From contig JABCZK010000016.1 in the NCBI GenBank assembly GCA_013289695.1, positions 1 to 64,000 on the forward strand: 64,000 nt of DNA, in the 5' to 3' direction. Below are positions 1 through 64,000 of this stretch, one piece after another. The notes beneath the pieces were generated by a model. It searched no databases. It had not been told where the DNA came from and saw only the letters and a list, made by a program, of their open reading frames with translations. Each line of letters begins with the position of its first letter. Position 1 is the first letter of the stretch. This DNA is from Acidobacteriota bacterium. GTDB lineage: Bacteria; Acidobacteriota; Terriglobia; Acidiferrales; UBA7541. The translations under genes were made by a program, and so were the position numbers.

Positions 1-1740
1 TCCGCGCGTGCGGCCGGCGGGAAGCGGGCTGTCCCAATTTGCTTTTTGCGCCGCGAGATCCAGCACCGCCAGCATGCGCGGCTGGCCCGCCAGCAAAGTG
101 CGGCGCAGCTGGTAAGGATCCTTGCCGCCGGCATGCGCCACTTCGTCGAGAAACGCCTCGACGGAAAATCCCGTGTGCGAATGACCCACCGACCGCCACC
201 ACTGCACAGGAACTTCATTCGTGGGACTGTGCAGTTCCACTTGTAGGTTCGGGATTCCGTAGAGGATGTCGGCAGCGCCTTCGACGGATGCCGAGTCAAT
301 TCCGTTCTTGATGCCGTAAGCTTCGAACATGGTGCCCGCCATGATGGACTGGCCGACAATGGTATGAGTCCAAGCGACAGGATTGCCGCTTGCGTCCAGG
401 CCCGCAGCAAAATGGTCGTACCACATCGGGCGATACCAGCCGCCGCGAATATCATCTTCGCGCGTCCACACAACTTTCACCGGAACTTTCGCAGCCTTGG
501 CTACTTCGGTGGCTTCGCTGACGAAATCGCAAGCAGGGTTCGCGCGCCTGCCGAAGCCTCCGCCCAGAAGCGTCGTGTGCAACGTGACTTGCTCGGGTTT
601 CAGGCCGGCCACTTTAGCAGCCGCGGCGCGATCGCCAGTCTGAAATTGCGTGCCCGTCCAAATCTCGCAGCGATCCTCGTGCAAATCCACCACGGTGTTC
701 AGCGGTTCCATCATGCAGTGCGCGAGGTACGGGACTTCGTACTCAGCGGTGATGGTCTTAGCGGCACCTGCGAGAGCGCCGGCAGGATCGCCGATTTTTC
801 GCGCGATCAAGCCGGGAGTTTTCGACATCGCGGAAAACTTTTCGCGCAGCTCGACGGTGGATAGCGCGGCTCCCGGCCCGTCGTCCCAAGTGATTTCCAG
901 CTTTTCGCGGCCGAGCTTCGCAGGCCAAAAGCCGCTGGCCACCACCGCGACGCCCGAAGGAACCTGCACGACGTTCACGACGCCGGGAATTGCTTTGGCC
1001 TTGTCCGCGTTGAAGCTCACAACTTTTCCGCCAAAGACGGGCGCGCGCGCCACCACCGCCGTCAGCATCCCGGGGATGTAAACATCCAGCCCGAATTGCG
1101 CCGTGCCATTCGTCTTCGAAGGAGTATCCAGACGATGTACGGGCTTGCCCACCAGCGTGAAGTCCTTGGGGTCCTTCAGCGGAATATCTTTTGGCGGCGC
1201 GATCTTCGCCGCTGCCTCGGCAAGGCTGCCGTAAGAGGCGCGGCGGCCCGTGGGTGTGTGGAGGACATAACCTTTTTCAGCGCGGCAGCTTTGCGGATCA
1301 ACATTCCAAGATTGCGCCGCGGCAGCGATGAGCATGATGCGCGCCATCGCGCCCATTTTGCGGAAGCGGTCATATTCGGAATTTGTAGTGGTGCTGCCTC
1401 CGGTCATCATGAGCCCGAAGACGGTGTGGTTGTAAACCGCGTCCACCGGAGAGGACTCCACGCGAATCCGCGCCCAATCGGCTTCGAGTTCTTCGTTCAG
1501 CAGCATCGGAAGCGAAGTGTAAATCCCCTGGCCCATTTCCGAGTGATTGGAAATCACGGTGACGGATTCGTCGGCATCGATGCGCACAAATGCGTTCAGC
1601 GCGACGGGCTTCGCCGGGGAATCAGCGGCGCGCGCCGCAGGCACGAACTCCGGAACGTAGAGGCTGATCAGCAGTCCGCCGCCCAGCGCGGCGCTCGCCT
1701 TCAGAAATTCGCGGCGTTTCATTTCCGTGGCGCCGCTCAC
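1..1740 (-). CDS. Molybdopterin-binding subunit of an IorB-type aldehyde/isoquinoline oxidoreductase (3' end cut by window)
   Basis: This is the large molybdenum-cofactor subunit of a xanthine-oxidase-family hydroxylase, of the isoquinoline 1-oxidoreductase beta type. The frame is open from a GTG at 1740 to the window edge. It begins with a twin-arginine signal (KRREFLKAS, then a hydrophobic run ending AARA), so export as a folded cofactor-loaded complex is expected. Readable family motifs include [12 protein letters not shown] near the start, [11 protein letters not shown] and [16 protein letters not shown]. The GTG start overlaps the TGA stop of the 2Fe-2S subunit gene (GTGA), indicating translational coupling; an ATG at 1722 is an alternative start. 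No FAD subunit is adjacent, which fits the two-subunit Ior type rather than xanthine dehydrogenase. The substrate cannot be read from sequence. Confidence 0.9.
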
Positions 1741-2207
1741 TTGGCACCTCGCTGCGCTTGAATCTCAGCAGCGCGATGAATGGCGCGCCGTATGCGCGGG
1801 TACGTGCCGCAGCGGCAAATGTTGCCGGACATCGCTTCGTCAATATCCTCATCGGTAGGCGCGGAATTTTCGGTGAGCAACACGGCCGCGCTCATGATCT
1901 GCCCGGACTGGCAGTAACCGCACTGCGGCACATCAATTTCGATCCAGGCCTGCTGCAGCGGATGCGTAAGGTCAGGCGAGATTCCTTCGATGGTAGTGAC
2001 TTTTTTCCCTTCGGCGCGCGAAACCGGCGCAACGCACGAACGCACCGCCTGGCCGTCAATATGTACGGTGCAAGCGCCGCACAGCGCCATGCCGCAGCCG
2101 TATTTTGTTCCCGTAAGATTCAGGGAATCGCGGATTACCCAAAGCAAAGGAGTGGAGGGAGGATCTTCCACGGTGACAGGCTTGCCATTGACGGTGAATG
2201 AGATCAA
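1737..2207 (-). CDS. (2Fe-2S)-binding small subunit, IorA-type
   Basis: Electron-transfer subunit of the molybdo-hydroxylase encoded just downstream. The 156-residue protein has the plant-ferredoxin-type cluster cysteines at 38, 43, 46 and 58, and the second, all-alpha cluster domain with cysteines at 95, 98, 130 and 132 (CGYCQSGQ and ICRCGTY). Length and domain order match the family. The start is TTG at 2207, preceded by a purine-rich AAGGGGGC. It lies upstream of and overlaps the large subunit, so the two form one operon. Electrons probably leave to a membrane cytochrome or other acceptor not seen here. Confidence 0.93.
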
Positions 2208-2411
2208 AGAGCGCCCCCTTCGATTTGAATATTATGTGGCTGTTTGGATGTATCGAAACCGCGATACGATGCAGAAGAATGCAATTGGGCTGGGGCTTTC
2301 TGATGCAGAGACGAGCACGCCTGCACGGGAAGATTATGTGACAGAAATAGAATCTGGGCAAGCGGGACGAAAGTTGCCACAGGTATCGCTGGTGCCACAA
2401 AGACGCGATCG

Positions 2412-3800
2412 CTAGAGCTTATTGAGCCCGTCGAGCGCGGCTACCTTATATGCCTCCGCCAAAGTCGGATAGTTGAAGACCGTGTCGCGGAAATACTCGA
2501 TGGAGCCGCCGTAGTACATCACGGCCTGACCGATGTGAATAATTTCGGTGGAGCGCTGTCCGATCACGTGCACACCAAGCAGCTTGCGCGTATTACGGTC
2601 GAAAAGCAGCTTCAACATGCCGCTTTCATCGCCCAGCATCATGCTTTTCGCCAGTTCGTTGTATTTCGCGATCCCCACTTCATAGGGAACTTTGTTCGCC
2701 GTGAGCGTTTCTTCGGTCTGCCCGACCATGGAAATCTCCGGAATCGTATAAATGCCATACGGAAAAAGCTCGGGCATGTGTTCAGACGGTGCGCCAAACA
2801 TGTGGCAACTCGCCAGCCGCCCCTGTTCCATCGAAGTGCTGGCGAGCGCGGGAAAGCCGATGATGTCTCCGGCGGCGTAAATGTGCGGGATGTTCGTCTG
2901 ATAGTGCTCATTCACTTTAATTTTGCCGCGCTCGCCGGAGTCCAGGCCCGCCGCTTCGATGCGCAACTGATCTCCATTCGCCTGGCGGCCGACAGCATAG
3001 AGCAAAGCATCGGCCTGAACTTTCTTGCCGCTCTCAAGTTCCGCGAAGACGCGATCGCGCTGCGGGTCAATTCCGACGCGCGTGACCTTCTCGCCAAGCC
3101 GAAACGTAGTGCCCATCTGCCGCAGATGGTAAGCGAGCGACTCAATAATTTCGCGGTCCACAAAATCCAGAAGCGTAGGGCGCTGATCAATTAATGTGAC
3201 TTCCGTGCCCAGCGCGGCAAGGAACGATGCGTATTCCAGTCCGACGACGCCGGCGCCGACCACGATGAGTTCGCGCGGCAGACCCTCGAGAACCGTTAGG
3301 CGGTCAGTATCCACGATGCGTTTATCATCAAAAGGAATTTCCGGGTTGCGCGCAGGGCGTGTGCCGCAGGCAATCAGAATGTGCTCGCCATGGAGCACGT
3401 GTTTGTCAGTGTCGCCCTGGACTTCGATGGTGTGCGGGTCGGTGAATTGCGCGGTGCCCTGAAAAATCTGCACGCCGTTGCGCTTCAGCTGCGCGCGAAT
3501 TACCTCGGTCTCGCGCGAGATAATCGTCCGCACGCGGAAGGACAGGTCCTGCACCGAAATGTCATTCTTGCCGCGATAGTTATCGCCGTAGAAAGCCTTC
3601 ACCGCGTTGCCGGTCAACTGGAAGATGGCTTCGCGGACGCTCTTGCTGGGAATCGTTCCGGTGTGCACGCAGACGCCGCCAATCATCAGCGTGCGATCCA
3701 CGACCGCGACGCGTTTGCGGAGTTTCGCGGCGCAAATGGCGCCCTTCTGGCCCGCAGGGCCGCTGCCGATCACGATCAGGTCAAAATTGTTCTCAGGCAT
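2412..3800 (-). CDS. sthA: Soluble pyridine nucleotide transhydrogenase (SthA-like)
   Basis: A 462-residue FAD flavoprotein of the lipoamide-dehydrogenase fold. The FAD-binding GSGPAGQKGA lies at 12-21 and the second dinucleotide-binding motif (VVGAGVVGLEYA) near 180. At the redox site the second cysteine of the usual CxxxxC pair is replaced: the segment reads GGVCVHTGTIPSK, with Cys44 kept and Thr49 in the other place. That pattern is characteristic of SthA transhydrogenases, which exchange hydride between NADPH and NAD+ without a disulfide. The dimerisation domain is complete. A gene of its own: neighbours are separated by 200-290 bp. A minus-strand -10-like AATAAT at 3814-3819 lies only about 7 nt above the inferred start. 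Confidence 0.85.
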   Translation of the reverse strand: MPENNFDLIVIGSGPAGQKGAICAAKLRKRVAVVDRTLMIGGVCVHTGTIPSKSVREAIFQLTGNAVKAFYGDNYRGKNDISVQDLSFRVRTIISRETEVIRAQLKRNGVQIFQGTAQFTDPHTIEVQGDTDKHVLHGEHILIACGTRPARNPEIPFDDKRIVDTDRLTVLEGLPRELIVVGAGVVGLEYASFLAALGTEVTLIDQRPTLLDFVDREIIESLAYHLRQMGTTFRLGEKVTRVGIDPQRDRVFAELESGKKVQADALLYAVGRQANGDQLRIEAAGLDSGERGKIKVNEHYQTNIPHIYAAGDIIGFPALASTSMEQGRLASCHMFGAPSEHMPELFPYGIYTIPEISMVGQTEETLTANKVPYEVGIAKYNELAKSMMLGDESGMLKLLFDRNTRKLLGVHVIGQRSTEIIHIGQAVMYYGGSIEYFRDTVFNYPTLAEAYKVAALDGLNKL

Positions 3801-4089
3801 TCGCTCACCAACAATTATTACCGAACCATCTTGAAATTGGAATCGCGCACAGCATCGCGAACGCGGCCTAGCGACAGGCGTATCGGCTGCGCATACAGGG
3901 CGCTGATCAAGGGTCCAGCTTCTATCGCACGGAGGGGACCGAAGTGCGTGCCAGAATGATTTTGCCGCCGAATCTTTACGGAAATATGAACGAGACTAGG
4001 ATACTGAAAAATAGCGCCGCGCGCCATGCCGGGCGGACGAAGAGGTACACAGGCCGGTCAAACCGCGGCTGGTTGGACGAATCGGGAAA
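3801..4089. other. Intergenic region, nothing recognised
   Basis: About 290 bp between the starts of the transhydrogenase and the end of the small membrane protein gene. Apart from the -10-like element near 3814-3819 I see no gene, hairpin with a T tract or repeat. Confidence 0.5.
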
Positions 4090-4446
4090 TCAGGTTCGGG
4101 ACGGTGCGACGTCCGACGAGTCCCCGTATTTTTGCGTGGCGTAGCCCACGATCAGGCCCACCAGTCCGCCGGGCAGCATGATTTCGAAGTAGTACTTCCC
4201 CTGCATGTGCGCGATGAAGAATGCGAACAACAGTCCGACGCCCAGGCCGAACAGCACACCGAGCGCGAGCGAGTGGACTTTGCGCGCAAAGACGCCGATC
4301 AAAACGCCGGCCAACAAACCTTTGCACGTTGACCCGAGCACGATGCCCATCAGCTGCGGGCGCGCCTCCGGTGTGAACCAGGCGGTAAGCCCGTCGAAAA
4401 TTCCCAGAACGCCGCCCAGGATCAGTCCGAAAGTGATCTTGTTCAC
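4090..4446 (-). CDS. Small hypothetical membrane protein
   Basis: A 118-residue protein with three or four glycine-rich membrane segments (roughly 5-25, 32-52, 57-80 and 88-105), ending in a polar tail. The GTG start at 4446 has a clear GGAGG six bases upstream. The glycine-rich helices recall small channel or multidrug-exporter-like folds, but I do not recognise a family. It sits alone between the transhydrogenase and RidA genes, all on the minus strand. Confidence 0.7.
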   Translation of the reverse strand: MNKITFGLILGGVLGIFDGLTAWFTPEARPQLMGIVLGSTCKGLLAGVLIGVFARKVHSLALGVLFGLGVGLLFAFFIAHMQGKYYFEIMLPGGLVGLIVGYATQKYGDSSDVAPSRT

Positions 4447-4500
4447 TACGTGCCTCCGGCGCGCGTGCGATATCCGCGCGTCGCCATTCGGTACGGCAAG

Positions 4501-4878
4501 CTATGCTACCGCAATCAGGTCAATTTCGACTCGGAAGTCGCGCGGTAGACGCGCCACTTCCACCGTGGTGCGCGCCGGGGGATCTTTCGGAAAATAGCGC
4601 GCATACACTTCATTCACCGCGGCAAAATCGTTCATGTCCTTCAGGAACACGCCCAGCCGCACGGCGCGATCGAGCGAAGAACCGGCTGCCTGCACGATGG
4701 CCTTTAGGTTTTCCATGATGCATTCGGCTTGCTGCGCCGCGTCGCCGGTGAGCGCGATCCCGGTGGTGGGGTCGAACGCCGTCTGGCCGGAAACGAATAT
4801 GAAGCCGTTGGCTCTGATAGCCTGCGAATACGGGCCGATAGCTTTGGGTCCTTTTTCGGTGAAAATCACTTCCTTCAC
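4501..4878 (-). CDS. ridA: RidA family enamine/imine deaminase
   Basis: A 125-residue Rid (YjgF/YER057c/UK114) protein, which hydrolyses reactive 2-aminoacrylate and related imines released by PLP enzymes, forming a trimer in the cytoplasm. The family signatures are GPYSQAI near the N-terminus, FVSGQ, and PARTTVEVARLP near the C-terminus, which holds the carboxylate-binding arginine. The frame is open further upstream, but GTG at 4878 is preceded by AAGGAGG five bases away, and the protein then has the normal family length. The threonine deaminase gene at 53.9 kb makes the substrate RidA detoxifies, but the two are not linked. Confidence 0.93.
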   Translation of the reverse strand: MKEVIFTEKGPKAIGPYSQAIRANGFIFVSGQTAFDPTTGIALTGDAAQQAECIMENLKAIVQAAGSSLDRAVRLGVFLKDMNDFAAVNEVYARYFPKDPPARTTVEVARLPRDFRVEIDLIAVA

Positions 4879-4963
4879 AAACCCTCCTTTAAGGCGGAAG
4901 ATGGAAATTGGAAAATACGAATCATACGGTGCTAACCCAATCGTCCGCGCTTGCCCGCCGGCC

Positions 4964-5014
4964 ACTTCCGCTTTTCTATCTTCGCCTTTCGAATTTCGCT
5001 TTTCTACTTTTCCG
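4964..5014. repeat. Purine/pyrimidine-rich degenerate repeat (GAAAAG type)
   Basis: On the minus strand this stretch repeats units of the form AGAAAAGCGRAA with intervening GCGAAG. It covers the 3' end of the M1-like gene and the gap to ridA. A related GAAAAT/GGAAAA tract lies at 6518-6554 on the other side of the M1-like gene. Confidence 0.5.
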
Positions 5015-6491
5015 CCGCGTAGCGATTGCGAAAGTCCTGCGGCATTCCCGTACTGTAAAGCCACACGCGAAACGGCTCGGCCAGATCCTTGCCGGTAGTT
5101 TGCTCCAGCGCCGCGCGCAGGTCACTGAAGCCTACTTCCTTGCCGCGGAGCAATGCAACCACCTGTGCCAGGCCGCTGCGCACCGGCGCTTCTCCATATG
5201 CGTCTTCGAGCGCAATGAAAAACAGCGCAGCCTTGGCCGCGGCGATGCGCCGCCGTGGCCAAGGATCGTAGAGCATGGTCGTGATGATCGATTGTTCGGA
5301 ATTCGGCGTGCCGGCGAATTGCTTCACCGCAGTGTCATAGGCATCCAGAAACTGCCCGATGCGCCGCCGCCGCGCGGGCTCGCCGCCACTGGCTTCGTCC
5401 ACCACGATCGTGGCGTAATTCGGAAGCCCTTCGCCGATTCCCACCGCCGCGTTCGGCGCGGGATACATCTCCGCTCCGAACCAGCTATGCGCCAGGGCTT
5501 GATTGATTTCAAGCGTCAATTCGTCGCTCTGGAATCCCAGCGCCAAGGCGCTGGAATTTACTAGCGCGCCGCCGGGAAAGGCAGCCGCCGCGCTCTGCTT
5601 TTCTTCTCCGGAGCGGGCGCGCAATTCCGCGGATTCCACAATATGGGGCCCGGGGATATTTTTATCGAGCGGGCCGAAATCTTTTTGCAGCGCGGACCAC
5701 GCGGCGGCGATACGCTGCGCCGCAGCAGCGGAATCCGTTGCAAGTGGCTGCAACGTCCAAAAGGACACAGCGGAGTTGTCCGCCGCTTTTCCCCTTGTGG
5801 AGGAATCGGTGTAGCGGCCCGCCACGATGTAGGCGGGCAAATCATCCTTACGCAGTTCGAAGCGATATTCGATCTCGCCGCCCGCTTTTTTTCCGCCCGC
5901 GGGAGCGCCGCCCGCGAGAACGAGAAAATTGTCCGGCACACGCACAGTGTAAAACGTTTTCGGGGGTCGCTCCGGATAAGGAGCGAGGACGCGGTTCGGC
6001 GGCTGCGGCAAAGGAACCCATCCTCGCGACCCGAGGTGGAAATTGGCAGCGGCGAGCGTGATGCGGGCGCCTTGTTCGACCGGCGCTACGAAGCTGTAGT
6101 CAATTTGCAGACTGCGTTGTTCCTTCCGCGCCCACGGCGGATCGCACCGCAGCCGCAACGTGTCCGGGTGCTCCTGTTGGTATTCCGCGGGAAGTTTCTC
6201 GGGCGTCATTTCATGGCCATTCCATTCGACAGACAGGCTGGTTCGCCCGTAGATTTTCTCGTCCGGAAAAATAACGTCAATGAATGCCAAATCACTCAGG
6301 CCGACATTTTGCAGCGTGTAGCTCGTGCGAATCCGTAACTCCGGCGGCGGGCCAGCGCTGAAGCGAACCTCGCGCGATTCTTTCAGGATTCGGTAACCGG
6401 GGGCAAGCGGTACAGTGCAGCTGACAGCGCATAGCAAAAGGACCACAACGGGGAGCAATGCACAAAGCGAACGCGGCGCGACGCGAGTCAA
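5004..6491 (-). CDS. M1-peptidase-like protein with a broken zinc site, probable lipoprotein or secreted protein
   Basis: A 495-residue protein with an N-terminal hydrophobic signal (residues 10-24) followed by Cys25 in a loose lipobox. A beta-rich aminopeptidase-N-like N-terminal domain precedes a thermolysin-like domain. The family normally has HExxH followed 18-19 residues later by a glutamate in NEG. Here the segment reads QALAHSWFG: Gln331 replaces the first zinc histidine and Ala332 the catalytic glutamate, while His335 and the distal Glu354 (GEGLPNY) remain. The fold is therefore recognisable but peptidase activity is not expected. It could be a scaffold, binding protein or chaperone. 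Neighbours give no clear partner. Confidence 0.75.
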   Translation of the reverse strand: MTRVAPRSLCALLPVVVLLLCAVSCTVPLAPGYRILKESREVRFSAGPPPELRIRTSYTLQNVGLSDLAFIDVIFPDEKIYGRTSLSVEWNGHEMTPEKLPAEYQQEHPDTLRLRCDPPWARKEQRSLQIDYSFVAPVEQGARITLAAANFHLGSRGWVPLPQPPNRVLAPYPERPPKTFYTVRVPDNFLVLAGGAPAGGKKAGGEIEYRFELRKDDLPAYIVAGRYTDSSTRGKAADNSAVSFWTLQPLATDSAAAAQRIAAAWSALQKDFGPLDKNIPGPHIVESAELRARSGEEKQSAAAAFPGGALVNSSALALGFQSDELTLEINQALAHSWFGAEMYPAPNAAVGIGEGLPNYATIVVDEASGGEPARRRRIGQFLDAYDTAVKQFAGTPNSEQSIITTMLYDPWPRRRIAAAKAALFFIALEDAYGEAPVRSGLAQVVALLRGKEVGFSDLRAALEQTTGKDLAEPFRVWLYSTGMPQDFRNRYAAEK

Positions 6492-6517
6492 GATGCAAGG
6501 ATTCTAGCCGCGGGAGC

Positions 6518-6554
6518 AGAAAATGGAAAAGGGAAAATAGAAAACGGAAAAGCG
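6518..6554. repeat. GAAAA-rich degenerate tandem repeat
   Basis: A short A/G-only tract made of GAAAAT, GGAAAA and GAAAAC units, just upstream of the M1-like gene start. It resembles the purine-rich block at 4964-5014. Confidence 0.5.
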
Positions 6555-6604
6555 TCCCCGCCCTGGCGCGTGCGATGAAGATTCCGGTGCGGTCGCGCCG
6601 GAGT

Positions 6605-7270
6605 CTAGGATGCCGCAAAACGCCGCAGGATTTCTGCGTCGGTGGAACCGTGGCGGCGCAGCGCGATGATTTCGGGCGCTTCGGAATCAGGAATTCCGCG
6701 GCGCACCAATTCCAGCAAAGTGACGTTGTCAACTCGCAGATTCCGCAGCGTCCCCAGTGATGCGCCTGAAAGCGCCGGCCTTCCCGAAGCATGATGCCGT
6801 GCCACTTCCAGAACGATGGCGTCAGAAAGACCCGCCAGGTGCATCGCTTGCAGCTCGCCGTAACCCAGGCCGACTTGGTCCATTCCGGCGAGCGCCAGGA
6901 CGCTGCCTTCGCTCAAGCCAGACTGATGCAGCGACGCGATGGCATCACCGGCGGTAAACGCCTCGCCGCGGCCATGAAAAATCTGCAGCAACGTGACGCA
7001 ATCCGCGTCGCTAAGGCCAGACTGCCGGACTTTTGCAATTTCGCCGACCTCCGCAGCCGTGATGTGCAGCGCCTTCAATTCCTTGATGGTGCTGTAATGC
7101 ACTCCGGCGCCGTCCAGCGGTTTGGTGTCGAGCGGGGTCAGACTTTCACACGCTATTTGCGAAAAGAGCATGGCAAGAATAAAGATCGCGGTGAACGAAC
7201 TTCTGCGGCGCACAACGCGGCCCAATCCGCGGGCGGAACCGATCACCTGGACGGTTCCCATTGCTTTCAT
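6605..7270 (-). CDS. Hypothetical exported protein with helical repeats
   Basis: A 221-residue protein if started at ATG 7270 (ATG 7261 is nearly as good). The frame is open upstream to 7444, but the downstream start places a signal sequence (FTAIFILAMLFSQIAC) at the proper position, possibly a lipoprotein signal with a weak lipobox at IAC. The mature part is made of repeated amphipathic helices with a recurring pattern such as LHQSGLSEGSVLAL, LAGLSDAIVLEV and VRRGIPDSEAPEI, each with GLSD/GIPD-like turns. That suggests a helical repeat solenoid. I do not recognise a named family. Confidence 0.6.
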   Translation of the reverse strand: MKAMGTVQVIGSARGLGRVVRRRSSFTAIFILAMLFSQIACESLTPLDTKPLDGAGVHYSTIKELKALHITAAEVGEIAKVRQSGLSDADCVTLLQIFHGRGEAFTAGDAIASLHQSGLSEGSVLALAGMDQVGLGYGELQAMHLAGLSDAIVLEVARHHASGRPALSGASLGTLRNLRVDNVTLLELVRRGIPDSEAPEIIALRRHGSTDAEILRRFAAS

Positions 7271-7353
7271 TGTACAGAGTGAACGCCCGCGCCGGGCGGC
7301 GTGACGCGGAATGATTACCGGGTTTCGAGAATCGTGGTTCCGCCAGTGGCTGA

Positions 7354-7513
7354 CCAGTTCGCGGACAGATTCGGTTCTTAGGGGGTCGGAGCTTCGGTTC
7401 ATCCGGAGACCCTGCCTGTGGCAGGGCTCGAAGGGCTTCGCCAATTCGTGCTTGGTGATCGCTGGACTTCAGCCCCTGAGGAAACGGTTTGAAGCATTTT
7501 TCCACAAACTGTG
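7354..7513. repeat. Dispersed repeat, copy A (MITE-like)
   Basis: About 160 bp that resembles the block at 12661-12786. Shared landmarks are a left end with GTTCGCGGACAGATTCGG-like sequence, GGGGGTCGGAGCTTCGG, the CCCCTGAGGAAA box followed by GGTT, and a right end TTTTTCCACAAACTGT. The two ends are imperfect inverted repeats of each other. There is no coding capacity. It fills most of the gap between the hypothetical exported protein and the relA start regions. Confidence 0.6.
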
Positions 7514-7566
7514 ACGTCGCTCGCGAGAGTGACAAAATACCGCGAAAACGATTTGTGCGAAGAAAA

Positions 7567-16738: not shown

Positions 16739-17479
16739 TTAACCGCCCAAAGTAAAGACGACCGAAATTGTAGTGTCCACTTCCACCGGTTCACCGTTCA
16801 GCAAGGTGGGGCTGTAGCGCCATTGACGCACGGCGTCCATCGCATTCTTCATCAGCAGCGGAGGACCGGAAACGTAGGTCAATTCCTGAATCGTGCCATC
16901 CTTGGCGATCACGGCATGCAGCATCACCGTGCCGGAAATATGCGCCGTCTTGGCAATCGGCGGGTACAACGGAGTGACCTGGCGAACGAGCTTGGCCGCC
17001 GCGACGTTGCCGCCCACACGGATGCGCGAAGGAGCCGCCTTCGGCGGGGGAGGCATGCCGCCACCCGAACCACCGATAATGCCGCCCAGAACGCCGCCGG
17101 CCTGACCACCCGGAACGCCGCCCGGAACGCCGCCGACCACGCCAACCGCGCCGACATCAGGCGGCATCTCCTCTTCCTTAATCATTTGCACTTTCTTCGG
17201 GATCACCGTCGGCGCCATCATCTGACCGTTGTGAATCAGGCGCACCACGGGCTTCACGATTCTTTGTATCGCCGCGGCAGGCGGAGGAGGAGGGGGCGGC
17301 GGCGGCGGAGGCACCAGGAAAGTCGTGAGCAACTGTTTGGGCAAGGCTTCCGTATAGATGAGCGGAATCAAAATCAAGATGCCCAGCAAACCAGCTTGAA
17401 TGATGGCCGAAAGAGCCACCGTCCACGAGTTGTTCGTCCTTTTCGGATTGGCACTCGATACAACTAGATCGTCAAACAT
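16739..17479 (-). CDS. tonB: TonB family energy transducer
   Basis: A 246-residue TonB: short cytoplasmic N-terminus, one membrane anchor (about 22-42), an eleven-proline run at 57-67, a glycine-rich linker (about 116-141: repeated GGVPGG and GGVLGG), and a C-terminal TonB domain (about 165-246) with PLYPPIAKTAHISGTVMLHAV and DAVRQWRYSPTLLNG. It transmits ExbB/ExbD energy to outer-membrane TonB-dependent receptors. The start is five bases after the secF stop, so tonB is read as the next gene of the Sec operon. The usual lysine-rich spacer is replaced by Gly/Pro. Confidence 0.94.
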   Translation of the reverse strand: MFDDLVVSSANPKRTNNSWTVALSAIIQAGLLGILILIPLIYTEALPKQLLTTFLVPPPPPPPPPPPAAAIQRIVKPVVRLIHNGQMMAPTVIPKKVQMIKEEEMPPDVGAVGVVGGVPGGVPGGQAGGVLGGIIGGSGGGMPPPPKAAPSRIRVGGNVAAAKLVRQVTPLYPPIAKTAHISGTVMLHAVIAKDGTIQELTYVSGPPLLMKNAMDAVRQWRYSPTLLNGEPVEVDTTISVVFTLGG

Positions 17480-17484
17480 GGCGC

Positions 17485-18717
17485 CTACCTCCTAGCAGCT
17501 GCCACCACGCGCTTTTCGGCTGCGGATCCGGCGCGAACGGCAGTTCCCTGACCACGATATTTATTCCAAAGCACCACTATGGGCGCGGCAATTCCGAAAC
17601 TGGAGTATGTTCCTACCACAACTCCTACCACCATGGCAAAAGAGAAAGCACGAAGCACCTGCCCGCCCATGAGGAAAAGTACCAGGACGGTTAGGAATGT
17701 TAATCCACTGGTCAATATCGTCCGTGAAAGAGTCTGATTGATGGCCTTATTCACGACGTCCGGAAACGGTTCGCGCCTCATCAAACGCTGATCCTCGCGC
17801 ACGCGATCGAATATCACGATCGTATCGTTCATCGAGTAGCCCACTAGTGTCAGCAATGCCGCGATCACCGTCAGCGAAATTTCATAATGGAAGAGCGAGA
17901 AGAAACCCAGGGTAATGAGCACGTCGTGGAATACGGCGATCACCGCCGCGGCTCCGTAAACCCACTCGAACCTGAAGGCAATATATATCAACATGCCGGC
18001 CAGCGCATACAAAGTCGCGCGAATGGCCTGCAGCCGCAGTTCCGCGCCAACTTTCGGGCCGACGATCTCGACGTTGCGAATTGTAAAGTTGCCGAGCACG
18101 AAGCTGTTGTTCAAAGTGTTGAGCACCGCCGGCGTCACGCCGTCCGCATTTTTCAACTGGTCGAAGCTGGTGACGATGCCGCTGTGATCGGCGTCGCGCG
18201 CGGCCAGCAGTCGTTGCGCCAGCAGATTGTAGCGATCACCGGCTGCCGCGCCGAGGGTCAGTGGATCTTTTTCAGTCAGTACCGCGGCCAGCGCTTCCTT
18301 GGTGATGGAATTGAAATCCGGCTTGCCGCCCGCATCCGCCGTGCCAAAAGTCTTGTGCAGCACATTCAGGATCGCTTCTCGGCCCGTATCCAGCGTCGAT
18401 TCATCGCTCTGGCCTTTTTGCTCCAGGCCAATTACGACATCGTTCTGCGAGCCGCCGCCCAGTACGTTGTCACTGATCGTCTGGATCGTGCTGTCGTTAA
18501 GCCCTGCGGACGATAGCCCCTTGCGAATCTGATCGAGCGGCGCCGGGCCCGCGAACCGCACATAAACCAGCGTGCCACCGCGGAAATCAATCCCGTAGCG
18601 CATGCCGCCGTTCTTTAGTATCGAAGCCCAGCCCACCGCCAGCAAAATCAACGACAGGGCGACGAAGTACTTCGCCTTCCCCATCCAGTCAACGTTAACG
18701 CCCTTGAATAATTCCAT
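17485..18717 (-). CDS. secF: Protein translocase subunit SecF
   Basis: A 410-residue SecF. The family motif GIDFRGGT is near residue 42-49, and six membrane segments are present, with IVIFDRVRE and the closing GTYSSFGIAAPIVV. Between helix 1 and helix 2 the periplasmic domain carries a long extra stretch (about 100-200: DESTLDTGREAI to VLGNFTIRNVEIVGPKVG). This makes the protein about 90 residues longer than E. coli SecF. It works with SecD to use proton motive force in late protein export. It lies 218 bp downstream of secD. Confidence 0.95.
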   Translation of the reverse strand: MELFKGVNVDWMGKAKYFVALSLILLAVGWASILKNGGMRYGIDFRGGTLVYVRFAGPAPLDQIRKGLSSAGLNDSTIQTISDNVLGGGSQNDVVIGLEQKGQSDESTLDTGREAILNVLHKTFGTADAGGKPDFNSITKEALAAVLTEKDPLTLGAAAGDRYNLLAQRLLAARDADHSGIVTSFDQLKNADGVTPAVLNTLNNSFVLGNFTIRNVEIVGPKVGAELRLQAIRATLYALAGMLIYIAFRFEWVYGAAAVIAVFHDVLITLGFFSLFHYEISLTVIAALLTLVGYSMNDTIVIFDRVREDQRLMRREPFPDVVNKAINQTLSRTILTSGLTFLTVLVLFLMGGQVLRAFSFAMVVGVVVGTYSSFGIAAPIVVLWNKYRGQGTAVRAGSAAEKRVVAAARR

Positions 18718-18935
18718 TCCGATACCTATCCACCTTTGTTTGACACCGGACCGGTTGCGTTGGTTCCCTGCGGCCGGCCTGGTTAATCTGGCGTTGGCCG
18801 GGCAGCCTTTAAGTCCCGTCCCTGCACTATAAGTGCTTCGTAACCGCCGGAATCAGGGAGTCCTTGGCGCGCCCCCGCGCCATTGTGAAACTATTGCACC
18901 TGCTCAATGCACCGCTAAATACGGTAAACACCCCA

Positions 18936-20570
18936 TCAAATACTAAGTTCCGCCTGACGATCCTTACGCGACAAATGCCAGTCGAAAATCGCCCGCGAAA
19001 CAAAGATCGAAGTAAAAACGTTCGCCAACAAACCAATAATCAACGTGATCGCAAACCCTTGCACCGGTCCGGTACCGAACAACAGCAGGAACGCGGCCGA
19101 TACCAGCGTCGTCACGTGCGTGTCAATGATCGTCCGGAAAGCATTATGAAATCCCGAATCCACCGCCGTGGCCGGAGCCTTGCCGTTGCGCAATTCTTCG
19201 CGTATGCGCTCGAATACCAGCACGTTGGAATCAACGCCCATGCCGATCGTGAGCACCACGCCCGCAATCCCGGGCAGCGTGAGCACCGCCCCGGCAATCG
19301 CCATAAACGCGACCAGGATAATCAAGTTGAGGATCAGGGCCACTACTGCATTGACACCGCTCATCCGATAATAGAACACTAAAAAGATCATCACCACGAT
19401 CAGGCTGCCGATCGAGGCGCGCACGCCCGCGCGTATCGAGTCGGCTCCCAGCGATGGGCCCACCGTGCGCTCTTCCAGGTACCTGATGGAAGCAGGCAGC
19501 GCGCCCGCGCGCAACACCAGCGCCAGATCCTGTGCGGACTCCTCCGTGAAATTTCCTTCGATCACCCCGGAATCATCAATGCGGCTGTTAACCGTCGGCG
19601 CGCTGTAAACCTGATGGTCCAGCACGATCGCCATACGTCCCTTGGGCGACAACTGCGACTGCGCTTCCGTGAAAGGGCCAAAGCGCGTCGCCGCCGCAGT
19701 GGAAAGCTGGAAGCGTACTTCAAATTGCCCGGGATTATTTCCGTTAGGCGCAGGGCTGGCGCCGCGCAGATCCTGTCCGGTGACGATCGGCGCCCGATCG
19801 AGAATGTAATAAACCGTCTGCACGGGAAAGCCACTCTGCGCTTCGGATTTGCCGGACACGATCACAGTTCCCGGAGGCAGCACGCCGCCCTTCGCAGCCA
19901 GCGCCGCAACTTCCGAAGGATACGTTTGATCGTCGGCCACGCGGTTCAGCGTCAGTTGTCCGCCGGCTTGAATCACGGCCTTGGCGCGGCTCGGATCGCC
20001 TTCGCCAGGAAGCTGCACCAGGATTTCATTGTCGCCGCGGCCGGTGGTGGCGATGGTCGGCTCGGTCAATCCAAGAGCATTAATGCGGCGCGTGATGGTT
20101 TCCACTGCCTGCACCATCGTCTCGCGGCGCAGATCAGCCACGACGCTAGGTCGCATCGTCAACAAGTAGCCATTCACTACGCCAGCAGCAGGCGCCATGG
20201 CCCAATCGGTGAATTGCGTCGAGATCAAATCGCGGAACGCGCCGGAGGTGTTCGAGTCAACGTTATCCACCTCAATGTGCGTGTCGTCCACGCGGCGGAG
20301 ATCCCCCACGATGATGTTTTTCTCGTGCACCTGCTTGGTGAGCTGATCCACGGCCTGATCGCAACGCTGTCCGATGGCTTCATCCACCTGCACTTGCAAC
20401 ACCAGGTGGCTGCCGCCCTTCAAATCCAGTCCCAGCTTGATTCGATCCGCGAGGTTAGCCTTCACCTGCGTCAGCGAGGTAGGAAACGTGGGTAATCCCA
20501 AAAGACCATACAAGCAAATCACGATGACGATAAGTATAAGAATAAACTTCCATCTGAGCTGGGAATTCAT
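18936..20570 (-). CDS. secD: Protein translocase subunit SecD
   Basis: A 544-residue SecD with an N-terminal membrane helix, DLKGGSHLVLQV, a large periplasmic domain, and five C-terminal helices with GMGVDSNVLVFERIREELR. The start ATG at 20570 follows the yajC stop by nine bases. SecD and SecF here are separate proteins, not fused. Confidence 0.96.
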   Translation of the reverse strand: MNSQLRWKFILILIVIVICLYGLLGLPTFPTSLTQVKANLADRIKLGLDLKGGSHLVLQVQVDEAIGQRCDQAVDQLTKQVHEKNIIVGDLRRVDDTHIEVDNVDSNTSGAFRDLISTQFTDWAMAPAAGVVNGYLLTMRPSVVADLRRETMVQAVETITRRINALGLTEPTIATTGRGDNEILVQLPGEGDPSRAKAVIQAGGQLTLNRVADDQTYPSEVAALAAKGGVLPPGTVIVSGKSEAQSGFPVQTVYYILDRAPIVTGQDLRGASPAPNGNNPGQFEVRFQLSTAAATRFGPFTEAQSQLSPKGRMAIVLDHQVYSAPTVNSRIDDSGVIEGNFTEESAQDLALVLRAGALPASIRYLEERTVGPSLGADSIRAGVRASIGSLIVVMIFLVFYYRMSGVNAVVALILNLIILVAFMAIAGAVLTLPGIAGVVLTIGMGVDSNVLVFERIREELRNGKAPATAVDSGFHNAFRTIIDTHVTTLVSAAFLLLFGTGPVQGFAITLIIGLLANVFTSIFVSRAIFDWHLSRKDRQAELSI

Positions 20571-20579
20571 GCGGGCTGC

Positions 20580-20921
20580 CTAACTCTCCTTCGGTGGTTC
20601 TGCTTGCATTCCCGCGATCGCGCTGCGGGCTACCTTCATCTTCACTTGCTCGGCGATGCGCAGCTGCACTGTGTCACCTTCGAGGCCAACAATCGTGCCA
20701 TAGATTCCGCCGTTGGTGATGACTTTATCTCCGTTTTTCAGCGCCGCCAGCATTTCGTTCACTTTCTTCTGGCGCCGCTGCGCCGGCAGGATCATCAGGA
20801 AATAGAAAATCACCATGATCAGGATCAGCGGCAGGAATAGTGCTATCCCGCCCGGCTGCGCCTGCGCCAGCACGCCCAGAGCGAGGTTCGCTGAAGCGAA
20901 CATAGAAATTGTCACGATCAT
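20580..20921 (-). CDS. yajC: Preprotein translocase subunit YajC
   Basis: A 113-residue YajC if started at ATG 20921, which has GAGGGAAAGG upstream; the frame runs further up to 20984 but without support. One membrane helix (IALFLPLILIMVIFYFLMIL) is followed by RRQKKVNEMLAALKNGDKV and a small SH3-like beta domain. It is part of the SecDF-YajC complex and is encoded directly ahead of secD. Confidence 0.95.
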   Translation of the reverse strand: MIVTISMFASANLALGVLAQAQPGGIALFLPLILIMVIFYFLMILPAQRRQKKVNEMLAALKNGDKVITNGGIYGTIVGLEGDTVQLRIAEQVKMKVARSAIAGMQAEPPKES

Positions 20922-21072
20922 TACGCCTTTCCCTCGTGCGCCGCGAGTCCAGCTACTAGAGGGCCAATCCGCCAGGACGGACAAGCTTGCCGGGGGCCGA
21001 CAAGCCGGGAACTCGTTCGCCGAAGACGCTGCTCCGCCCTGCGACCGCGCCCAACACCTGCTTGGGTTTGTC

Positions 21073-22203
21073 TTATTTCAGACGAGCCTGAAGGTCAGAG
21101 CGGAACTTTTCGAGCTTCCCAAAACGGATAGCCTCGCGAATTTTACGCATTATGTCAAGGTAAAAGTGGATGTTGTGGTGGGTGTTCAAAATTATCGCGA
21201 GGAATTCGCCGCTCGTTGCTAAGTGCCGTAGATAAGCCCGCGAGTAGCGCCGGCACACCGCGCATTCGCAGGATTCGTCAATCGGGCGCGGATCGCTCGC
21301 GTACTTCGCGTTCTTGATCAGCATGCGCCCCTGCGAAGTATAAAGGCAGCCGTGCCGCGCGCTGCGCGTGGGCAGCACGCAATCCATCATGTCCACGCCC
21401 AGTGCCACGTAATCGGGAATCTGCTCGGGTTTACCGACGCCCATCAGGTAGCGCGGCCGCTCCGCGGGCAGACGCGAAGCCGCAACGCCCGTCATTTCGC
21501 AAGTGCTCGCATGCGGCTCGCCCACAGCCAATCCACCGATCGCGTAACCCGGAAAATCCAACTCCGCGAGCGCCTCCGCGCTCTCCCGTCGCAGCGCCGC
21601 ATGCGTCCCGCCCTGCACAATTCCGAAAAGCATCTGCCGCGCGGCGTCTCCATGCCCTGCGAAATAATCGCGCGAACGCCTCGCCCAGTTCAGCGTCCGC
21701 TTCGCGGCGTCACGCGCGCGCTGCTCCGGCGCCGGCGCCTCGATGCATTCATCGAGCACCATCACGACGTCCGCGCCCAGCGCGATTTCGATTTCCAGCG
21801 CTTTTTCCGGCGAAAGAAAATGTTCGGAGCCGTCCAGATGCGAACGAAACGTTACGCCTTCGTCCGTCACCTTGCGCAATTCGCTGAGGCTGAAAACCTG
21901 GAAGCCGCCCGAATCGGTGAGAATCGCCCGCGGCCACGCCATGAATGTGTGCAGTCCGCCCATCTGGCGGATCAATTCGTGTCCGGGGCGCAGATATAGA
22001 TGGTAGGTGTTCGCAAGCAGAATTTGCACGGCGAGGTCTTCCAGATCCTGCTGCGTCTGGCCCTTCACGGTGGCGGCCGTACCGACGGGCATGAACGCCG
22101 GCGTATCAATCACGCCGTGCGGAGTAGTCAGCCTTCCCAGGCGCGCGCCCGTAGGATCCATCGCGAGCACCTCGAACTTGAATCCCTCGACCTGTCGCTC
22201 CAT
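21073..22203 (-). CDS. tgt: tRNA-guanine transglycosylase
   Basis: A 376-residue Tgt, which exchanges G34 of GUN-anticodon tRNAs for preQ1 in queuosine synthesis. The active-site loop TDSGGFQVFSL and the nucleophile region GVDMMDCVLPTRSARHG are intact. The structural zinc site is CECAVC with a downstream histidine (YLRHL). In many bacteria tgt lies upstream of yajC-secD-secF, as here. No queA or other queuosine gene is in the window. Confidence 0.97.
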   Translation of the reverse strand: MERQVEGFKFEVLAMDPTGARLGRLTTPHGVIDTPAFMPVGTAATVKGQTQQDLEDLAVQILLANTYHLYLRPGHELIRQMGGLHTFMAWPRAILTDSGGFQVFSLSELRKVTDEGVTFRSHLDGSEHFLSPEKALEIEIALGADVVMVLDECIEAPAPEQRARDAAKRTLNWARRSRDYFAGHGDAARQMLFGIVQGGTHAALRRESAEALAELDFPGYAIGGLAVGEPHASTCEMTGVAASRLPAERPRYLMGVGKPEQIPDYVALGVDMMDCVLPTRSARHGCLYTSQGRMLIKNAKYASDPRPIDESCECAVCRRYSRAYLRHLATSGEFLAIILNTHHNIHFYLDIMRKIREAIRFGKLEKFRSDLQARLK

Positions 22204-22216
22204 CCGAACGAGTGTA

Positions 22217-22975
22217 TCAGGAGAAAGCAGCGACCAGCCCCACCTTCACGATCACATAAATAAGCCAAACGCCCACCACCGTCCCCAGCGCCTTGCCAAA
22301 CGAAATCTTTTTGGGATCCGCGGCGCTGAATCCGATGGCCATCAGGATCATGTTCCAAAAGGCAAACAGGTCCAACGCTGTGAACAGCGTCACCATCCAT
22401 TTCGGTGAATCATCGGCAAGAAAGGCTCCGCCATTGGACGCCACCAGATGCTCCAGATCCACCGTGGACGGATCTTTCAGGAAAAGGATCAGTATCCCCA
22501 GCAGTCCGACGATGATTCCCGGCACCCAGGCATACGAAACGATCCCCAGCGACGGCACGAATCCGACCTTTGTCCCGTATATCAGGTTGAACGCGAGCAT
22601 CAGTACGGCCGCCACCACTACCGCGGCGATGAACGCTCCAATAACAACTGCTGCATAAGCGAAAATCGGCGCCACCCTGGTCTGCGTATTGATCAGGTTC
22701 TCCCGCTGCTCTTCCGTCATGGATTCCATCTGCTTCTGCGTGCGCGAGTTTTGCTGATCCTGCCGGATCATGAAGTTGCGCCAGCCCACGCGCTGGCTGA
22801 ATGTGAAGACGACTCCGACGGAAACCACGGCGATCAAGACCAGCGGCAAAATCCATGAGGGCTTCCGTACGATCGATTCAAAAGTCGGCTTCGGGCTGAA
22901 TAGCACGCCGAAAATTCGACCCAAGGAACTGTCAGAACTGGTGGTTGCGGGAGAGGGAGTCTCTGCGCTAGCCAT
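22217..22975 (-). CDS. Yip1-domain membrane protein
   Basis: A 252-residue protein with a polar, Ser/Thr-rich N-terminus, the phrase FSPKPTFESIVRKPSW typical of bacterial Yip1 proteins, and five membrane helices. ATG 22975 has GGAGG seven bases upstream and is preferred over GTG 22996. It precedes tgt by 13 bp and is the likely first gene of the Tgt-Sec-Ton run. Function is unknown in bacteria. Confidence 0.85.
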   Translation of the reverse strand: MASAETPSPATTSSDSSLGRIFGVLFSPKPTFESIVRKPSWILPLVLIAVVSVGVVFTFSQRVGWRNFMIRQDQQNSRTQKQMESMTEEQRENLINTQTRVAPIFAYAAVVIGAFIAAVVVAAVLMLAFNLIYGTKVGFVPSLGIVSYAWVPGIIVGLLGILILFLKDPSTVDLEHLVASNGGAFLADDSPKWMVTLFTALDLFAFWNMILMAIGFSAADPKKISFGKALGTVVGVWLIYVIVKVGLVAAFS

Positions 22976-23168
22976 GCTGGTTTCCTCCTGCTGCACTCGA
23001 AACGACCGGGGGACTGATTCTCTTTCTCATTACGGCTGGCTCAAGCGAATGTTTCAGTCTGGAGCCACTGTTTAGCACATCCCAACGAAGATTGTCATCA
23101 AGAGGAGCGAGGCGGAACTAGGAAGATGGCATTACGGGCACCGCTGCAGACACAGCGGGCACATTTTC

Positions 23169-23215
23169 GAGTGCGGCGGCTTGCCGCCGCTTTCGTAAGC
23201 AAGGCTTGCCTCGCG
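23169..23215. repeat. REP-like GC palindrome, copy 1
   Basis: A 26-base block (23169-23194) containing GCGGCGGC-TT-GCCGCCGC is identical to 57532-57557. In both places it is followed by a short AGGCTTGCCTCG motif. It lies in the 302 bp gap between the Yip1 gene and the ABC ATPase gene. Confidence 0.75.
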
Positions 23216-23277
23216 TGAACGAGGCGTGATCGAAACAATTGGCCGATGAACCGGCGCCCGTCACAATCGCACGAAAC

Positions 23278-24078
23278 TCACTCCGGAATTTCCGGAACAG
23301 CCGCCAGCAACGCCTGCGTGTAAGGATGCTGCGGCGCTCCCAATACCTGCTCCGCGGCCCCAATCTCCACAATCCGCCCCGTCTGCAGCACCGCCACGCG
23401 CGAAGCCAGCTGCGCCACCACCGGCAAACTATGCGAAATCAGCATCAAGGTCAGCGAAAATTCGCGCTGCAACCGCGCCAGCAATTCCAGAATCTGCGCG
23501 CCCACCGAAACGTCCAGCGCCGATACCGGCTCGTCCGCAATCACCAGTTCCGGCCGCAAAATCAACGCTCGCGCGATTCCGATGCGCTGCCGCTGCCCCC
23601 CAGAAAATTCGTGTGGGTAACGCGTAACGGCGTCGCGGCCCAATCCCACAGCCTCGAGAATTTCCGCCGTCCGAGCCACGCGCTCTTCGCCCGAAAGCTG
23701 CGGTTCGTGAATCGCCAGCGGCTCGCCGACAATACTCCCCACGCGCAGGCGCGGATTCAGCGAAGCGATGGGGTCCTGAAACACCATCTGCATCCGCCGC
23801 CGCAGCGAACGCAGCTTTGCGCCGCGCGCCCCCAGCCAATCCTCGCCGCGAAAAAGAATCTCGCCGGAGTCGGGTTCGATCAACCGCATCAGCATGCGCG
23901 CCAAGGTCGTCTTCCCGCAGCCGGATTCGCCGACGATCCCCAGCGTCTCGCCGCGCTCCAGCGCGAAGCTCACGCCATCCACCGCCAGCGCCCGCCGCGC
24001 CGATTGCGTGAACGCGCCGGTGGAAACGGAATACGATTTGCTCAGCGCGCGCGCCTCGAGAAGAATTTCGCCCGGCAT
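23278..24078 (-). CDS. Peptide/nickel-type ABC transporter ATP-binding protein (OppF/DppF-like)
   Basis: A 266-residue ATPase: Walker A GESGCGKT (50-57), signature FSGGQRQR, Walker B LVIADEPVSALD and switch His in LISHSLPVV. Start ATG 24078 lies directly after the methyltransferase stop at 24081, so the three genes here are translated as a unit. The C-terminus stops soon after the HPYTQALLAAVP motif. No permease or substrate-binding protein is nearby, so the target transporter is unknown. Confidence 0.9.
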   Translation of the reverse strand: MPGEILLEARALSKSYSVSTGAFTQSARRALAVDGVSFALERGETLGIVGESGCGKTTLARMLMRLIEPDSGEILFRGEDWLGARGAKLRSLRRRMQMVFQDPIASLNPRLRVGSIVGEPLAIHEPQLSGEERVARTAEILEAVGLGRDAVTRYPHEFSGGQRQRIGIARALILRPELVIADEPVSALDVSVGAQILELLARLQREFSLTLMLISHSLPVVAQLASRVAVLQTGRIVEIGAAEQVLGAPQHPYTQALLAAVPEIPE

Positions 24079-24080
24079 TC

Positions 24081-24977
24081 CTAGATTTTCTCGGCGGCGA
24101 TTTGGATTCCGGTGTTGATCATGTACAGGCAGGGCTGCGCGCCCGGTTGGCACACGTCTGCCGGCTCAAAGCGCGGATGAAAATTCGCTCCGTCGTCCGC
24201 CATGGACGAAACCATCAGGCGCCTGGCCTCGATAAATTCCGCATCGCTTGATTTCCAGCCCGCCACGTGCATCCAGTGCTCGAACACCCGCGGATGCTCT
24301 CTGGTTTCCGTCGCGGTAATCCGCAGGCCGGCGGCATCCATAATCGCCCGGAATTCCGCGAGCGTCAGCGAGCGGCAGTGCGAGTGATCGCGAATCCATT
24401 CGATGCGGTGATTCAGCTCGCGCACTTTCGGATCCTCCGGCACGACGATGTCAATTAATCCCACGCGTCCGCCGCGCTTCACCACGCGCGCCATTTCGTG
24501 AATCACCCGCGCCGGATCGGAAATGTGATGCAAGCTGTAACTCGTCACCGCCAGGTCCAGCGAGCCATCCGCAAACGGCAGCGTCTGCGCATCACCAATC
24601 GCGAAACCGAGCTTCTCGAGCAATCCCTCGTGCGCCGCTTTATGCCGCGCGCGCAACAGAATTGCCGGCGTCAAATCGTAAGCGCACATCCAGCGCACGT
24701 GCTTCGCGAATCGCAGCGCCAGCGTTCCCGGGCCGCAAGCGAGATCCACGGCTACGTCCTCGGGCCCAGCCGCGACTAATCGCGCCAGTAATTCGGCTTC
24801 GGCCACACGCTCCGCGACGGCGTAATCGCCGAAAACCTGAGCGGTTTTCGTGAACCGCTCGCGCACCAGCTCTTTCAGTTCGTGGTCGCTCACGCTCGCA
24901 TGATTCGGCGGCCCCTTGGTCGATTCGTCAGGCGGCCCACTAGGCGGCCCCTTCGGTGATTCATTCGTCGCGCTCAT
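24081..24977 (-). CDS. Class I SAM-dependent methyltransferase (UbiE-like)
   Basis: A 298-residue protein with a Rossmann methyltransferase domain: SAM motif VDLACGPGTLALRFA, acidic post-motif AYDLTPAIL, and LPFADGSLDLAVTSYSLHHI. The N-terminus (to about 28) is disordered with a repeated KGPP/SGPP pattern. The ATG overlaps the stop of the upstream ABC ATPase (ATGA), so expression is coupled. The substrate is unknown; small-molecule methylation is typical of this group. Confidence 0.88.
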   Translation of the reverse strand: MSATNESPKGPPSGPPDESTKGPPNHASVSDHELKELVRERFTKTAQVFGDYAVAERVAEAELLARLVAAGPEDVAVDLACGPGTLALRFAKHVRWMCAYDLTPAILLRARHKAAHEGLLEKLGFAIGDAQTLPFADGSLDLAVTSYSLHHISDPARVIHEMARVVKRGGRVGLIDIVVPEDPKVRELNHRIEWIRDHSHCRSLTLAEFRAIMDAAGLRITATETREHPRVFEHWMHVAGWKSSDAEFIEARRLMVSSMADDGANFHPRFEPADVCQPGAQPCLYMINTGIQIAAEKI

Positions 24978-25987
24978 CGGACGAGAATACACCTCGCCTC
25001 GTGATTCTTGTTTACCGCGCGCAATTCCGGCGCCGCCGCATCGCACTCCGCCACGCGATGAGGGCAACGCGGCGCGAACGCGCAACCGGGCGGCAGCGCA
25101 TCCAGTGACGGAACTGTGCCGGGAATCGGCACCAATTTTTCCCGCGTCAGCCGCGGCGCCGCGCGCAGCAACCCCTCGGTGTAAGGATGCCGCGGCGCGC
25201 GCAGCACTTCCGCGACCGGGCCTTCTTCCACGATGCGTCCGGCGTACATCACGGCGATGCGCCCGGCAACCTGCGCCACGACTCCCAGATCGTGCGTAAT
25301 GAAAAGCATCGAGAGCTGCAGCTCGCGCCGCAATTTCGCGAGCAGCTCGAGTATCTGTTTCTGCACGGTGACGTCCAGCGCCGTAGTCGGTTCATCCGCG
25401 ATCAGCACGCCCGGCCCCGCAGCCAATGCCATCGCGATCATCACCCGCTGGCGCAATCCCCCCGAAAGCTGGTGCGGATATTGCCGCGCGCGCCGCGCCG
25501 GGTCGGACAAGGCCGCGCGCTGCAAAGCTTGCAGCGCGCGCCGCTGGATTTCACTTTCTGCAGCGCGCGGCTCGTGTACGCGAATTGCTTCTTCCACCTG
25601 CGCGCCAATGCGCAGCACCGGATTCAGCGCCGTCATCGGCTCCTGAAAAATCATGGCGATTTCGCGCCCACGCAAGGCGCGCATTTCGTTCTGCGAAATC
25701 GTCAGCAAATTTGCGCGCGCCGCGTTTCGCGCGCCGCCATTCTTGCCGCCGTCGCCGTTGCCCGCGCCGCGCAAACTCAGCCACGCTTCGCCCGCGTGCC
25801 GCGCTCCATGCGGTTCCAGCCCCATCAGCGCCAGCGAAAGCATCGTCTTGCCCGATCCCGATTCCCCCACAATCCCCAGCGTCTCGCCTTCCCCCAGCGT
25901 GAACGAAACTTCATTCACCGGACGCACCCACCCGCCCGGCGTCGGCAGCTCCACCGTCAGTCCGCGCACCTCAAGGCTTGTCGCCAT
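24974..25987 (-). CDS. Peptide/nickel-type ABC transporter ATP-binding protein (OppD/DppD-like)
   Basis: A 337-residue ATPase: Walker A GESGSGKT (41-48), signature LSGGLRQR, Walker B VLIADEPTTALD, and FITHDLGVV. An unusual Gly/Asn/Ala-rich insertion (about 72-95) follows Walker A. The C-terminal oligopeptide-type domain has the four-cysteine pattern CAFAPRC, CDAAAPE and HEARC typical of OppD/DppD. On the minus strand a TATCAT ends six bases before the ATG, a possible leaderless start. Only ATPases are encoded here. Confidence 0.9.
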   Translation of the reverse strand: MATSLEVRGLTVELPTPGGWVRPVNEVSFTLGEGETLGIVGESGSGKTMLSLALMGLEPHGARHAGEAWLSLRGAGNGDGGKNGGARNAARANLLTISQNEMRALRGREIAMIFQEPMTALNPVLRIGAQVEEAIRVHEPRAAESEIQRRALQALQRAALSDPARRARQYPHQLSGGLRQRVMIAMALAAGPGVLIADEPTTALDVTVQKQILELLAKLRRELQLSMLFITHDLGVVAQVAGRIAVMYAGRIVEEGPVAEVLRAPRHPYTEGLLRAAPRLTREKLVPIPGTVPSLDALPPGCAFAPRCPHRVAECDAAAPELRAVNKNHEARCILVR

Positions 25988-26043
25988 GGAAACATGATAG
26001 CCGTACGCGCTTGCCGCGGCGAAAAATTACGCTACCATTTTAT

Positions 26044-26925
26044 ATGGTTGCACCGCCCTGTCCTCTCTGCCATGGCACCACTCGCTTCGCGGGCAATAAG
26101 CCCTATTGCCCTAGCTGCGGTTGGAATCGCCAAGCCGCCCTCGCCGATGTCCGCGGCACCCTGTTTTTTCTTCCGCTCGGCATCTTCCTCATGGGCGGCT
26201 TCGTTTTTTTCCTAGTTCGCTTCTGGCATTTCCGCAACCCGTACCAGATCGCGATCTTCACCGTTTTTCCCGCCGTCGGGATTCTCATCAACTACTTCGT
26301 CTCGCGGCGAAGCCTGGCAAGGTTGCAGGCGCTTCCCGCATCGGCGATGCGCGCCCACCCCGTGCCTAACAATTCCTTCGCGTCGTCAGCCGCTCGCGCT
26401 GCAAATTCCAGCGCGGTCATCGAACCGAGCGCGCAACAACAGGCTCTGCTCAGGACTTCGCCCCCTCGCGAAATCCGCATGTCCCTGCGCGGACGCATTA
26501 GTTTGTCGGTGGCGTTCCTGGCGGTTCTGGGTTTTGCCGCAATCTTCGGCCTGCACCTTTATACGGTTTGGGCGCGCAAGCTTTCCTTCGCCGTCTTTAC
26601 ACCCGGCGATTGGCTCATCGCCGCCATCGTCGCGCTTCTGCTCTTTCTTCCTTACACGATGTGGCGCTCGCAAGTTCGCGAATGCGATTTGCTGGAGCAT
26701 GGCGAAGTCGCTCTGGCGACGGTGGTGGGGCAGTGGCAAGGCGATAAAGGCTCATCATCCATCCAATACGAATTCAAGGATTTCCAAGGCGAAACCCGCA
26801 AGGGCAGCGGCTTCGACTATACCGAGAAGCTCTTCGAAGGGATGCCCGTCGCCGTTTTCTACGACCGCGATAATCCCCAGCGCCAAATTCCAGCCTGCGC
26901 CACATACCACGAAGTCGTGACTTGA
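26044..26925 (+). CDS. Zinc-ribbon membrane protein, copy 1
   Basis: A 293-residue protein from ATG 26044. It has a zinc ribbon with Cys6, Cys9, Cys22 and Cys25 (CPLC, CPSC), then a helical pair (about 38-88), a Ser/Ala-rich linker, another helical pair (about 150-205), and a C-terminal soluble domain with GEVALATVVGQWQ, KGSGFDYTEK and VAVFYDRDNP. The last part resembles the DUF3592-type beta domain. The neighbour at 27004 has the same layout, so they are tandem paralogs. Function is unknown. Confidence 0.7.
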   Translation: MVAPPCPLCHGTTRFAGNKPYCPSCGWNRQAALADVRGTLFFLPLGIFLMGGFVFFLVRFWHFRNPYQIAIFTVFPAVGILINYFVSRRSLARLQALPASAMRAHPVPNNSFASSAARAANSSAVIEPSAQQQALLRTSPPREIRMSLRGRISLSVAFLAVLGFAAIFGLHLYTVWARKLSFAVFTPGDWLIAAIVALLLFLPYTMWRSQVRECDLLEHGEVALATVVGQWQGDKGSSSIQYEFKDFQGETRKGSGFDYTEKLFEGMPVAVFYDRDNPQRQIPACATYHEVVT

Positions 26926-26988
26926 TCCGATCGCTCATCGCCGCTGCTGCCGATGCGTCATGGTGAGGACAACAAACCGATTTACTGA

Positions 26989-26997
26989 TGCTATACT
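26989..26997 (+). promoter_or_regulatory. Extended -10 promoter abutting a GTG start
   Basis: TGCTATACT is an extended -10 (TGn plus a 5-of-6 -10 hexamer at 26992-26997). The predicted start of transcription is base 27004, which is the G of the GTG start codon. Confidence 0.45.
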
Positions 26998-27003
26998 GAC
27001 GCC

Positions 27004-27894
27004 GTGCTGGAGACCTCCTGCCCGCGCTGTGGTGCCGTCTTCACCCCGGCTGGAGATGTGCAAAACTGCCCACACTGCGGGCTCGATTGCGGCACGGCTA
27101 CCGCGCAATTCCGCGTCAACTCTCCCCGCTACATCCGGCGCGCATTGTTTTTCGGGCTGTCCGCAGCCGTGTATCTTCCAATTTTCGTAGGCATGAAGTG
27201 GATATATTGGGCTATCGCTGCGTCACTCTTGGTGCTCGGTTTGCTTTGGGCTTTTATCTCGCGGAAAACGCGACTCGAGTATCACGACCCTACCGCACCT
27301 TTAAATGTTTACGCATCCAGGGCAGACGCGAAGTCGGAGCAATCGTCGCTTCCGCTTCGGCACCCGGAAACACCCCGGAAATGGAAGGCGCTCATTTCTG
27401 CGCCTCGTCCTCGCGAAGTGTATTTGCCCTTCGGTTCCAAAGTAGGGCTGTTGTTTGCGATTCTCATTTGGATCGTGGGTTGCGGACCACTCTGGTTTAG
27501 CGTGATAACTCATCGTGTACTGTTTGGCCGCGTCGTCTATTGGCATCGTTCCGACTGGTTTGCTCTGTTGTCCATGGCGTTCTGGATGATCTGGACCCTG
27601 ACACTTATCCGGCAAGAGGTCCCGGCCCGAACCCTTCTCCGCGAAGCAGAAGTTACCATCGGCTACTGGAATGACGGTACCTATCGGTTTTGGACAAAAT
27701 CGGGCGAGAGCTTCCAACGCGCCGCAACCATCGGTTCTCTCGAAGGCGAGATTACAGATACAGGGCTAGTCCCGGTCTTCTACCTTCCGGAGGATCCAAC
27801 CAAAAGCGTTGCTCTGTGCAGCCTGCTTTCGAGGATTCGCGTTCCGTCTGAGAGCGGATCCCGGGAATTAGCGCAAGCCTCTGCGCAATTCTAG
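27004..27894 (+). CDS. Zinc-ribbon membrane protein, copy 2
   Basis: A 296-residue paralog of the preceding protein, from GTG 27004. Zinc ribbon CPRC and CPHC is near the N-terminus, followed by a helical pair, a linker, a second helical pair (about 150-200) and a C-terminal domain with REAEVTIGYWNDGTY, SLEGEITDTG and LVPVFYLPEDP. It has no Shine-Dalgarno sequence. Its stop codon shares the CTAG tetramer with the stop of the convergent gene on the other strand. Confidence 0.7.
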   Translation: MLETSCPRCGAVFTPAGDVQNCPHCGLDCGTATAQFRVNSPRYIRRALFFGLSAAVYLPIFVGMKWIYWAIAASLLVLGLLWAFISRKTRLEYHDPTAPLNVYASRADAKSEQSSLPLRHPETPRKWKALISAPRPREVYLPFGSKVGLLFAILIWIVGCGPLWFSVITHRVLFGRVVYWHRSDWFALLSMAFWMIWTLTLIRQEVPARTLLREAEVTIGYWNDGTYRFWTKSGESFQRAATIGSLEGEITDTGLVPVFYLPEDPTKSVALCSLLSRIRVPSESGSRELAQASAQF

Positions 27895-28340
27895 CGCTCC
27901 GCGACGGGAATGCAAAAACGCAAAGCCGTGTGCGTCGCGGAGAAGCTGCAAACTTTATTGTCGGTAAGCCCGGCGGATTTTCCTGCGGTGATCACGTCAA
28001 TCTCGCGAATGTGCAGTTGGCCCTTGGGATAAACCACCCAAATCGCGCCGTTTTTATGAATCGAACGCCCGAGCGAATTTAACTGCGCGAGATCCGCAAC
28101 GGCCTCCACCGAAAAGAAAATCAGGTCGGCTCCATTCAGGCGTTTCCCGCGCGAGTATTCCGGCACGCGCGCCGCAAGCTCCGTCAGAAATTCCGCGCTC
28201 TCCACTCCCAGCACCGCGACTCTCTGCCCGGGCTTCACTCCCAGCTTGTCAATCAGCAGCCGATGCGAATAATCACGCTCGGGCGCGCGAGCCTTCGCCC
28301 GACTTTTCCGCTGCACGGTCATTTTTCGCATCGTGGTCAT
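27891..28340 (-). CDS. DUF3052-like protein
   Basis: A 149-residue soluble protein with a basic N-terminal tail, then DKLGVKPGQRVAVLGV, LIFFSVEAVADL, and GAIWVVYPKGQLHIREIDVI. The pattern matches the DUF3052 group, which has a small Rossmann-like fold of unknown function. The ATG at 28340 overlaps the stop of the upstream SRPBCC gene (ATGA). Confidence 0.7.
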   Translation of the reverse strand: MTTMRKMTVQRKSRAKARAPERDYSHRLLIDKLGVKPGQRVAVLGVESAEFLTELAARVPEYSRGKRLNGADLIFFSVEAVADLAQLNSLGRSIHKNGAIWVVYPKGQLHIREIDVITAGKSAGLTDNKVCSFSATHTALRFCIPVAER

Positions 28341-28909
28341 TTTTCGATCGGTACGTCCTGCCCGAATTTCGCGCCCAGCGCCTGAAGGTATTCTTGCTGC
28401 GTCCGCGAATAACCGAGCACGAAGCGCGCTGCAACACGGAAGATCGGATTATAGATTTCGCCGGCCTCGGTGATGCGCAGGAGCGAGCTGCCGTCCTTCA
28501 CCGCCGAGATTTCGTACGTCCACGTCCCGCCAAAAGGCAGCTTAGGATCGGCAATTCGCACTACCAACGCTCGCGGCGGCACCATGACCATCACTTGATA
28601 TGGAATCGATCCACCATGATTATCAAACTCGCGCCACGATGGTTTCCCGTCCACCGGCGGAAGCATCTCCACCCGCGTCACATCCTTGCGCCACGCAGGA
28701 AATTTCGCGTAGTCCGTGATCACTTGCCAAAGCGCGTCGGGCGGCTGGCGAAACCGCGCGGCGCAAGTGGAAACGTGTTGCTGAGGCAGGAATGCGCCGA
28801 TCGTCACCCCCACCAGTATCAGCAGAACCAACAGCGCCACGACCACAAAAATTGCCGCACGGATCGCGCGCATCACGATTGTTCCTCTCGTCGCGCCTTC
28901 CGATTCCAC
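28337..28909 (-). CDS. Membrane-anchored SRPBCC (START-like) domain protein
   Basis: A 190-residue protein from GTG 28909 (GGAGG nine bases upstream; ATG 28873 is possible). It has an N-terminal helix (AIFVVVALLVLLILVGVTIG) followed by an SRPBCC lipid/ligand-binding domain with FRQPPDALWQVITDYAKFPAW and SSLLRITEAGEI. It is coupled to the DUF3052-like gene and starts from a divergent promoter region with 29016. Confidence 0.8.
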   Translation of the reverse strand: MESEGATRGTIVMRAIRAAIFVVVALLVLLILVGVTIGAFLPQQHVSTCAARFRQPPDALWQVITDYAKFPAWRKDVTRVEMLPPVDGKPSWREFDNHGGSIPYQVMVMVPPRALVVRIADPKLPFGGTWTYEISAVKDGSSLLRITEAGEIYNPIFRVAARFVLGYSRTQQEYLQALGAKFGQDVPIEK

Positions 28910-28933
28910 AAAACGGTTCCTCCAAGCGCTCGC

Positions 28934-28973
28934 ATTATACTTCGTTTACCCCGGCGAACGATTGGCACATAAT
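28934..28973. promoter_or_regulatory. Divergent promoter region between SRPBCC and DUF2231 genes
   Basis: Minus strand: TATAAT at 28934-28939, giving an 18-nt leader with GGAGG for the SRPBCC gene. Plus strand: TTTACC (28945-28950), 17 bp, CATAAT (28968-28973), giving a leader of about 40 nt with AAGGAGG for the DUF2231 gene. Confidence 0.5.
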
Positions 28974-29015
28974 GCGCTGCTACTGCGCGCGATCCATGCA
29001 AGGAGGAACGCAGCC

Positions 29016-29477
29016 ATGCTCCCCGGGCTAAAAGCGGCGCTGAATTATCATCCGCTGTTCGTGCATTTTCCCATCGTGCTGTGGCTCGCGGCGTTGCTGT
29101 TCGAAAGTTTCGCGGTCTGGCGCTCCAGCGACGAGTTGCAGCGCACCGCTTCGCGCTTGCTCTATCTCGGCACATTCGCCGCGATCATTACCGTGATGAC
29201 TGGACTCGCCGCGCAAAAGTCCGTGGCGCCAGGCGAAGCACAACGCGCGGTAGCAATACATGAAACACTCATGCTCACCGCCACCAGTCTCGCCATCGTG
29301 TTGTGTAGTTTCGCATTTTTCATGCGTAACAATTTCCCGCCGCACCTGCGCAAGGTGCTGCTACTGGGCCTGGTGGTCCTCGGCGCGCTGCTCACCATCG
29401 GCGCGGACCGCGGCGCGCAACTCGTCTATGAATACGGCTCGGCGGTGAATTGGTCCACCGCACAGCAACAGAATTAA
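29016..29477 (+). CDS. DUF2231-type membrane protein
   Basis: A 153-residue protein with four membrane helices. ATG 29016 has AAGGAGG nine bases upstream. The family motif is YHPLFVHFPIVLWLAALLFE near the start. A conserved histidine also lies in VAIHETLMLTATS. Such proteins often accompany haem or redox proteins, but none is adjacent here. Confidence 0.8.
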   Translation: MLPGLKAALNYHPLFVHFPIVLWLAALLFESFAVWRSSDELQRTASRLLYLGTFAAIITVMTGLAAQKSVAPGEAQRAVAIHETLMLTATSLAIVLCSFAFFMRNNFPPHLRKVLLLGLVVLGALLTIGADRGAQLVYEYGSAVNWSTAQQQN

Positions 29478-29493
29478 TTACGGGAGTCACAAA

Positions 29494-30051
29494 ATGAAGA
29501 AACCTCGCGAAGCAAAACGCATGAGCGATGCAGCAGTGAAACAGAGTACAGGAAAGACGTGGCCGGAGTGGTTCAAAATCCTGGACAAAGCCGGCGCAAA
29601 AAAAATGCGCCACCAGGACATTTCCGCCTACTTGGCCAAAGAGCACAAAGTGGGCCCGTGGTGGTGCCAGATGATCGCCGTCCCTTACGAGCACGAGCGC
29701 GGCCTGCGCGAAAAATTCCAAAAGTGCGACGGCGAATTCGCCGCCTCCGGCAGCCGCACACTGAGCGTCCCGCTGAGCAAGTCCTACGACGCCTGGACCG
29801 ACGAAAAACTTCGCCAGCGCTGGCTACCCGGCGCAAAAATCGAAATCACCACTGCCACAAAAAACAAATCCCTGCGCGCAAAATGGAACGGCGGCCAGAG
29901 CCGCCTCAGCGTGAATTTCTACCCCAAAGGCGCCGGAAAAAGCCAGGTAGCGGTGGACCACATGAAGCTAGCAAACTCGAAAGAGTGCGCCAAGATGAAA
30001 GCCAACTGGTTCGAGGCGCTGAATCGCTTGCAGGAGATTCTCGAAGGATAA
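29494..30051 (+). CDS. DUF4287 plus SRPBCC-like protein
   Basis: A 185-residue basic soluble protein. The N-terminal half (to about 70) has TGKTWPEWFKILDKAGAKK and KVGPWWCQMIAVPYEHERG, typical of DUF4287. The C-terminal half resembles a degenerate SRPBCC/AHSA1 domain (SVPLSKSYDAWTDEKLRQRW). It follows the DUF2231 gene by 16 bp and is probably co-transcribed. Confidence 0.8.
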   Translation: MKKPREAKRMSDAAVKQSTGKTWPEWFKILDKAGAKKMRHQDISAYLAKEHKVGPWWCQMIAVPYEHERGLREKFQKCDGEFAASGSRTLSVPLSKSYDAWTDEKLRQRWLPGAKIEITTATKNKSLRAKWNGGQSRLSVNFYPKGAGKSQVAVDHMKLANSKECAKMKANWFEALNRLQEILEG

Positions 30052-30102
30052 ACGCAAAGTCGTAGGGGCGAGTCTGACACCCGCCCCCTGCGATCGCAGC
30101 GA

Positions 30103-31830
<1,728 letters not shown>

Positions 31831-32060
31831 ACTTCCTCCCTCGCAGAGGTCAGGCGATGCGCGCAAACAGGTCCGCAAAATGCAAAGCCGCCGTGGTGAG
31901 ACACCCCGGCGCACTGCAAATTAGCTGCATTTAAACGGTTTTTTAGAGCGAACTTTCGAACCCGTCGCCGATTCCGCGCCCGTGCCGCCACGCCCGCGCC
32001 TACCCTCACGCATCTATAGGATGCACGAAGCGTGCCGCCCGTCTCCTCCAAAACCCTACG

Positions 32061-32090
32061 AATATACAATATCACCCATGCTAACGTCAA
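32061..32090 (-). promoter_or_regulatory. Promoter for rpoD
   Basis: On the minus strand TTGACG (32085-32090), an 18-bp spacer and TATATT (32061-32066). It begins 15 bp after the dnaG stop and would give an rpoD leader of about 220 nt, so rpoD can be transcribed apart from dnaG. The leader shows no other feature. Confidence 0.6.
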
Positions 32091-32104
32091 CGATCCGCCG
32101 TAAG

Positions 32105-33889
32105 TCATTGCTCGGGAAGGATTTTGCTCGGTTCCGGCTCCCGCTCGCGAGACAGCAGCCGCAGCAGTTCCATCCGGCGAATCACTAATTTTTTCAGCTC
32201 ATCCGCCGCTGGGTTCGCTTCGATCTGCCTCTGCAAATCCGTCAGTTCCTGCGCTACGGGCCGGTGGCGTAAAAACCCCAGGCAGCTTTCTGCGTCTTCC
32301 CAAGTGCCTTCCGGCAGCGTTTCAAAAAGAATCTCAAAGAAGAGCCGGCGGTCTTTGTCGTCAAGCGTCGCGGCCAGCGCCGCGGCGTCCAGTTTTTGGC
32401 CCGACGCAATTGCCACCACCAGCGCCTCGAATATGTTCCGCGTCTCGAGACCCCGGTGCAAATCAGCCGAAGCGATTTCCTGGGCCAGCTTCTCGCGAAA
32501 TTCCACCGCTTCGAACAACATGCGGATTAACTGTCTCTCGGCGCGCTTCACCGCAGGCGTCAGCAGCTCCGCCTTGGGTTTCACTTCGCTGCGCCGCTCG
32601 TCTGCCGCGCGACGCAGTGCCGCGCGCAGCACCGGCTCATCCACGCGCAATTCTGAAGCGATCCTCGTGGCCCACTCCGACCGCAGCAGCCGGTTCGGCA
32701 GTCGCTGCACGTACGGCATCAGAAAATTCAGCGCGGCCACTTTTCCCGCCGCCGTGGTCCGGTCCATCAGTCGCGCGCGGCCGATCAAGTAATCCAGATA
32801 GGGCGGCGCCTGCGTCAGCAATTTCTTGTAAGCCTCGACGCCCTGTTCCTTGATGAATTTGTCGGGATCGGCGCCGCCCGGCAGCGCCAGCACGCGTACA
32901 TCAAATTCTTTTTCCAACAGCAGCACCAGCGAACGTTCCGTGGCAGCCTGCCCGGCCGTGTCCGGATCGTAGTTCACCACGATGCGCCGTGTGAATCGCG
33001 AAAGCAGTTTCGTCTGTGGCTCCGCAAGGCTGGTGCCGCAACTGGCCACCACATTGCCCACGCCTGCGCGCGCCACTGCAATCGCATCCATGTACCCTTC
33101 CACCAAAACCGCGAAATCACTTTGCCGCAGCGCTTCCTTCGCGCGATCCAGGTGATACAACACGCCGCTTTTGGAATAAATCGGCGTCTCCGGCGAGTTC
33201 ATGTATTTCGGCATGTCGTCGCCCATCGCGCGCCCGCCGAAGGCGATTACCTTCCCCGCTTCATTCGAAATAGGAAACATGATGCGGCGGCGGAAACGAT
33301 CGTAAAATCGCCCGCTCTGGTCGCGCCCCACAAGCCCCGAAACTTCCAGAATGTTTTCCGGATATTTTTGTTTCAGAAACCTGCACAGAGCGTCGCCCGC
33401 GGAGGGCGAGAATCCCAGGCCGAACCGTGTCACCGCTGCGCGATCCAGGCCGCGGTCTTCCAGGTACGCAAACGCCACATTGCCTTCCGGAGTCTGCAGA
33501 AGGTGTCGCGCAAAAAACGCCGCCGCTTCCCGATGCATATCCACCAGCGCGGAACGCTGCTGATTTTCCTTGCGCTCCTCGGGCGAACGCTCGCGCGGCT
33601 TGGGAATCGCAATCCCGCATTTTTCCGCAACCGTGCGCACTGCTTCCGGGAACGGCGCTTTCTCTAACTCCATCACAAATTGAAAAACATCGCCGCCCTT
33701 CCCGCAGCCGAAGCAGTAATACATCTGCTTCACCGCGCTAACGCTGAACGAAGGAGTCTTCTCCTGATGGAACGGGCACAACCCGCTGAAATTCTGCCCG
33801 CTCTTCTTCAAACGCACATATTCGCCAATCACGCGAACAATGTCCGCCTGTTGCTTGACCCGATCCGCGAATGAGCCCGCTTCCGCCAT
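32105..33889 (-). CDS. dnaG: DNA primase
   Basis: A 594-residue primase. The CHC2 zinc finger is at about 38-66 (CPFHQEKTPSFSV then YYCFGCGKGGD). The TOPRIM domain has LVEGYMDAIAVARAG and VVNYDPDTAGQAA. A C-terminal DnaB-interaction domain follows. It makes RNA primers at the replication fork. It lies between mutS2 and rpoD on the same strand. Confidence 0.97.
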   Translation of the reverse strand: MAEAGSFADRVKQQADIVRVIGEYVRLKKSGQNFSGLCPFHQEKTPSFSVSAVKQMYYCFGCGKGGDVFQFVMELEKAPFPEAVRTVAEKCGIAIPKPRERSPEERKENQQRSALVDMHREAAAFFARHLLQTPEGNVAFAYLEDRGLDRAAVTRFGLGFSPSAGDALCRFLKQKYPENILEVSGLVGRDQSGRFYDRFRRRIMFPISNEAGKVIAFGGRAMGDDMPKYMNSPETPIYSKSGVLYHLDRAKEALRQSDFAVLVEGYMDAIAVARAGVGNVVASCGTSLAEPQTKLLSRFTRRIVVNYDPDTAGQAATERSLVLLLEKEFDVRVLALPGGADPDKFIKEQGVEAYKKLLTQAPPYLDYLIGRARLMDRTTAAGKVAALNFLMPYVQRLPNRLLRSEWATRIASELRVDEPVLRAALRRAADERRSEVKPKAELLTPAVKRAERQLIRMLFEAVEFREKLAQEIASADLHRGLETRNIFEALVVAIASGQKLDAAALAATLDDKDRRLFFEILFETLPEGTWEDAESCLGFLRHRPVAQELTDLQRQIEANPAADELKKLVIRRMELLRLLSREREPEPSKILPEQ

Positions 33890-33934
33890 TTGTCCTAACG
33901 ACTTCTTACTCTACACCCCTTTGTTTTCGCCAGC

Positions 33935-36367
33935 TCAAGCCCGCAATTCTGCGATGGTGATAGCTTCTCCGCCGCGATCAGCGGCTTCATGGTGAATGCT
34001 CTCCACCAACGGATGCTCGGTCAGAAATTTCGCGAGCCCGCGACGCAGCGCGCCCATGCCGTGTCCGTGAATGATCCGCACCGATGGCTTCCCCGCCAAC
34101 GCCGCTTCATCGATGAATTTATCCACGCGGTTCGTGGCTTCCTCCACGGTGCAGCCGATCACATTGATCTCATCGCCGACCGGTTCATCACTCGGTTGCG
34201 CGTGCACCGTGACGCCGGCCGATCGCCCCGCCCCGGCCGCACTAGACTTCGGCGCCTGCGCTTCGTCCGCAATCGCCAGCACATCACTCAGCGGAATGCG
34301 CATTCGCAGCGGCCCCGCCTCAATCTCCGCATTGCGCCCATCGTGACGCCGAAAAACCACCGGCTGCTTGAAATTTTTCACCACAATTCGCTGTCCAGAC
34401 GAAAGCAGTTCCGGCGCGACCGGTTTGCCAGCAACGGGCGCGGCAACCCCCAGATCCGCTTGCGAACCTGCCAAAGTTTCCACCACCGCGGCGTTCGTAT
34501 CCGCACGCGCATCCGCCGCAAACTTTCCCAGCCGCTTCCCGGACTGCTTTTCGATCTGCGCCCGCAAGGCGCGGTCGTGAATATCCGCAGTGACCCGCGC
34601 CACTTCCGCTTCCAGTCGCTTCTGAGTCTCCTGAAAATTCCGCTCCAGCTCCGCAATCCGTTTTTTCTGCCGCTCCACCCATTCCGTCTGCAGCAATCTC
34701 CGTTCGCCTTCCAGTTGCGCCAATTCCTCGCGCGACTGCCGCTTAATTTGTTCCATTTCGTCGCGGCTGCGATGCAGATAAGCAATCAGGTCGCGCGCCT
34801 CCCGCGATTCCGGCGTCAAACTTGCTCGCGCATGTTCTACCACCCGCACCGGCAAGCCCAGTCGCCGCGCAATCTCAATTCCATTCGACGTGCCCGGCAC
34901 GCCCACCAGCAAGCGGTAGGTCGGCCGCAAATTCTCTTCGTCGAACTCCATCGCCGCGTTCACGATCCCCGGCGTCGTCGAAGCGTAAGACTTCAGCCGG
35001 TCATGATGCGTAGTCGCAATCGTCAGCGAATGCCGCGCGCGAAATTCCTCCAGCAGCGCCACGGCCAGCGCCGCGCCTTCCTCCGGCGCCGTGCCGGTGC
35101 CCATTTCGTCCACCAGCATCAGCGATCGCTCCGTCGCCACGTCCAGCATCGCTTTCAAATTGACGACATGCGCAGAAAACGTCGAAAGATCCGCAGCGAT
35201 GGACTGTTCATCTCCAATATCCGCCAGCACGTGATCGAACACCGGCATCTCCGCGCGTTCCGCCGCCACCGGAATCCCGGACTGCGCCGAAAGTGCGGCC
35301 AATCCCACCGATTTCAGCGCCACCGTCTTGCCGCCGGTGTTCGGCCCGCTGATCACCATCACCGTTTCATCGCCGCCCAGCGCCAGCGACAACGGCACTG
35401 CCTTTCTCCCCAGCGGACGCAGCTTCGCTTCCAGCACCGGATTCCGTGCCGAATCCAAACGCAGCGAATTGCCGGCCTGGAACACCGGCATCACGCAATC
35501 AATCTCGCGAGCAAATCGCGCGCGTGCAAAAACGGAATCCATATGCGCAACCTGCGCGGCCGCTGCGGCCAGCGGACCGCGGTCCGCGCGCAACCGCTCG
35601 GTAAGTTCCGTCAGAATCCGCGCAATCTCCACCAGCTCTTCTTCAGAAAGCTGCACCAGCCGGTTATTCAGATCAATCGCTTCCAGCGGCTCAACGTACA
35701 CGGTCTGCCCGGTCGCGCTCGCGCCGTGCACCACGCCCGGCACGCCGCGACGATCCGAAGCGCGCACCGGAATCACGAAGCGATCATTCCGCAGCGTGAC
35801 GTAATCTTCGCCGCCCGCCGAGCCGCCAGTTTCGCCGCGCGCGCGCAAAATACTCTCCAGCGAACGCCGAATCGTCGCGCGCCCTTGCGCGATGCCCGTG
35901 CGAGTTCGCCGCAGCTGCGGCGAAGCGTCATCGCTGATTTCACCATTCGGCAAAATCGCGCGGCGAATCGCCGTCGCCAGATGCCGAAAATCCCCCAGCG
36001 CTGCCGCCCGCGCCGCAAGCAGCGGATATTTCGTCGTGTCGGCCTTAAATACCTGCCGCAGCGAACTCGCAACCTCCAGCAACGAACTCGCATCCAGAAA
36101 TTCGGCGACGGACAGCACCGCGGCCGGAACGGCCAGTCGCGCGAGCCACTGTTCGGGATCCGCAAACGAGCCGAAGCCAAGTTCAGATCCGGCGCGCAAA
36201 TAACCAACCGCCTCGGCTACCAGCACAAATTCCGCGTCGAGCGCCGCAACATCGTGCCGCAGAGTCAAAGCCCCGATCGCGCGCCGTCCTGGCGCACAAG
36301 TGGTGTAGCCGCCGACAATCTCTTTCAATTGGTCGAATTCCAGAACTTGAGCTGCTGAGCGCGACAC
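33935..36367 (-). CDS. mutS2: MutS2 family ATPase/nuclease
   Basis: An 810-residue MutS2 from GTG 36367 (GAGGG four bases upstream); a longer frame would run into the next gene. The MutS core has Walker A GPNTGGKT, Walker B SLMLVDEMGTGTAPEEGA and the ATTHHDRLK segment. A long coiled coil (RSRDEMEQIKRQSREELAQL) follows, then a C-terminal Smr domain with RIIHGHGMGALRRGL. At the Smr start the usual LDLRG-like motif reads INVIG, so nuclease activity may differ from studied homologs. The family acts on ribosome collisions or recombination intermediates. Confidence 0.94.
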   Translation of the reverse strand: MSRSAAQVLEFDQLKEIVGGYTTCAPGRRAIGALTLRHDVAALDAEFVLVAEAVGYLRAGSELGFGSFADPEQWLARLAVPAAVLSVAEFLDASSLLEVASSLRQVFKADTTKYPLLAARAAALGDFRHLATAIRRAILPNGEISDDASPQLRRTRTGIAQGRATIRRSLESILRARGETGGSAGGEDYVTLRNDRFVIPVRASDRRGVPGVVHGASATGQTVYVEPLEAIDLNNRLVQLSEEELVEIARILTELTERLRADRGPLAAAAAQVAHMDSVFARARFAREIDCVMPVFQAGNSLRLDSARNPVLEAKLRPLGRKAVPLSLALGGDETVMVISGPNTGGKTVALKSVGLAALSAQSGIPVAAERAEMPVFDHVLADIGDEQSIAADLSTFSAHVVNLKAMLDVATERSLMLVDEMGTGTAPEEGAALAVALLEEFRARHSLTIATTHHDRLKSYASTTPGIVNAAMEFDEENLRPTYRLLVGVPGTSNGIEIARRLGLPVRVVEHARASLTPESREARDLIAYLHRSRDEMEQIKRQSREELAQLEGERRLLQTEWVERQKKRIAELERNFQETQKRLEAEVARVTADIHDRALRAQIEKQSGKRLGKFAADARADTNAAVVETLAGSQADLGVAAPVAGKPVAPELLSSGQRIVVKNFKQPVVFRRHDGRNAEIEAGPLRMRIPLSDVLAIADEAQAPKSSAAGAGRSAGVTVHAQPSDEPVGDEINVIGCTVEEATNRVDKFIDEAALAGKPSVRIIHGHGMGALRRGLAKFLTEHPLVESIHHEAADRGGEAITIAELRA

Positions 36368-36479
36368 GAATCCCTCAACGCAATCATTAGGTGATGCAAA
36401 TATTGTAGCCCGGTGGCCTGTGGGAATCAGTGTGCCCGCGCGGAGCGCCGGGCCCGACAGCCGCTTGCCGCGTCCCAGC

Positions 36480-38186
36480 TCATTTCTTCTGGTGCTGTGC
36501 CGGCGGAGGCGCACCAAGCAATTCAATCATCGCCACTGCGATAGCATCGGCCGCGACCGTAGCATCGTGCCCTCGCTGCGGATTATTGTTCCCAAAAATA
36601 GAAAAAATCAGCCGCTCACCATGCAACGTGGTGGCAAACCCCGATATCGCCCGCACGTGATCTAGCGCCCCTGTTTTAGCCTCGATCCGGCTGGCAGCAA
36701 CCGTGTCCTTCAGTCGCGTTTCCAGCGTCCCATCCACACCGGCAATCGGAAATGTGCCGATGTAGTCCGCGCCCCACGGCTGCAAGGCGTCGTAGCGCAG
36801 CAATTGCACCACAGCTCGCGGCGTCACCAGATCGTCGCGCGAAAGTCCAGACCCATCTGTGAAAACCACGTCACCATCCGCGACGCCCACCGTCTTCAGA
36901 AAATCCTGCTCCGCCCAAATCCCTGCATCGGTAACTCCAAAGCCCTTTTTCTCGTGCGCCACCGCGCGCAACAATAATTCGGCGTGCAGATTCTGGCTCA
37001 CTTTATTCGTCACGCGCACGATCTCGGAAAGCGGCGGAGAAATATGCACCGCGAAAACAATTGTGTCCGGAGCACGCGGCACCGGCGCCGGACCCAGCAC
37101 CACCGGCGCGTCCGGATAAATTTCCGCCGGCGGTGCATGCAGCACGCGAATCGTTCCAGTGACCCGCACTCCACGCGATTCGAAAATTTGTTGCAGCGCG
37201 AGCGCCGTCGTTTCCGCCGGGTCGGGCATCGCCAGATCCAGTTTCATCGGCGCGTGTCCAAGTGGTATCGAACCACGCAGCAATAGAAATCGCGGCCCCG
37301 GCTGGCGCACCACGCCAAATTCCGGCTTGCCGTCGGCCACGCCCGTCGTAAGTTCATGCCCAAACGTGCCCATTGCAGCAGCAGGCTCAGCAGTAACACT
37401 AGCGGGATCGCCCGCCTGAAGGCCGGGGCTAACTTCCACGGAGATCGAATTGTCGTTGAAGGCAATCGCGCTCACGGGCGCGCCAAATGTGAAAAACAAA
37501 TCTCCCACGCTCCATCCCGGCGGATAAAGATCGTATGGATAGTAGCTGTCGTCCGCGACGATATCGCCGTCAATCTCTTTCAGGCCCTTGGCGATGGCGT
37601 CATCGGCCATCTGCGCTAGAACTTTTTCGACTGGCCCGTCGTGCTCCACCTTTCCGGCGTAAGGAAATTTCCGGTTCGAAAGATCCGGATCGCCGCGCCC
37701 CACGAAGACCAGGTCGCCCAGCAAGCGCCCATCATCTCCGAGCCGCCCCGCGGATTCCAGCGTCGTGCGAAATTGATACGTCGGGCCCAGCGTCGCGAGT
37801 GCCAGCGACGTGGTCACTATTTTCGCGTTCGACGCCGGAGTAAAAAAACGATCGGCGTTGAGCTCGTACAATGTTTCACCCGTGTCGCGATCCGTCACCA
37901 GGACGCCCCAGAGCGTTTTCTCCGCGTGCGCTTCACGCAACGCGGCATCCACGCGCGCGCGAAACCGCGCCACATCCGCCCGCGGCTTCGCGCCGCGCCC
38001 GCCGCTCGATCCTTTCTTCGCAGTGGCGGCCGGCGCGCCCGACTGAGCCTGCGCGCCAGCAATCGCAACAGCCACGGCGCTAAAAATGAACAATGAATTC
38101 CTCAGCAAACCCGCCGCGGAACAACTCCAGCACCGCGCGCGCCGCAAAACATGCCATTGAATTTTCAAAGCAAGCCTGCTCCTCAT
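36480..38186 (-). CDS. dacB: D-alanyl-D-alanine carboxypeptidase/endopeptidase, PBP4 type
   Basis: A 568-residue S13 peptidase that trims or cuts peptidoglycan peptides in the periplasm. The signal segment is SLFIFSAVAVAIAGAQAQ. The catalytic SxxK is Ser119-Lys122 (PASNAK); the second motif reads TDGSGLSRDD and the third AKTGAL. The start ATG 38186 lies 16 nt below a predicted TSS. The gene is divergent from the SYLF gene. Confidence 0.92.
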   Translation of the reverse strand: MRSRLALKIQWHVLRRARCWSCSAAGLLRNSLFIFSAVAVAIAGAQAQSGAPAATAKKGSSGGRGAKPRADVARFRARVDAALREAHAEKTLWGVLVTDRDTGETLYELNADRFFTPASNAKIVTTSLALATLGPTYQFRTTLESAGRLGDDGRLLGDLVFVGRGDPDLSNRKFPYAGKVEHDGPVEKVLAQMADDAIAKGLKEIDGDIVADDSYYPYDLYPPGWSVGDLFFTFGAPVSAIAFNDNSISVEVSPGLQAGDPASVTAEPAAAMGTFGHELTTGVADGKPEFGVVRQPGPRFLLLRGSIPLGHAPMKLDLAMPDPAETTALALQQIFESRGVRVTGTIRVLHAPPAEIYPDAPVVLGPAPVPRAPDTIVFAVHISPPLSEIVRVTNKVSQNLHAELLLRAVAHEKKGFGVTDAGIWAEQDFLKTVGVADGDVVFTDGSGLSRDDLVTPRAVVQLLRYDALQPWGADYIGTFPIAGVDGTLETRLKDTVAASRIEAKTGALDHVRAISGFATTLHGERLIFSIFGNNNPQRGHDATVAADAIAVAMIELLGAPPPAQHQKK

Positions 38187-38207
38187 GCACACCTGCACAG
38201 CGCGAGA

Positions 38208-38213
38208 ATTATA
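38208..38213 (-). promoter_or_regulatory. -10 element for dacB
   Basis: TATAAT on the minus strand, about 22 bp above the dacB ATG. No good -35 is seen at the usual spacing. Confidence 0.45.
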
Positions 38214-38253
38214 TGACATCCTTCGCGCCCGCGCCGGACCCTCGGCTGAAAGG

Positions 38254-38282
38254 TTGCGATTCCTGCGCAAAATTCATATGAT
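38254..38282 (+). promoter_or_regulatory. Promoter for the SYLF protein gene
   Basis: TTGCGA, a 17-bp spacer and TATGAT (5 of 6). The predicted leader of about 22 nt contains AGGAGG before the ATG at 38312. Confidence 0.55.
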
Positions 38283-38311
38283 AGTTGCCCACCCATAGGA
38301 GGGTACATCAT

Positions 38312-39034
38312 ATGAAAAGCAGAGTTCTCTCGGCCCTACTTGTTGCTGCATTGATTGGCCTTCCCGCCGTATTCAGCCCCGCGCTCTCGCACGCGGACGA
38401 TACCACCACCGATCAAGACCGCATTCGCAGCGCCGGCACAGTTCTGAAAGAAATCATGGACATCCCCGACGACATTCCCCAGAGCCTGATTGACAAAGCG
38501 GAGTGCGTGATCGTTTATCCGACCGTGCTCAAGGCCGCATTCATCGTCGGAGCAAGCTATGGCCGCGGTGTCATGACCTGTCGCACCGGCGAACATTTCC
38601 GCGGTCCGTGGAGCGCGCCCTCCATGATGGCTCTCGAAGGCGCCAGCTTCGGATTTCAGGCTGGCGGCCAGGCGACGGACTTCGTCATCCTGGTAATGAA
38701 TGACGGCGGTGCCAACGCCATTCTCGCCAGCAAGGTCAAGCTGGGCGGCGATGCCTCGGTGGCTGCAGGCCCCGTGGGCCGAAACGCCGCAGCAGATACG
38801 GACGTAACCCTGCGCGCGGAGATGCTCACCTACTCGCGCGCCCGCGGTCTGTTTGCGGGAATCTCCCTCGCCGGCTCCACCGTGCGCCCTGACAACGACG
38901 CCAACAGGCGCATCTACGGCAAGGACGTCTCGGCGCGCGATATCGTGCTGCGCGACGCGGTTCGTCCGACGCCAGACGCCAAGCTCTTGCTGGACACTTT
39001 GCGAGCGCATAGTCCCAAGAACTTGTCGAAGTAA
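38312..39034 (+). CDS. Exported SYLF/Ysc84-domain lipid-binding protein
   Basis: A 240-residue protein with a cleavable signal (to about SHA at 28-30). The SYLF domain shows DKAECVIVYPTVLKAAFIVG, GRGVMTCRT, and LLVMN-like FVILVMNDGG. ATG 38312 has AGGAGGGT upstream. A strong terminator follows, so the gene stands alone. The family binds phosphoinositide-like lipids in eukaryotes; the bacterial role is unclear. Confidence 0.9.
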   Translation: MKSRVLSALLVAALIGLPAVFSPALSHADDTTTDQDRIRSAGTVLKEIMDIPDDIPQSLIDKAECVIVYPTVLKAAFIVGASYGRGVMTCRTGEHFRGPWSAPSMMALEGASFGFQAGGQATDFVILVMNDGGANAILASKVKLGGDASVAAGPVGRNAAADTDVTLRAEMLTYSRARGLFAGISLAGSTVRPDNDANRRIYGKDVSARDIVLRDAVRPTPDAKLLLDTLRAHSPKNLSK

Positions 39035-39059
39035 GCGGCTCCGCTTCGACATTCTTCCC

Positions 39060-39095
39060 GCGCCGGAGGCCCGTGCCTCCGGCGCATTTTTCTTT
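39060..39095 (+). terminator. Intrinsic terminator after the SYLF gene
   Basis: Eleven-base perfect stem GCGCCGGAGGC/GCCTCCGGCGC with a CCGT loop, followed by TTTTTCTTT. Confidence 0.9.
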
Positions 39096-39167
39096 CTGCG
39101 CTGCGTGATCTCTGTTTCCGCCAGCCCCCGGGCAGGCAGATGATTGCCATGTGACCAAAGTCCAATC

Positions 39168-39202
39168 TTGACTATTGGTCGGAATTGCCCTATAGTCAAT
39201 CA
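39168..39202 (+). promoter_or_regulatory. Promoter and dyad operator of the TetR-family gene
   Basis: TTGACT (39168-39173), a 17-bp spacer and TATAGT (39191-39196): a near-consensus promoter. TTGACTAT and ATAGTCAA form an inverted repeat that covers both boxes, as expected for an autorepressor site. The predicted TSS falls on or next to the ATG at 39202, so the transcript would be leaderless. Confidence 0.7.
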
Positions 39203-39900
39203 TGGCGTCCCCAGTGAAGGCCGCTCCTCGATCCTCTGTCTCTCGGCCAGTCAAAGCCGCGCCCCGCGCCGGCCGCCGCGAACGCCATCGTAATGAGACC
39301 CGCGACCGCCTCTACCGCGCCGCCCTCGCTCTTTTCGCCGAACGTGGTTTCCTGGAAACGACCGTGGAGGACATCACCGAAGCGGCCGATGTAGGTAAGG
39401 GGACCTTTTTCAATTATTTCCCCACCAAGGAGCACATCCTGGCCGAATTCGGCGGCCAGCGCACCGCCGCGGTGGAACGCACGCTCCTGCAAGCACGCGC
39501 GACAAAAGGACCCGTGCTCGACGTATTTCGCGAACTCGTGGGAGACGCCGTGGGCCAGGCCGATAAAAGCCCTGCACTGCTGCGCGCAATCTTCGCGGCG
39601 CACGCTTCCTGCACTTCCGTCCGCGCAGAACTGGTAAAGCGCAGCCACGTGGGCCGCCGCATCCTGGCGCAGATTTTTCTGCTGGCGCAAGAACGCGGCG
39701 AAATCAGGCGCGACATTCCGGCAATGGACCTGGCGCGCATGACCCAGCGAATCTTCATGGGCGTCACCATGAGCTGGGCTATCAAGCCCGATTCCACGCT
39801 GCGCAAAACCGCCGAACAGATTTGGGACTTCATCCAGCCGAACTTGTTACCCGCCGAACCCCGTGCCGCGCGCAAGCGGCCGCGGAGATCGAAAGCGTGA
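39202..39900 (+). CDS. TetR family transcriptional regulator
   Basis: A 232-residue repressor-type protein. A basic N-terminal tail (1-30) precedes the HTH domain (about 33-80: LYRAALALFAERGFLETTVE, ITEAADVGKGTFFNYFPTKE). The ligand-binding C-terminal domain is all helical, and the C-terminal tail is basic. It lies immediately upstream of and is co-oriented with TolC/EmrA/EmrB-type efflux genes. It probably represses both itself and the pump until a toxic ligand binds. Confidence 0.92.
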   Translation: MASPVKAAPRSSVSRPVKAAPRAGRRERHRNETRDRLYRAALALFAERGFLETTVEDITEAADVGKGTFFNYFPTKEHILAEFGGQRTAAVERTLLQARATKGPVLDVFRELVGDAVGQADKSPALLRAIFAAHASCTSVRAELVKRSHVGRRILAQIFLLAQERGEIRRDIPAMDLARMTQRIFMGVTMSWAIKPDSTLRKTAEQIWDFIQPNLLPAEPRAARKRPRRSKA

Positions 39901-39998
39901 TCAACCCCATCCAGGCTGTGACACTTGATGGAAACTTCGCCGAGTCTTCGCATCGCTCCGCTTCATCCAATTTGGGATGCCCGGGGCAGGAGGAATCC

Positions 39999-41471
39999 GT
40001 GATAGCTCGACCGCTGCGATTCTTGATCCTTGTAATTCTGCTCTCATTCGCGGCTGGGCACGCTCGTGCACAGGCAGTCGCCGGTCCTGCCCCTGCTCCG
40101 GTGTCCTCTAGTTCGAGCAGCAGCGTGAGCAACAGTGCTCCCGCGGCTCCCCAAGCCCAAAGCTCATTCCAAGGCAGCGTGCCCGGAAAATTGGAACCGG
40201 GCGTGCTCCAGATTTCTCTGCAAGGCGCGATTGACCGCGGCTTGAAGACCAATCTGGGACTGCTCCTTTCGGATCAGGATGTCGGTTCGGCAAGAGGTGC
40301 GCGCTGGAAAAAATTGAGCTCGCTGCTCCCCAATATCACCACCAGCAGTTACGTGGACGGTTCGCAGGTGGACCTCGCGGAATTCGGATTTAACTCGATT
40401 CCCGGCGTGAACATTCCAACCATCATCGGGCCCTTCGGCTACTACGATTCACGCGCATACTTAAATCAATCTCTGCTCGATCTGAACGCCCTGAATAACA
40501 CTCACGTGGCGACGCAAAATTTGAAAGCCGCGCAGTACACCGCTAAAGACGCGCGCGATCTGGTCGTGCTCGCCGTCGGCTATAATTATTTGCAAGCCAT
40601 CGCCGACGCTTCGCGTATCGAATCCGTTTCCGCGCAAGTGAACACCGCGCAGGCTCTTTACAACCAGGCGGCCGATCAAGTGAACGCCGGCACTTCTCCA
40701 GCGATCGACGGCCTGCGCGCTCAAGTGGAACTGAAAACGCGCCAGCAACAGCTCATCCAGTCCAAAAATGATTTTGCAATCCAGAAACTCACTCTGGCGC
40801 GCGTCATCGGCCTCGCCGCCGGACAGCAATACGAGCTCACCGACAAATCGCCCTACGAACCATTCACCGCAATGACCCTTGACGAAGCACTGCGACGCGC
40901 CTACGCCTCGCGCTCTGATTTCATGGCCGCCAGCGCCACCGTGCGCGCCGCGGAATATACGAAAAAAGCGGCGCGCGCCGAATACTTTCCCTCACTTTCA
41001 TTCGGCGCAGATTACGGCGTCGCCGGCACCTACTCCACTCTCGCCACGCACGGCGTCTTCGATGTGCGCGGCACGCTGAACTTTCCCATTTTTCAGGGCG
41101 GCAAAGTGCACGGCGACGAACTGCAAGCCGACGCGCAGCTCGAGCAGGCTCGCCAGCGCCTGGAAAATATTCGCGGGCAGATCGACGCGGACGTGCGCAC
41201 GGCCTTCTTGAATTTGCAGTCTTCCGCCGAACAGGTGGAAGTCGCGAAAAGCAACATCGACTTGGCGCAGCAGACTCTGGACCAGTCGCGCGATCGCTTC
41301 GCGGCCGGCGTCGCGGACACGGTGGAAGTAGTGCAGGCCCAGGAGCAAGTAGCCACCGCGAACGACAGTTATATTTCCAGTCTTTATAGCTATAACTACG
41401 CGAAAATTTCCCTGGCACGCGCGGTGGGCCTGGCGGAAGCAAGCGTAAAAGAATATTTCAAAGGAAAATAA
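39999..41471 (+). CDS. TolC family outer-membrane efflux protein
   Basis: A 490-residue outer-membrane channel. GTG 39999 has AGGAGG six bases upstream and gives a signal peptide (FLILVILLSFAAGHARAQA), then a Ser/Pro-rich linker. Two TolC repeats follow, with LNQSLLDLNALNNT, FPIFQGGKVHGDEL and long coiled helices (VRTAFLNLQSSAEQVEVA). It starts 99 bp after the regulator stop and is followed by the adaptor gene after three bases. Confidence 0.93.
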   Translation: MIARPLRFLILVILLSFAAGHARAQAVAGPAPAPVSSSSSSSVSNSAPAAPQAQSSFQGSVPGKLEPGVLQISLQGAIDRGLKTNLGLLLSDQDVGSARGARWKKLSSLLPNITTSSYVDGSQVDLAEFGFNSIPGVNIPTIIGPFGYYDSRAYLNQSLLDLNALNNTHVATQNLKAAQYTAKDARDLVVLAVGYNYLQAIADASRIESVSAQVNTAQALYNQAADQVNAGTSPAIDGLRAQVELKTRQQQLIQSKNDFAIQKLTLARVIGLAAGQQYELTDKSPYEPFTAMTLDEALRRAYASRSDFMAASATVRAAEYTKKAARAEYFPSLSFGADYGVAGTYSTLATHGVFDVRGTLNFPIFQGGKVHGDELQADAQLEQARQRLENIRGQIDADVRTAFLNLQSSAEQVEVAKSNIDLAQQTLDQSRDRFAAGVADTVEVVQAQEQVATANDSYISSLYSYNYAKISLARAVGLAEASVKEYFKGK

Positions 41472-41474
41472 CCC

Positions 41475-42749
41475 ATGGCGCAGAAAACCGAAATCGATCT
41501 TCCGGCAAATCCTCCCGCTGCGGAAAAGCAGCCTCCTGCCGAAACTCATTCGGCCTCGCCGCCTCCCGCTCGCTCCGAAAGTTATTTCAAACTGCATCCG
41601 CGCGCGCCCATGTATTTGGCGATCGCCGCCGTCCTGCTCCTGGTTGCGAGTTTCTTTACCTATCGTTATTTTTCGATGTACGAAACCACCGATGACGCCG
41701 AAGTGGATGGCCATCTGATGCCTCTCAGCGCGCGCATCACCGGTTACGTCATCAAAGTGAACGTGGATGACAATCAGTACGTGGACGCCGGAACCGTGCT
41801 CGCCGAAATTGATCCCCGCGATTATCAAGTCGCGCTGGATCAGGCCAACGCGTCACTGGCCGACGCCCAAGCCACCGCGCAAGCCCTGAATATCAACGTC
41901 CCCATCACCTCCGTGAATTCCGACAGCCAGATTTCGTCGACGGAAGCGGACGTCGAAAACGCGCGCGCCGGAATTTCCGTCGCCCAGGATCAATTCAGCG
42001 CCGCAAAATCCCAGCTCGATCAGGCTCAAGCCAACGACGTGAAAGCGCAAAACGACCTGATTCGCTACAAACAGCTCGTGGACAAGCAGGAAATTTCCCA
42101 GCAGCTGTACGACCAGGCTGTCGCCGCGGCCAAAGCGAACAGCGCAGCAGTCGCTTCAGCTCACGCTTCGGCCACTGCAGCAGAGCAGCAAGTAACCCAA
42201 GCGCGCAGCAGGCTCGCGCAAGCCGATGCGAATTATCGCAACGCGCAAACCGGACCGCGGCAAGTAGCTTCCACGCGCGCTCGCGCGCTATCCGCTGACG
42301 CCACCGTGCAACAAAAACAAGCCGCGGTCGAACAGGCGCAACTGAATCTTCAGTACACGAAAATCATCGCTCCCGTGAACGGCGTGGTCAGCAAAAACGC
42401 TGAAGTCGGCATGAACGTGCAACCGGGCCAGCAACTCTTCGCCATCGTCCCGCTCGACGAAGTCTGGGTCACCGCGAATTACAAGGAAACGCAACTAAAA
42501 TACATGCGGCCCGGACAGTCAGCGGAAATTAAAGTGGACGCCAATGGCCGCACCTACCAGGCCCACGTGGATAGCATCGCCGGCTCCAGCGGCGCGCGCA
42601 CCAGCCTGCTGCCGCCGGAAAATGCCACGGGAAATTATGTGAAAGTGGTGCAGCGCATCCCCGTAAAAATCGTCCTCGATAAGGGACAAAACAGCGATCA
42701 CTACTTGCGCCTGGGAATGTCCGTCGAACCGAAAGTCAGAGTGAAATAA
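41475..42749 (+). CDS. HlyD/EmrA-type membrane fusion protein
   Basis: A 424-residue periplasmic adaptor. One membrane anchor (about 52-72), a lipoyl half-motif (DDAEVDGHLMPLSARITGYV), a long coiled hairpin (about 140-290), then the second lipoyl half (IIAPVNGVVSKNAEVGMNV) and a beta-barrel. It links the MFS pump in the inner membrane to the TolC channel. Confidence 0.94.
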   Translation: MAQKTEIDLPANPPAAEKQPPAETHSASPPPARSESYFKLHPRAPMYLAIAAVLLLVASFFTYRYFSMYETTDDAEVDGHLMPLSARITGYVIKVNVDDNQYVDAGTVLAEIDPRDYQVALDQANASLADAQATAQALNINVPITSVNSDSQISSTEADVENARAGISVAQDQFSAAKSQLDQAQANDVKAQNDLIRYKQLVDKQEISQQLYDQAVAAAKANSAAVASAHASATAAEQQVTQARSRLAQADANYRNAQTGPRQVASTRARALSADATVQQKQAAVEQAQLNLQYTKIIAPVNGVVSKNAEVGMNVQPGQQLFAIVPLDEVWVTANYKETQLKYMRPGQSAEIKVDANGRTYQAHVDSIAGSSGARTSLLPPENATGNYVKVVQRIPVKIVLDKGQNSDHYLRLGMSVEPKVRVK

Positions 42750-42750
42750 A

Positions 42751-44340
42751 TTGGGCGCTGCCGCAATCCCGCTCGATTCCGCCTGGCGTCCGCGTCCGGT
42801 TATTAATCCGTGGATCATCGCGCTCACGGTCACGCTCGCGACGTTCATGGAGGTTCTCGACACCAGCGTCGCGAACGTCGCCCTCCCGCACATCGCCGGC
42901 AGCCTTTCCGCCGGCCAGGACGAGAGCACCTGGGTTCTCACTTCCTACCTGGTTTCGAACGCTATCATTCTCCCGATGAGCGGTTGGTTTTCGCAACTCA
43001 TCGGCCGCAAGCGTTTTTACATGTCCTGCGTCGCGGTCTTCACCATCAGCTCGTTTCTCTGCGGCCTGGCGCCCAATCTCAGCATGCTGATTGTCTTCCG
43101 CGTGCTGCAGGGCATCGGCGGCGGCGGACTGCAACCCAGCGAACAAGCGATTCTCGCCGACACTTTCGAGCCGCGAAAACGCGGCATGGCTTTCGCCGTC
43201 TACGGCATGGCGGTGGTGCTGGCCCCGGCCATCGGTCCCACGCTCGGCGGATGGATCACCGACAACTTCAACTGGCGCTGGATTTTCTTCATCAATATTC
43301 CCGTCGGCATTATTTCGCTGCTGCTCACCAACATGCTCATCAGCGATCCCCCCTACATGAAGAAGGAAAAACGCACCGGCTTCCACATTGATTACATCGG
43401 CCTCGGCCTGCTCGCGCTCGGCCTCGGCGCCCTGCAAGTCGTGCTCGACAAGGGCCAGCGCGACGATTGGTTCGGCTCAAACTTCATCGTGATAATGACC
43501 GTCATCAGCGTTGTCGCCCTCATCGCTGTCGTTATCTGGGAGTGGCGCCACGAACATCCCATCATCGATTTACATTTATTCAAGATCCGTTCCTTCGGCA
43601 TCGGCAACATGCTGATGTTCATGGTCGGCTTCGCGCTGCTTTCCAGCACGGTGCTCTTGCCGCAATTTGCCCAGGAATTATTAGGCTACACGGCGCAAAG
43701 AGCGGGCCTCGCCTTGATGCCCGGAGGAATCGCGATTATTTTATGCATGCCATTCGTCGGCTATCTGCTCGGCCACACCGACGCGCGCCGCCTTCTTTTA
43801 TTCGGCCTCACCATGGTTTCGTTTTCCCTGATTCACATGACCAATTTCGACACCGCCATTGATTTCCGCACCCTGGCGACCGCGCGCGTATTTCAGGCCA
43901 TGGGCCTCGCATTTCTGTTCGTGCCCATCAACACCGCCGCATACGCCTTCATCCCGCCCGGCAAAAATAACGCAGCCTCCGGACTCATCAACCTCGCGCG
44001 CAATATCGGCGGCAGCGTCGGCATTTCGTTCGTCACCACCATGCTCGCGCGACGCGCGCAAGTGCATCAATCCAATCTCACCGCCCGGCTCAATTCTGGA
44101 AACGGCCAATTCCAGGCTGCGCTTGCGAACATCACGCACCTGCTGACCTCCCGCGGCTCCAGCCCCGCTGAAGCCGCTCGCCAAGCCTACGGAATGATAG
44201 CCTTCAATTTGAACCGCCAAGCCACCATGCTCGCTTACATTGACAACTTCTGGATTCTCGGCATCTGCGTCGCCGCCATGATTCCCTTCGTCTTCCTCAT
44301 GAAGAAAGTAAAACCCGGCGGCCCAATGGCGGTACACTAG
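42751..44340 (+). CDS. DHA2 (EmrB/QacA) family MFS drug exporter
   Basis: A 529-residue transporter with 14 membrane helices, started at TTG 42751, one base after the adaptor stop. The family motif is FMEVLDTSVANVALPHIAG in helix 1, then GWFSQLIGRKRFY. Together with the TolC and EmrA-like proteins it forms a proton-driven tripartite pump. The drug specificity cannot be read. Confidence 0.95.
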   Translation: MGAAAIPLDSAWRPRPVINPWIIALTVTLATFMEVLDTSVANVALPHIAGSLSAGQDESTWVLTSYLVSNAIILPMSGWFSQLIGRKRFYMSCVAVFTISSFLCGLAPNLSMLIVFRVLQGIGGGGLQPSEQAILADTFEPRKRGMAFAVYGMAVVLAPAIGPTLGGWITDNFNWRWIFFINIPVGIISLLLTNMLISDPPYMKKEKRTGFHIDYIGLGLLALGLGALQVVLDKGQRDDWFGSNFIVIMTVISVVALIAVVIWEWRHEHPIIDLHLFKIRSFGIGNMLMFMVGFALLSSTVLLPQFAQELLGYTAQRAGLALMPGGIAIILCMPFVGYLLGHTDARRLLLFGLTMVSFSLIHMTNFDTAIDFRTLATARVFQAMGLAFLFVPINTAAYAFIPPGKNNAASGLINLARNIGGSVGISFVTTMLARRAQVHQSNLTARLNSGNGQFQAALANITHLLTSRGSSPAEAARQAYGMIAFNLNRQATMLAYIDNFWILGICVAAMIPFVFLMKKVKPGGPMAVH

Positions 44341-44358
44341 GCCCCCAAGGGGCCAGTG

Positions 44359-45006
44359 ATGTCTGTAAAAATCATCACCCTCGAGCGGGAATACGGCAGC
44401 GGCGGCTCGCTCATCGCCAGAACTCTCGCCGAACGCCTCGGCTGGAAACTCTGGGACGAGGAAATCACCGCCGAAATCGCTCGCGCTGCCAATATCGATC
44501 ATCGCGAAGCCCAGCGCTGCGACGAGCGCGTGGATCCCTTCCTCTATCGCTTGTTCAAAGTTTACGCGCGCGGCAGCTACGAGCGAACGCTTGGCATCGG
44601 CGGCTCGCGGGTATTTGACACCGATTGCATGGTCGAGATGCTGCAGAAGGTGATTGACGATGTGGCTTCGCGCGGCAAGTGCGTCATCGTCGGACGCGGC
44701 TCGCCCTATTTTCTGCGCAACCGGCCCGATGCTTTCCACGTTTTCATTTACGCTTCCGACGAAGAAAAAGTCCGCCGCATCAAATCCATCGGCAAGACGG
44801 AGAAGGAGGCGCAACAGCTCGTCGCCGAGGTGGATCGCGACCGCGCCGATTTCATCCGCCACTATTTCGGCAAGCAATGGCCGCATCGCCCGCTCTACAA
44901 CATCATGATCAATTCAAAATTCGGCGATGAGTTTGTGATCGAATCCATCCTGCAAAATGTCGAAGCCCTCGAACGGCATCAAGCCCTGCACGGCGTCACT
45001 GCCTAG
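44359..45006 (+). CDS. Cytidylate-kinase-like protein
   Basis: A 215-residue P-loop protein. The P-loop-like segment near the start reads REYGSGGSLIARTLAERLGW (GSGGS rather than the full GxxGxGK). A lid-like region has GRGSPYFLRN and DRDRADFIRHYFGKQW. This is the widespread AAK_like cytidylate-kinase-like family, whose substrate is not known to be CMP. GTG 44356 is an alternative start. It lies 18 bp after the efflux pump gene and may be part of that operon. Confidence 0.85.
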   Translation: MSVKIITLEREYGSGGSLIARTLAERLGWKLWDEEITAEIARAANIDHREAQRCDERVDPFLYRLFKVYARGSYERTLGIGGSRVFDTDCMVEMLQKVIDDVASRGKCVIVGRGSPYFLRNRPDAFHVFIYASDEEKVRRIKSIGKTEKEAQQLVAEVDRDRADFIRHYFGKQWPHRPLYNIMINSKFGDEFVIESILQNVEALERHQALHGVTA

Positions 45007-45167
45007 CGAATTTCATCACACTCTGGAAGGAGCTTTCCCGCACACCGAGGGTTTTCAGCTGAAGGCGATCGCCATCGCAGCGACTAAATTGCAGAGCTGA
45101 ATGATTCCGCTTGCGAGCTGGAGCTTTTTTGATTTTGTGCTGCCTGAATTCGAACTGCTCGCGCGGC

Positions 45168-45866
45168 CTACTCCTGATCCACTTTAGGGTCGAGCAGCTT
45201 GGCTTTGGCGATATCGGCCTTGCCGCCTGATTTATCGCCTCGCTTCTGCCTAGCCAATCCGCGGACGTAGTACGCATAGGCGTCGTCGGGATCGAGCTTG
45301 ATGGCCTGCTCGCAGTCCTGGATGGCAAGGTCGTATTGCGCTTTTTCTCTGTAGGCGTTTGCCCGCAATCCGTACGTCCGTGCGTCGTTAGCATGGAGCC
45401 TGATGGCTTGCGTCAAATCCTCGATGGCGGGATCGAATTCTTTTTTATGGCTGTGGGCGTGTCCGCGATCCGCGAACGCGTTTGCGTTATTCGGGTCGAG
45501 CTTCAGGGCATTGTCGTAATCTGCGATGGCCCGATCGAATTCCCCTTTCTGTTCCAACGCGAACCCGCGACGCCAGAAAGCCTCGGCGCTCTGCGGATTA
45601 TCTTTGATCGCCTGGTCGTAGTCCCGTATGGCAATGTCAAATTGGCCGTTTTTGGCGAGTGCATTGCCGCGATTCAGAAAAACGATGGCGAGAGTTTCGG
45701 GCGTCTCCTGCCCCGATTCGATCAACGCGGTGCAGCCGAACATCTTACGCCCGACATCATCGCCCTTGCACAAGGCCAGATTCTGGTCGCGGACGCTCTG
45801 TGCCCTCGCGCCGCCCGCCAGTAAAGTGCCGGCGGCAAGAAAGACTGCTAAGGCGCGGCCGTGCAT
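45168..45866 (-). CDS. Exported TPR-repeat protein
   Basis: A 232-residue protein from ATG 45866 with a signal peptide (ALAVFLAAGTLLAGGARAQS). Four to five TPR units follow, each with the pattern AF..RG.A...K..FD.AI.D...A..LDP (for example AEAFWRRGFALEQKGEFDRA). The C-terminus is Lys/Asp-rich. The frame continues upstream to 46256 but overlaps the VOC gene, so the short form is preferred. A convergent neighbour is the kinase-like gene. Confidence 0.85.
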   Translation of the reverse strand: MHGRALAVFLAAGTLLAGGARAQSVRDQNLALCKGDDVGRKMFGCTALIESGQETPETLAIVFLNRGNALAKNGQFDIAIRDYDQAIKDNPQSAEAFWRRGFALEQKGEFDRAIADYDNALKLDPNNANAFADRGHAHSHKKEFDPAIEDLTQAIRLHANDARTYGLRANAYREKAQYDLAIQDCEQAIKLDPDDAYAYYVRGLARQKRGDKSGGKADIAKAKLLDPKVDQE

Positions 45867-46173
45867 GCCCGCTCGAGTTTTAGGCCGGGGAGAGGTCACG
45901 CGCAGGCCGCTAGCGCTCGGGTTTCGGGCGTCGTAATCGCCATCGGTGTAGGCATCTCCTCGGTCGTAGCCGCCGATTTCATATTTGGTATGGAAAGAAT
46001 CCGTAAGGCGGGAGATGGTCGCAGAGAGGGCGTAAGGAATATGTAAGGATGGTATAAGGATTTCGTAAAGATGGAAAATGCGCGAAACTCGCGCTAACGA
46101 CATGGACGAATGCAGCGCATTCGCGAAATCAATGACTCGTGCATTCGCGGCAGCCACCCGAGCCGCGGCCGCG

Positions 46174-46806
46174 CTACTTCGTTTCGCCCGGTTTGAACTG
46201 TGGATTGTAGATGATGCCGAGCACGTTGCCGAACGGATCGCGCACTTCGCCCACAAGCATTCCGCCTCCGACGTCCTGCACCTCTTCCACCGGTGTCGCG
46301 CCCAGCTCGATCAGACGCTTGTAAGCTCCATGCGCGTCTTCCACGCCCCAGTACGCCACACCTGCGGCAGCTCTTTTCGTTTCCGCCTTCGGTGCCGGCA
46401 CCAGTCCCAGGTCATACCCGCCCACATTGTATCCGACGTAAAATGCCGGCTCATCAAAGTACGGCTGCATTCCCAAAGCTTTGCTGTACCACTCCTTAGC
46501 TTTGGCTATGTCCGCCACTTCGTACTTCGCGGTGCGCAATCCCAAGAACATCGTGTGCTCCTTCGTAGCGCTCTGCGTAGCTCCAGCGGTAGACGTCGCA
46601 GCCGACACATCCACGCGTCCGGCAAGATACGCGAACAAACATAGCAACGCCACAATCATCGTGATCGTGGAAACGTGCTTCAACTTCACGCCGCGCACCG
46701 GCCTAACTTCGACCGGAGCGACAGGCGCGGCCACAGCCTCGGTCGGCATCGAAGCGGACTTCCTGCGCCTCCGGTTCTCCGGCCTTGCCGATCTTACGCG
46801 GGGCAT
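46174..46806 (-). CDS. VOC (glyoxalase/bleomycin-resistance fold) protein with membrane anchor
   Basis: A 210-residue protein from ATG 46806 (GGAGGAG upstream). A basic N-terminus is followed by one membrane helix (STITMIVALLCLFAYLAG), a linker, and one VOC domain (LGLRTAKYEVADIAKAKEWY, GVEDAHGAYKRLIELGA, VRDPFGNVLGIIYNP). The start lies inside the end of the radical SAM gene by 13 nt. A membrane-anchored VOC protein is uncommon. Substrate unknown. Confidence 0.85.
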   Translation of the reverse strand: MPRVRSARPENRRRRKSASMPTEAVAAPVAPVEVRPVRGVKLKHVSTITMIVALLCLFAYLAGRVDVSAATSTAGATQSATKEHTMFLGLRTAKYEVADIAKAKEWYSKALGMQPYFDEPAFYVGYNVGGYDLGLVPAPKAETKRAAAGVAYWGVEDAHGAYKRLIELGATPVEEVQDVGGGMLVGEVRDPFGNVLGIIYNPQFKPGETK

Positions 46807-47954
46807 GATTCTCCTCCCTGATTGAGTCCCAACTGCAACTGCGGCGATTTCCACGAACGGTTTGCGACGCGGTCCGGACGCGAGCCTAGACCATACTTCT
46901 GCCGCAAATTCTCCACCCGCGCCGTCATTTCCTTGCGATAGCCATCCGGCGCGTTCCCGTGCCGCCCATACCAAGCGCGATACTGCCGCGAAAGCTTCGG
47001 AAATTTCGCATCCAAGAACGGCAGAAAATGCTTCAGCGACGCCGGCATCAGAAACAGCACATTCCCGGCGAACCACTGCGCCTGAGCATCGCGAGCCCCG
47101 CGCGCCAAAGCATCCAAATCCTCCGCGCGATCCGTAATTCCCGGCACGATGGGCATCGCTAATACGCCCGCCGCAATTCCAGCCTCGCGCAATGCACGAA
47201 CAGCCTCCAGCCGCAAATCCGGCCGCGGCGCGCGCGGTTCCAGCAGTCGTGCCAGGCGCGTGCGCAACGTCGTAATGCTCAAGTTCACAGAAAGCGTCGA
47301 ACGTTGCGCAATGCGCTTCAGCAGATCAATATCGCGCATCACCTGGTTCGACTTCGTGGTAATCGAAACGTTCAGCCCTTCGCGCTCCGCCATCTGCTCC
47401 AGAATCGCCCGCGTCGCGCCGAACTCGCGCTCCGCCGGCTGATAGGGATCGGTAGCCGTTCCAATTGCGATGTGCTCGCCCCAAATCTTCTCGTTCGCCA
47501 AATCGCGCCCTGCCAGCGGCCCGGCATCTTGCTTCACATAAATCTTCGACTCGAAATCGTTGCCATCCAGCTCCATATATTCGTGGGTATACCTCGCATA
47601 ACAGTAGTGGCACCCGAACTCGCACCCGCGATAGGGATTCACCGTCCAGCGAAAAGGAACCCGCTCCGAATCGCAATGATTCAGTATCGAGCGAACAGGC
47701 AGTAGGAAATACTCCGTCCCGCGCTTGGCATCCGCGCAGGGGGAGGAAGCGGCGAGGCGTGCAATGCCGACCAGTTCCGCAGCGGGCTTCGTTCTCTGGC
47801 TTGGTGCCGGAGGGGGCGCGGAAGCCTCGCACGGTGACTCACAGTTGCCGTGGCGAGCGGCTGTGGGGAATAGGGTGAGACTGGTCTGCTTCGCACGCTT
47901 CCGAGGACGTTGGAGCGTCGCTGGTGTCGCACGAAGAATGGGAAAAGTGGCCAT
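46794..47954 (-). CDS. Radical SAM protein of the SplB/PA0069-like group
   Basis: A 386-residue protein. The [4Fe-4S] motif CEFGCHYC (CxxxCxxC) is in NPYRGCEFGCHYCYARYTHE. Downstream family blocks read GTATDPYQPAERE, SITTKSNQVMRD and GVLAMPIVPGITD. The N-terminal 90 residues are unconserved and basic. Start ATG 47954 is chosen; the frame runs to 48008. Function is unknown, although relatives include spore photoproduct lyase. Confidence 0.9.
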   Translation of the reverse strand: MATFPILRATPATLQRPRKRAKQTSLTLFPTAARHGNCESPCEASAPPPAPSQRTKPAAELVGIARLAASSPCADAKRGTEYFLLPVRSILNHCDSERVPFRWTVNPYRGCEFGCHYCYARYTHEYMELDGNDFESKIYVKQDAGPLAGRDLANEKIWGEHIAIGTATDPYQPAEREFGATRAILEQMAEREGLNVSITTKSNQVMRDIDLLKRIAQRSTLSVNLSITTLRTRLARLLEPRAPRPDLRLEAVRALREAGIAAGVLAMPIVPGITDRAEDLDALARGARDAQAQWFAGNVLFLMPASLKHFLPFLDAKFPKLSRQYRAWYGRHGNAPDGYRKEMTARVENLRQKYGLGSRPDRVANRSWKSPQLQLGLNQGGESCPA

Positions 47955-48144
47955 TGATTGCCTCGCCGCACGGCAGACAATATATTCGCCTTTTGTTCGC
48001 TCTGTCAAGCACTATTCTTCGCTTTGTTTTCGCCTGTACGCCCGGGCAGGCTTCGCCCTGGAAACCCCGCTTTCGGCCACATGTCCCCGCCATCCCCTGC
48101 CGATATACTCGTGAAGATAAACCTAACTCCCGGCAGGAACTGCA

Positions 48145-48777
48145 TTGGCAGAAGTCGGCATACTAATCATAGACGACGATATCGTCAGCCAGCGCGCGCT
48201 GAAAAACGTCCTCGATTCAGAGGGTTGGCGCGTGCATATTGTCCCGCTCGCCTCGGCGGCGATGCTCGAGCTAGCCAGCGGCGAGTGGAGTCTGGTGATC
48301 GTCAACGTGGCGATGACCGACGTCCGCGGCCCGCTCTTCAACATCCTCAAAGATCTCGCGCAAGGTGACGCCGACGCCCTCGAAGGCGCAGAGGTGGATG
48401 CCGCCCGCCCAAAACGCATACGCGTTCTATTCCTCGTGCCTTTACTGGCGGCTCGCGCAGCCCAGCCCATTCTCGAAAAAGAAGGCCTTCCCTATCTCCT
48501 CAAGCCCTACCATCTGCATGATTTCCTGGAAAAAGTAGGTGAACTCCTGGTGGAAGCCGGAGCCCTGGCCGAACCTATTCGCAGCATGAGCGACTTCTCC
48601 GCGAGCAGCCGAAAGCGCCGGGGCCTGCGCTCCGCCCAGCGCGGCCGCCGCAGTTCCATGTTCGCCTCCCGCGATGATTACCAGATGTCCGAAGAAGAAC
48701 TGCTCGAATGGGAGCGCACCGAAGAACAAGAACGCAAGAAACGCGAAAAGGAACTAAAGGATCGCGAACATCTATAG
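48145..48777 (+). CDS. Receiver-like protein without phospho-acceptor, charged coiled C-terminus
   Basis: A 210-residue protein, probable TTG start at 48145 (AGGA upstream). Residues 1-135 form a CheY-like receiver: acidic triad IIDDDIV (Asp10-12) and the conserved lysine in LLKPYHLHDFLEKV. At the phospho-acceptor site the sequence reads SLVIVNVAMTDVRG, with Asn54 where Asp is expected. A 16-residue acidic insertion (GDADALEGAEVDAARP) interrupts the middle. The C-terminal 60 residues are Arg/Ser-rich and then a Glu/Lys coiled coil. No histidine kinase is near. Confidence 0.8.
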   Translation: MAEVGILIIDDDIVSQRALKNVLDSEGWRVHIVPLASAAMLELASGEWSLVIVNVAMTDVRGPLFNILKDLAQGDADALEGAEVDAARPKRIRVLFLVPLLAARAAQPILEKEGLPYLLKPYHLHDFLEKVGELLVEAGALAEPIRSMSDFSASSRKRRGLRSAQRGRRSSMFASRDDYQMSEEELLEWERTEEQERKKREKELKDREHL

Positions 48778-48952
48778 TTTTCCTCGCAGCTGCCCGAAGT
48801 CGGCAAACGCACCCATAAGAATAAGCATTGCCAGCACCGGATCCCCGCACAGCGCCGACCCAGAAACCCTGCAAGGAATCACTCTACGCGCGTTCTCACT
48901 GTGAAGGCTCGCGCGCGAATCGTCACTCGCGCAAGCACCGAAGGAGAACGCC

Positions 48953-50134
48953 ATGCATCCCAGCCAGAAACTCATCTGGATTCCCAGTTTGGTTATTCTC
49001 GCGGCCCTGGCCGCCGCGATCCTCTGGACTTTCAACGCCGCGCCGCGCGTCCTGGCCGAACCTGAACTCGCATCCGGGCCTGACTCAGCTTCCGGTTGGC
49101 GCATCGGCGAACCGATCACCTACGAAACCCTAACGGTCTTCCCCGTGCTGTCAGCGCAAGACGCGTACACGGCTGACTTCGAAACCCTCGACGCAGCTCT
49201 CGCATCCGGTGAAGCGATCGTAGCCGAACAGGGCGACTACATGCGCCGCTCGCGAAACGGCAACGTCGGATCAAGTCCGGCAATTTCCAGCGGCCCGCAA
49301 GTGAACCAACTCGTGCTGGTGAATCGCGGCAAGAGACCGTTGCTGCTGCTCGCCGGCGAAGTGGTTTCGGGCGGAAAACAGGATCGCATCATCGGCAAGG
49401 ACCGCATCATTCCAGTCGGCGCGAAGCCGCTGCCGCTCGATGTGTTTTGCGTCGAGCACAGCCGCTGGACCGGCGGCAGCGACGTTTTTGCCGCCGCGAA
49501 AACCATGGTTCATCCCACCGTGCGCGAACAAGCCGCTGTCGACCAAGACCAAAGCAAAGTCTGGGCCGCAGTCCGCGGCGATACCGCGGCAGTCCGCGCG
49601 CAGGCGAGTGTGTCGTCCAGCGTAGAAGTAACGGCGCCACAGATTTCCTCGCAGCGGCTTTCCACCGTGGTGGCTTCCGCCGCGCCCACCGAGGGCTATC
49701 GCAACATTTATCAATCGGCCGAGGTCGGGCCTTCGGTCGAAAATTTTGCGCTGGAAGTCGAAAAGCGCTTTAGACGCGCCACGTCCGGCCTGCAAGGCGA
49801 GCACGTTGTCGGCGTCATTGTCGCCTTCGGCGCTGAAGTCGCGTGGAGCGATATCTTCGCATCCTCGCAACTTTTCGACGCTTACTGGTCGAAGCTGCTG
49901 CGCAGTTACGCAGTGGAAGCGCTCACGCGTCCGGGCGCGCGCGAAAAAGTGTCGTTCGAAGACGCGCGCGATTTCCTGCGCCCCGCCACTGGCCACGTAC
50001 GTGAAGAAACCGAGCCCGGTGTCTATCGCTGGCAAGAGCGCAGCCAAGGCCGCCAAACCGAAATTCAGTTGGAAGCGCTAGAGCCCAAGCCTCCGCTAAC
50101 GCTCCACTGGCTGAAAGTCCTGCGCACGAGCTAG
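48953..50134 (+). CDS. ARPP-1/DUF6569-like exported protein
   Basis: A 393-residue protein with an N-terminal membrane or signal segment (LVILAALAAAILWTF) and ATG 48953 after AAGGAG. The rest shows GEPITYETLTVFPVLS, LVLVNRGKRPLLLLAGEVVS, GGKQDRIIGKDRIIPVGAKP and LDVFCVEHSRW. I connect this with the ARPP-1/DUF6569 family, described as associated with RNA-repair and ADP-ribosyl contexts, but this is from memory. Here it has a membrane anchor and no repair gene next to it. Confidence 0.6.
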   Translation: MHPSQKLIWIPSLVILAALAAAILWTFNAAPRVLAEPELASGPDSASGWRIGEPITYETLTVFPVLSAQDAYTADFETLDAALASGEAIVAEQGDYMRRSRNGNVGSSPAISSGPQVNQLVLVNRGKRPLLLLAGEVVSGGKQDRIIGKDRIIPVGAKPLPLDVFCVEHSRWTGGSDVFAAAKTMVHPTVREQAAVDQDQSKVWAAVRGDTAAVRAQASVSSSVEVTAPQISSQRLSTVVASAAPTEGYRNIYQSAEVGPSVENFALEVEKRFRRATSGLQGEHVVGVIVAFGAEVAWSDIFASSQLFDAYWSKLLRSYAVEALTRPGAREKVSFEDARDFLRPATGHVREETEPGVYRWQERSQGRQTEIQLEALEPKPPLTLHWLKVLRTS

Positions 50135-50147
50135 CAGCGCTGCGCGC

Positions 50148-50190
50148 AAAAGCCCGTGGCGAAGGTTTTTGATTCAGCTTCGCCACGGGC
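50148..50190 (-). terminator. Terminator overlapping the folK stop codon
   Basis: A 13-bp perfect stem (GCCCGTGGCGAAG with its complement, 50152-50164/50178-50190) with a 13-nt loop, followed on the minus strand by TTTT. The folK TGA lies in the loop, so the hairpin starts in coding sequence. The T tract is short, which lowers confidence. Confidence 0.55.
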
Positions 50191-50668
50191 GCACCTCGCT
50201 GCGATCAGGCGTTGCCGCGAGCAATTCCGCGACTGTTGTTTTCAGGACCGGATGCATCGCACCGGGAGCGATCTCGGCGAAAGGGACCAGCACGAAGCGG
50301 CGCTCGGCCATGCGCGGATGCGGGATTTCTAGAGTGGCGTCGTGGATGACTTCGGAGCCGTAAAACAAAATATCCAGGTCGATGATGCGCGGGAGCTTGC
50401 GCGCGGGGGAAGCGACGCGTTCGCGGCCCATCGAGCGCTCGATTTCGAGCAGCGCCTGCATCAATTCAGGGGGCTGCAGGTCCGTTTGCACTGCGACGAC
50501 GCAGTTGAGGAACCATTCCGGCTCGCGCATCTCCACCGGCTCGGTTTCGTAGAGCGAGGATTGTTTTACAACGCGGACGTCATGCATGGCGAGCGCCTCG
50601 ACGGCGCGCGCGATATTCCGCGCGCGGTTTCCGACGCTCGATCCCAAAGAAAGGTAGACGCTGGCCAT
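50174..50668 (-). CDS. folK: HPPK, 2-amino-4-hydroxy-6-hydroxymethyldihydropteridine pyrophosphokinase
   Basis: A 164-residue folate-pathway kinase that pyrophosphorylates the pterin for dihydropteroate synthesis. Motifs are LSLGSSVGNR near the start, SSLYETEPVEM, FLNCVVAVQTDL, ALLEIERSMGRER, and RIIDLDILFYG with the metal-binding aspartates, and IPHPRMAERRFVLVPFAEIAP. No other folate gene is adjacent; it follows ruvAB after 340 bp. Confidence 0.96.
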   Translation of the reverse strand: MASVYLSLGSSVGNRARNIARAVEALAMHDVRVVKQSSLYETEPVEMREPEWFLNCVVAVQTDLQPPELMQALLEIERSMGRERVASPARKLPRIIDLDILFYGSEVIHDATLEIPHPRMAERRFVLVPFAEIAPGAMHPVLKTTVAELLAATPDRSEVRPWRS

Positions 50669-51007
50669 GGCTGAGGCACATTCTAACTTGAAGCGTCCAG
50701 CCGATGGTGTCCGCCGCGCTGGTGAAAGCGCAGAAGCAGAGACCTTGCATAAATTGGCGCTCAGAGCGGCTCGCGATTGTTTGTTTTCTTGCAGTTACGT
50801 TGGGTTCTAATTCCTCATATTGGCGATTAGAAATCCGGTAGATGGGTGGGGCCGGGCGCAACGGGTAGGGCCGCGCCGCCGGGATGCTCATTTGACCCTG
50901 GCGAGGTGGTTGGCGTCGTATTGTCTTAGTACTCGCATTGTATATTTACCATTTTAACATCTGCGACGGGACGCCGTCAAAAGGTTGTGTGTGTACAACG
51001 AGATCCC
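50669..51007. other. Non-coding gap folK/ruvB
   Basis: About 340 bp without a convincing gene. It holds an AT-richer block (about 50771-50855) whose TTCTAAT and ATTAGAA ends form a short inverted repeat, and a TAGAAT (50680-50685, minus) that would be a -10 for folK. No T-tract terminator was found after ruvB. Confidence 0.5.
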
Positions 51008-52132
51008 CTAGCTAAACAGCCCAGGCTGACGCCGGGGTTCGTCCAGGCCGAAGTGTTTATAGGCTAGGGCCGTGGCGACGCGGCCGCGCTGGGTGCGGTC
51101 CAGCAGACCAAGCTGCATCAGGTAAGGCTCGTAGATTTCCTCGATCGCGTCCTCTTCTTCGCTCAGCGACGCAGCGATGGTGCTCAAGCCCACCGGCCCG
51201 CCGGAATATTTCTGAATAATCGTCAGCAGCAAATTGCGGTCCACTTCGTCCAGGCCGTGATCGTCCACGCCGAGCATCGCCAGCGCATCGCGCGCCACGC
51301 CAATATCAATGTGTCCTTGCGCGCGCACTTCGGCGAAATCCCGCACGCGACGCAGCAGTCGGTTCGCCACGCGCGGCGTGCCGCGGCTGCGGCGAGCAAT
51401 TTCCGCCGCGCCGGTTTCGTCCATGGTAATTCCCAGAATTCTCGCGGAGCGCTGTACGATCAACAGCAAATCCTCCGGCGAATAAAATTCCAGGCGATGC
51501 ACGATGCCAAAACGCGAACGCAGCGGCGCCATGATCAGCCCCGCGCGCGTGGTCGCGCCAATCAGCGTGAACTGATTCAATTGATAAGGATGCACGCGCG
51601 CGCCAGGACCCTGCCCGATAATCAAATCCACGCGAAAATCCTCCATCGCGGGATACAGAATTTCCTCCAGCGACGGCTGCAAGCGGTGAATCTCATCCAG
51701 AAAGAAAAAATCCTGCGCCTCCAGCGAAGTGAGCACGGCGGTGAGGTCGCCTTTTTTTTCCAGCAACGGGCCGGAGCTGACCTTGATCGCCGAGCCCATT
51801 TCATTCGCCAGAATCTGCGCGAGCGTCGTCTTGCCCAGCCCCGGCGGCCCGTACAATAAAACGTGATCGAGCGCTTCTCCGCGGGTGCGCGCCGCTTCCA
51901 CCGCAATCTGCAGATTTTCCTTCACGCGGTTCTGCCCGATGTAATCCGAAAGCTGCTTCGGGCGAATGCTGGCCTCCACGCGCGCGTCCTCATCGAACGC
52001 TTTCCCCGAAATAATTCGTTCCCGGCCGTCGGTCATCTTTCCTGGCACCTGATTTTTCTCGCCGCCGGCCGCCGTCGCGCGTTCACGAGCAGCAGCCGCC
52101 GCGGCAGCACCGTCGCGCTCACTCTTCATCAT
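51008..52132 (-). CDS. ruvB: Holliday junction branch-migration ATPase RuvB
   Basis: A 374-residue AAA+ motor. Walker [13 protein letters not shown], Walker [10 protein letters not shown], sensor [11 protein letters not shown], and the arginine-finger region [18 protein letters not shown] are present, followed by the winged-helix C-terminus. An Ala/Arg-rich extension precedes the usual N-terminus ([18 protein letters not shown], Met33), so a start at 52036 is possible. The ATG overlaps the ruvA stop. Confidence 0.96.
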
Positions 52133-52755
52133 TCACCGTGTCCCGCATGCCGCGATTTTTTCATCACCGCGCCGCCCAGCACTTGCAGTGACGCGCGCAG
52201 CAATGTCTCGAAATCATTTCCGACCGTGGCCCGCGATTGCGCAATCGCCTTCTCCACTTCTCTCTCATCGTACCCGAGATTCACCAGCGCCGACGCCACA
52301 TCCGATTCCAGTTGCGAACGCGTCGCGGGCTTCCCTGCTTCCGGCACGTCCACCGCCGCGAGTTTATCGCGCAATTCCACGACCATGCGCTCGGCCGTCT
52401 TGCGTCCCACGCCGGGAATGCGCACTAGCTGCGCCAGATCGCCCTTGCGAATCGCGGGAACTAGTTCGTCCAGGCTCATCCCCGAAAGAATTTTCAACGC
52501 GAGCGCAGGTCCCACGCCGGAAGCGGAAATCAGCAGTTCGAAGCACTGCTTTTCCCGCGCCGTATAAAAACCGTACAGCGCCAGCTGGTCTTCGCGCACG
52601 TGCGTATGAATCAGCAGCGTGGCTTCCGCGTGCATTGCGCCCAGGCTGGTGAACGTGGAGAGCGGAATGATCACCTGATATCCCACTCCGCCGACGTCCA
52701 GCAGTACCAGGTTGGGGCGCTTGTCAATTAGCCTGCCGCGGAGCGATCCGATCAT
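52129..52755 (-). CDS. ruvA: Holliday junction branch-migration protein RuvA
   Basis: A 208-residue RuvA. Domain I is an OB fold ([26 protein letters not shown]), domain II has two helix-hairpin-helix motifs ([15 protein letters not shown] and [20 protein letters not shown]), and domain III is a small helical UBA-like unit contacting RuvB. ruvC is absent from this operon. A near-consensus promoter lies directly upstream and leaves at most two leader bases. Confidence 0.96.
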
Positions 52756-52763
52756 GTCCAGCG

Positions 52764-52792
52764 ATTATTGATTAGGGGCGCAGGTGTGTCAA
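52764..52792 (-). promoter_or_regulatory. Near-consensus ruvA promoter abutting the start codon
   Basis: On the minus strand TTGACA (52787-52792), a 17-bp spacer and AATAAT (52764-52769). Expected TSS is about 52757, two bases before the ATG at 52755. There is no room for a Shine-Dalgarno sequence. Confidence 0.8.
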
Positions 52793-53061
52793 CGCGGCGA
52801 CGGCCAAATTGTACCGGCCCGGGCGAAACATTTTGACACGCGCCTGCGTACCAATATTCGGATGCGAGGAATCATTTGCGCATCCGCGCCTCGCGCACAC
52901 TGTCCGTTTTCGCACGAACAGTGTTCGCTTCCGGATTTTCCCTTCGTTTGATTTCTTCTGTGCGTTTTTTTGTAAAAACATTTTGCATTTTGCTTTCACT
53001 GCGCTCACCTCCACGTCTAAGCAGGTGCGAGGGGCAAACACATTTTCGGGAGGAACAAAAT

Positions 53062-53418
53062 ATGTCGCGTCGTTCAATGAACCGAGTAATGACAGTGTTC
53101 GCAGCGCTGGTAATGCTGGTGGCAATCGCCGCTCCAACGACTCCAGCAAAAGAAACCAAGGCAGGCGTCACCATCACCATGAGCCTGCTGAATCCCGCCA
53201 CCTTCGCCGGCAAGGAATTGAAGCCGGGAGATTACGCGGTGTCTGCCGATGAAACCCACGTGCGCATTTCGCTGAATGGAAAAGTGATCGCCGAAGCGCC
53301 CGTGCAGTGGAAAGACGAAACCAGCAAGCCGAAGTATTCGGCGTTCGTCAGCGAGGGCAACAAAATTACCGAAATCCACTTCGGAGGCAAAACGCGATTC
53401 GTAAGCATTGCAGAGTAG
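53062..53418 (+). CDS. Small secreted beta-rich protein
   Basis: A 118-residue protein with a signal peptide (MTVFAALVMLVAIAAPTTPA). ATG 53062 has GGGAGG eight bases upstream. The mature part is beta-rich, with MSLLNPATFAGKELKPGDYA and VSEGNKITEIHFGGKTRFVS. The KxGDYxV pattern is common in small acidobacterial exported proteins, but no function is known. A very strong terminator follows. The 306 bp upstream of it (52756-53061) holds the ruvA promoter and nothing else I recognise. Confidence 0.75.
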   Translation: MSRRSMNRVMTVFAALVMLVAIAAPTTPAKETKAGVTITMSLLNPATFAGKELKPGDYAVSADETHVRISLNGKVIAEAPVQWKDETSKPKYSAFVSEGNKITEIHFGGKTRFVSIAE

Positions 53419-53435
53419 CGGTTCGCCGCAACCAT

Positions 53436-53500
53436 CCGGCGGGGAGCGGTCCCGTCCCGCAGTCGCGGGACGGGACCGCTCCCCGCCGGTTTTTGTTTTT
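53436..53500 (+). terminator. Perfect 25-bp hairpin terminator
   Basis: A perfect 25-bp inverted repeat (53436-53460 and 53465-53489) around the loop AGTC, followed by TTTTTGTTTTT. The stem is much longer than normal terminators. Confidence 0.85.
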
Positions 53501-53619
53501 GCGCCATTGGCGCAGCGCACGCCCCAGCAGGCAATCCACGTTTTGATGCTCGGTTGAAACGCCCACGGAAGTTTTTGTTTGCCACGTTCGCCGCAGCCAT
53601 GATATCCGTAGTTCTGCCG

Positions 53620-53784
53620 ATGAACTTTCAAACACAGCTTCAGACCGTAATCCTCCGCGCACAGCGCAGTGCGCTGTTACTTGCCGCGCCGTCGCTTGCG
53701 CATCCAGCATTTCACCGCAACCACGCGCCTTTTCTGCCCGCCGCGGCTATTGCGCGAGTTATTCCTATTATTAGGAGCGGATAA
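53620..53784 (+). CDS. Candidate leader peptide of the threonine deaminase gene
   Basis: A 54-codon frame (ATG 53620; ATG 53599 and 53554 are alternatives) that ends AAAIARVIPIIRSG. Four of the last twelve codons before the stop are ATT (Ile) and one is GTT (Val). The stop TAA (53782-53784) lies directly on the first attenuator segment. No strong ribosome-binding site was found, so the true start is uncertain. The protein has no family match I know. Confidence 0.45.
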   Translation: MNFQTQLQTVILRAQRSALLLAAPSLAHPAFHRNHAPFLPAAAIARVIPIIRSG

Positions 53785-53858
53785 CGGCCGGCGCCCAGCT
53801 TCCAGTATCACGCGCCACAGGCCGTTTCCCGCAAAGGGCAACGGCCTTTACGTTTTTT
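53783..53858 (+). promoter_or_regulatory. Candidate transcription attenuator ahead of ilvA
   Basis: Segment 2 is AACGGCC (53783-53789), segment 3 AGGCCGTT (53819-53826) and segment 4 AACGGCCT (53840-53847), then TTTACGTTTTTT. Segment 3 can pair with 2 (antiterminator) or with 4 (terminator, extended inward by CCC/GGG). Segment 2 overlaps the leader stop. Ribosome stalling at the Ile codons would be expected to free segment 2 and allow read-through into ilvA. Confidence 0.65.
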
Positions 53859-53871
53859 GGGGGACAACAAA

Positions 53872-55131
53872 ATGAATTCCAGCGCCAAGAAAGCAAAAGG
53901 GCAAACCAAAGGACCCGCCAGCAGGGTCACGCTGAAAACAATTCAGCAAGCCGTCAAGCGCATTCGCAATTCCATCTACGTCTCGCCCTTCATGCGCTCC
54001 GAAACTTTTTCGCAGCTAACCGGAAACTCGCTTTTTCTGAAACTGGAAAATTTGCAGATGACCGGCTCGTTCAAAGAACGCGGCGCGCTGAATCGCATTC
54101 TTCTGCTCACTCCCGACGAACGTCGTCGCGGCGTAATCGCCGCCTCCGCGGGCAATCACGCGCAGGCCGTCGCCTATCACGCCAGCAAACGCGGCATCGC
54201 TTCACAAATCGTGATGCCGCTCACCACGCCCCTTGTGAAAGTTTCCGCCACGCGCGGCCACGGCGCCGAAGTGATTCTTTTCGGCGCGAATTACGACGAA
54301 GCCTGCCAGGAAGCGCTGCGCCGCTGCGCCGAACAATCCCTCACCTTCATTCATCCCTTCGACGATGAAGCAGTAATCTCCGGCCAAGGCACCCTCGGCA
54401 TCGAGATGCTCGAGCAGGTGCCGGACTTGCACGCCGTGGTGATACCGATCGGTGGCGGCGGATTAATCGCCGGCGTGGCTTGCGCCGTGAAGGAAATTAA
54501 TCCGAAGATCAAAGTGGTCGGCGTGCAAACTTCGAAGTTGCCGTCCATGAAGGCAGCCGTCGAGCAAAATGCAATCGTCACGTTGCCCGCCGAAAAAACG
54601 ATCGCCGACGGCATCGCCGTCCGCTCGGCCGGAGTGCTCACCCTGCCGCTCGTCCGCAAATACGTGGACGACATCGTCACAGTGGACGAAGAAGAAATTG
54701 CCAACGCCATCCTGCTGCTGCTGGAAAAAGAAAAAACGCTCACCGAGGGCGCAGGAGCCGTCGCCGCCGCGGCCGTGCTGAATCGCAAAACCGCGCTAGC
54801 CGGCAAAAAAGTGGGCGTGTTAATTTCCGCTGGGAATATTGACGTCACGCTGCTCGCCCGCATCATCGAGCGCGGCCTGGTGAAAGACGGCCGCCTGGTG
54901 CGCCTGCGCATTCATCTTCCGGATCATCCCGGCGCGCTGGTACGCCTCTCCACGGTAATTGCCGAACACAAAGTAAATATCGTGGAAACGAGCTTCAATC
55001 GGTCCTACTACGGAGTGGTGTTAGGGGATACCGCGATTGACATAACCATGGAAACTCGCGGCCCGGAACACATCGCGGAACTGAAAGCCGCGCTAGACGG
55101 CGCCGGCTACTCCCACGAGCGCGTGCAATAA
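53872..55131 (+). CDS. ilvA: Threonine ammonia-lyase (threonine deaminase)
   Basis: A 419-residue PLP enzyme that converts threonine to 2-oxobutanoate, the first step to isoleucine. PLP-lysine is Lys68 in TGSFKERGALN. The phosphate loop is IGGGGLIAGVA, with SAGNHAQAVAYHA earlier. A single C-terminal ACT-like domain (HLPDHPGALVRLSTVIAE to the end) suggests allosteric control by an amino acid. ATG 53872 is 14 nt after the T tract of the attenuator. No other ilv gene is adjacent. Confidence 0.93.
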   Translation: MNSSAKKAKGQTKGPASRVTLKTIQQAVKRIRNSIYVSPFMRSETFSQLTGNSLFLKLENLQMTGSFKERGALNRILLLTPDERRRGVIAASAGNHAQAVAYHASKRGIASQIVMPLTTPLVKVSATRGHGAEVILFGANYDEACQEALRRCAEQSLTFIHPFDDEAVISGQGTLGIEMLEQVPDLHAVVIPIGGGGLIAGVACAVKEINPKIKVVGVQTSKLPSMKAAVEQNAIVTLPAEKTIADGIAVRSAGVLTLPLVRKYVDDIVTVDEEEIANAILLLLEKEKTLTEGAGAVAAAAVLNRKTALAGKKVGVLISAGNIDVTLLARIIERGLVKDGRLVRLRIHLPDHPGALVRLSTVIAEHKVNIVETSFNRSYYGVVLGDTAIDITMETRGPEHIAELKAALDGAGYSHERVQ

Positions 55132-55156
55132 ATCAATGAAGGCACGGGCGAGGGAA

Positions 55157-55963
55157 CTACTGCCGCGCGCGGTCGTTCTTCACAGCCTCTTCCACCAACG
55201 CCTCCAGCTCCCGCCGCGTCAAAGTAATCCGCTCGGTGTTCGCAGCGTTCTCCGAAGTCACCGGAAATTCCGGCCCAGCGTTAGGCGCAGTCTGCAACCC
55301 ATAACGCGCCCGCGCGGCCACCAGTTTCTGCACATCGTTGCTGGAAAGCAGCACCTGCTTGCCGAGCAGTTCGGTGACCAGGGCGACGCGCGCAAAATGT
55401 TCGGTGGTCTCCATGCGGAAGAAAGCCGTCATCAAATCCTGGCCGTAGCTCACCACGCCGTGATTCGCGAGCAGGATCGCATCGTAACCATCCACAAACG
55501 GCGCGATGCTGTCCGCGAGTTCCGGAGTTCCGGGCGTGCCGTAGGGCGCGACTGGAACGCAGCCCAGTGAAAGAATCAGTTCGCACAGCAGCGCTTTATT
55601 CAGCGGCACGCCCGCGGCGGCGTAACCTGTTGCGGCCGGAGGATGCGCGTGGCATACCGCGTTCACGTCCGTGCGATGCTGATAAATCATCAAATGCATC
55701 GGCAGTTCAGAGGAGGGATTGCGCCGGCCAGAAACTTTCTTCCCCTCCATGTCCGTGATGACCATGTCTTCCGGCATCATCATGCCCTTGCAAATCCCCG
55801 TGGGTGAAGTAAGGATGTGCCGCGGATCCAACCGCACCGACAAATTACCATCCATCGACGCCACGTACCCGCGGTCATAAATCCAGCGCCCCACGGCGCA
55901 CATATCGCGCCGATGCTCGTCTTCGCTCTTCAGTGCTCCGGGCAAAATCGATTCAGGAAACAC
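55157..55963 (-). CDS. Class II aldolase/adducin family protein
   Basis: A 268-residue zinc aldolase-type protein (fuculose/ribulose-phosphate aldolase fold). Zinc ligands are visible in NAVCHAHPPAATGYA (two His) and LLANHGVVSYG (third His), and the catalytic glutamate in SSELPMHLMIY. GTG 55963 has GAGGAGG upstream. Substrate is unknown; the neighbour downstream is threonine deaminase on the other strand, so the context is uninformative. Confidence 0.9.
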   Translation of the reverse strand: MFPESILPGALKSEDEHRRDMCAVGRWIYDRGYVASMDGNLSVRLDPRHILTSPTGICKGMMMPEDMVITDMEGKKVSGRRNPSSELPMHLMIYQHRTDVNAVCHAHPPAATGYAAAGVPLNKALLCELILSLGCVPVAPYGTPGTPELADSIAPFVDGYDAILLANHGVVSYGQDLMTAFFRMETTEHFARVALVTELLGKQVLLSSNDVQKLVAARARYGLQTAPNAGPEFPVTSENAANTERITLTRRELEALVEEAVKNDRARQ

Positions 55964-56007
55964 GTTTCCTCCTCGACGAACTCCGGGCCGCCTGCCAGCA
56001 AGCTTCG

Positions 56008-57276
56008 TTAGGCGTAAATCCCGCGTAGCTTCAACGCTCGGGCCACCCGGTCAATCGCGACTATGTAAGCCGCGATGCGGTTGTTCACACCATGCGTTTC
56101 GGCGTACCTTACCACCTGTTCGAAGCTTTGGTCCATCACATCTTGCAATCTTTCGTTCACTTCACTTTCCCGCCAGAAAAACCCCTGGCGGTCCTGCACC
56201 CATTCGAAGTAGCTGACCGTCACCCCCCCGGCGTTCCCCAGGATATCGGGAATAATGAAAATACCCTTGTCCTCGATGATCTTGTCGGCGTGGGAAGTGG
56301 TCGGACCATTTGCTCCCTCGCACAAAATCTTGCATTCCACACGGTTGGCATTCCCGGAAGTGATCTGATTCTCGGTCGCGGCGGGTACTAGTATGTCCGT
56401 GGGATGAAACAGCACTTCCTGCGCGGTCTGCTTGTCCCCGCCTCCTGGAAATTCCGGCAATGGTTTCCGCTGCCCGTAGACCCAATCTACAAGTTTCGGT
56501 ACATCGAACCCCTTGTCGTTGTAAAGCCCGCCGTGAATATCCGCGACGCCGATGATCTTGTACCCCGCCTCCTGCATCAGAATCGCTGCCTGCGAGCCGA
56601 CGTTCCCGAATCCCTGAATGATGACGCGGCAGCCCTCGCGCTTCATCTTCAGCTTGGCCAGCGCGTTGTCGCAGCACATCATCAACCCGCGACCGGTAGC
56701 TTCCTTGCGGCCTTGCGACCCGCCCAATTCGAGCGGCTTGCCCGTCACCACGGCTGTAGTCGCCTGCCGCACGTGCATCGAGTAGGTGTCCATCACCCAA
56801 GCCATCGTTTGTTCGTTGGTGCCGATGTCCGGCGCCGGCACGTCGCGCTCCGGGCCAAACCATTCGCTTAATTCCGCCGTATAACGCCGCGTGATGCGCT
56901 CCAGTTCGTTCTTGGAAAGCTTTGTCGGATCGCAAATCACGCCGCCCTTCGCCCCACCAAACGGAATGTTTACCACGGCGCATTTCCACGTCATCCAAGC
57001 AGCCAACGCGCGCACTTCATCAATGGAAACGTCCGGCGCAAAACGAATCCCGCCCTTGCCGGGACCGCGAATCGAAGAGTGCAGCACCCGGTACCCGGTG
57101 AAAACCTCCACTTTCCCGTTGTCACGCGCGATCGGAATGTAAACCGTGATTTCCTTGCTGGGATATTTCAGGTAACTGTAAATCCCCTCTTCCAGGTTCA
57201 GTTTCTTCGCCGCAATCTCAAACCGCGCTTCGGCGGACTTGTACACATTCAATTCATCGGACGTAACCGCAGACAT
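56008..57276 (-). CDS. gdhA: Glutamate dehydrogenase family (Glu/Leu/Phe/Val dehydrogenase)
   Basis: A 422-residue dehydrogenase interconverting glutamate and 2-oxoglutarate or acting on branched-chain/aromatic amino acids. ATG 57276 has GGAGGAATT just upstream. The substrate-binding lysine lies in [12 protein letters not shown], catalytic Asp in [12 protein letters not shown] and the nucleotide site in [14 protein letters not shown]. The length fits the small hexameric class, with specificity for glutamate likely but not certain. Confidence 0.92.
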
Positions 57277-57763
57277 GAATTCCTCCAAAAAGTGCGCAAC
57301 TGTTCGCCCAGCCGCCAGCACAGTTCGCCACGCGACCAGCGCAGTAATTCGCCTACCTATAAATGACGATTCGCACCCGCATCCCGTGCCAGGAACCCCC
57401 GGCGGGCAAACCGTCCAGACAGCGTCGGCCAGTATACGAACCTGCCGCGAGCGGTGCAAGAAAAGCATTTCGCTGGCAATGCGCGGACCAAGCCCCCTCG
57501 CATCACGAAGAGTTTCGCGCAGCCCATTTTGGAGTGCGGCGGCTTGCCGCCGCTTTCATGAAAACGCAAGACCCATCGCGGTCGATCCAGGCCAGGCTTG
57601 CCTCGCCCGCCTAGCACCTGAGCATGCCAGTATTCGCTGACCTGTAAACCGTTCGCCAAGCTCGACGAGCGCCCGGTTCGATCCATCCTGCCCTAGCGAC
57701 GAAATAATCTCGCCAGGAGCATTTTGTGCTTGACAAAATGTTATTTATAGATTACTTTATGTC
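57277..57763. other. Non-coding region upstream of gdhA and the membrane/HTH pair
   Basis: About 490 bp without a gene. It contains the REP-like repeat copy 2 (57532-57610) and the dyad/promoter at 57730-57764. The part next to gdhA shows no -10/-35 pair that I trust. Confidence 0.6.
57532..57610. repeat. REP-like GC palindrome, copy 2
   Basis: The 26-base block 57532-57557 is identical to 23169-23194 (GCGGCGGC-TT-GCCGCCGC within it). Further along, CCAGGCTTGCCTCG (57592-57605) again resembles the copy at 23.2 kb, but with a longer spacer of about 37 nt. Confidence 0.75.
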
Positions 57764-57764
57764 A
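57730..57764 (+). promoter_or_regulatory. Promoter with overlapping dyad ahead of the membrane/HTH operon
   Basis: TTGACA at 57730-57735. The AT-rich segment 57731-57764 is an imperfect palindrome (14-base arms, most positions matching, around TTATAG) that ends on the A of the first ATG. A -10 at the normal spacing is only weak (TACTTT). The dyad is a likely site for the HTH protein encoded in the operon. Confidence 0.6.
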
Positions 57765-58177
57765 TGTCTGAGCGACTTATGTCCACCACGACCGAACGAA
57801 CCCCAAACCGGTCGGCCCGCACCTTCTGGGCGGTTCTCGCTGTCGGCACTGCAATCGATATCGCCGCCGGTTGGCTGTTAGCGCAGCCGGATTACGGCCC
57901 GCATGCGCGCATTATTTTCGCACTGCTGCCAATACCACTGAATCTTGTACTGGTAGCGCTGGTCGTGCGCAGGATTCGCCAGCTCGATGAATTCTTACGG
58001 CAGGTGCATTTGGAAGCGGTGGCCATCGCGTTCCTGCTAACCGGCGTCGCTGTCTTCATCTACGGCTACTTGCAACAGGCGCGCGTCGTGCATCCGCTCA
58101 ATTTCGGCATCGTCTGGATTTTCATGGTCGTGTTTTACGGCATCGGGTATCTGATCGCAGCAAGGCACTACCGATGA
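57764..58177 (+). CDS. Four-helix membrane protein paired with an HTH regulator
   Basis: A 137-residue protein (ATG 57764, or ATG 57779) with four membrane segments (about 22-42, 50-68, 84-104 and 116-134) and no soluble domain. Such proteins often accompany small XRE-type regulators, as the next gene here. Function is unknown. Its stop overlaps the regulator start (ATGA). Confidence 0.75.
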   Translation: MSERLMSTTTERTPNRSARTFWAVLAVGTAIDIAAGWLLAQPDYGPHARIIFALLPIPLNLVLVALVVRRIRQLDEFLRQVHLEAVAIAFLLTGVAVFIYGYLQQARVVHPLNFGIVWIFMVVFYGIGYLIAARHYR

Positions 58178-58386
58178 AAACCCGGCTGCGCGTGCTGCGC
58201 GCGGAAAAGCAATGGACGCAAGCGCAGTTGGCCGAGATCGTCGGAGTTTCACGGCAAGCAATCATCGCCATCGAGAACGGTAAGTATGATCCCGCGCTCC
58301 CGCTCGCTTTCAAACTCGCGCGCGCGTTCGGCAAGAATGTCGAAGAGGTGTTCGTGTGGGAAGACGACTCGCTTCAGGAAAAATGA
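58174..58386 (+). CDS. Small XRE-family HTH regulator
   Basis: A 70-residue Cro/C1-type protein: RVLRAEKQWTQAQLAEIVGV and SRQAIIAIENGKYDPALPLA form the helix-turn-helix. It is the short YozG-like kind that follows a membrane protein. Start overlaps the previous stop. It probably binds the dyad at 57731-57764. Confidence 0.9.
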   Translation: MKTRLRVLRAEKQWTQAQLAEIVGVSRQAIIAIENGKYDPALPLAFKLARAFGKNVEEVFVWEDDSLQEK

Positions 58387-58410
58387 GCAGTTCTTGACAA
58401 GGAGGGTGAC

Positions 58411-58893
58411 ATGAATCGGATCTTCGTTGCAGGGGCTCTCGCGATACTTGCCGTAACAGCGGCTTTCGGCAAGCCTGACCGTGCCGAGCAGAACAAAGAG
58501 ATCGTCCGCAAGGTCTTCACCGACATCCTTTCGCAAGGAAAGTTTGATCTGGCGCGACAGCTCTACGCCAAAGATTTCGTAAATCATGGCGCAACCAAAG
58601 ACATCGGCTTGGACGAAGCTCAGGCCAGCGACCGCGGCTGGCGCGCCGCATTTCCAGACCTGCAAATGACCATCGAACAAGAAATCGCGCAAGGCGACTT
58701 CGTCACAGTTCTGTGGAGAGGGCGCGGCACCAACACCGGCACAGGCAACGGTCTAAATGCCACGGGCAAAAAAGCTGACGGCCGCGGCATCAGCCTGTTC
58801 CGCATAGAAGACGGCAAAATAAAAGAAGAATGGACCGAATACAGCGGCGTGCTAATCCTCCAGCAGCTAGGCCTGATGCCTGGACGCCAGTAA
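58411..58893 (+). CDS. Exported SnoaL-like/ester cyclase-like protein
   Basis: A 160-residue protein with a signal peptide (FVAGALAILAVTAAFG) and a single SnoaL/NTF2-like domain: NKEIVRKVFTDILSQGKFDL, YAKDFVNHG, and GRGISLFRIEDGKIKEEW. ATG 58411 has AAGGAGG six bases away. It follows the HTH gene by 24 bp and may be in the same operon. Confidence 0.85.
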   Translation: MNRIFVAGALAILAVTAAFGKPDRAEQNKEIVRKVFTDILSQGKFDLARQLYAKDFVNHGATKDIGLDEAQASDRGWRAAFPDLQMTIEQEIAQGDFVTVLWRGRGTNTGTGNGLNATGKKADGRGISLFRIEDGKIKEEWTEYSGVLILQQLGLMPGRQ

Positions 58894-59376
58894 GTCTATA
58901 TCTTGCTCGTGGCGGTAAACAAATCACCTGCCGCAACCCCGCAAGAATAACGACCGGCTATTCCGGTGGTGCGAAAGGTGATTCAGAACCGGCCGACAAT
59001 AATGTGAAAACGCACGGTTGATCGGAGGCCCTACAGCCGAGCGTGCTAAGGCGCGCTAACCTTTTCAGCGTCGTGTCGGGGAAGGATTGCGGCATCGTAG
59101 CAGCTCGAACTGCGTCGTTTAGGATCGCCAGCGGATCGTCAGGGCTCGTTGCCGCAAGATCCACCACTTGCGAATTCGCATCAATGATTACCGTTTACTG
59201 AGAGATGCCCTGAGTGCCTCCCGGATTCGCCACGCCTACTGTTCGCAGCGCGCCAACAGGGGCATAGATTCTGATGCACCGTACCGACGAATAACCTAAA
59301 CCCAGCCCCCCGGCAATTTCGCTTCTGCTAAAAAAAGTCCGGATGTCACCAGAATCAGAGAGCCTCTAGCAGAGGA
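58894..59376. other. Non-coding region with possible degraded coding remnants
   Basis: About 480 bp without an intact gene. On the minus strand, 58990-59190 reads VIIDANSQVVDLAATS and on to NDAVRAA, which weakly recalls a TonB C-terminal domain. An in-frame TAA sits just upstream of that segment. I treat it as a doubtful remnant. Confidence 0.35.
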
Positions 59377-60249
59377 TCACGACTTGCCGGCGCGTTCGAT
59401 CAGGCTCCGCAGCACGGTCTGCAGCGGCACTTTTCCCTTTCGCGAGCTGGCCTCTCCGCATGCGAACTCAATCCAACCTTCATTGAAGCCATCGAGCATC
59501 TGAATACGCGGCGTGGGGTTTTTCATCCCCTGCGATAGGAACAGCGACTGCCAAGCCTCCCGCGGCACAACCTCCATTTTCACAGCGCGGCTGAGCAGAC
59601 GAGCAAAAGTTGCCGCAATCTCGTTGGGAGTCACGCGATGCGGCCCTTCCAGTTCGACGACTCTGTGTCCGCTCCAGGTTTCGCGCAGCAACTCGGCGGC
59701 CACGCGCCCAATATCCGCCGTCGCGACCATCGGCACAGGTTTATCGAGCGGCTGCAAAAAGCTCGGAATCACGCCGCTGCTGGTAGCCGGCGCAACGTCC
59801 CAGCTGGAGTTCTCCATGAACCACGCCGGCCGCAGAAAAGTGATAGGTACGGGCAAATCGCCAAGCACGCGTTCGATGATGGTGTGTTGCGTCAGCAGAT
59901 TAGGTTGCGCCGCCTGCGCGCCGATCGTCGAAAGATAAACGACTCTGCCCGGACGCGCCGCGTTGAGCGCCGTTCGCAACGTTCTAGCAATCCCCCGCGC
60001 TTCGCGAAAGTCCGGCGACGGATCGAAGTTCGGCGGAACCAACACAAAAACACCGGCGGCGCCCCGGAACGCAGCGGTGAGCGCCGGCGGGTCATTCATA
60101 TCCGCGGCCAAAATCTCGCAGCCGCGCTGAGCCCAGGCATCGCATTTGCCTACGTCGCGCGCGACGCCTCGCACTAGCTGCTTCGCGGCCAGAAGGTTGC
60201 GTGCCACCTCCCCACCGACGTTTCCGGTGATTCCCGTAATTGCAAACAT
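59377..60249 (-). CDS. NmrA-like NAD(P)-binding protein
   Basis: A 290-residue atypical short-chain dehydrogenase. The Rossmann motif GITGNVGGEVA is at residues 5-15. Further motifs are GVFVLVPPNFDP and RVVYLSTIGAQAAQPN, and FLRPAWFMENSSWD. The catalytic YxxxK is missing, as in NmrA-type sensors. ATG 60249 has GGAGAAG upstream. No operon partner. Confidence 0.88.
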   Translation of the reverse strand: MFAITGITGNVGGEVARNLLAAKQLVRGVARDVGKCDAWAQRGCEILAADMNDPPALTAAFRGAAGVFVLVPPNFDPSPDFREARGIARTLRTALNAARPGRVVYLSTIGAQAAQPNLLTQHTIIERVLGDLPVPITFLRPAWFMENSSWDVAPATSSGVIPSFLQPLDKPVPMVATADIGRVAAELLRETWSGHRVVELEGPHRVTPNEIAATFARLLSRAVKMEVVPREAWQSLFLSQGMKNPTPRIQMLDGFNEGWIEFACGEASSRKGKVPLQTVLRSLIERAGKS

Positions 60250-60389
60250 CCGCTAATCTTCTCCGTGACCGCGCAAAGCAATTTCCCCTACCAGATTCCG
60301 ATGCAAGATTCTACCTGGCCGATGCTATTCACGGAATAGCGCGGATCAAGTGGTGGTGTTGCGCGTACCGCTGGCGCTCGGCGACAGCT

Positions 60390-61412
60390 TCACTTACCCG
60401 TCTGGCGCTTCACGAATTCTTCCAGCAGGAGCCGCGTCAGGCGCGCCTGATCGTGGCGCACCACTCGATTGTGATGCAGCAGATCGCCGGTGATGTAGCG
60501 CAGGCCCATGCGCCGCAATTCCCCGAGTGAATTTTGCACGGGTTCGGCGCCCTGCGCGCGATAGCGGCGCAGCAATCGTGGCGGCACCAGCTTGCGATTC
60601 ACTACCACGTAGTCGAACAGGCCCTGGCGGCTGTGTTCGTAGATTGCGCGCACGTGGTCCGCCACCGAATAGTGCTGCGTTTCGCCGGGTTGCGTCATCA
60701 GGTTCGCGATGTACACGCACACGGCGCGGGAATGCGCGATCGTTTCGCTCACTTGCTCCACCAGCAGGTTCGGAATGATGCTGGTGTAGAGCGAGCCGGG
60801 TCCCACCAGCACCAGATCAGCTTCGCGAATAGCTGCCAGCACTTCGGGCAGCGGACGCACACGGCGCGGCACCAGGCGCACGCAGTGGATTCGTTTGCGC
60901 GAACGCGAAATGTTGGTCTCGCCGCGCACGATGGTTCCGTCTTCGAGCTCGGCCTCGAGCGTCACGTTCTGCGCAGTGGACGGAAAAATCCGGCCGCGAA
61001 TCGCAAGTACCTGCGAGGAGACGCGCACCGCTCGCGGAAAATCACCCGTCACATTGGTAAGCGCCGTCAGAAACAAATTGCCGAAGCTGTGCCCCGCCAG
61101 GCCGCGTCCCGCGGGAAAGCGATACTGAAACAACTTCCCCAGCAGGTCCTCGTCCTTGGAAAGCGCCACCATGCAATTGCGTATGTCACCCGGAGGCAGC
61201 ACGCGATATTCGCGGCGCAGTCGGCCGGAGCTGCCGCCGTCGTCGGTGACCGTTACGACCGCCGCGAGGTCCGAGATGGGCAGCGGCACGCGTTCTTTCT
61301 TGCGCCTCGCAACATATTCCTTCAGCCCGCGCAGCACAGTGGAAAGTCCGGTGCCCCCGCCCAGCGCCACAATGCGCACGGGTTGAGTTCGCAACTGCGA
61401 TGCATTTTTCAC
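60390..61412 (-). CDS. yvcK: YvcK/CofD-like gluconeogenesis factor
   Basis: A 340-residue protein of the CofD fold; in Bacillus it is needed for growth on gluconeogenic carbon and cell shape and binds UDP-GlcNAc. The N-terminal motif is VALGGGTGLSTVLRGLK; further blocks are VTVTDDGGSSGRLRREY, PGDIRNCMVAL and GPGSLYTSIIPNLLV. The start is GTG 61412 within two tandem copies of a TCGCTYCGTGAAAA motif. rapZ and whiA, often linked, are absent. Confidence 0.93.
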   Translation of the reverse strand: MKNASQLRTQPVRIVALGGGTGLSTVLRGLKEYVARRKKERVPLPISDLAAVVTVTDDGGSSGRLRREYRVLPPGDIRNCMVALSKDEDLLGKLFQYRFPAGRGLAGHSFGNLFLTALTNVTGDFPRAVRVSSQVLAIRGRIFPSTAQNVTLEAELEDGTIVRGETNISRSRKRIHCVRLVPRRVRPLPEVLAAIREADLVLVGPGSLYTSIIPNLLVEQVSETIAHSRAVCVYIANLMTQPGETQHYSVADHVRAIYEHSRQGLFDYVVVNRKLVPPRLLRRYRAQGAEPVQNSLGELRRMGLRYITGDLLHHNRVVRHDQARLTRLLLEEFVKRQTGK

Positions 61413-61480
61413 GGAGCGATTTTCACGAAGCGAGTTTCACCCGCAGTCAGCACAAACATTTTCACGAAGATTTGCAACGG
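61400..61480. repeat. Short direct repeats at the yvcK start
   Basis: Three imperfect copies of TTTTCACGAAG(CGA)-like sequence (plus strand, at about 61408, 61424 and 61460). On the minus strand the second copy contains the GTG start, and a five-codon mini frame (GTG AAA ATC GCT CCG TGA) ends over that start. Confidence 0.5.
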
Positions 61481-61571
61481 AAAGCTTCACGCCGCGAAGT
61501 TCCAAGGAAAGTTTCGAACGAATTTCCTAACGGCGATTCGCCTGACGAAGTTCCAAACCAACACGCGCAAC

Positions 61572-62189
61572 TCAGCCCGCCGAACCGTCTCGCTCCGGGT
61601 ACAGCAATTCCGTGAAGCGCGGATCTTCCTGCAGAAATGCGAAATCTTCGTCATTGCGCGCGTGATAGCGATTTTCCGGCCGCAGCTGTATCGCAACTTT
61701 CAGATTCTGCATCGCCGATTCCGCTTCGCCGGTCAGGCAATCCAGCGCGGCCATCGCGTACACGATATGATCGGCTTTCGGCGCCGATTTGCGCGCGCGG
61801 TCCAGATGCTCGCGGGCTTCGTCCCAGCGCCCCAGGTTCATCAGCGCCACGCCCTGCGTGTAATGCTCTTCGGCGGACTTCAGTGCAGGAACCGGTGGCC
61901 GGGTAATGCGCTGTTCGCAGATGCGTATGTGCATCTGGGCGCGATCGCCGAGCTCCTTGCTGGGGCCTTCCAGGACGCGCTCCAGCGACTGCTTGGCGCG
62001 CTGGAACTTCTGTTGTTGGAAGTACTTAAGGGCTTCTTCGTAGAATTTCAGCTGCGCTTGCTTGGCGGGCGCTTCCGGGTCTGGAGGAAGCACAGCGGCT
62101 TTCGACTTCGCGCTACCTCTTATCGTCTTCTTTTTCAGCAGTTTGTGGCTCTTGTGGGAGGCTTGGGTAGCCCGGATCGTGCGACGTTT
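61572..62189 (-). CDS. TPR-like protein, basic N-terminus
   Basis: A protein of about 205 residues. GTG 62189 has GGAGA seven bases away; GTG 62195 is also possible. The first 40 residues are Lys/Arg-rich. Tetratricopeptide-like helices follow (KFYEEALKYFQQQKFQRA, HYTQGVALMNLGRWDEA), then an acidic segment ending FLQEDPRFTELLYPERD. It lies upstream of yvcK and downstream of a second TPR gene. Confidence 0.8.
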   Translation of the reverse strand, partial: KRRTIRATQASHKSHKLLKKKTIRGSAKSKAAVLPPDPEAPAKQAQLKFYEEALKYFQQQKFQRAKQSLERVLEGPSKELGDRAQMHIRICEQRITRPPVPALKSAEEHYTQGVALMNLGRWDEAREHLDRARKSAPKADHIVYAMAALDCLTGEAESAMQNLKVAIQLRPENRYHARNDEDFAFLQEDPRFTELLYPERDGSAG

Positions 62190-62318
62190 CACGGTCACTC
62201 TCCGCGAAAAACTATAGCGAACATAGCAAAGTCGCGCTGGCACGTCAATGCGGGGTTGGCCTGTGAAATTTGGAAGATCCCATTTCCAGACGATATTCGC
62301 GGTTCACTCCTCGTGGAA

Positions 62319-62774
62319 TCAGGAGGCGCGCTTCGCGGCGCGGTGCCGCAGCTTGCCCAGGCTCTTGTTCAATACGTGGTCCCGTTTCAGGAATGGCAGC
62401 ACCGGCGACTGGCGCTTTTCGACCCTGCTGCGGGCTTTCTTCAGGCGAGCGGTCGGCCCAAAATTTTTAATGGCGCGCTCCAGGATGGCAATCGCACTGT
62501 CGCGTTTGCCGGCAGCCACATACACTTCCGCCAGGTTCAGGTGAAATTGCGGCTCTTTGCCTTTCAGCTGCAGGGCGGTCTCGCAGAGGTGGGTCGCTTC
62601 ATTCCACTTTTTTTCCGCGCGCGCCACCGCTAGACCAAAAAAAGAAAGGTAATAGGGATTTTGGCTTTCGATTTCGACGGCATTGCGCAGGTGGGGGAGA
62701 GCGTCCTTGGGATAACCGTTCTTCAATAGTTCGACCCCATCTTTAAACTGGATCACCGCATCACTTTCTTTCAT
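62319..62774 (-). CDS. TPR-repeat protein
   Basis: A 151-residue protein from ATG 62774 (GGAGG six bases upstream). Two to three TPR units: AVIQFKDGVELLKNGYPKDA, YLSFFGLAVARAEKKWNEA and HLNLAEVYVAAGKRDSA. The C-terminal 40 residues are Lys/Arg-rich (KKARSRVEKRQSPVLPFLKR), suggesting nucleic-acid or membrane contact. It is a tandem partner of the preceding TPR gene. Confidence 0.85.
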   Translation of the reverse strand: MKESDAVIQFKDGVELLKNGYPKDALPHLRNAVEIESQNPYYLSFFGLAVARAEKKWNEATHLCETALQLKGKEPQFHLNLAEVYVAAGKRDSAIAILERAIKNFGPTARLKKARSRVEKRQSPVLPFLKRDHVLNKSLGKLRHRAAKRAS

Positions 62775-62923
62775 GCTTGCACCTCCGATGGTTCCCGGTC
62801 GGCTGAATGGGCCGGGAGCTTTCGATTGCGGCCTCGCAAATCGGCTGATACGCATGAACATGGTAGAGAAAGCCAACGACAAAAACTACTGGTCGAGGGG
62901 ACAGGTATGGGTCCTGGCGCGAT

Positions 62924-64000
62924 TCAGAATCCCGGCGGGCGCTCGCCCACTACGTTGAAGCTGCGCTCGAGCGCAAGGCCTGCGCGGCCTACCGTGCCCT
63001 CGTCGAAGAGGCGTCCGATGAGCGTGACGCCGTGGGGCACGCGGCGCGGTGGCGAAAACCTCGGCAGCGGGTGCTGCGGATCGGGCGCCCAGTCACTGCG
63101 CGCCTGCGAAACCTGCACAAATCCCGCGCGCAACGTGAGCGAAGGATGTCCGGTGAAATTGGTGATTGTAAGCATCTCGTCGCGCAACGATGGCACCAGC
63201 AGCAAATCCACTTCGGAGAAGACGCGCGCCATCTCGATGGCCACTTTGCGCCTTAACCGATCGGCCTGCACGAAATCCACCGCCGAGAGGAAGCGTGACT
63301 GGCGGAAAGAATTCGGCCACGCGTCGGGCACCTGCATTTTCAGCTGATCTAGTTCGTGATCGAGCGTGATTTCTTCGAACGCAGCGCCCGCTTCGGCGAA
63401 CAAAATCAGTTCCAACGAATCGTACGGCCAATCGGGAATGGAAACTTCGACTGGAATCATGCCGAGTTTTTTCACCGTCTCGAGCGCCGCGCGATCCACG
63501 TCGGTCGCGCCTCTGCCGTTCATCCACGCGGGAAAATATCCGACGCGCAGGCCTTGCACGCTCGCGCCGGAATCGAAATCGAGCTTGCTGGGAACGCTGT
63601 CCAAGTCTCCCGCATCAGGGCCAGTGATCGCTTGCAACACGAGCATCGCGTCTTCGACGCTGCGCGTCATTGGGCCGAGTTTGTCGAGCGACCAACAGAG
63701 CGTCATCGCGCCGGTGCGCGCCACGCGGCCGTAGGTGGGACGCAATCCTGTGACGCCGCAGCGCATGCTGGGGCTGACGATGCTGCCGCCGGTCTCGCTG
63801 CCGATTGAAAAACCCACCAGTCCCGCGGCGGTTGCCGAGCCCGGGCCTGCGCTCGAGCCGGACGCGCCTTCTTCCAGCAGCCACGGATTCATGGTCTGGC
63901 CGCCGAACCATACGTCGTTGAGCGCCAGCGCGCCGAGGCTCAGCTTCGCGAGCAGCACTGCGCCGGCTTCGTGCAGACGTTGCACGACCGCTGAATTTTT
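62924..64000 (-). CDS. Amidase signature family hydrolase (5' end cut by window)
   Basis: The frame is open to the window end, so the N-terminus is missing. The catalytic triad of the family is visible: Lys in GAVLLAKLSLGALALND, the cis-serine in EEGASGSSAGPGSATAAG and the nucleophile Ser in IGSETGGSIVSPS. Conserved GVTGLRPTYGRVA and LDKLGPMTRSVEDA follow. It hydrolyses an amide bond; the substrate is open. Not GatA by context, since no gatB or gatC is seen. Confidence 0.93.
   Translation of the reverse strand, partial: KNSAVVQRLHEAGAVLLAKLSLGALALNDVWFGGQTMNPWLLEEGASGSSAGPGSATAAGLVGFSIGSETGGSIVSPSMRCGVTGLRPTYGRVARTGAMTLCWSLDKLGPMTRSVEDAMLVLQAITGPDAGDLDSVPSKLDFDSGASVQGLRVGYFPAWMNGRGATDVDRAALETVKKLGMIPVEVSIPDWPYDSLELILFAEAGAAFEEITLDHELDQLKMQVPDAWPNSFRQSRFLSAVDFVQADRLRRKVAIEMARVFSEVDLLLVPSLRDEMLTITNFTGHPSLTLRAGFVQVSQARSDWAPDPQHPLPRFSPPRRVPHGVTLIGRLFDEGTVGRAGLALERSFNVVGERPPGF

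Follow-up and report, generated by a model that had tools for sequence, protein, structure and literature searches.

The gene of a TetR-family regulator in the window (the whole 64-kb stretch of acidobacterial DNA that was analysed) stands behind a promoter covered by adjacent 13-bp palindromes, which are repeated at a period of 17 bp and have been kept upstream of nearly all homologous regulator genes compared here. We consider it likely that the tetR-tolC-emrA-emrB operon is repressed by its own first product through these phased palindromes, and that the leader of the gene has shrunk, so that transcription probably starts at or near the AUG. The features of the region are collected in Table 1.

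Table 1. Positions of the features around the tetR promoter, numbered along the window
Feature	Position	Strand	Basis
SYLF/Ysc84-domain gene, upstream of tetR	38315-39034		domain search
Strong intrinsic terminator that ends the SYLF gene	39060-39092	+	-26.1 kcal/mol, z -5.9
Possible third, weaker operator copy TGACCAAAGTCCA, 8/10, also in 17-bp phase	39152-39164		tentative
32-bp dyad TTGACTAT...ATAGTCAA of the preliminary description	39168-39199		outer half-sites of two neighbouring palindromes
-35 hexamer TTGACT	39168-39173	+	direct reading, promoter scan
Putative operator copy over -35, TGACTATTGGTCG, 9/10 consensus positions	39169-39181		palindrome scan, homologue consensus
Putative operator copy over -10, TGCCCTATAGTCA, 9/10, exactly 17 bp past the preceding copy	39186-39198		palindrome scan
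-10 hexamer TATAGT, within the second palindrome	39191-39196	+	direct reading, promoter scan
tetR, TetR-family regulator, 232 aa, ATG start (MASP...), no Shine-Dalgarno	39202-39900	+	PF00440, AlphaFold, Foldseek
tolC, TolC-like outer-membrane efflux protein, GTG start after GGAGGA	39999-41471	+	OEP PF02321
emrA, EmrA-like periplasmic adaptor	41475-42749	+	TIGR00998, 239 bits, below the cut-off of 390.8
emrB, EmrB-like DHA2 MFS exporter	42751-44340	+	TIGR00711, 493 bits, cut-off 230

The letters of the window, read directly, are TTGACTATTGGTCGGAATTGCCCTATAGTCAA at 39168-39199, then TC, and then the ATG at 39202. In the promoter scan TTGACT-17-TATAGT scored as a sigma-70-type promoter with 10/12 positions, and two promoter-like matches were found in the 1.7-kb region against 0.3 expected. 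The repeat search returned the dyad with arms of 11 nt (39168-39178 and 39189-39199) that are 91% complementary. That a dyad overlies this promoter, as had been stated in the preliminary description, was thus confirmed at the level of the DNA by direct reading and by both scans; the span given there was too long, since its end at 39204 takes in the start codon and the last base of the dyad is 39199. With its spacing, the exact 8+8 dyad is present a single time in the 4.5-Mb genome, where a search with three mismatches gave two further matches, both poor. The second of the two promoter-like matches is the same element read on the minus strand (TTGACT-17-AATAGT, 39199-39171, 9/12); it results from the palindromes, and no divergent gene begins there.

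The earlier view of the operator as one long dyad was not supported, since all four half-sites are conserved across the homologues and together make up a pair of compact 13-bp palindromes with the 17-bp period. The consensus unit of 79 non-redundant homologous loci is TGACYNNNRGTCA with a 3-bp centre, a consensus derived from the same sequences on which the copies were counted. Among all 17-bp pairs of the 64-kb window, the two copies at 39169-39181 and 39186-39198 rank first (18/20), the second-best pair includes 39152-39164 (17/20), and the next best elsewhere reaches 14. This third copy is tentative as an operator because it is out of phase in the nearest relative, L085. A single TetR dimer sitting on TTGACTAT-N16-ATAGTCAA as one operator would agree with the observation that the outer half-sites are the best kept in the window and its genus (left TGAC in 17/17, right TGAC or CGAC), but conservation extends to the inner half-sites, where it is clearest beyond the genus, any two tandem palindromes give an overall dyad, and the third copy found at 34 bp in many homologues is not accounted for by it. 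Altogether this reading is very unlikely. As to the geometry, in TetR-family complexes the recognition helices lie 31-38 A apart, and 15-17 bp are bound per dimer and 22-32 bp by two dimers (PMC4150764), a reach far below the approximately 25 bp between the outer arms, therefore one dimer cannot span the dyad and two dimers, one per 13-bp palindrome, are the more natural assumption. Two or three dimers probably bind the array, and at 10.5 bp per turn neighbouring dimers spaced by 17 bp would be placed on roughly opposite faces of the DNA.

The conservation of the array carries the argument for autorepression. The regulator homologues were gathered from two sources, the related records being metagenome-assembled genomes (MAGs) of Acidobacteria or Candidatus Acidiferrales, and upstream palindromes were counted in the 79 non-redundant loci. 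All 79 have at least one upstream palindrome (at least 8/10), 75/79 have two spaced by exactly 17 bp, and 30/79 have another at 34 bp, that is, a third one; 20 rounds of dinucleotide shuffling produced no pair at 17 bp. In the 79-locus alignment the bases flanking the copies are near random and the palindromes stand out, therefore selection and not the shared descent of the whole region is indicated. The literal 32-bp dyad as the conserved unit is nearly absent in the relatives, which first suggested no conservation; scanning with the compact palindrome instead revealed its near-universal presence.

The own genome contains one such tandem array. Allowing one mismatch, the tandem pattern matched 18 of 20 genus genomes (the own genome and 19 others), and comparison with the positions of the tetR homologues placed each match directly upstream of a homologous tetR, while the reversed pattern, used as control, had no match in the same 20 genomes. 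When the own genome and those of the genus were searched for a regulon, no second target emerged. A conserved palindromic operator over the own promoter and nowhere else is the arrangement of a local efflux autorepressor, and with the pair kept in 75/79 homologues and the array in the genus always at tetR, the earlier proposal of autorepression by an operator overlying the promoter is well supported by the sequence comparison. It is hardly credible that another regulator, and not the tetR product, is the main ligand of the array: this would have to be reconciled with an array that tracks the tetR family in those 75 loci even where the pump changes from TolC-EmrAB to HlyD-ABC, and that is found nowhere else in the genus genomes.

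The regulator has an N-terminal TetR helix-turn-helix domain (PF00440, 56.2 bits against a cut-off of 24, E 2.9e-15), its AlphaFold model shows the all-helical TetR fold, including the C-terminal ligand-binding domain, with nine helices (pLDDT 92), and its best Foldseek matches all belong to the TetR family (3ANG, E 5.7e-9). The stretch of the recognition helix, GKGTFFNYF.xK (65-76 in the regulator of the window), is near invariant over 39 homologues. The N-terminal tail contains a repeated PVKAAPR (39210-39224 and 39246-39260, 80% DNA identity), which makes it longer than that of the relatives.

Domain and family searches together with the gene order bore out that this regulator heads a TolC/EmrA/EmrB-type operon: EmrB, EmrA and TolC family proteins are encoded together, as expected for an EmrAB-TolC pump, and the gaps from tetR to tolC, emrA and emrB are 98, 3 and 1 nt. 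Since the SYLF gene is ended by its terminator, the tetR promoter must serve the operon, and this terminator would insulate it; in the promoter scan the interval from tetR to tolC contained nothing that resembled a promoter. The order SYLF-tetR-tolC-emrA is kept through the genus, and the SYLF/Ysc84-domain gene directly precedes tetR throughout the genus as well as in many distant relatives. In some of the more distant relatives, L028 and L036 among them, SYLF, tetR and the array precede an HlyD-ABC-ABC2 exporter similar to YbhGFSR of E. coli and not TolC-EmrAB.

Operator and promoter appear to be made of the same units. TATAGT is found inside the palindrome TGACCTATAGTCA, and TTGAC in the preceding unit acts as -35; one copy lies over -35 and the next over -10 because the unit length of 17 bp is also the distance at which the two boxes become separated by a 17-bp spacer. 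In the homologue alignment TTGAC is overrepresented one unit of 17 bp before the palindrome that carries -10, and the -10 hexamer of the best promoter begins five bases into a palindrome copy in 56/79 homologues (the first copy of the best pair in 35/79 loci, the second in 21/79). Most genus members have copies over -35 (a weak one), over -10 and over the start of transcription. The window, L085 (genome G071) and L008 (genome G074), which form a clade with 99/97 support, have good copies over -35 and -10, therefore the array was shifted there by one unit upstream. We put forward, tentatively and as somewhat less likely than not, that in this Acidobacteriota TetR subfamily the promoter is built from successive operator copies (TTGAC as -35, TATAGT as -10) and can be displaced from the gene in steps of one unit, and that such a slide together with leader loss led to a leaderless, self-limiting repressor gene in one lineage.

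According to the proposed mechanism TetR would bind two, perhaps three, of the adjacent palindromes and so repress its own operon; as the copies cover both -35 and -10, bound dimers would exclude RNA polymerase. The regulator is presumably released by a substrate of the pump, which would lower the affinity of TetR for DNA and free the promoter, as in other TetR efflux repressors.

The distance from the -10 hexamer (TATAGT) to the ATG is 5 nt in the window, 25 nt in L085, 20 nt in L008 and 32-39 nt in most of the genus, where several members have GGAG before the tetR start; among the aligned start codons of the genus members the 5-nt gap is unique. Aligned with L085, the window is without 20 nt between TAGTCA and ATCATGG, and the short gap looks like a local leader deletion, a lineage-specific oddity known from one MAG that is 87% complete. 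It is improbable that the leader was lost through faulty assembly or binning and that the organism has a normal one. Such an error would fit the single genome available for the species and the leaders present in all relatives, but the flanks are otherwise coherent, the frame and the operators are intact, and a clean loss of 20 nt would be unusual for an assembly. With the leader reduced to 5 nt, transcription probably starts at the AUG or within a couple of bases of it.

No Shine-Dalgarno was seen before the ATG at 39202, whereas GGAGGA stands at tolC and AAGGA at emrA; a regulator gene lacking this element and downstream genes possessing it is the pattern of the leaderless AcuR type. Translation of tetR would therefore proceed without a Shine-Dalgarno and probably weakly, tolC and emrA keeping good ribosome sites. 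Folding detected no mRNA structure at the 5' end of tetR beyond chance. The start region CAATCATGGCGTCCCCA closely resembles AATCATGGCATCCCCC of L096, and for this reason 39202 is probably the inherited start; additionally, the tetR start aligns with the MASP/MASS starts of the relatives.

The exact first base is a narrower question. In sigma-70 promoters transcription usually starts about 7 nt after the -10 hexamer, which would place it at 39203. A start at 39202, making tetR leaderless, requires that the usual gap be reduced by one base, but the base there, an A lying 6 nt behind -10, is a purine and acceptable, and on the sequence we lean slightly towards this position. There is a real, if less than even, chance that the tetR mRNA is not leaderless, the transcript beginning 1-3 bases downstream of the A of the ATG (or from another promoter) and translation at the in-frame GTG at 39214 or elsewhere. 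If the start lies 1-2 bases inside the AUG, as it could, leaderless initiation there would fail and this GTG would be the fallback; its distance to the DNA-binding domain is the same as that of the ATG of some relatives. The GTG is itself without a Shine-Dalgarno, and the match between CAATCATGGCGTCCCCA and the start of L096 speaks for 39202. A broad leaderless signal was not observed in 464 kb of the genome, where gaps of 4-6 nt occurred in 4/23 promoter matches over 39 distances, numbers too few for a trend; one of these four cases, at 15305 of the window, is seemingly a false call inside a coding sequence. Acidobacteria are among the phyla with predicted leaderless genes (PMC3160421). The preliminary description had set the transcription start on the start codon and combined autorepression with leaderless translation: autorepression is upheld by conservation, and the leaderless start is plausible, the spacing and the lack of a Shine-Dalgarno being in line with it.

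The first gene of the emrAB operon of E. coli encodes EmrR, a MarR-family regulator. The EmrAB-TolC system there has the same tripartite MFS pump components of the EmrA and EmrB families; it differs in its regulator, a TetR protein taking the place of EmrR here, and in tolC, which in the window belongs to the same operon. The nearest solved relative of the regulator, by sequence (E 2.8e-20) and also by fold, is Thermus thermophilus FadR (TTHA0101; PDB 3ANG/3ANP). Agari et al. reportedly found FadR sites over -10 hexamers. As far as the accessible text on FadR goes (PMC5597230), its operator is palindromic too, but it is TTRNACYNRGTNYAA with a 1-bp centre between ACY and RGT, which the homologue consensus TGACYNNNRGTCA with its 3-bp centre does not follow; the same text describes fatty acid degradation as the regulated process and no tandem 17-bp phasing.

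TetR autorepression combined with a leaderless start is already known from acuR-acuI-dddL of Rhodobacter sphaeroides (PMC3017554). AcuR is likewise a TetR-family autorepressor encoded by the first gene, its operator overlaps the promoter no more than 36 bp from the ATG, and the first gene lacks the Shine-Dalgarno that the downstream genes have; the acuR mRNA was shown to start at the AUG, and translation of the regulator reaches about 7.5% of that of the gene behind it (PMC3017554). Tn1721 tetR is cited there as leaderless as well. AcuR differs in having one inverted repeat, TAATAGAC-n6-GTCTATTA, without a 17-bp-phased tandem, in controlling acrylate/DMSP genes, and in that its leaderlessness was proven experimentally (PMC3017554), whereas here it is deduced from the sequence. 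The regulator of the window is no AcuR orthologue, scoring 37.5 bits with the NCBIfam AcuR model against a cut-off of 247. The dimer-of-dimers repressors QacR, CgmR and CprB also place two dimers on an operator of 22-32 bp, and QacR controls efflux, but their sites overlap on opposite faces of one operator (PMC4150764); the two adjacent palindromes here imply two dimers on separate sites at a distance of 17 bp, without overlap, a geometry unlike the QacR type.

A literature search with limited coverage of subscription journals, and hence weak evidence, found neither work on TetR operators of Acidobacteria nor a described 17-bp TetR array. The 17-bp-phased palindrome array kept across this Acidobacteriota TetR group, independent of the pump, was thus not found described. 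It would represent a sharply defined operator code for a large TetR group of soil bacteria that have received little study, and this code was retained when the pump was swapped. Furthermore, the loci form a natural series, from copies over -10/+1 to copies over -35/-10 and then to the loss of the leader, in which promoter, operator and translation start are rearranged and which would let one ask how autorepressors turn leaderless. In seven distant relatives (L064, L066, L073, L076, L078, L082 and L083) an in-frame ATG, about 188 bases before the codon of the anchor residue, is formed by the first three bases of the operator copy ATGANNNNNGGTCA, so that what may be a start codon lies within the operator there.
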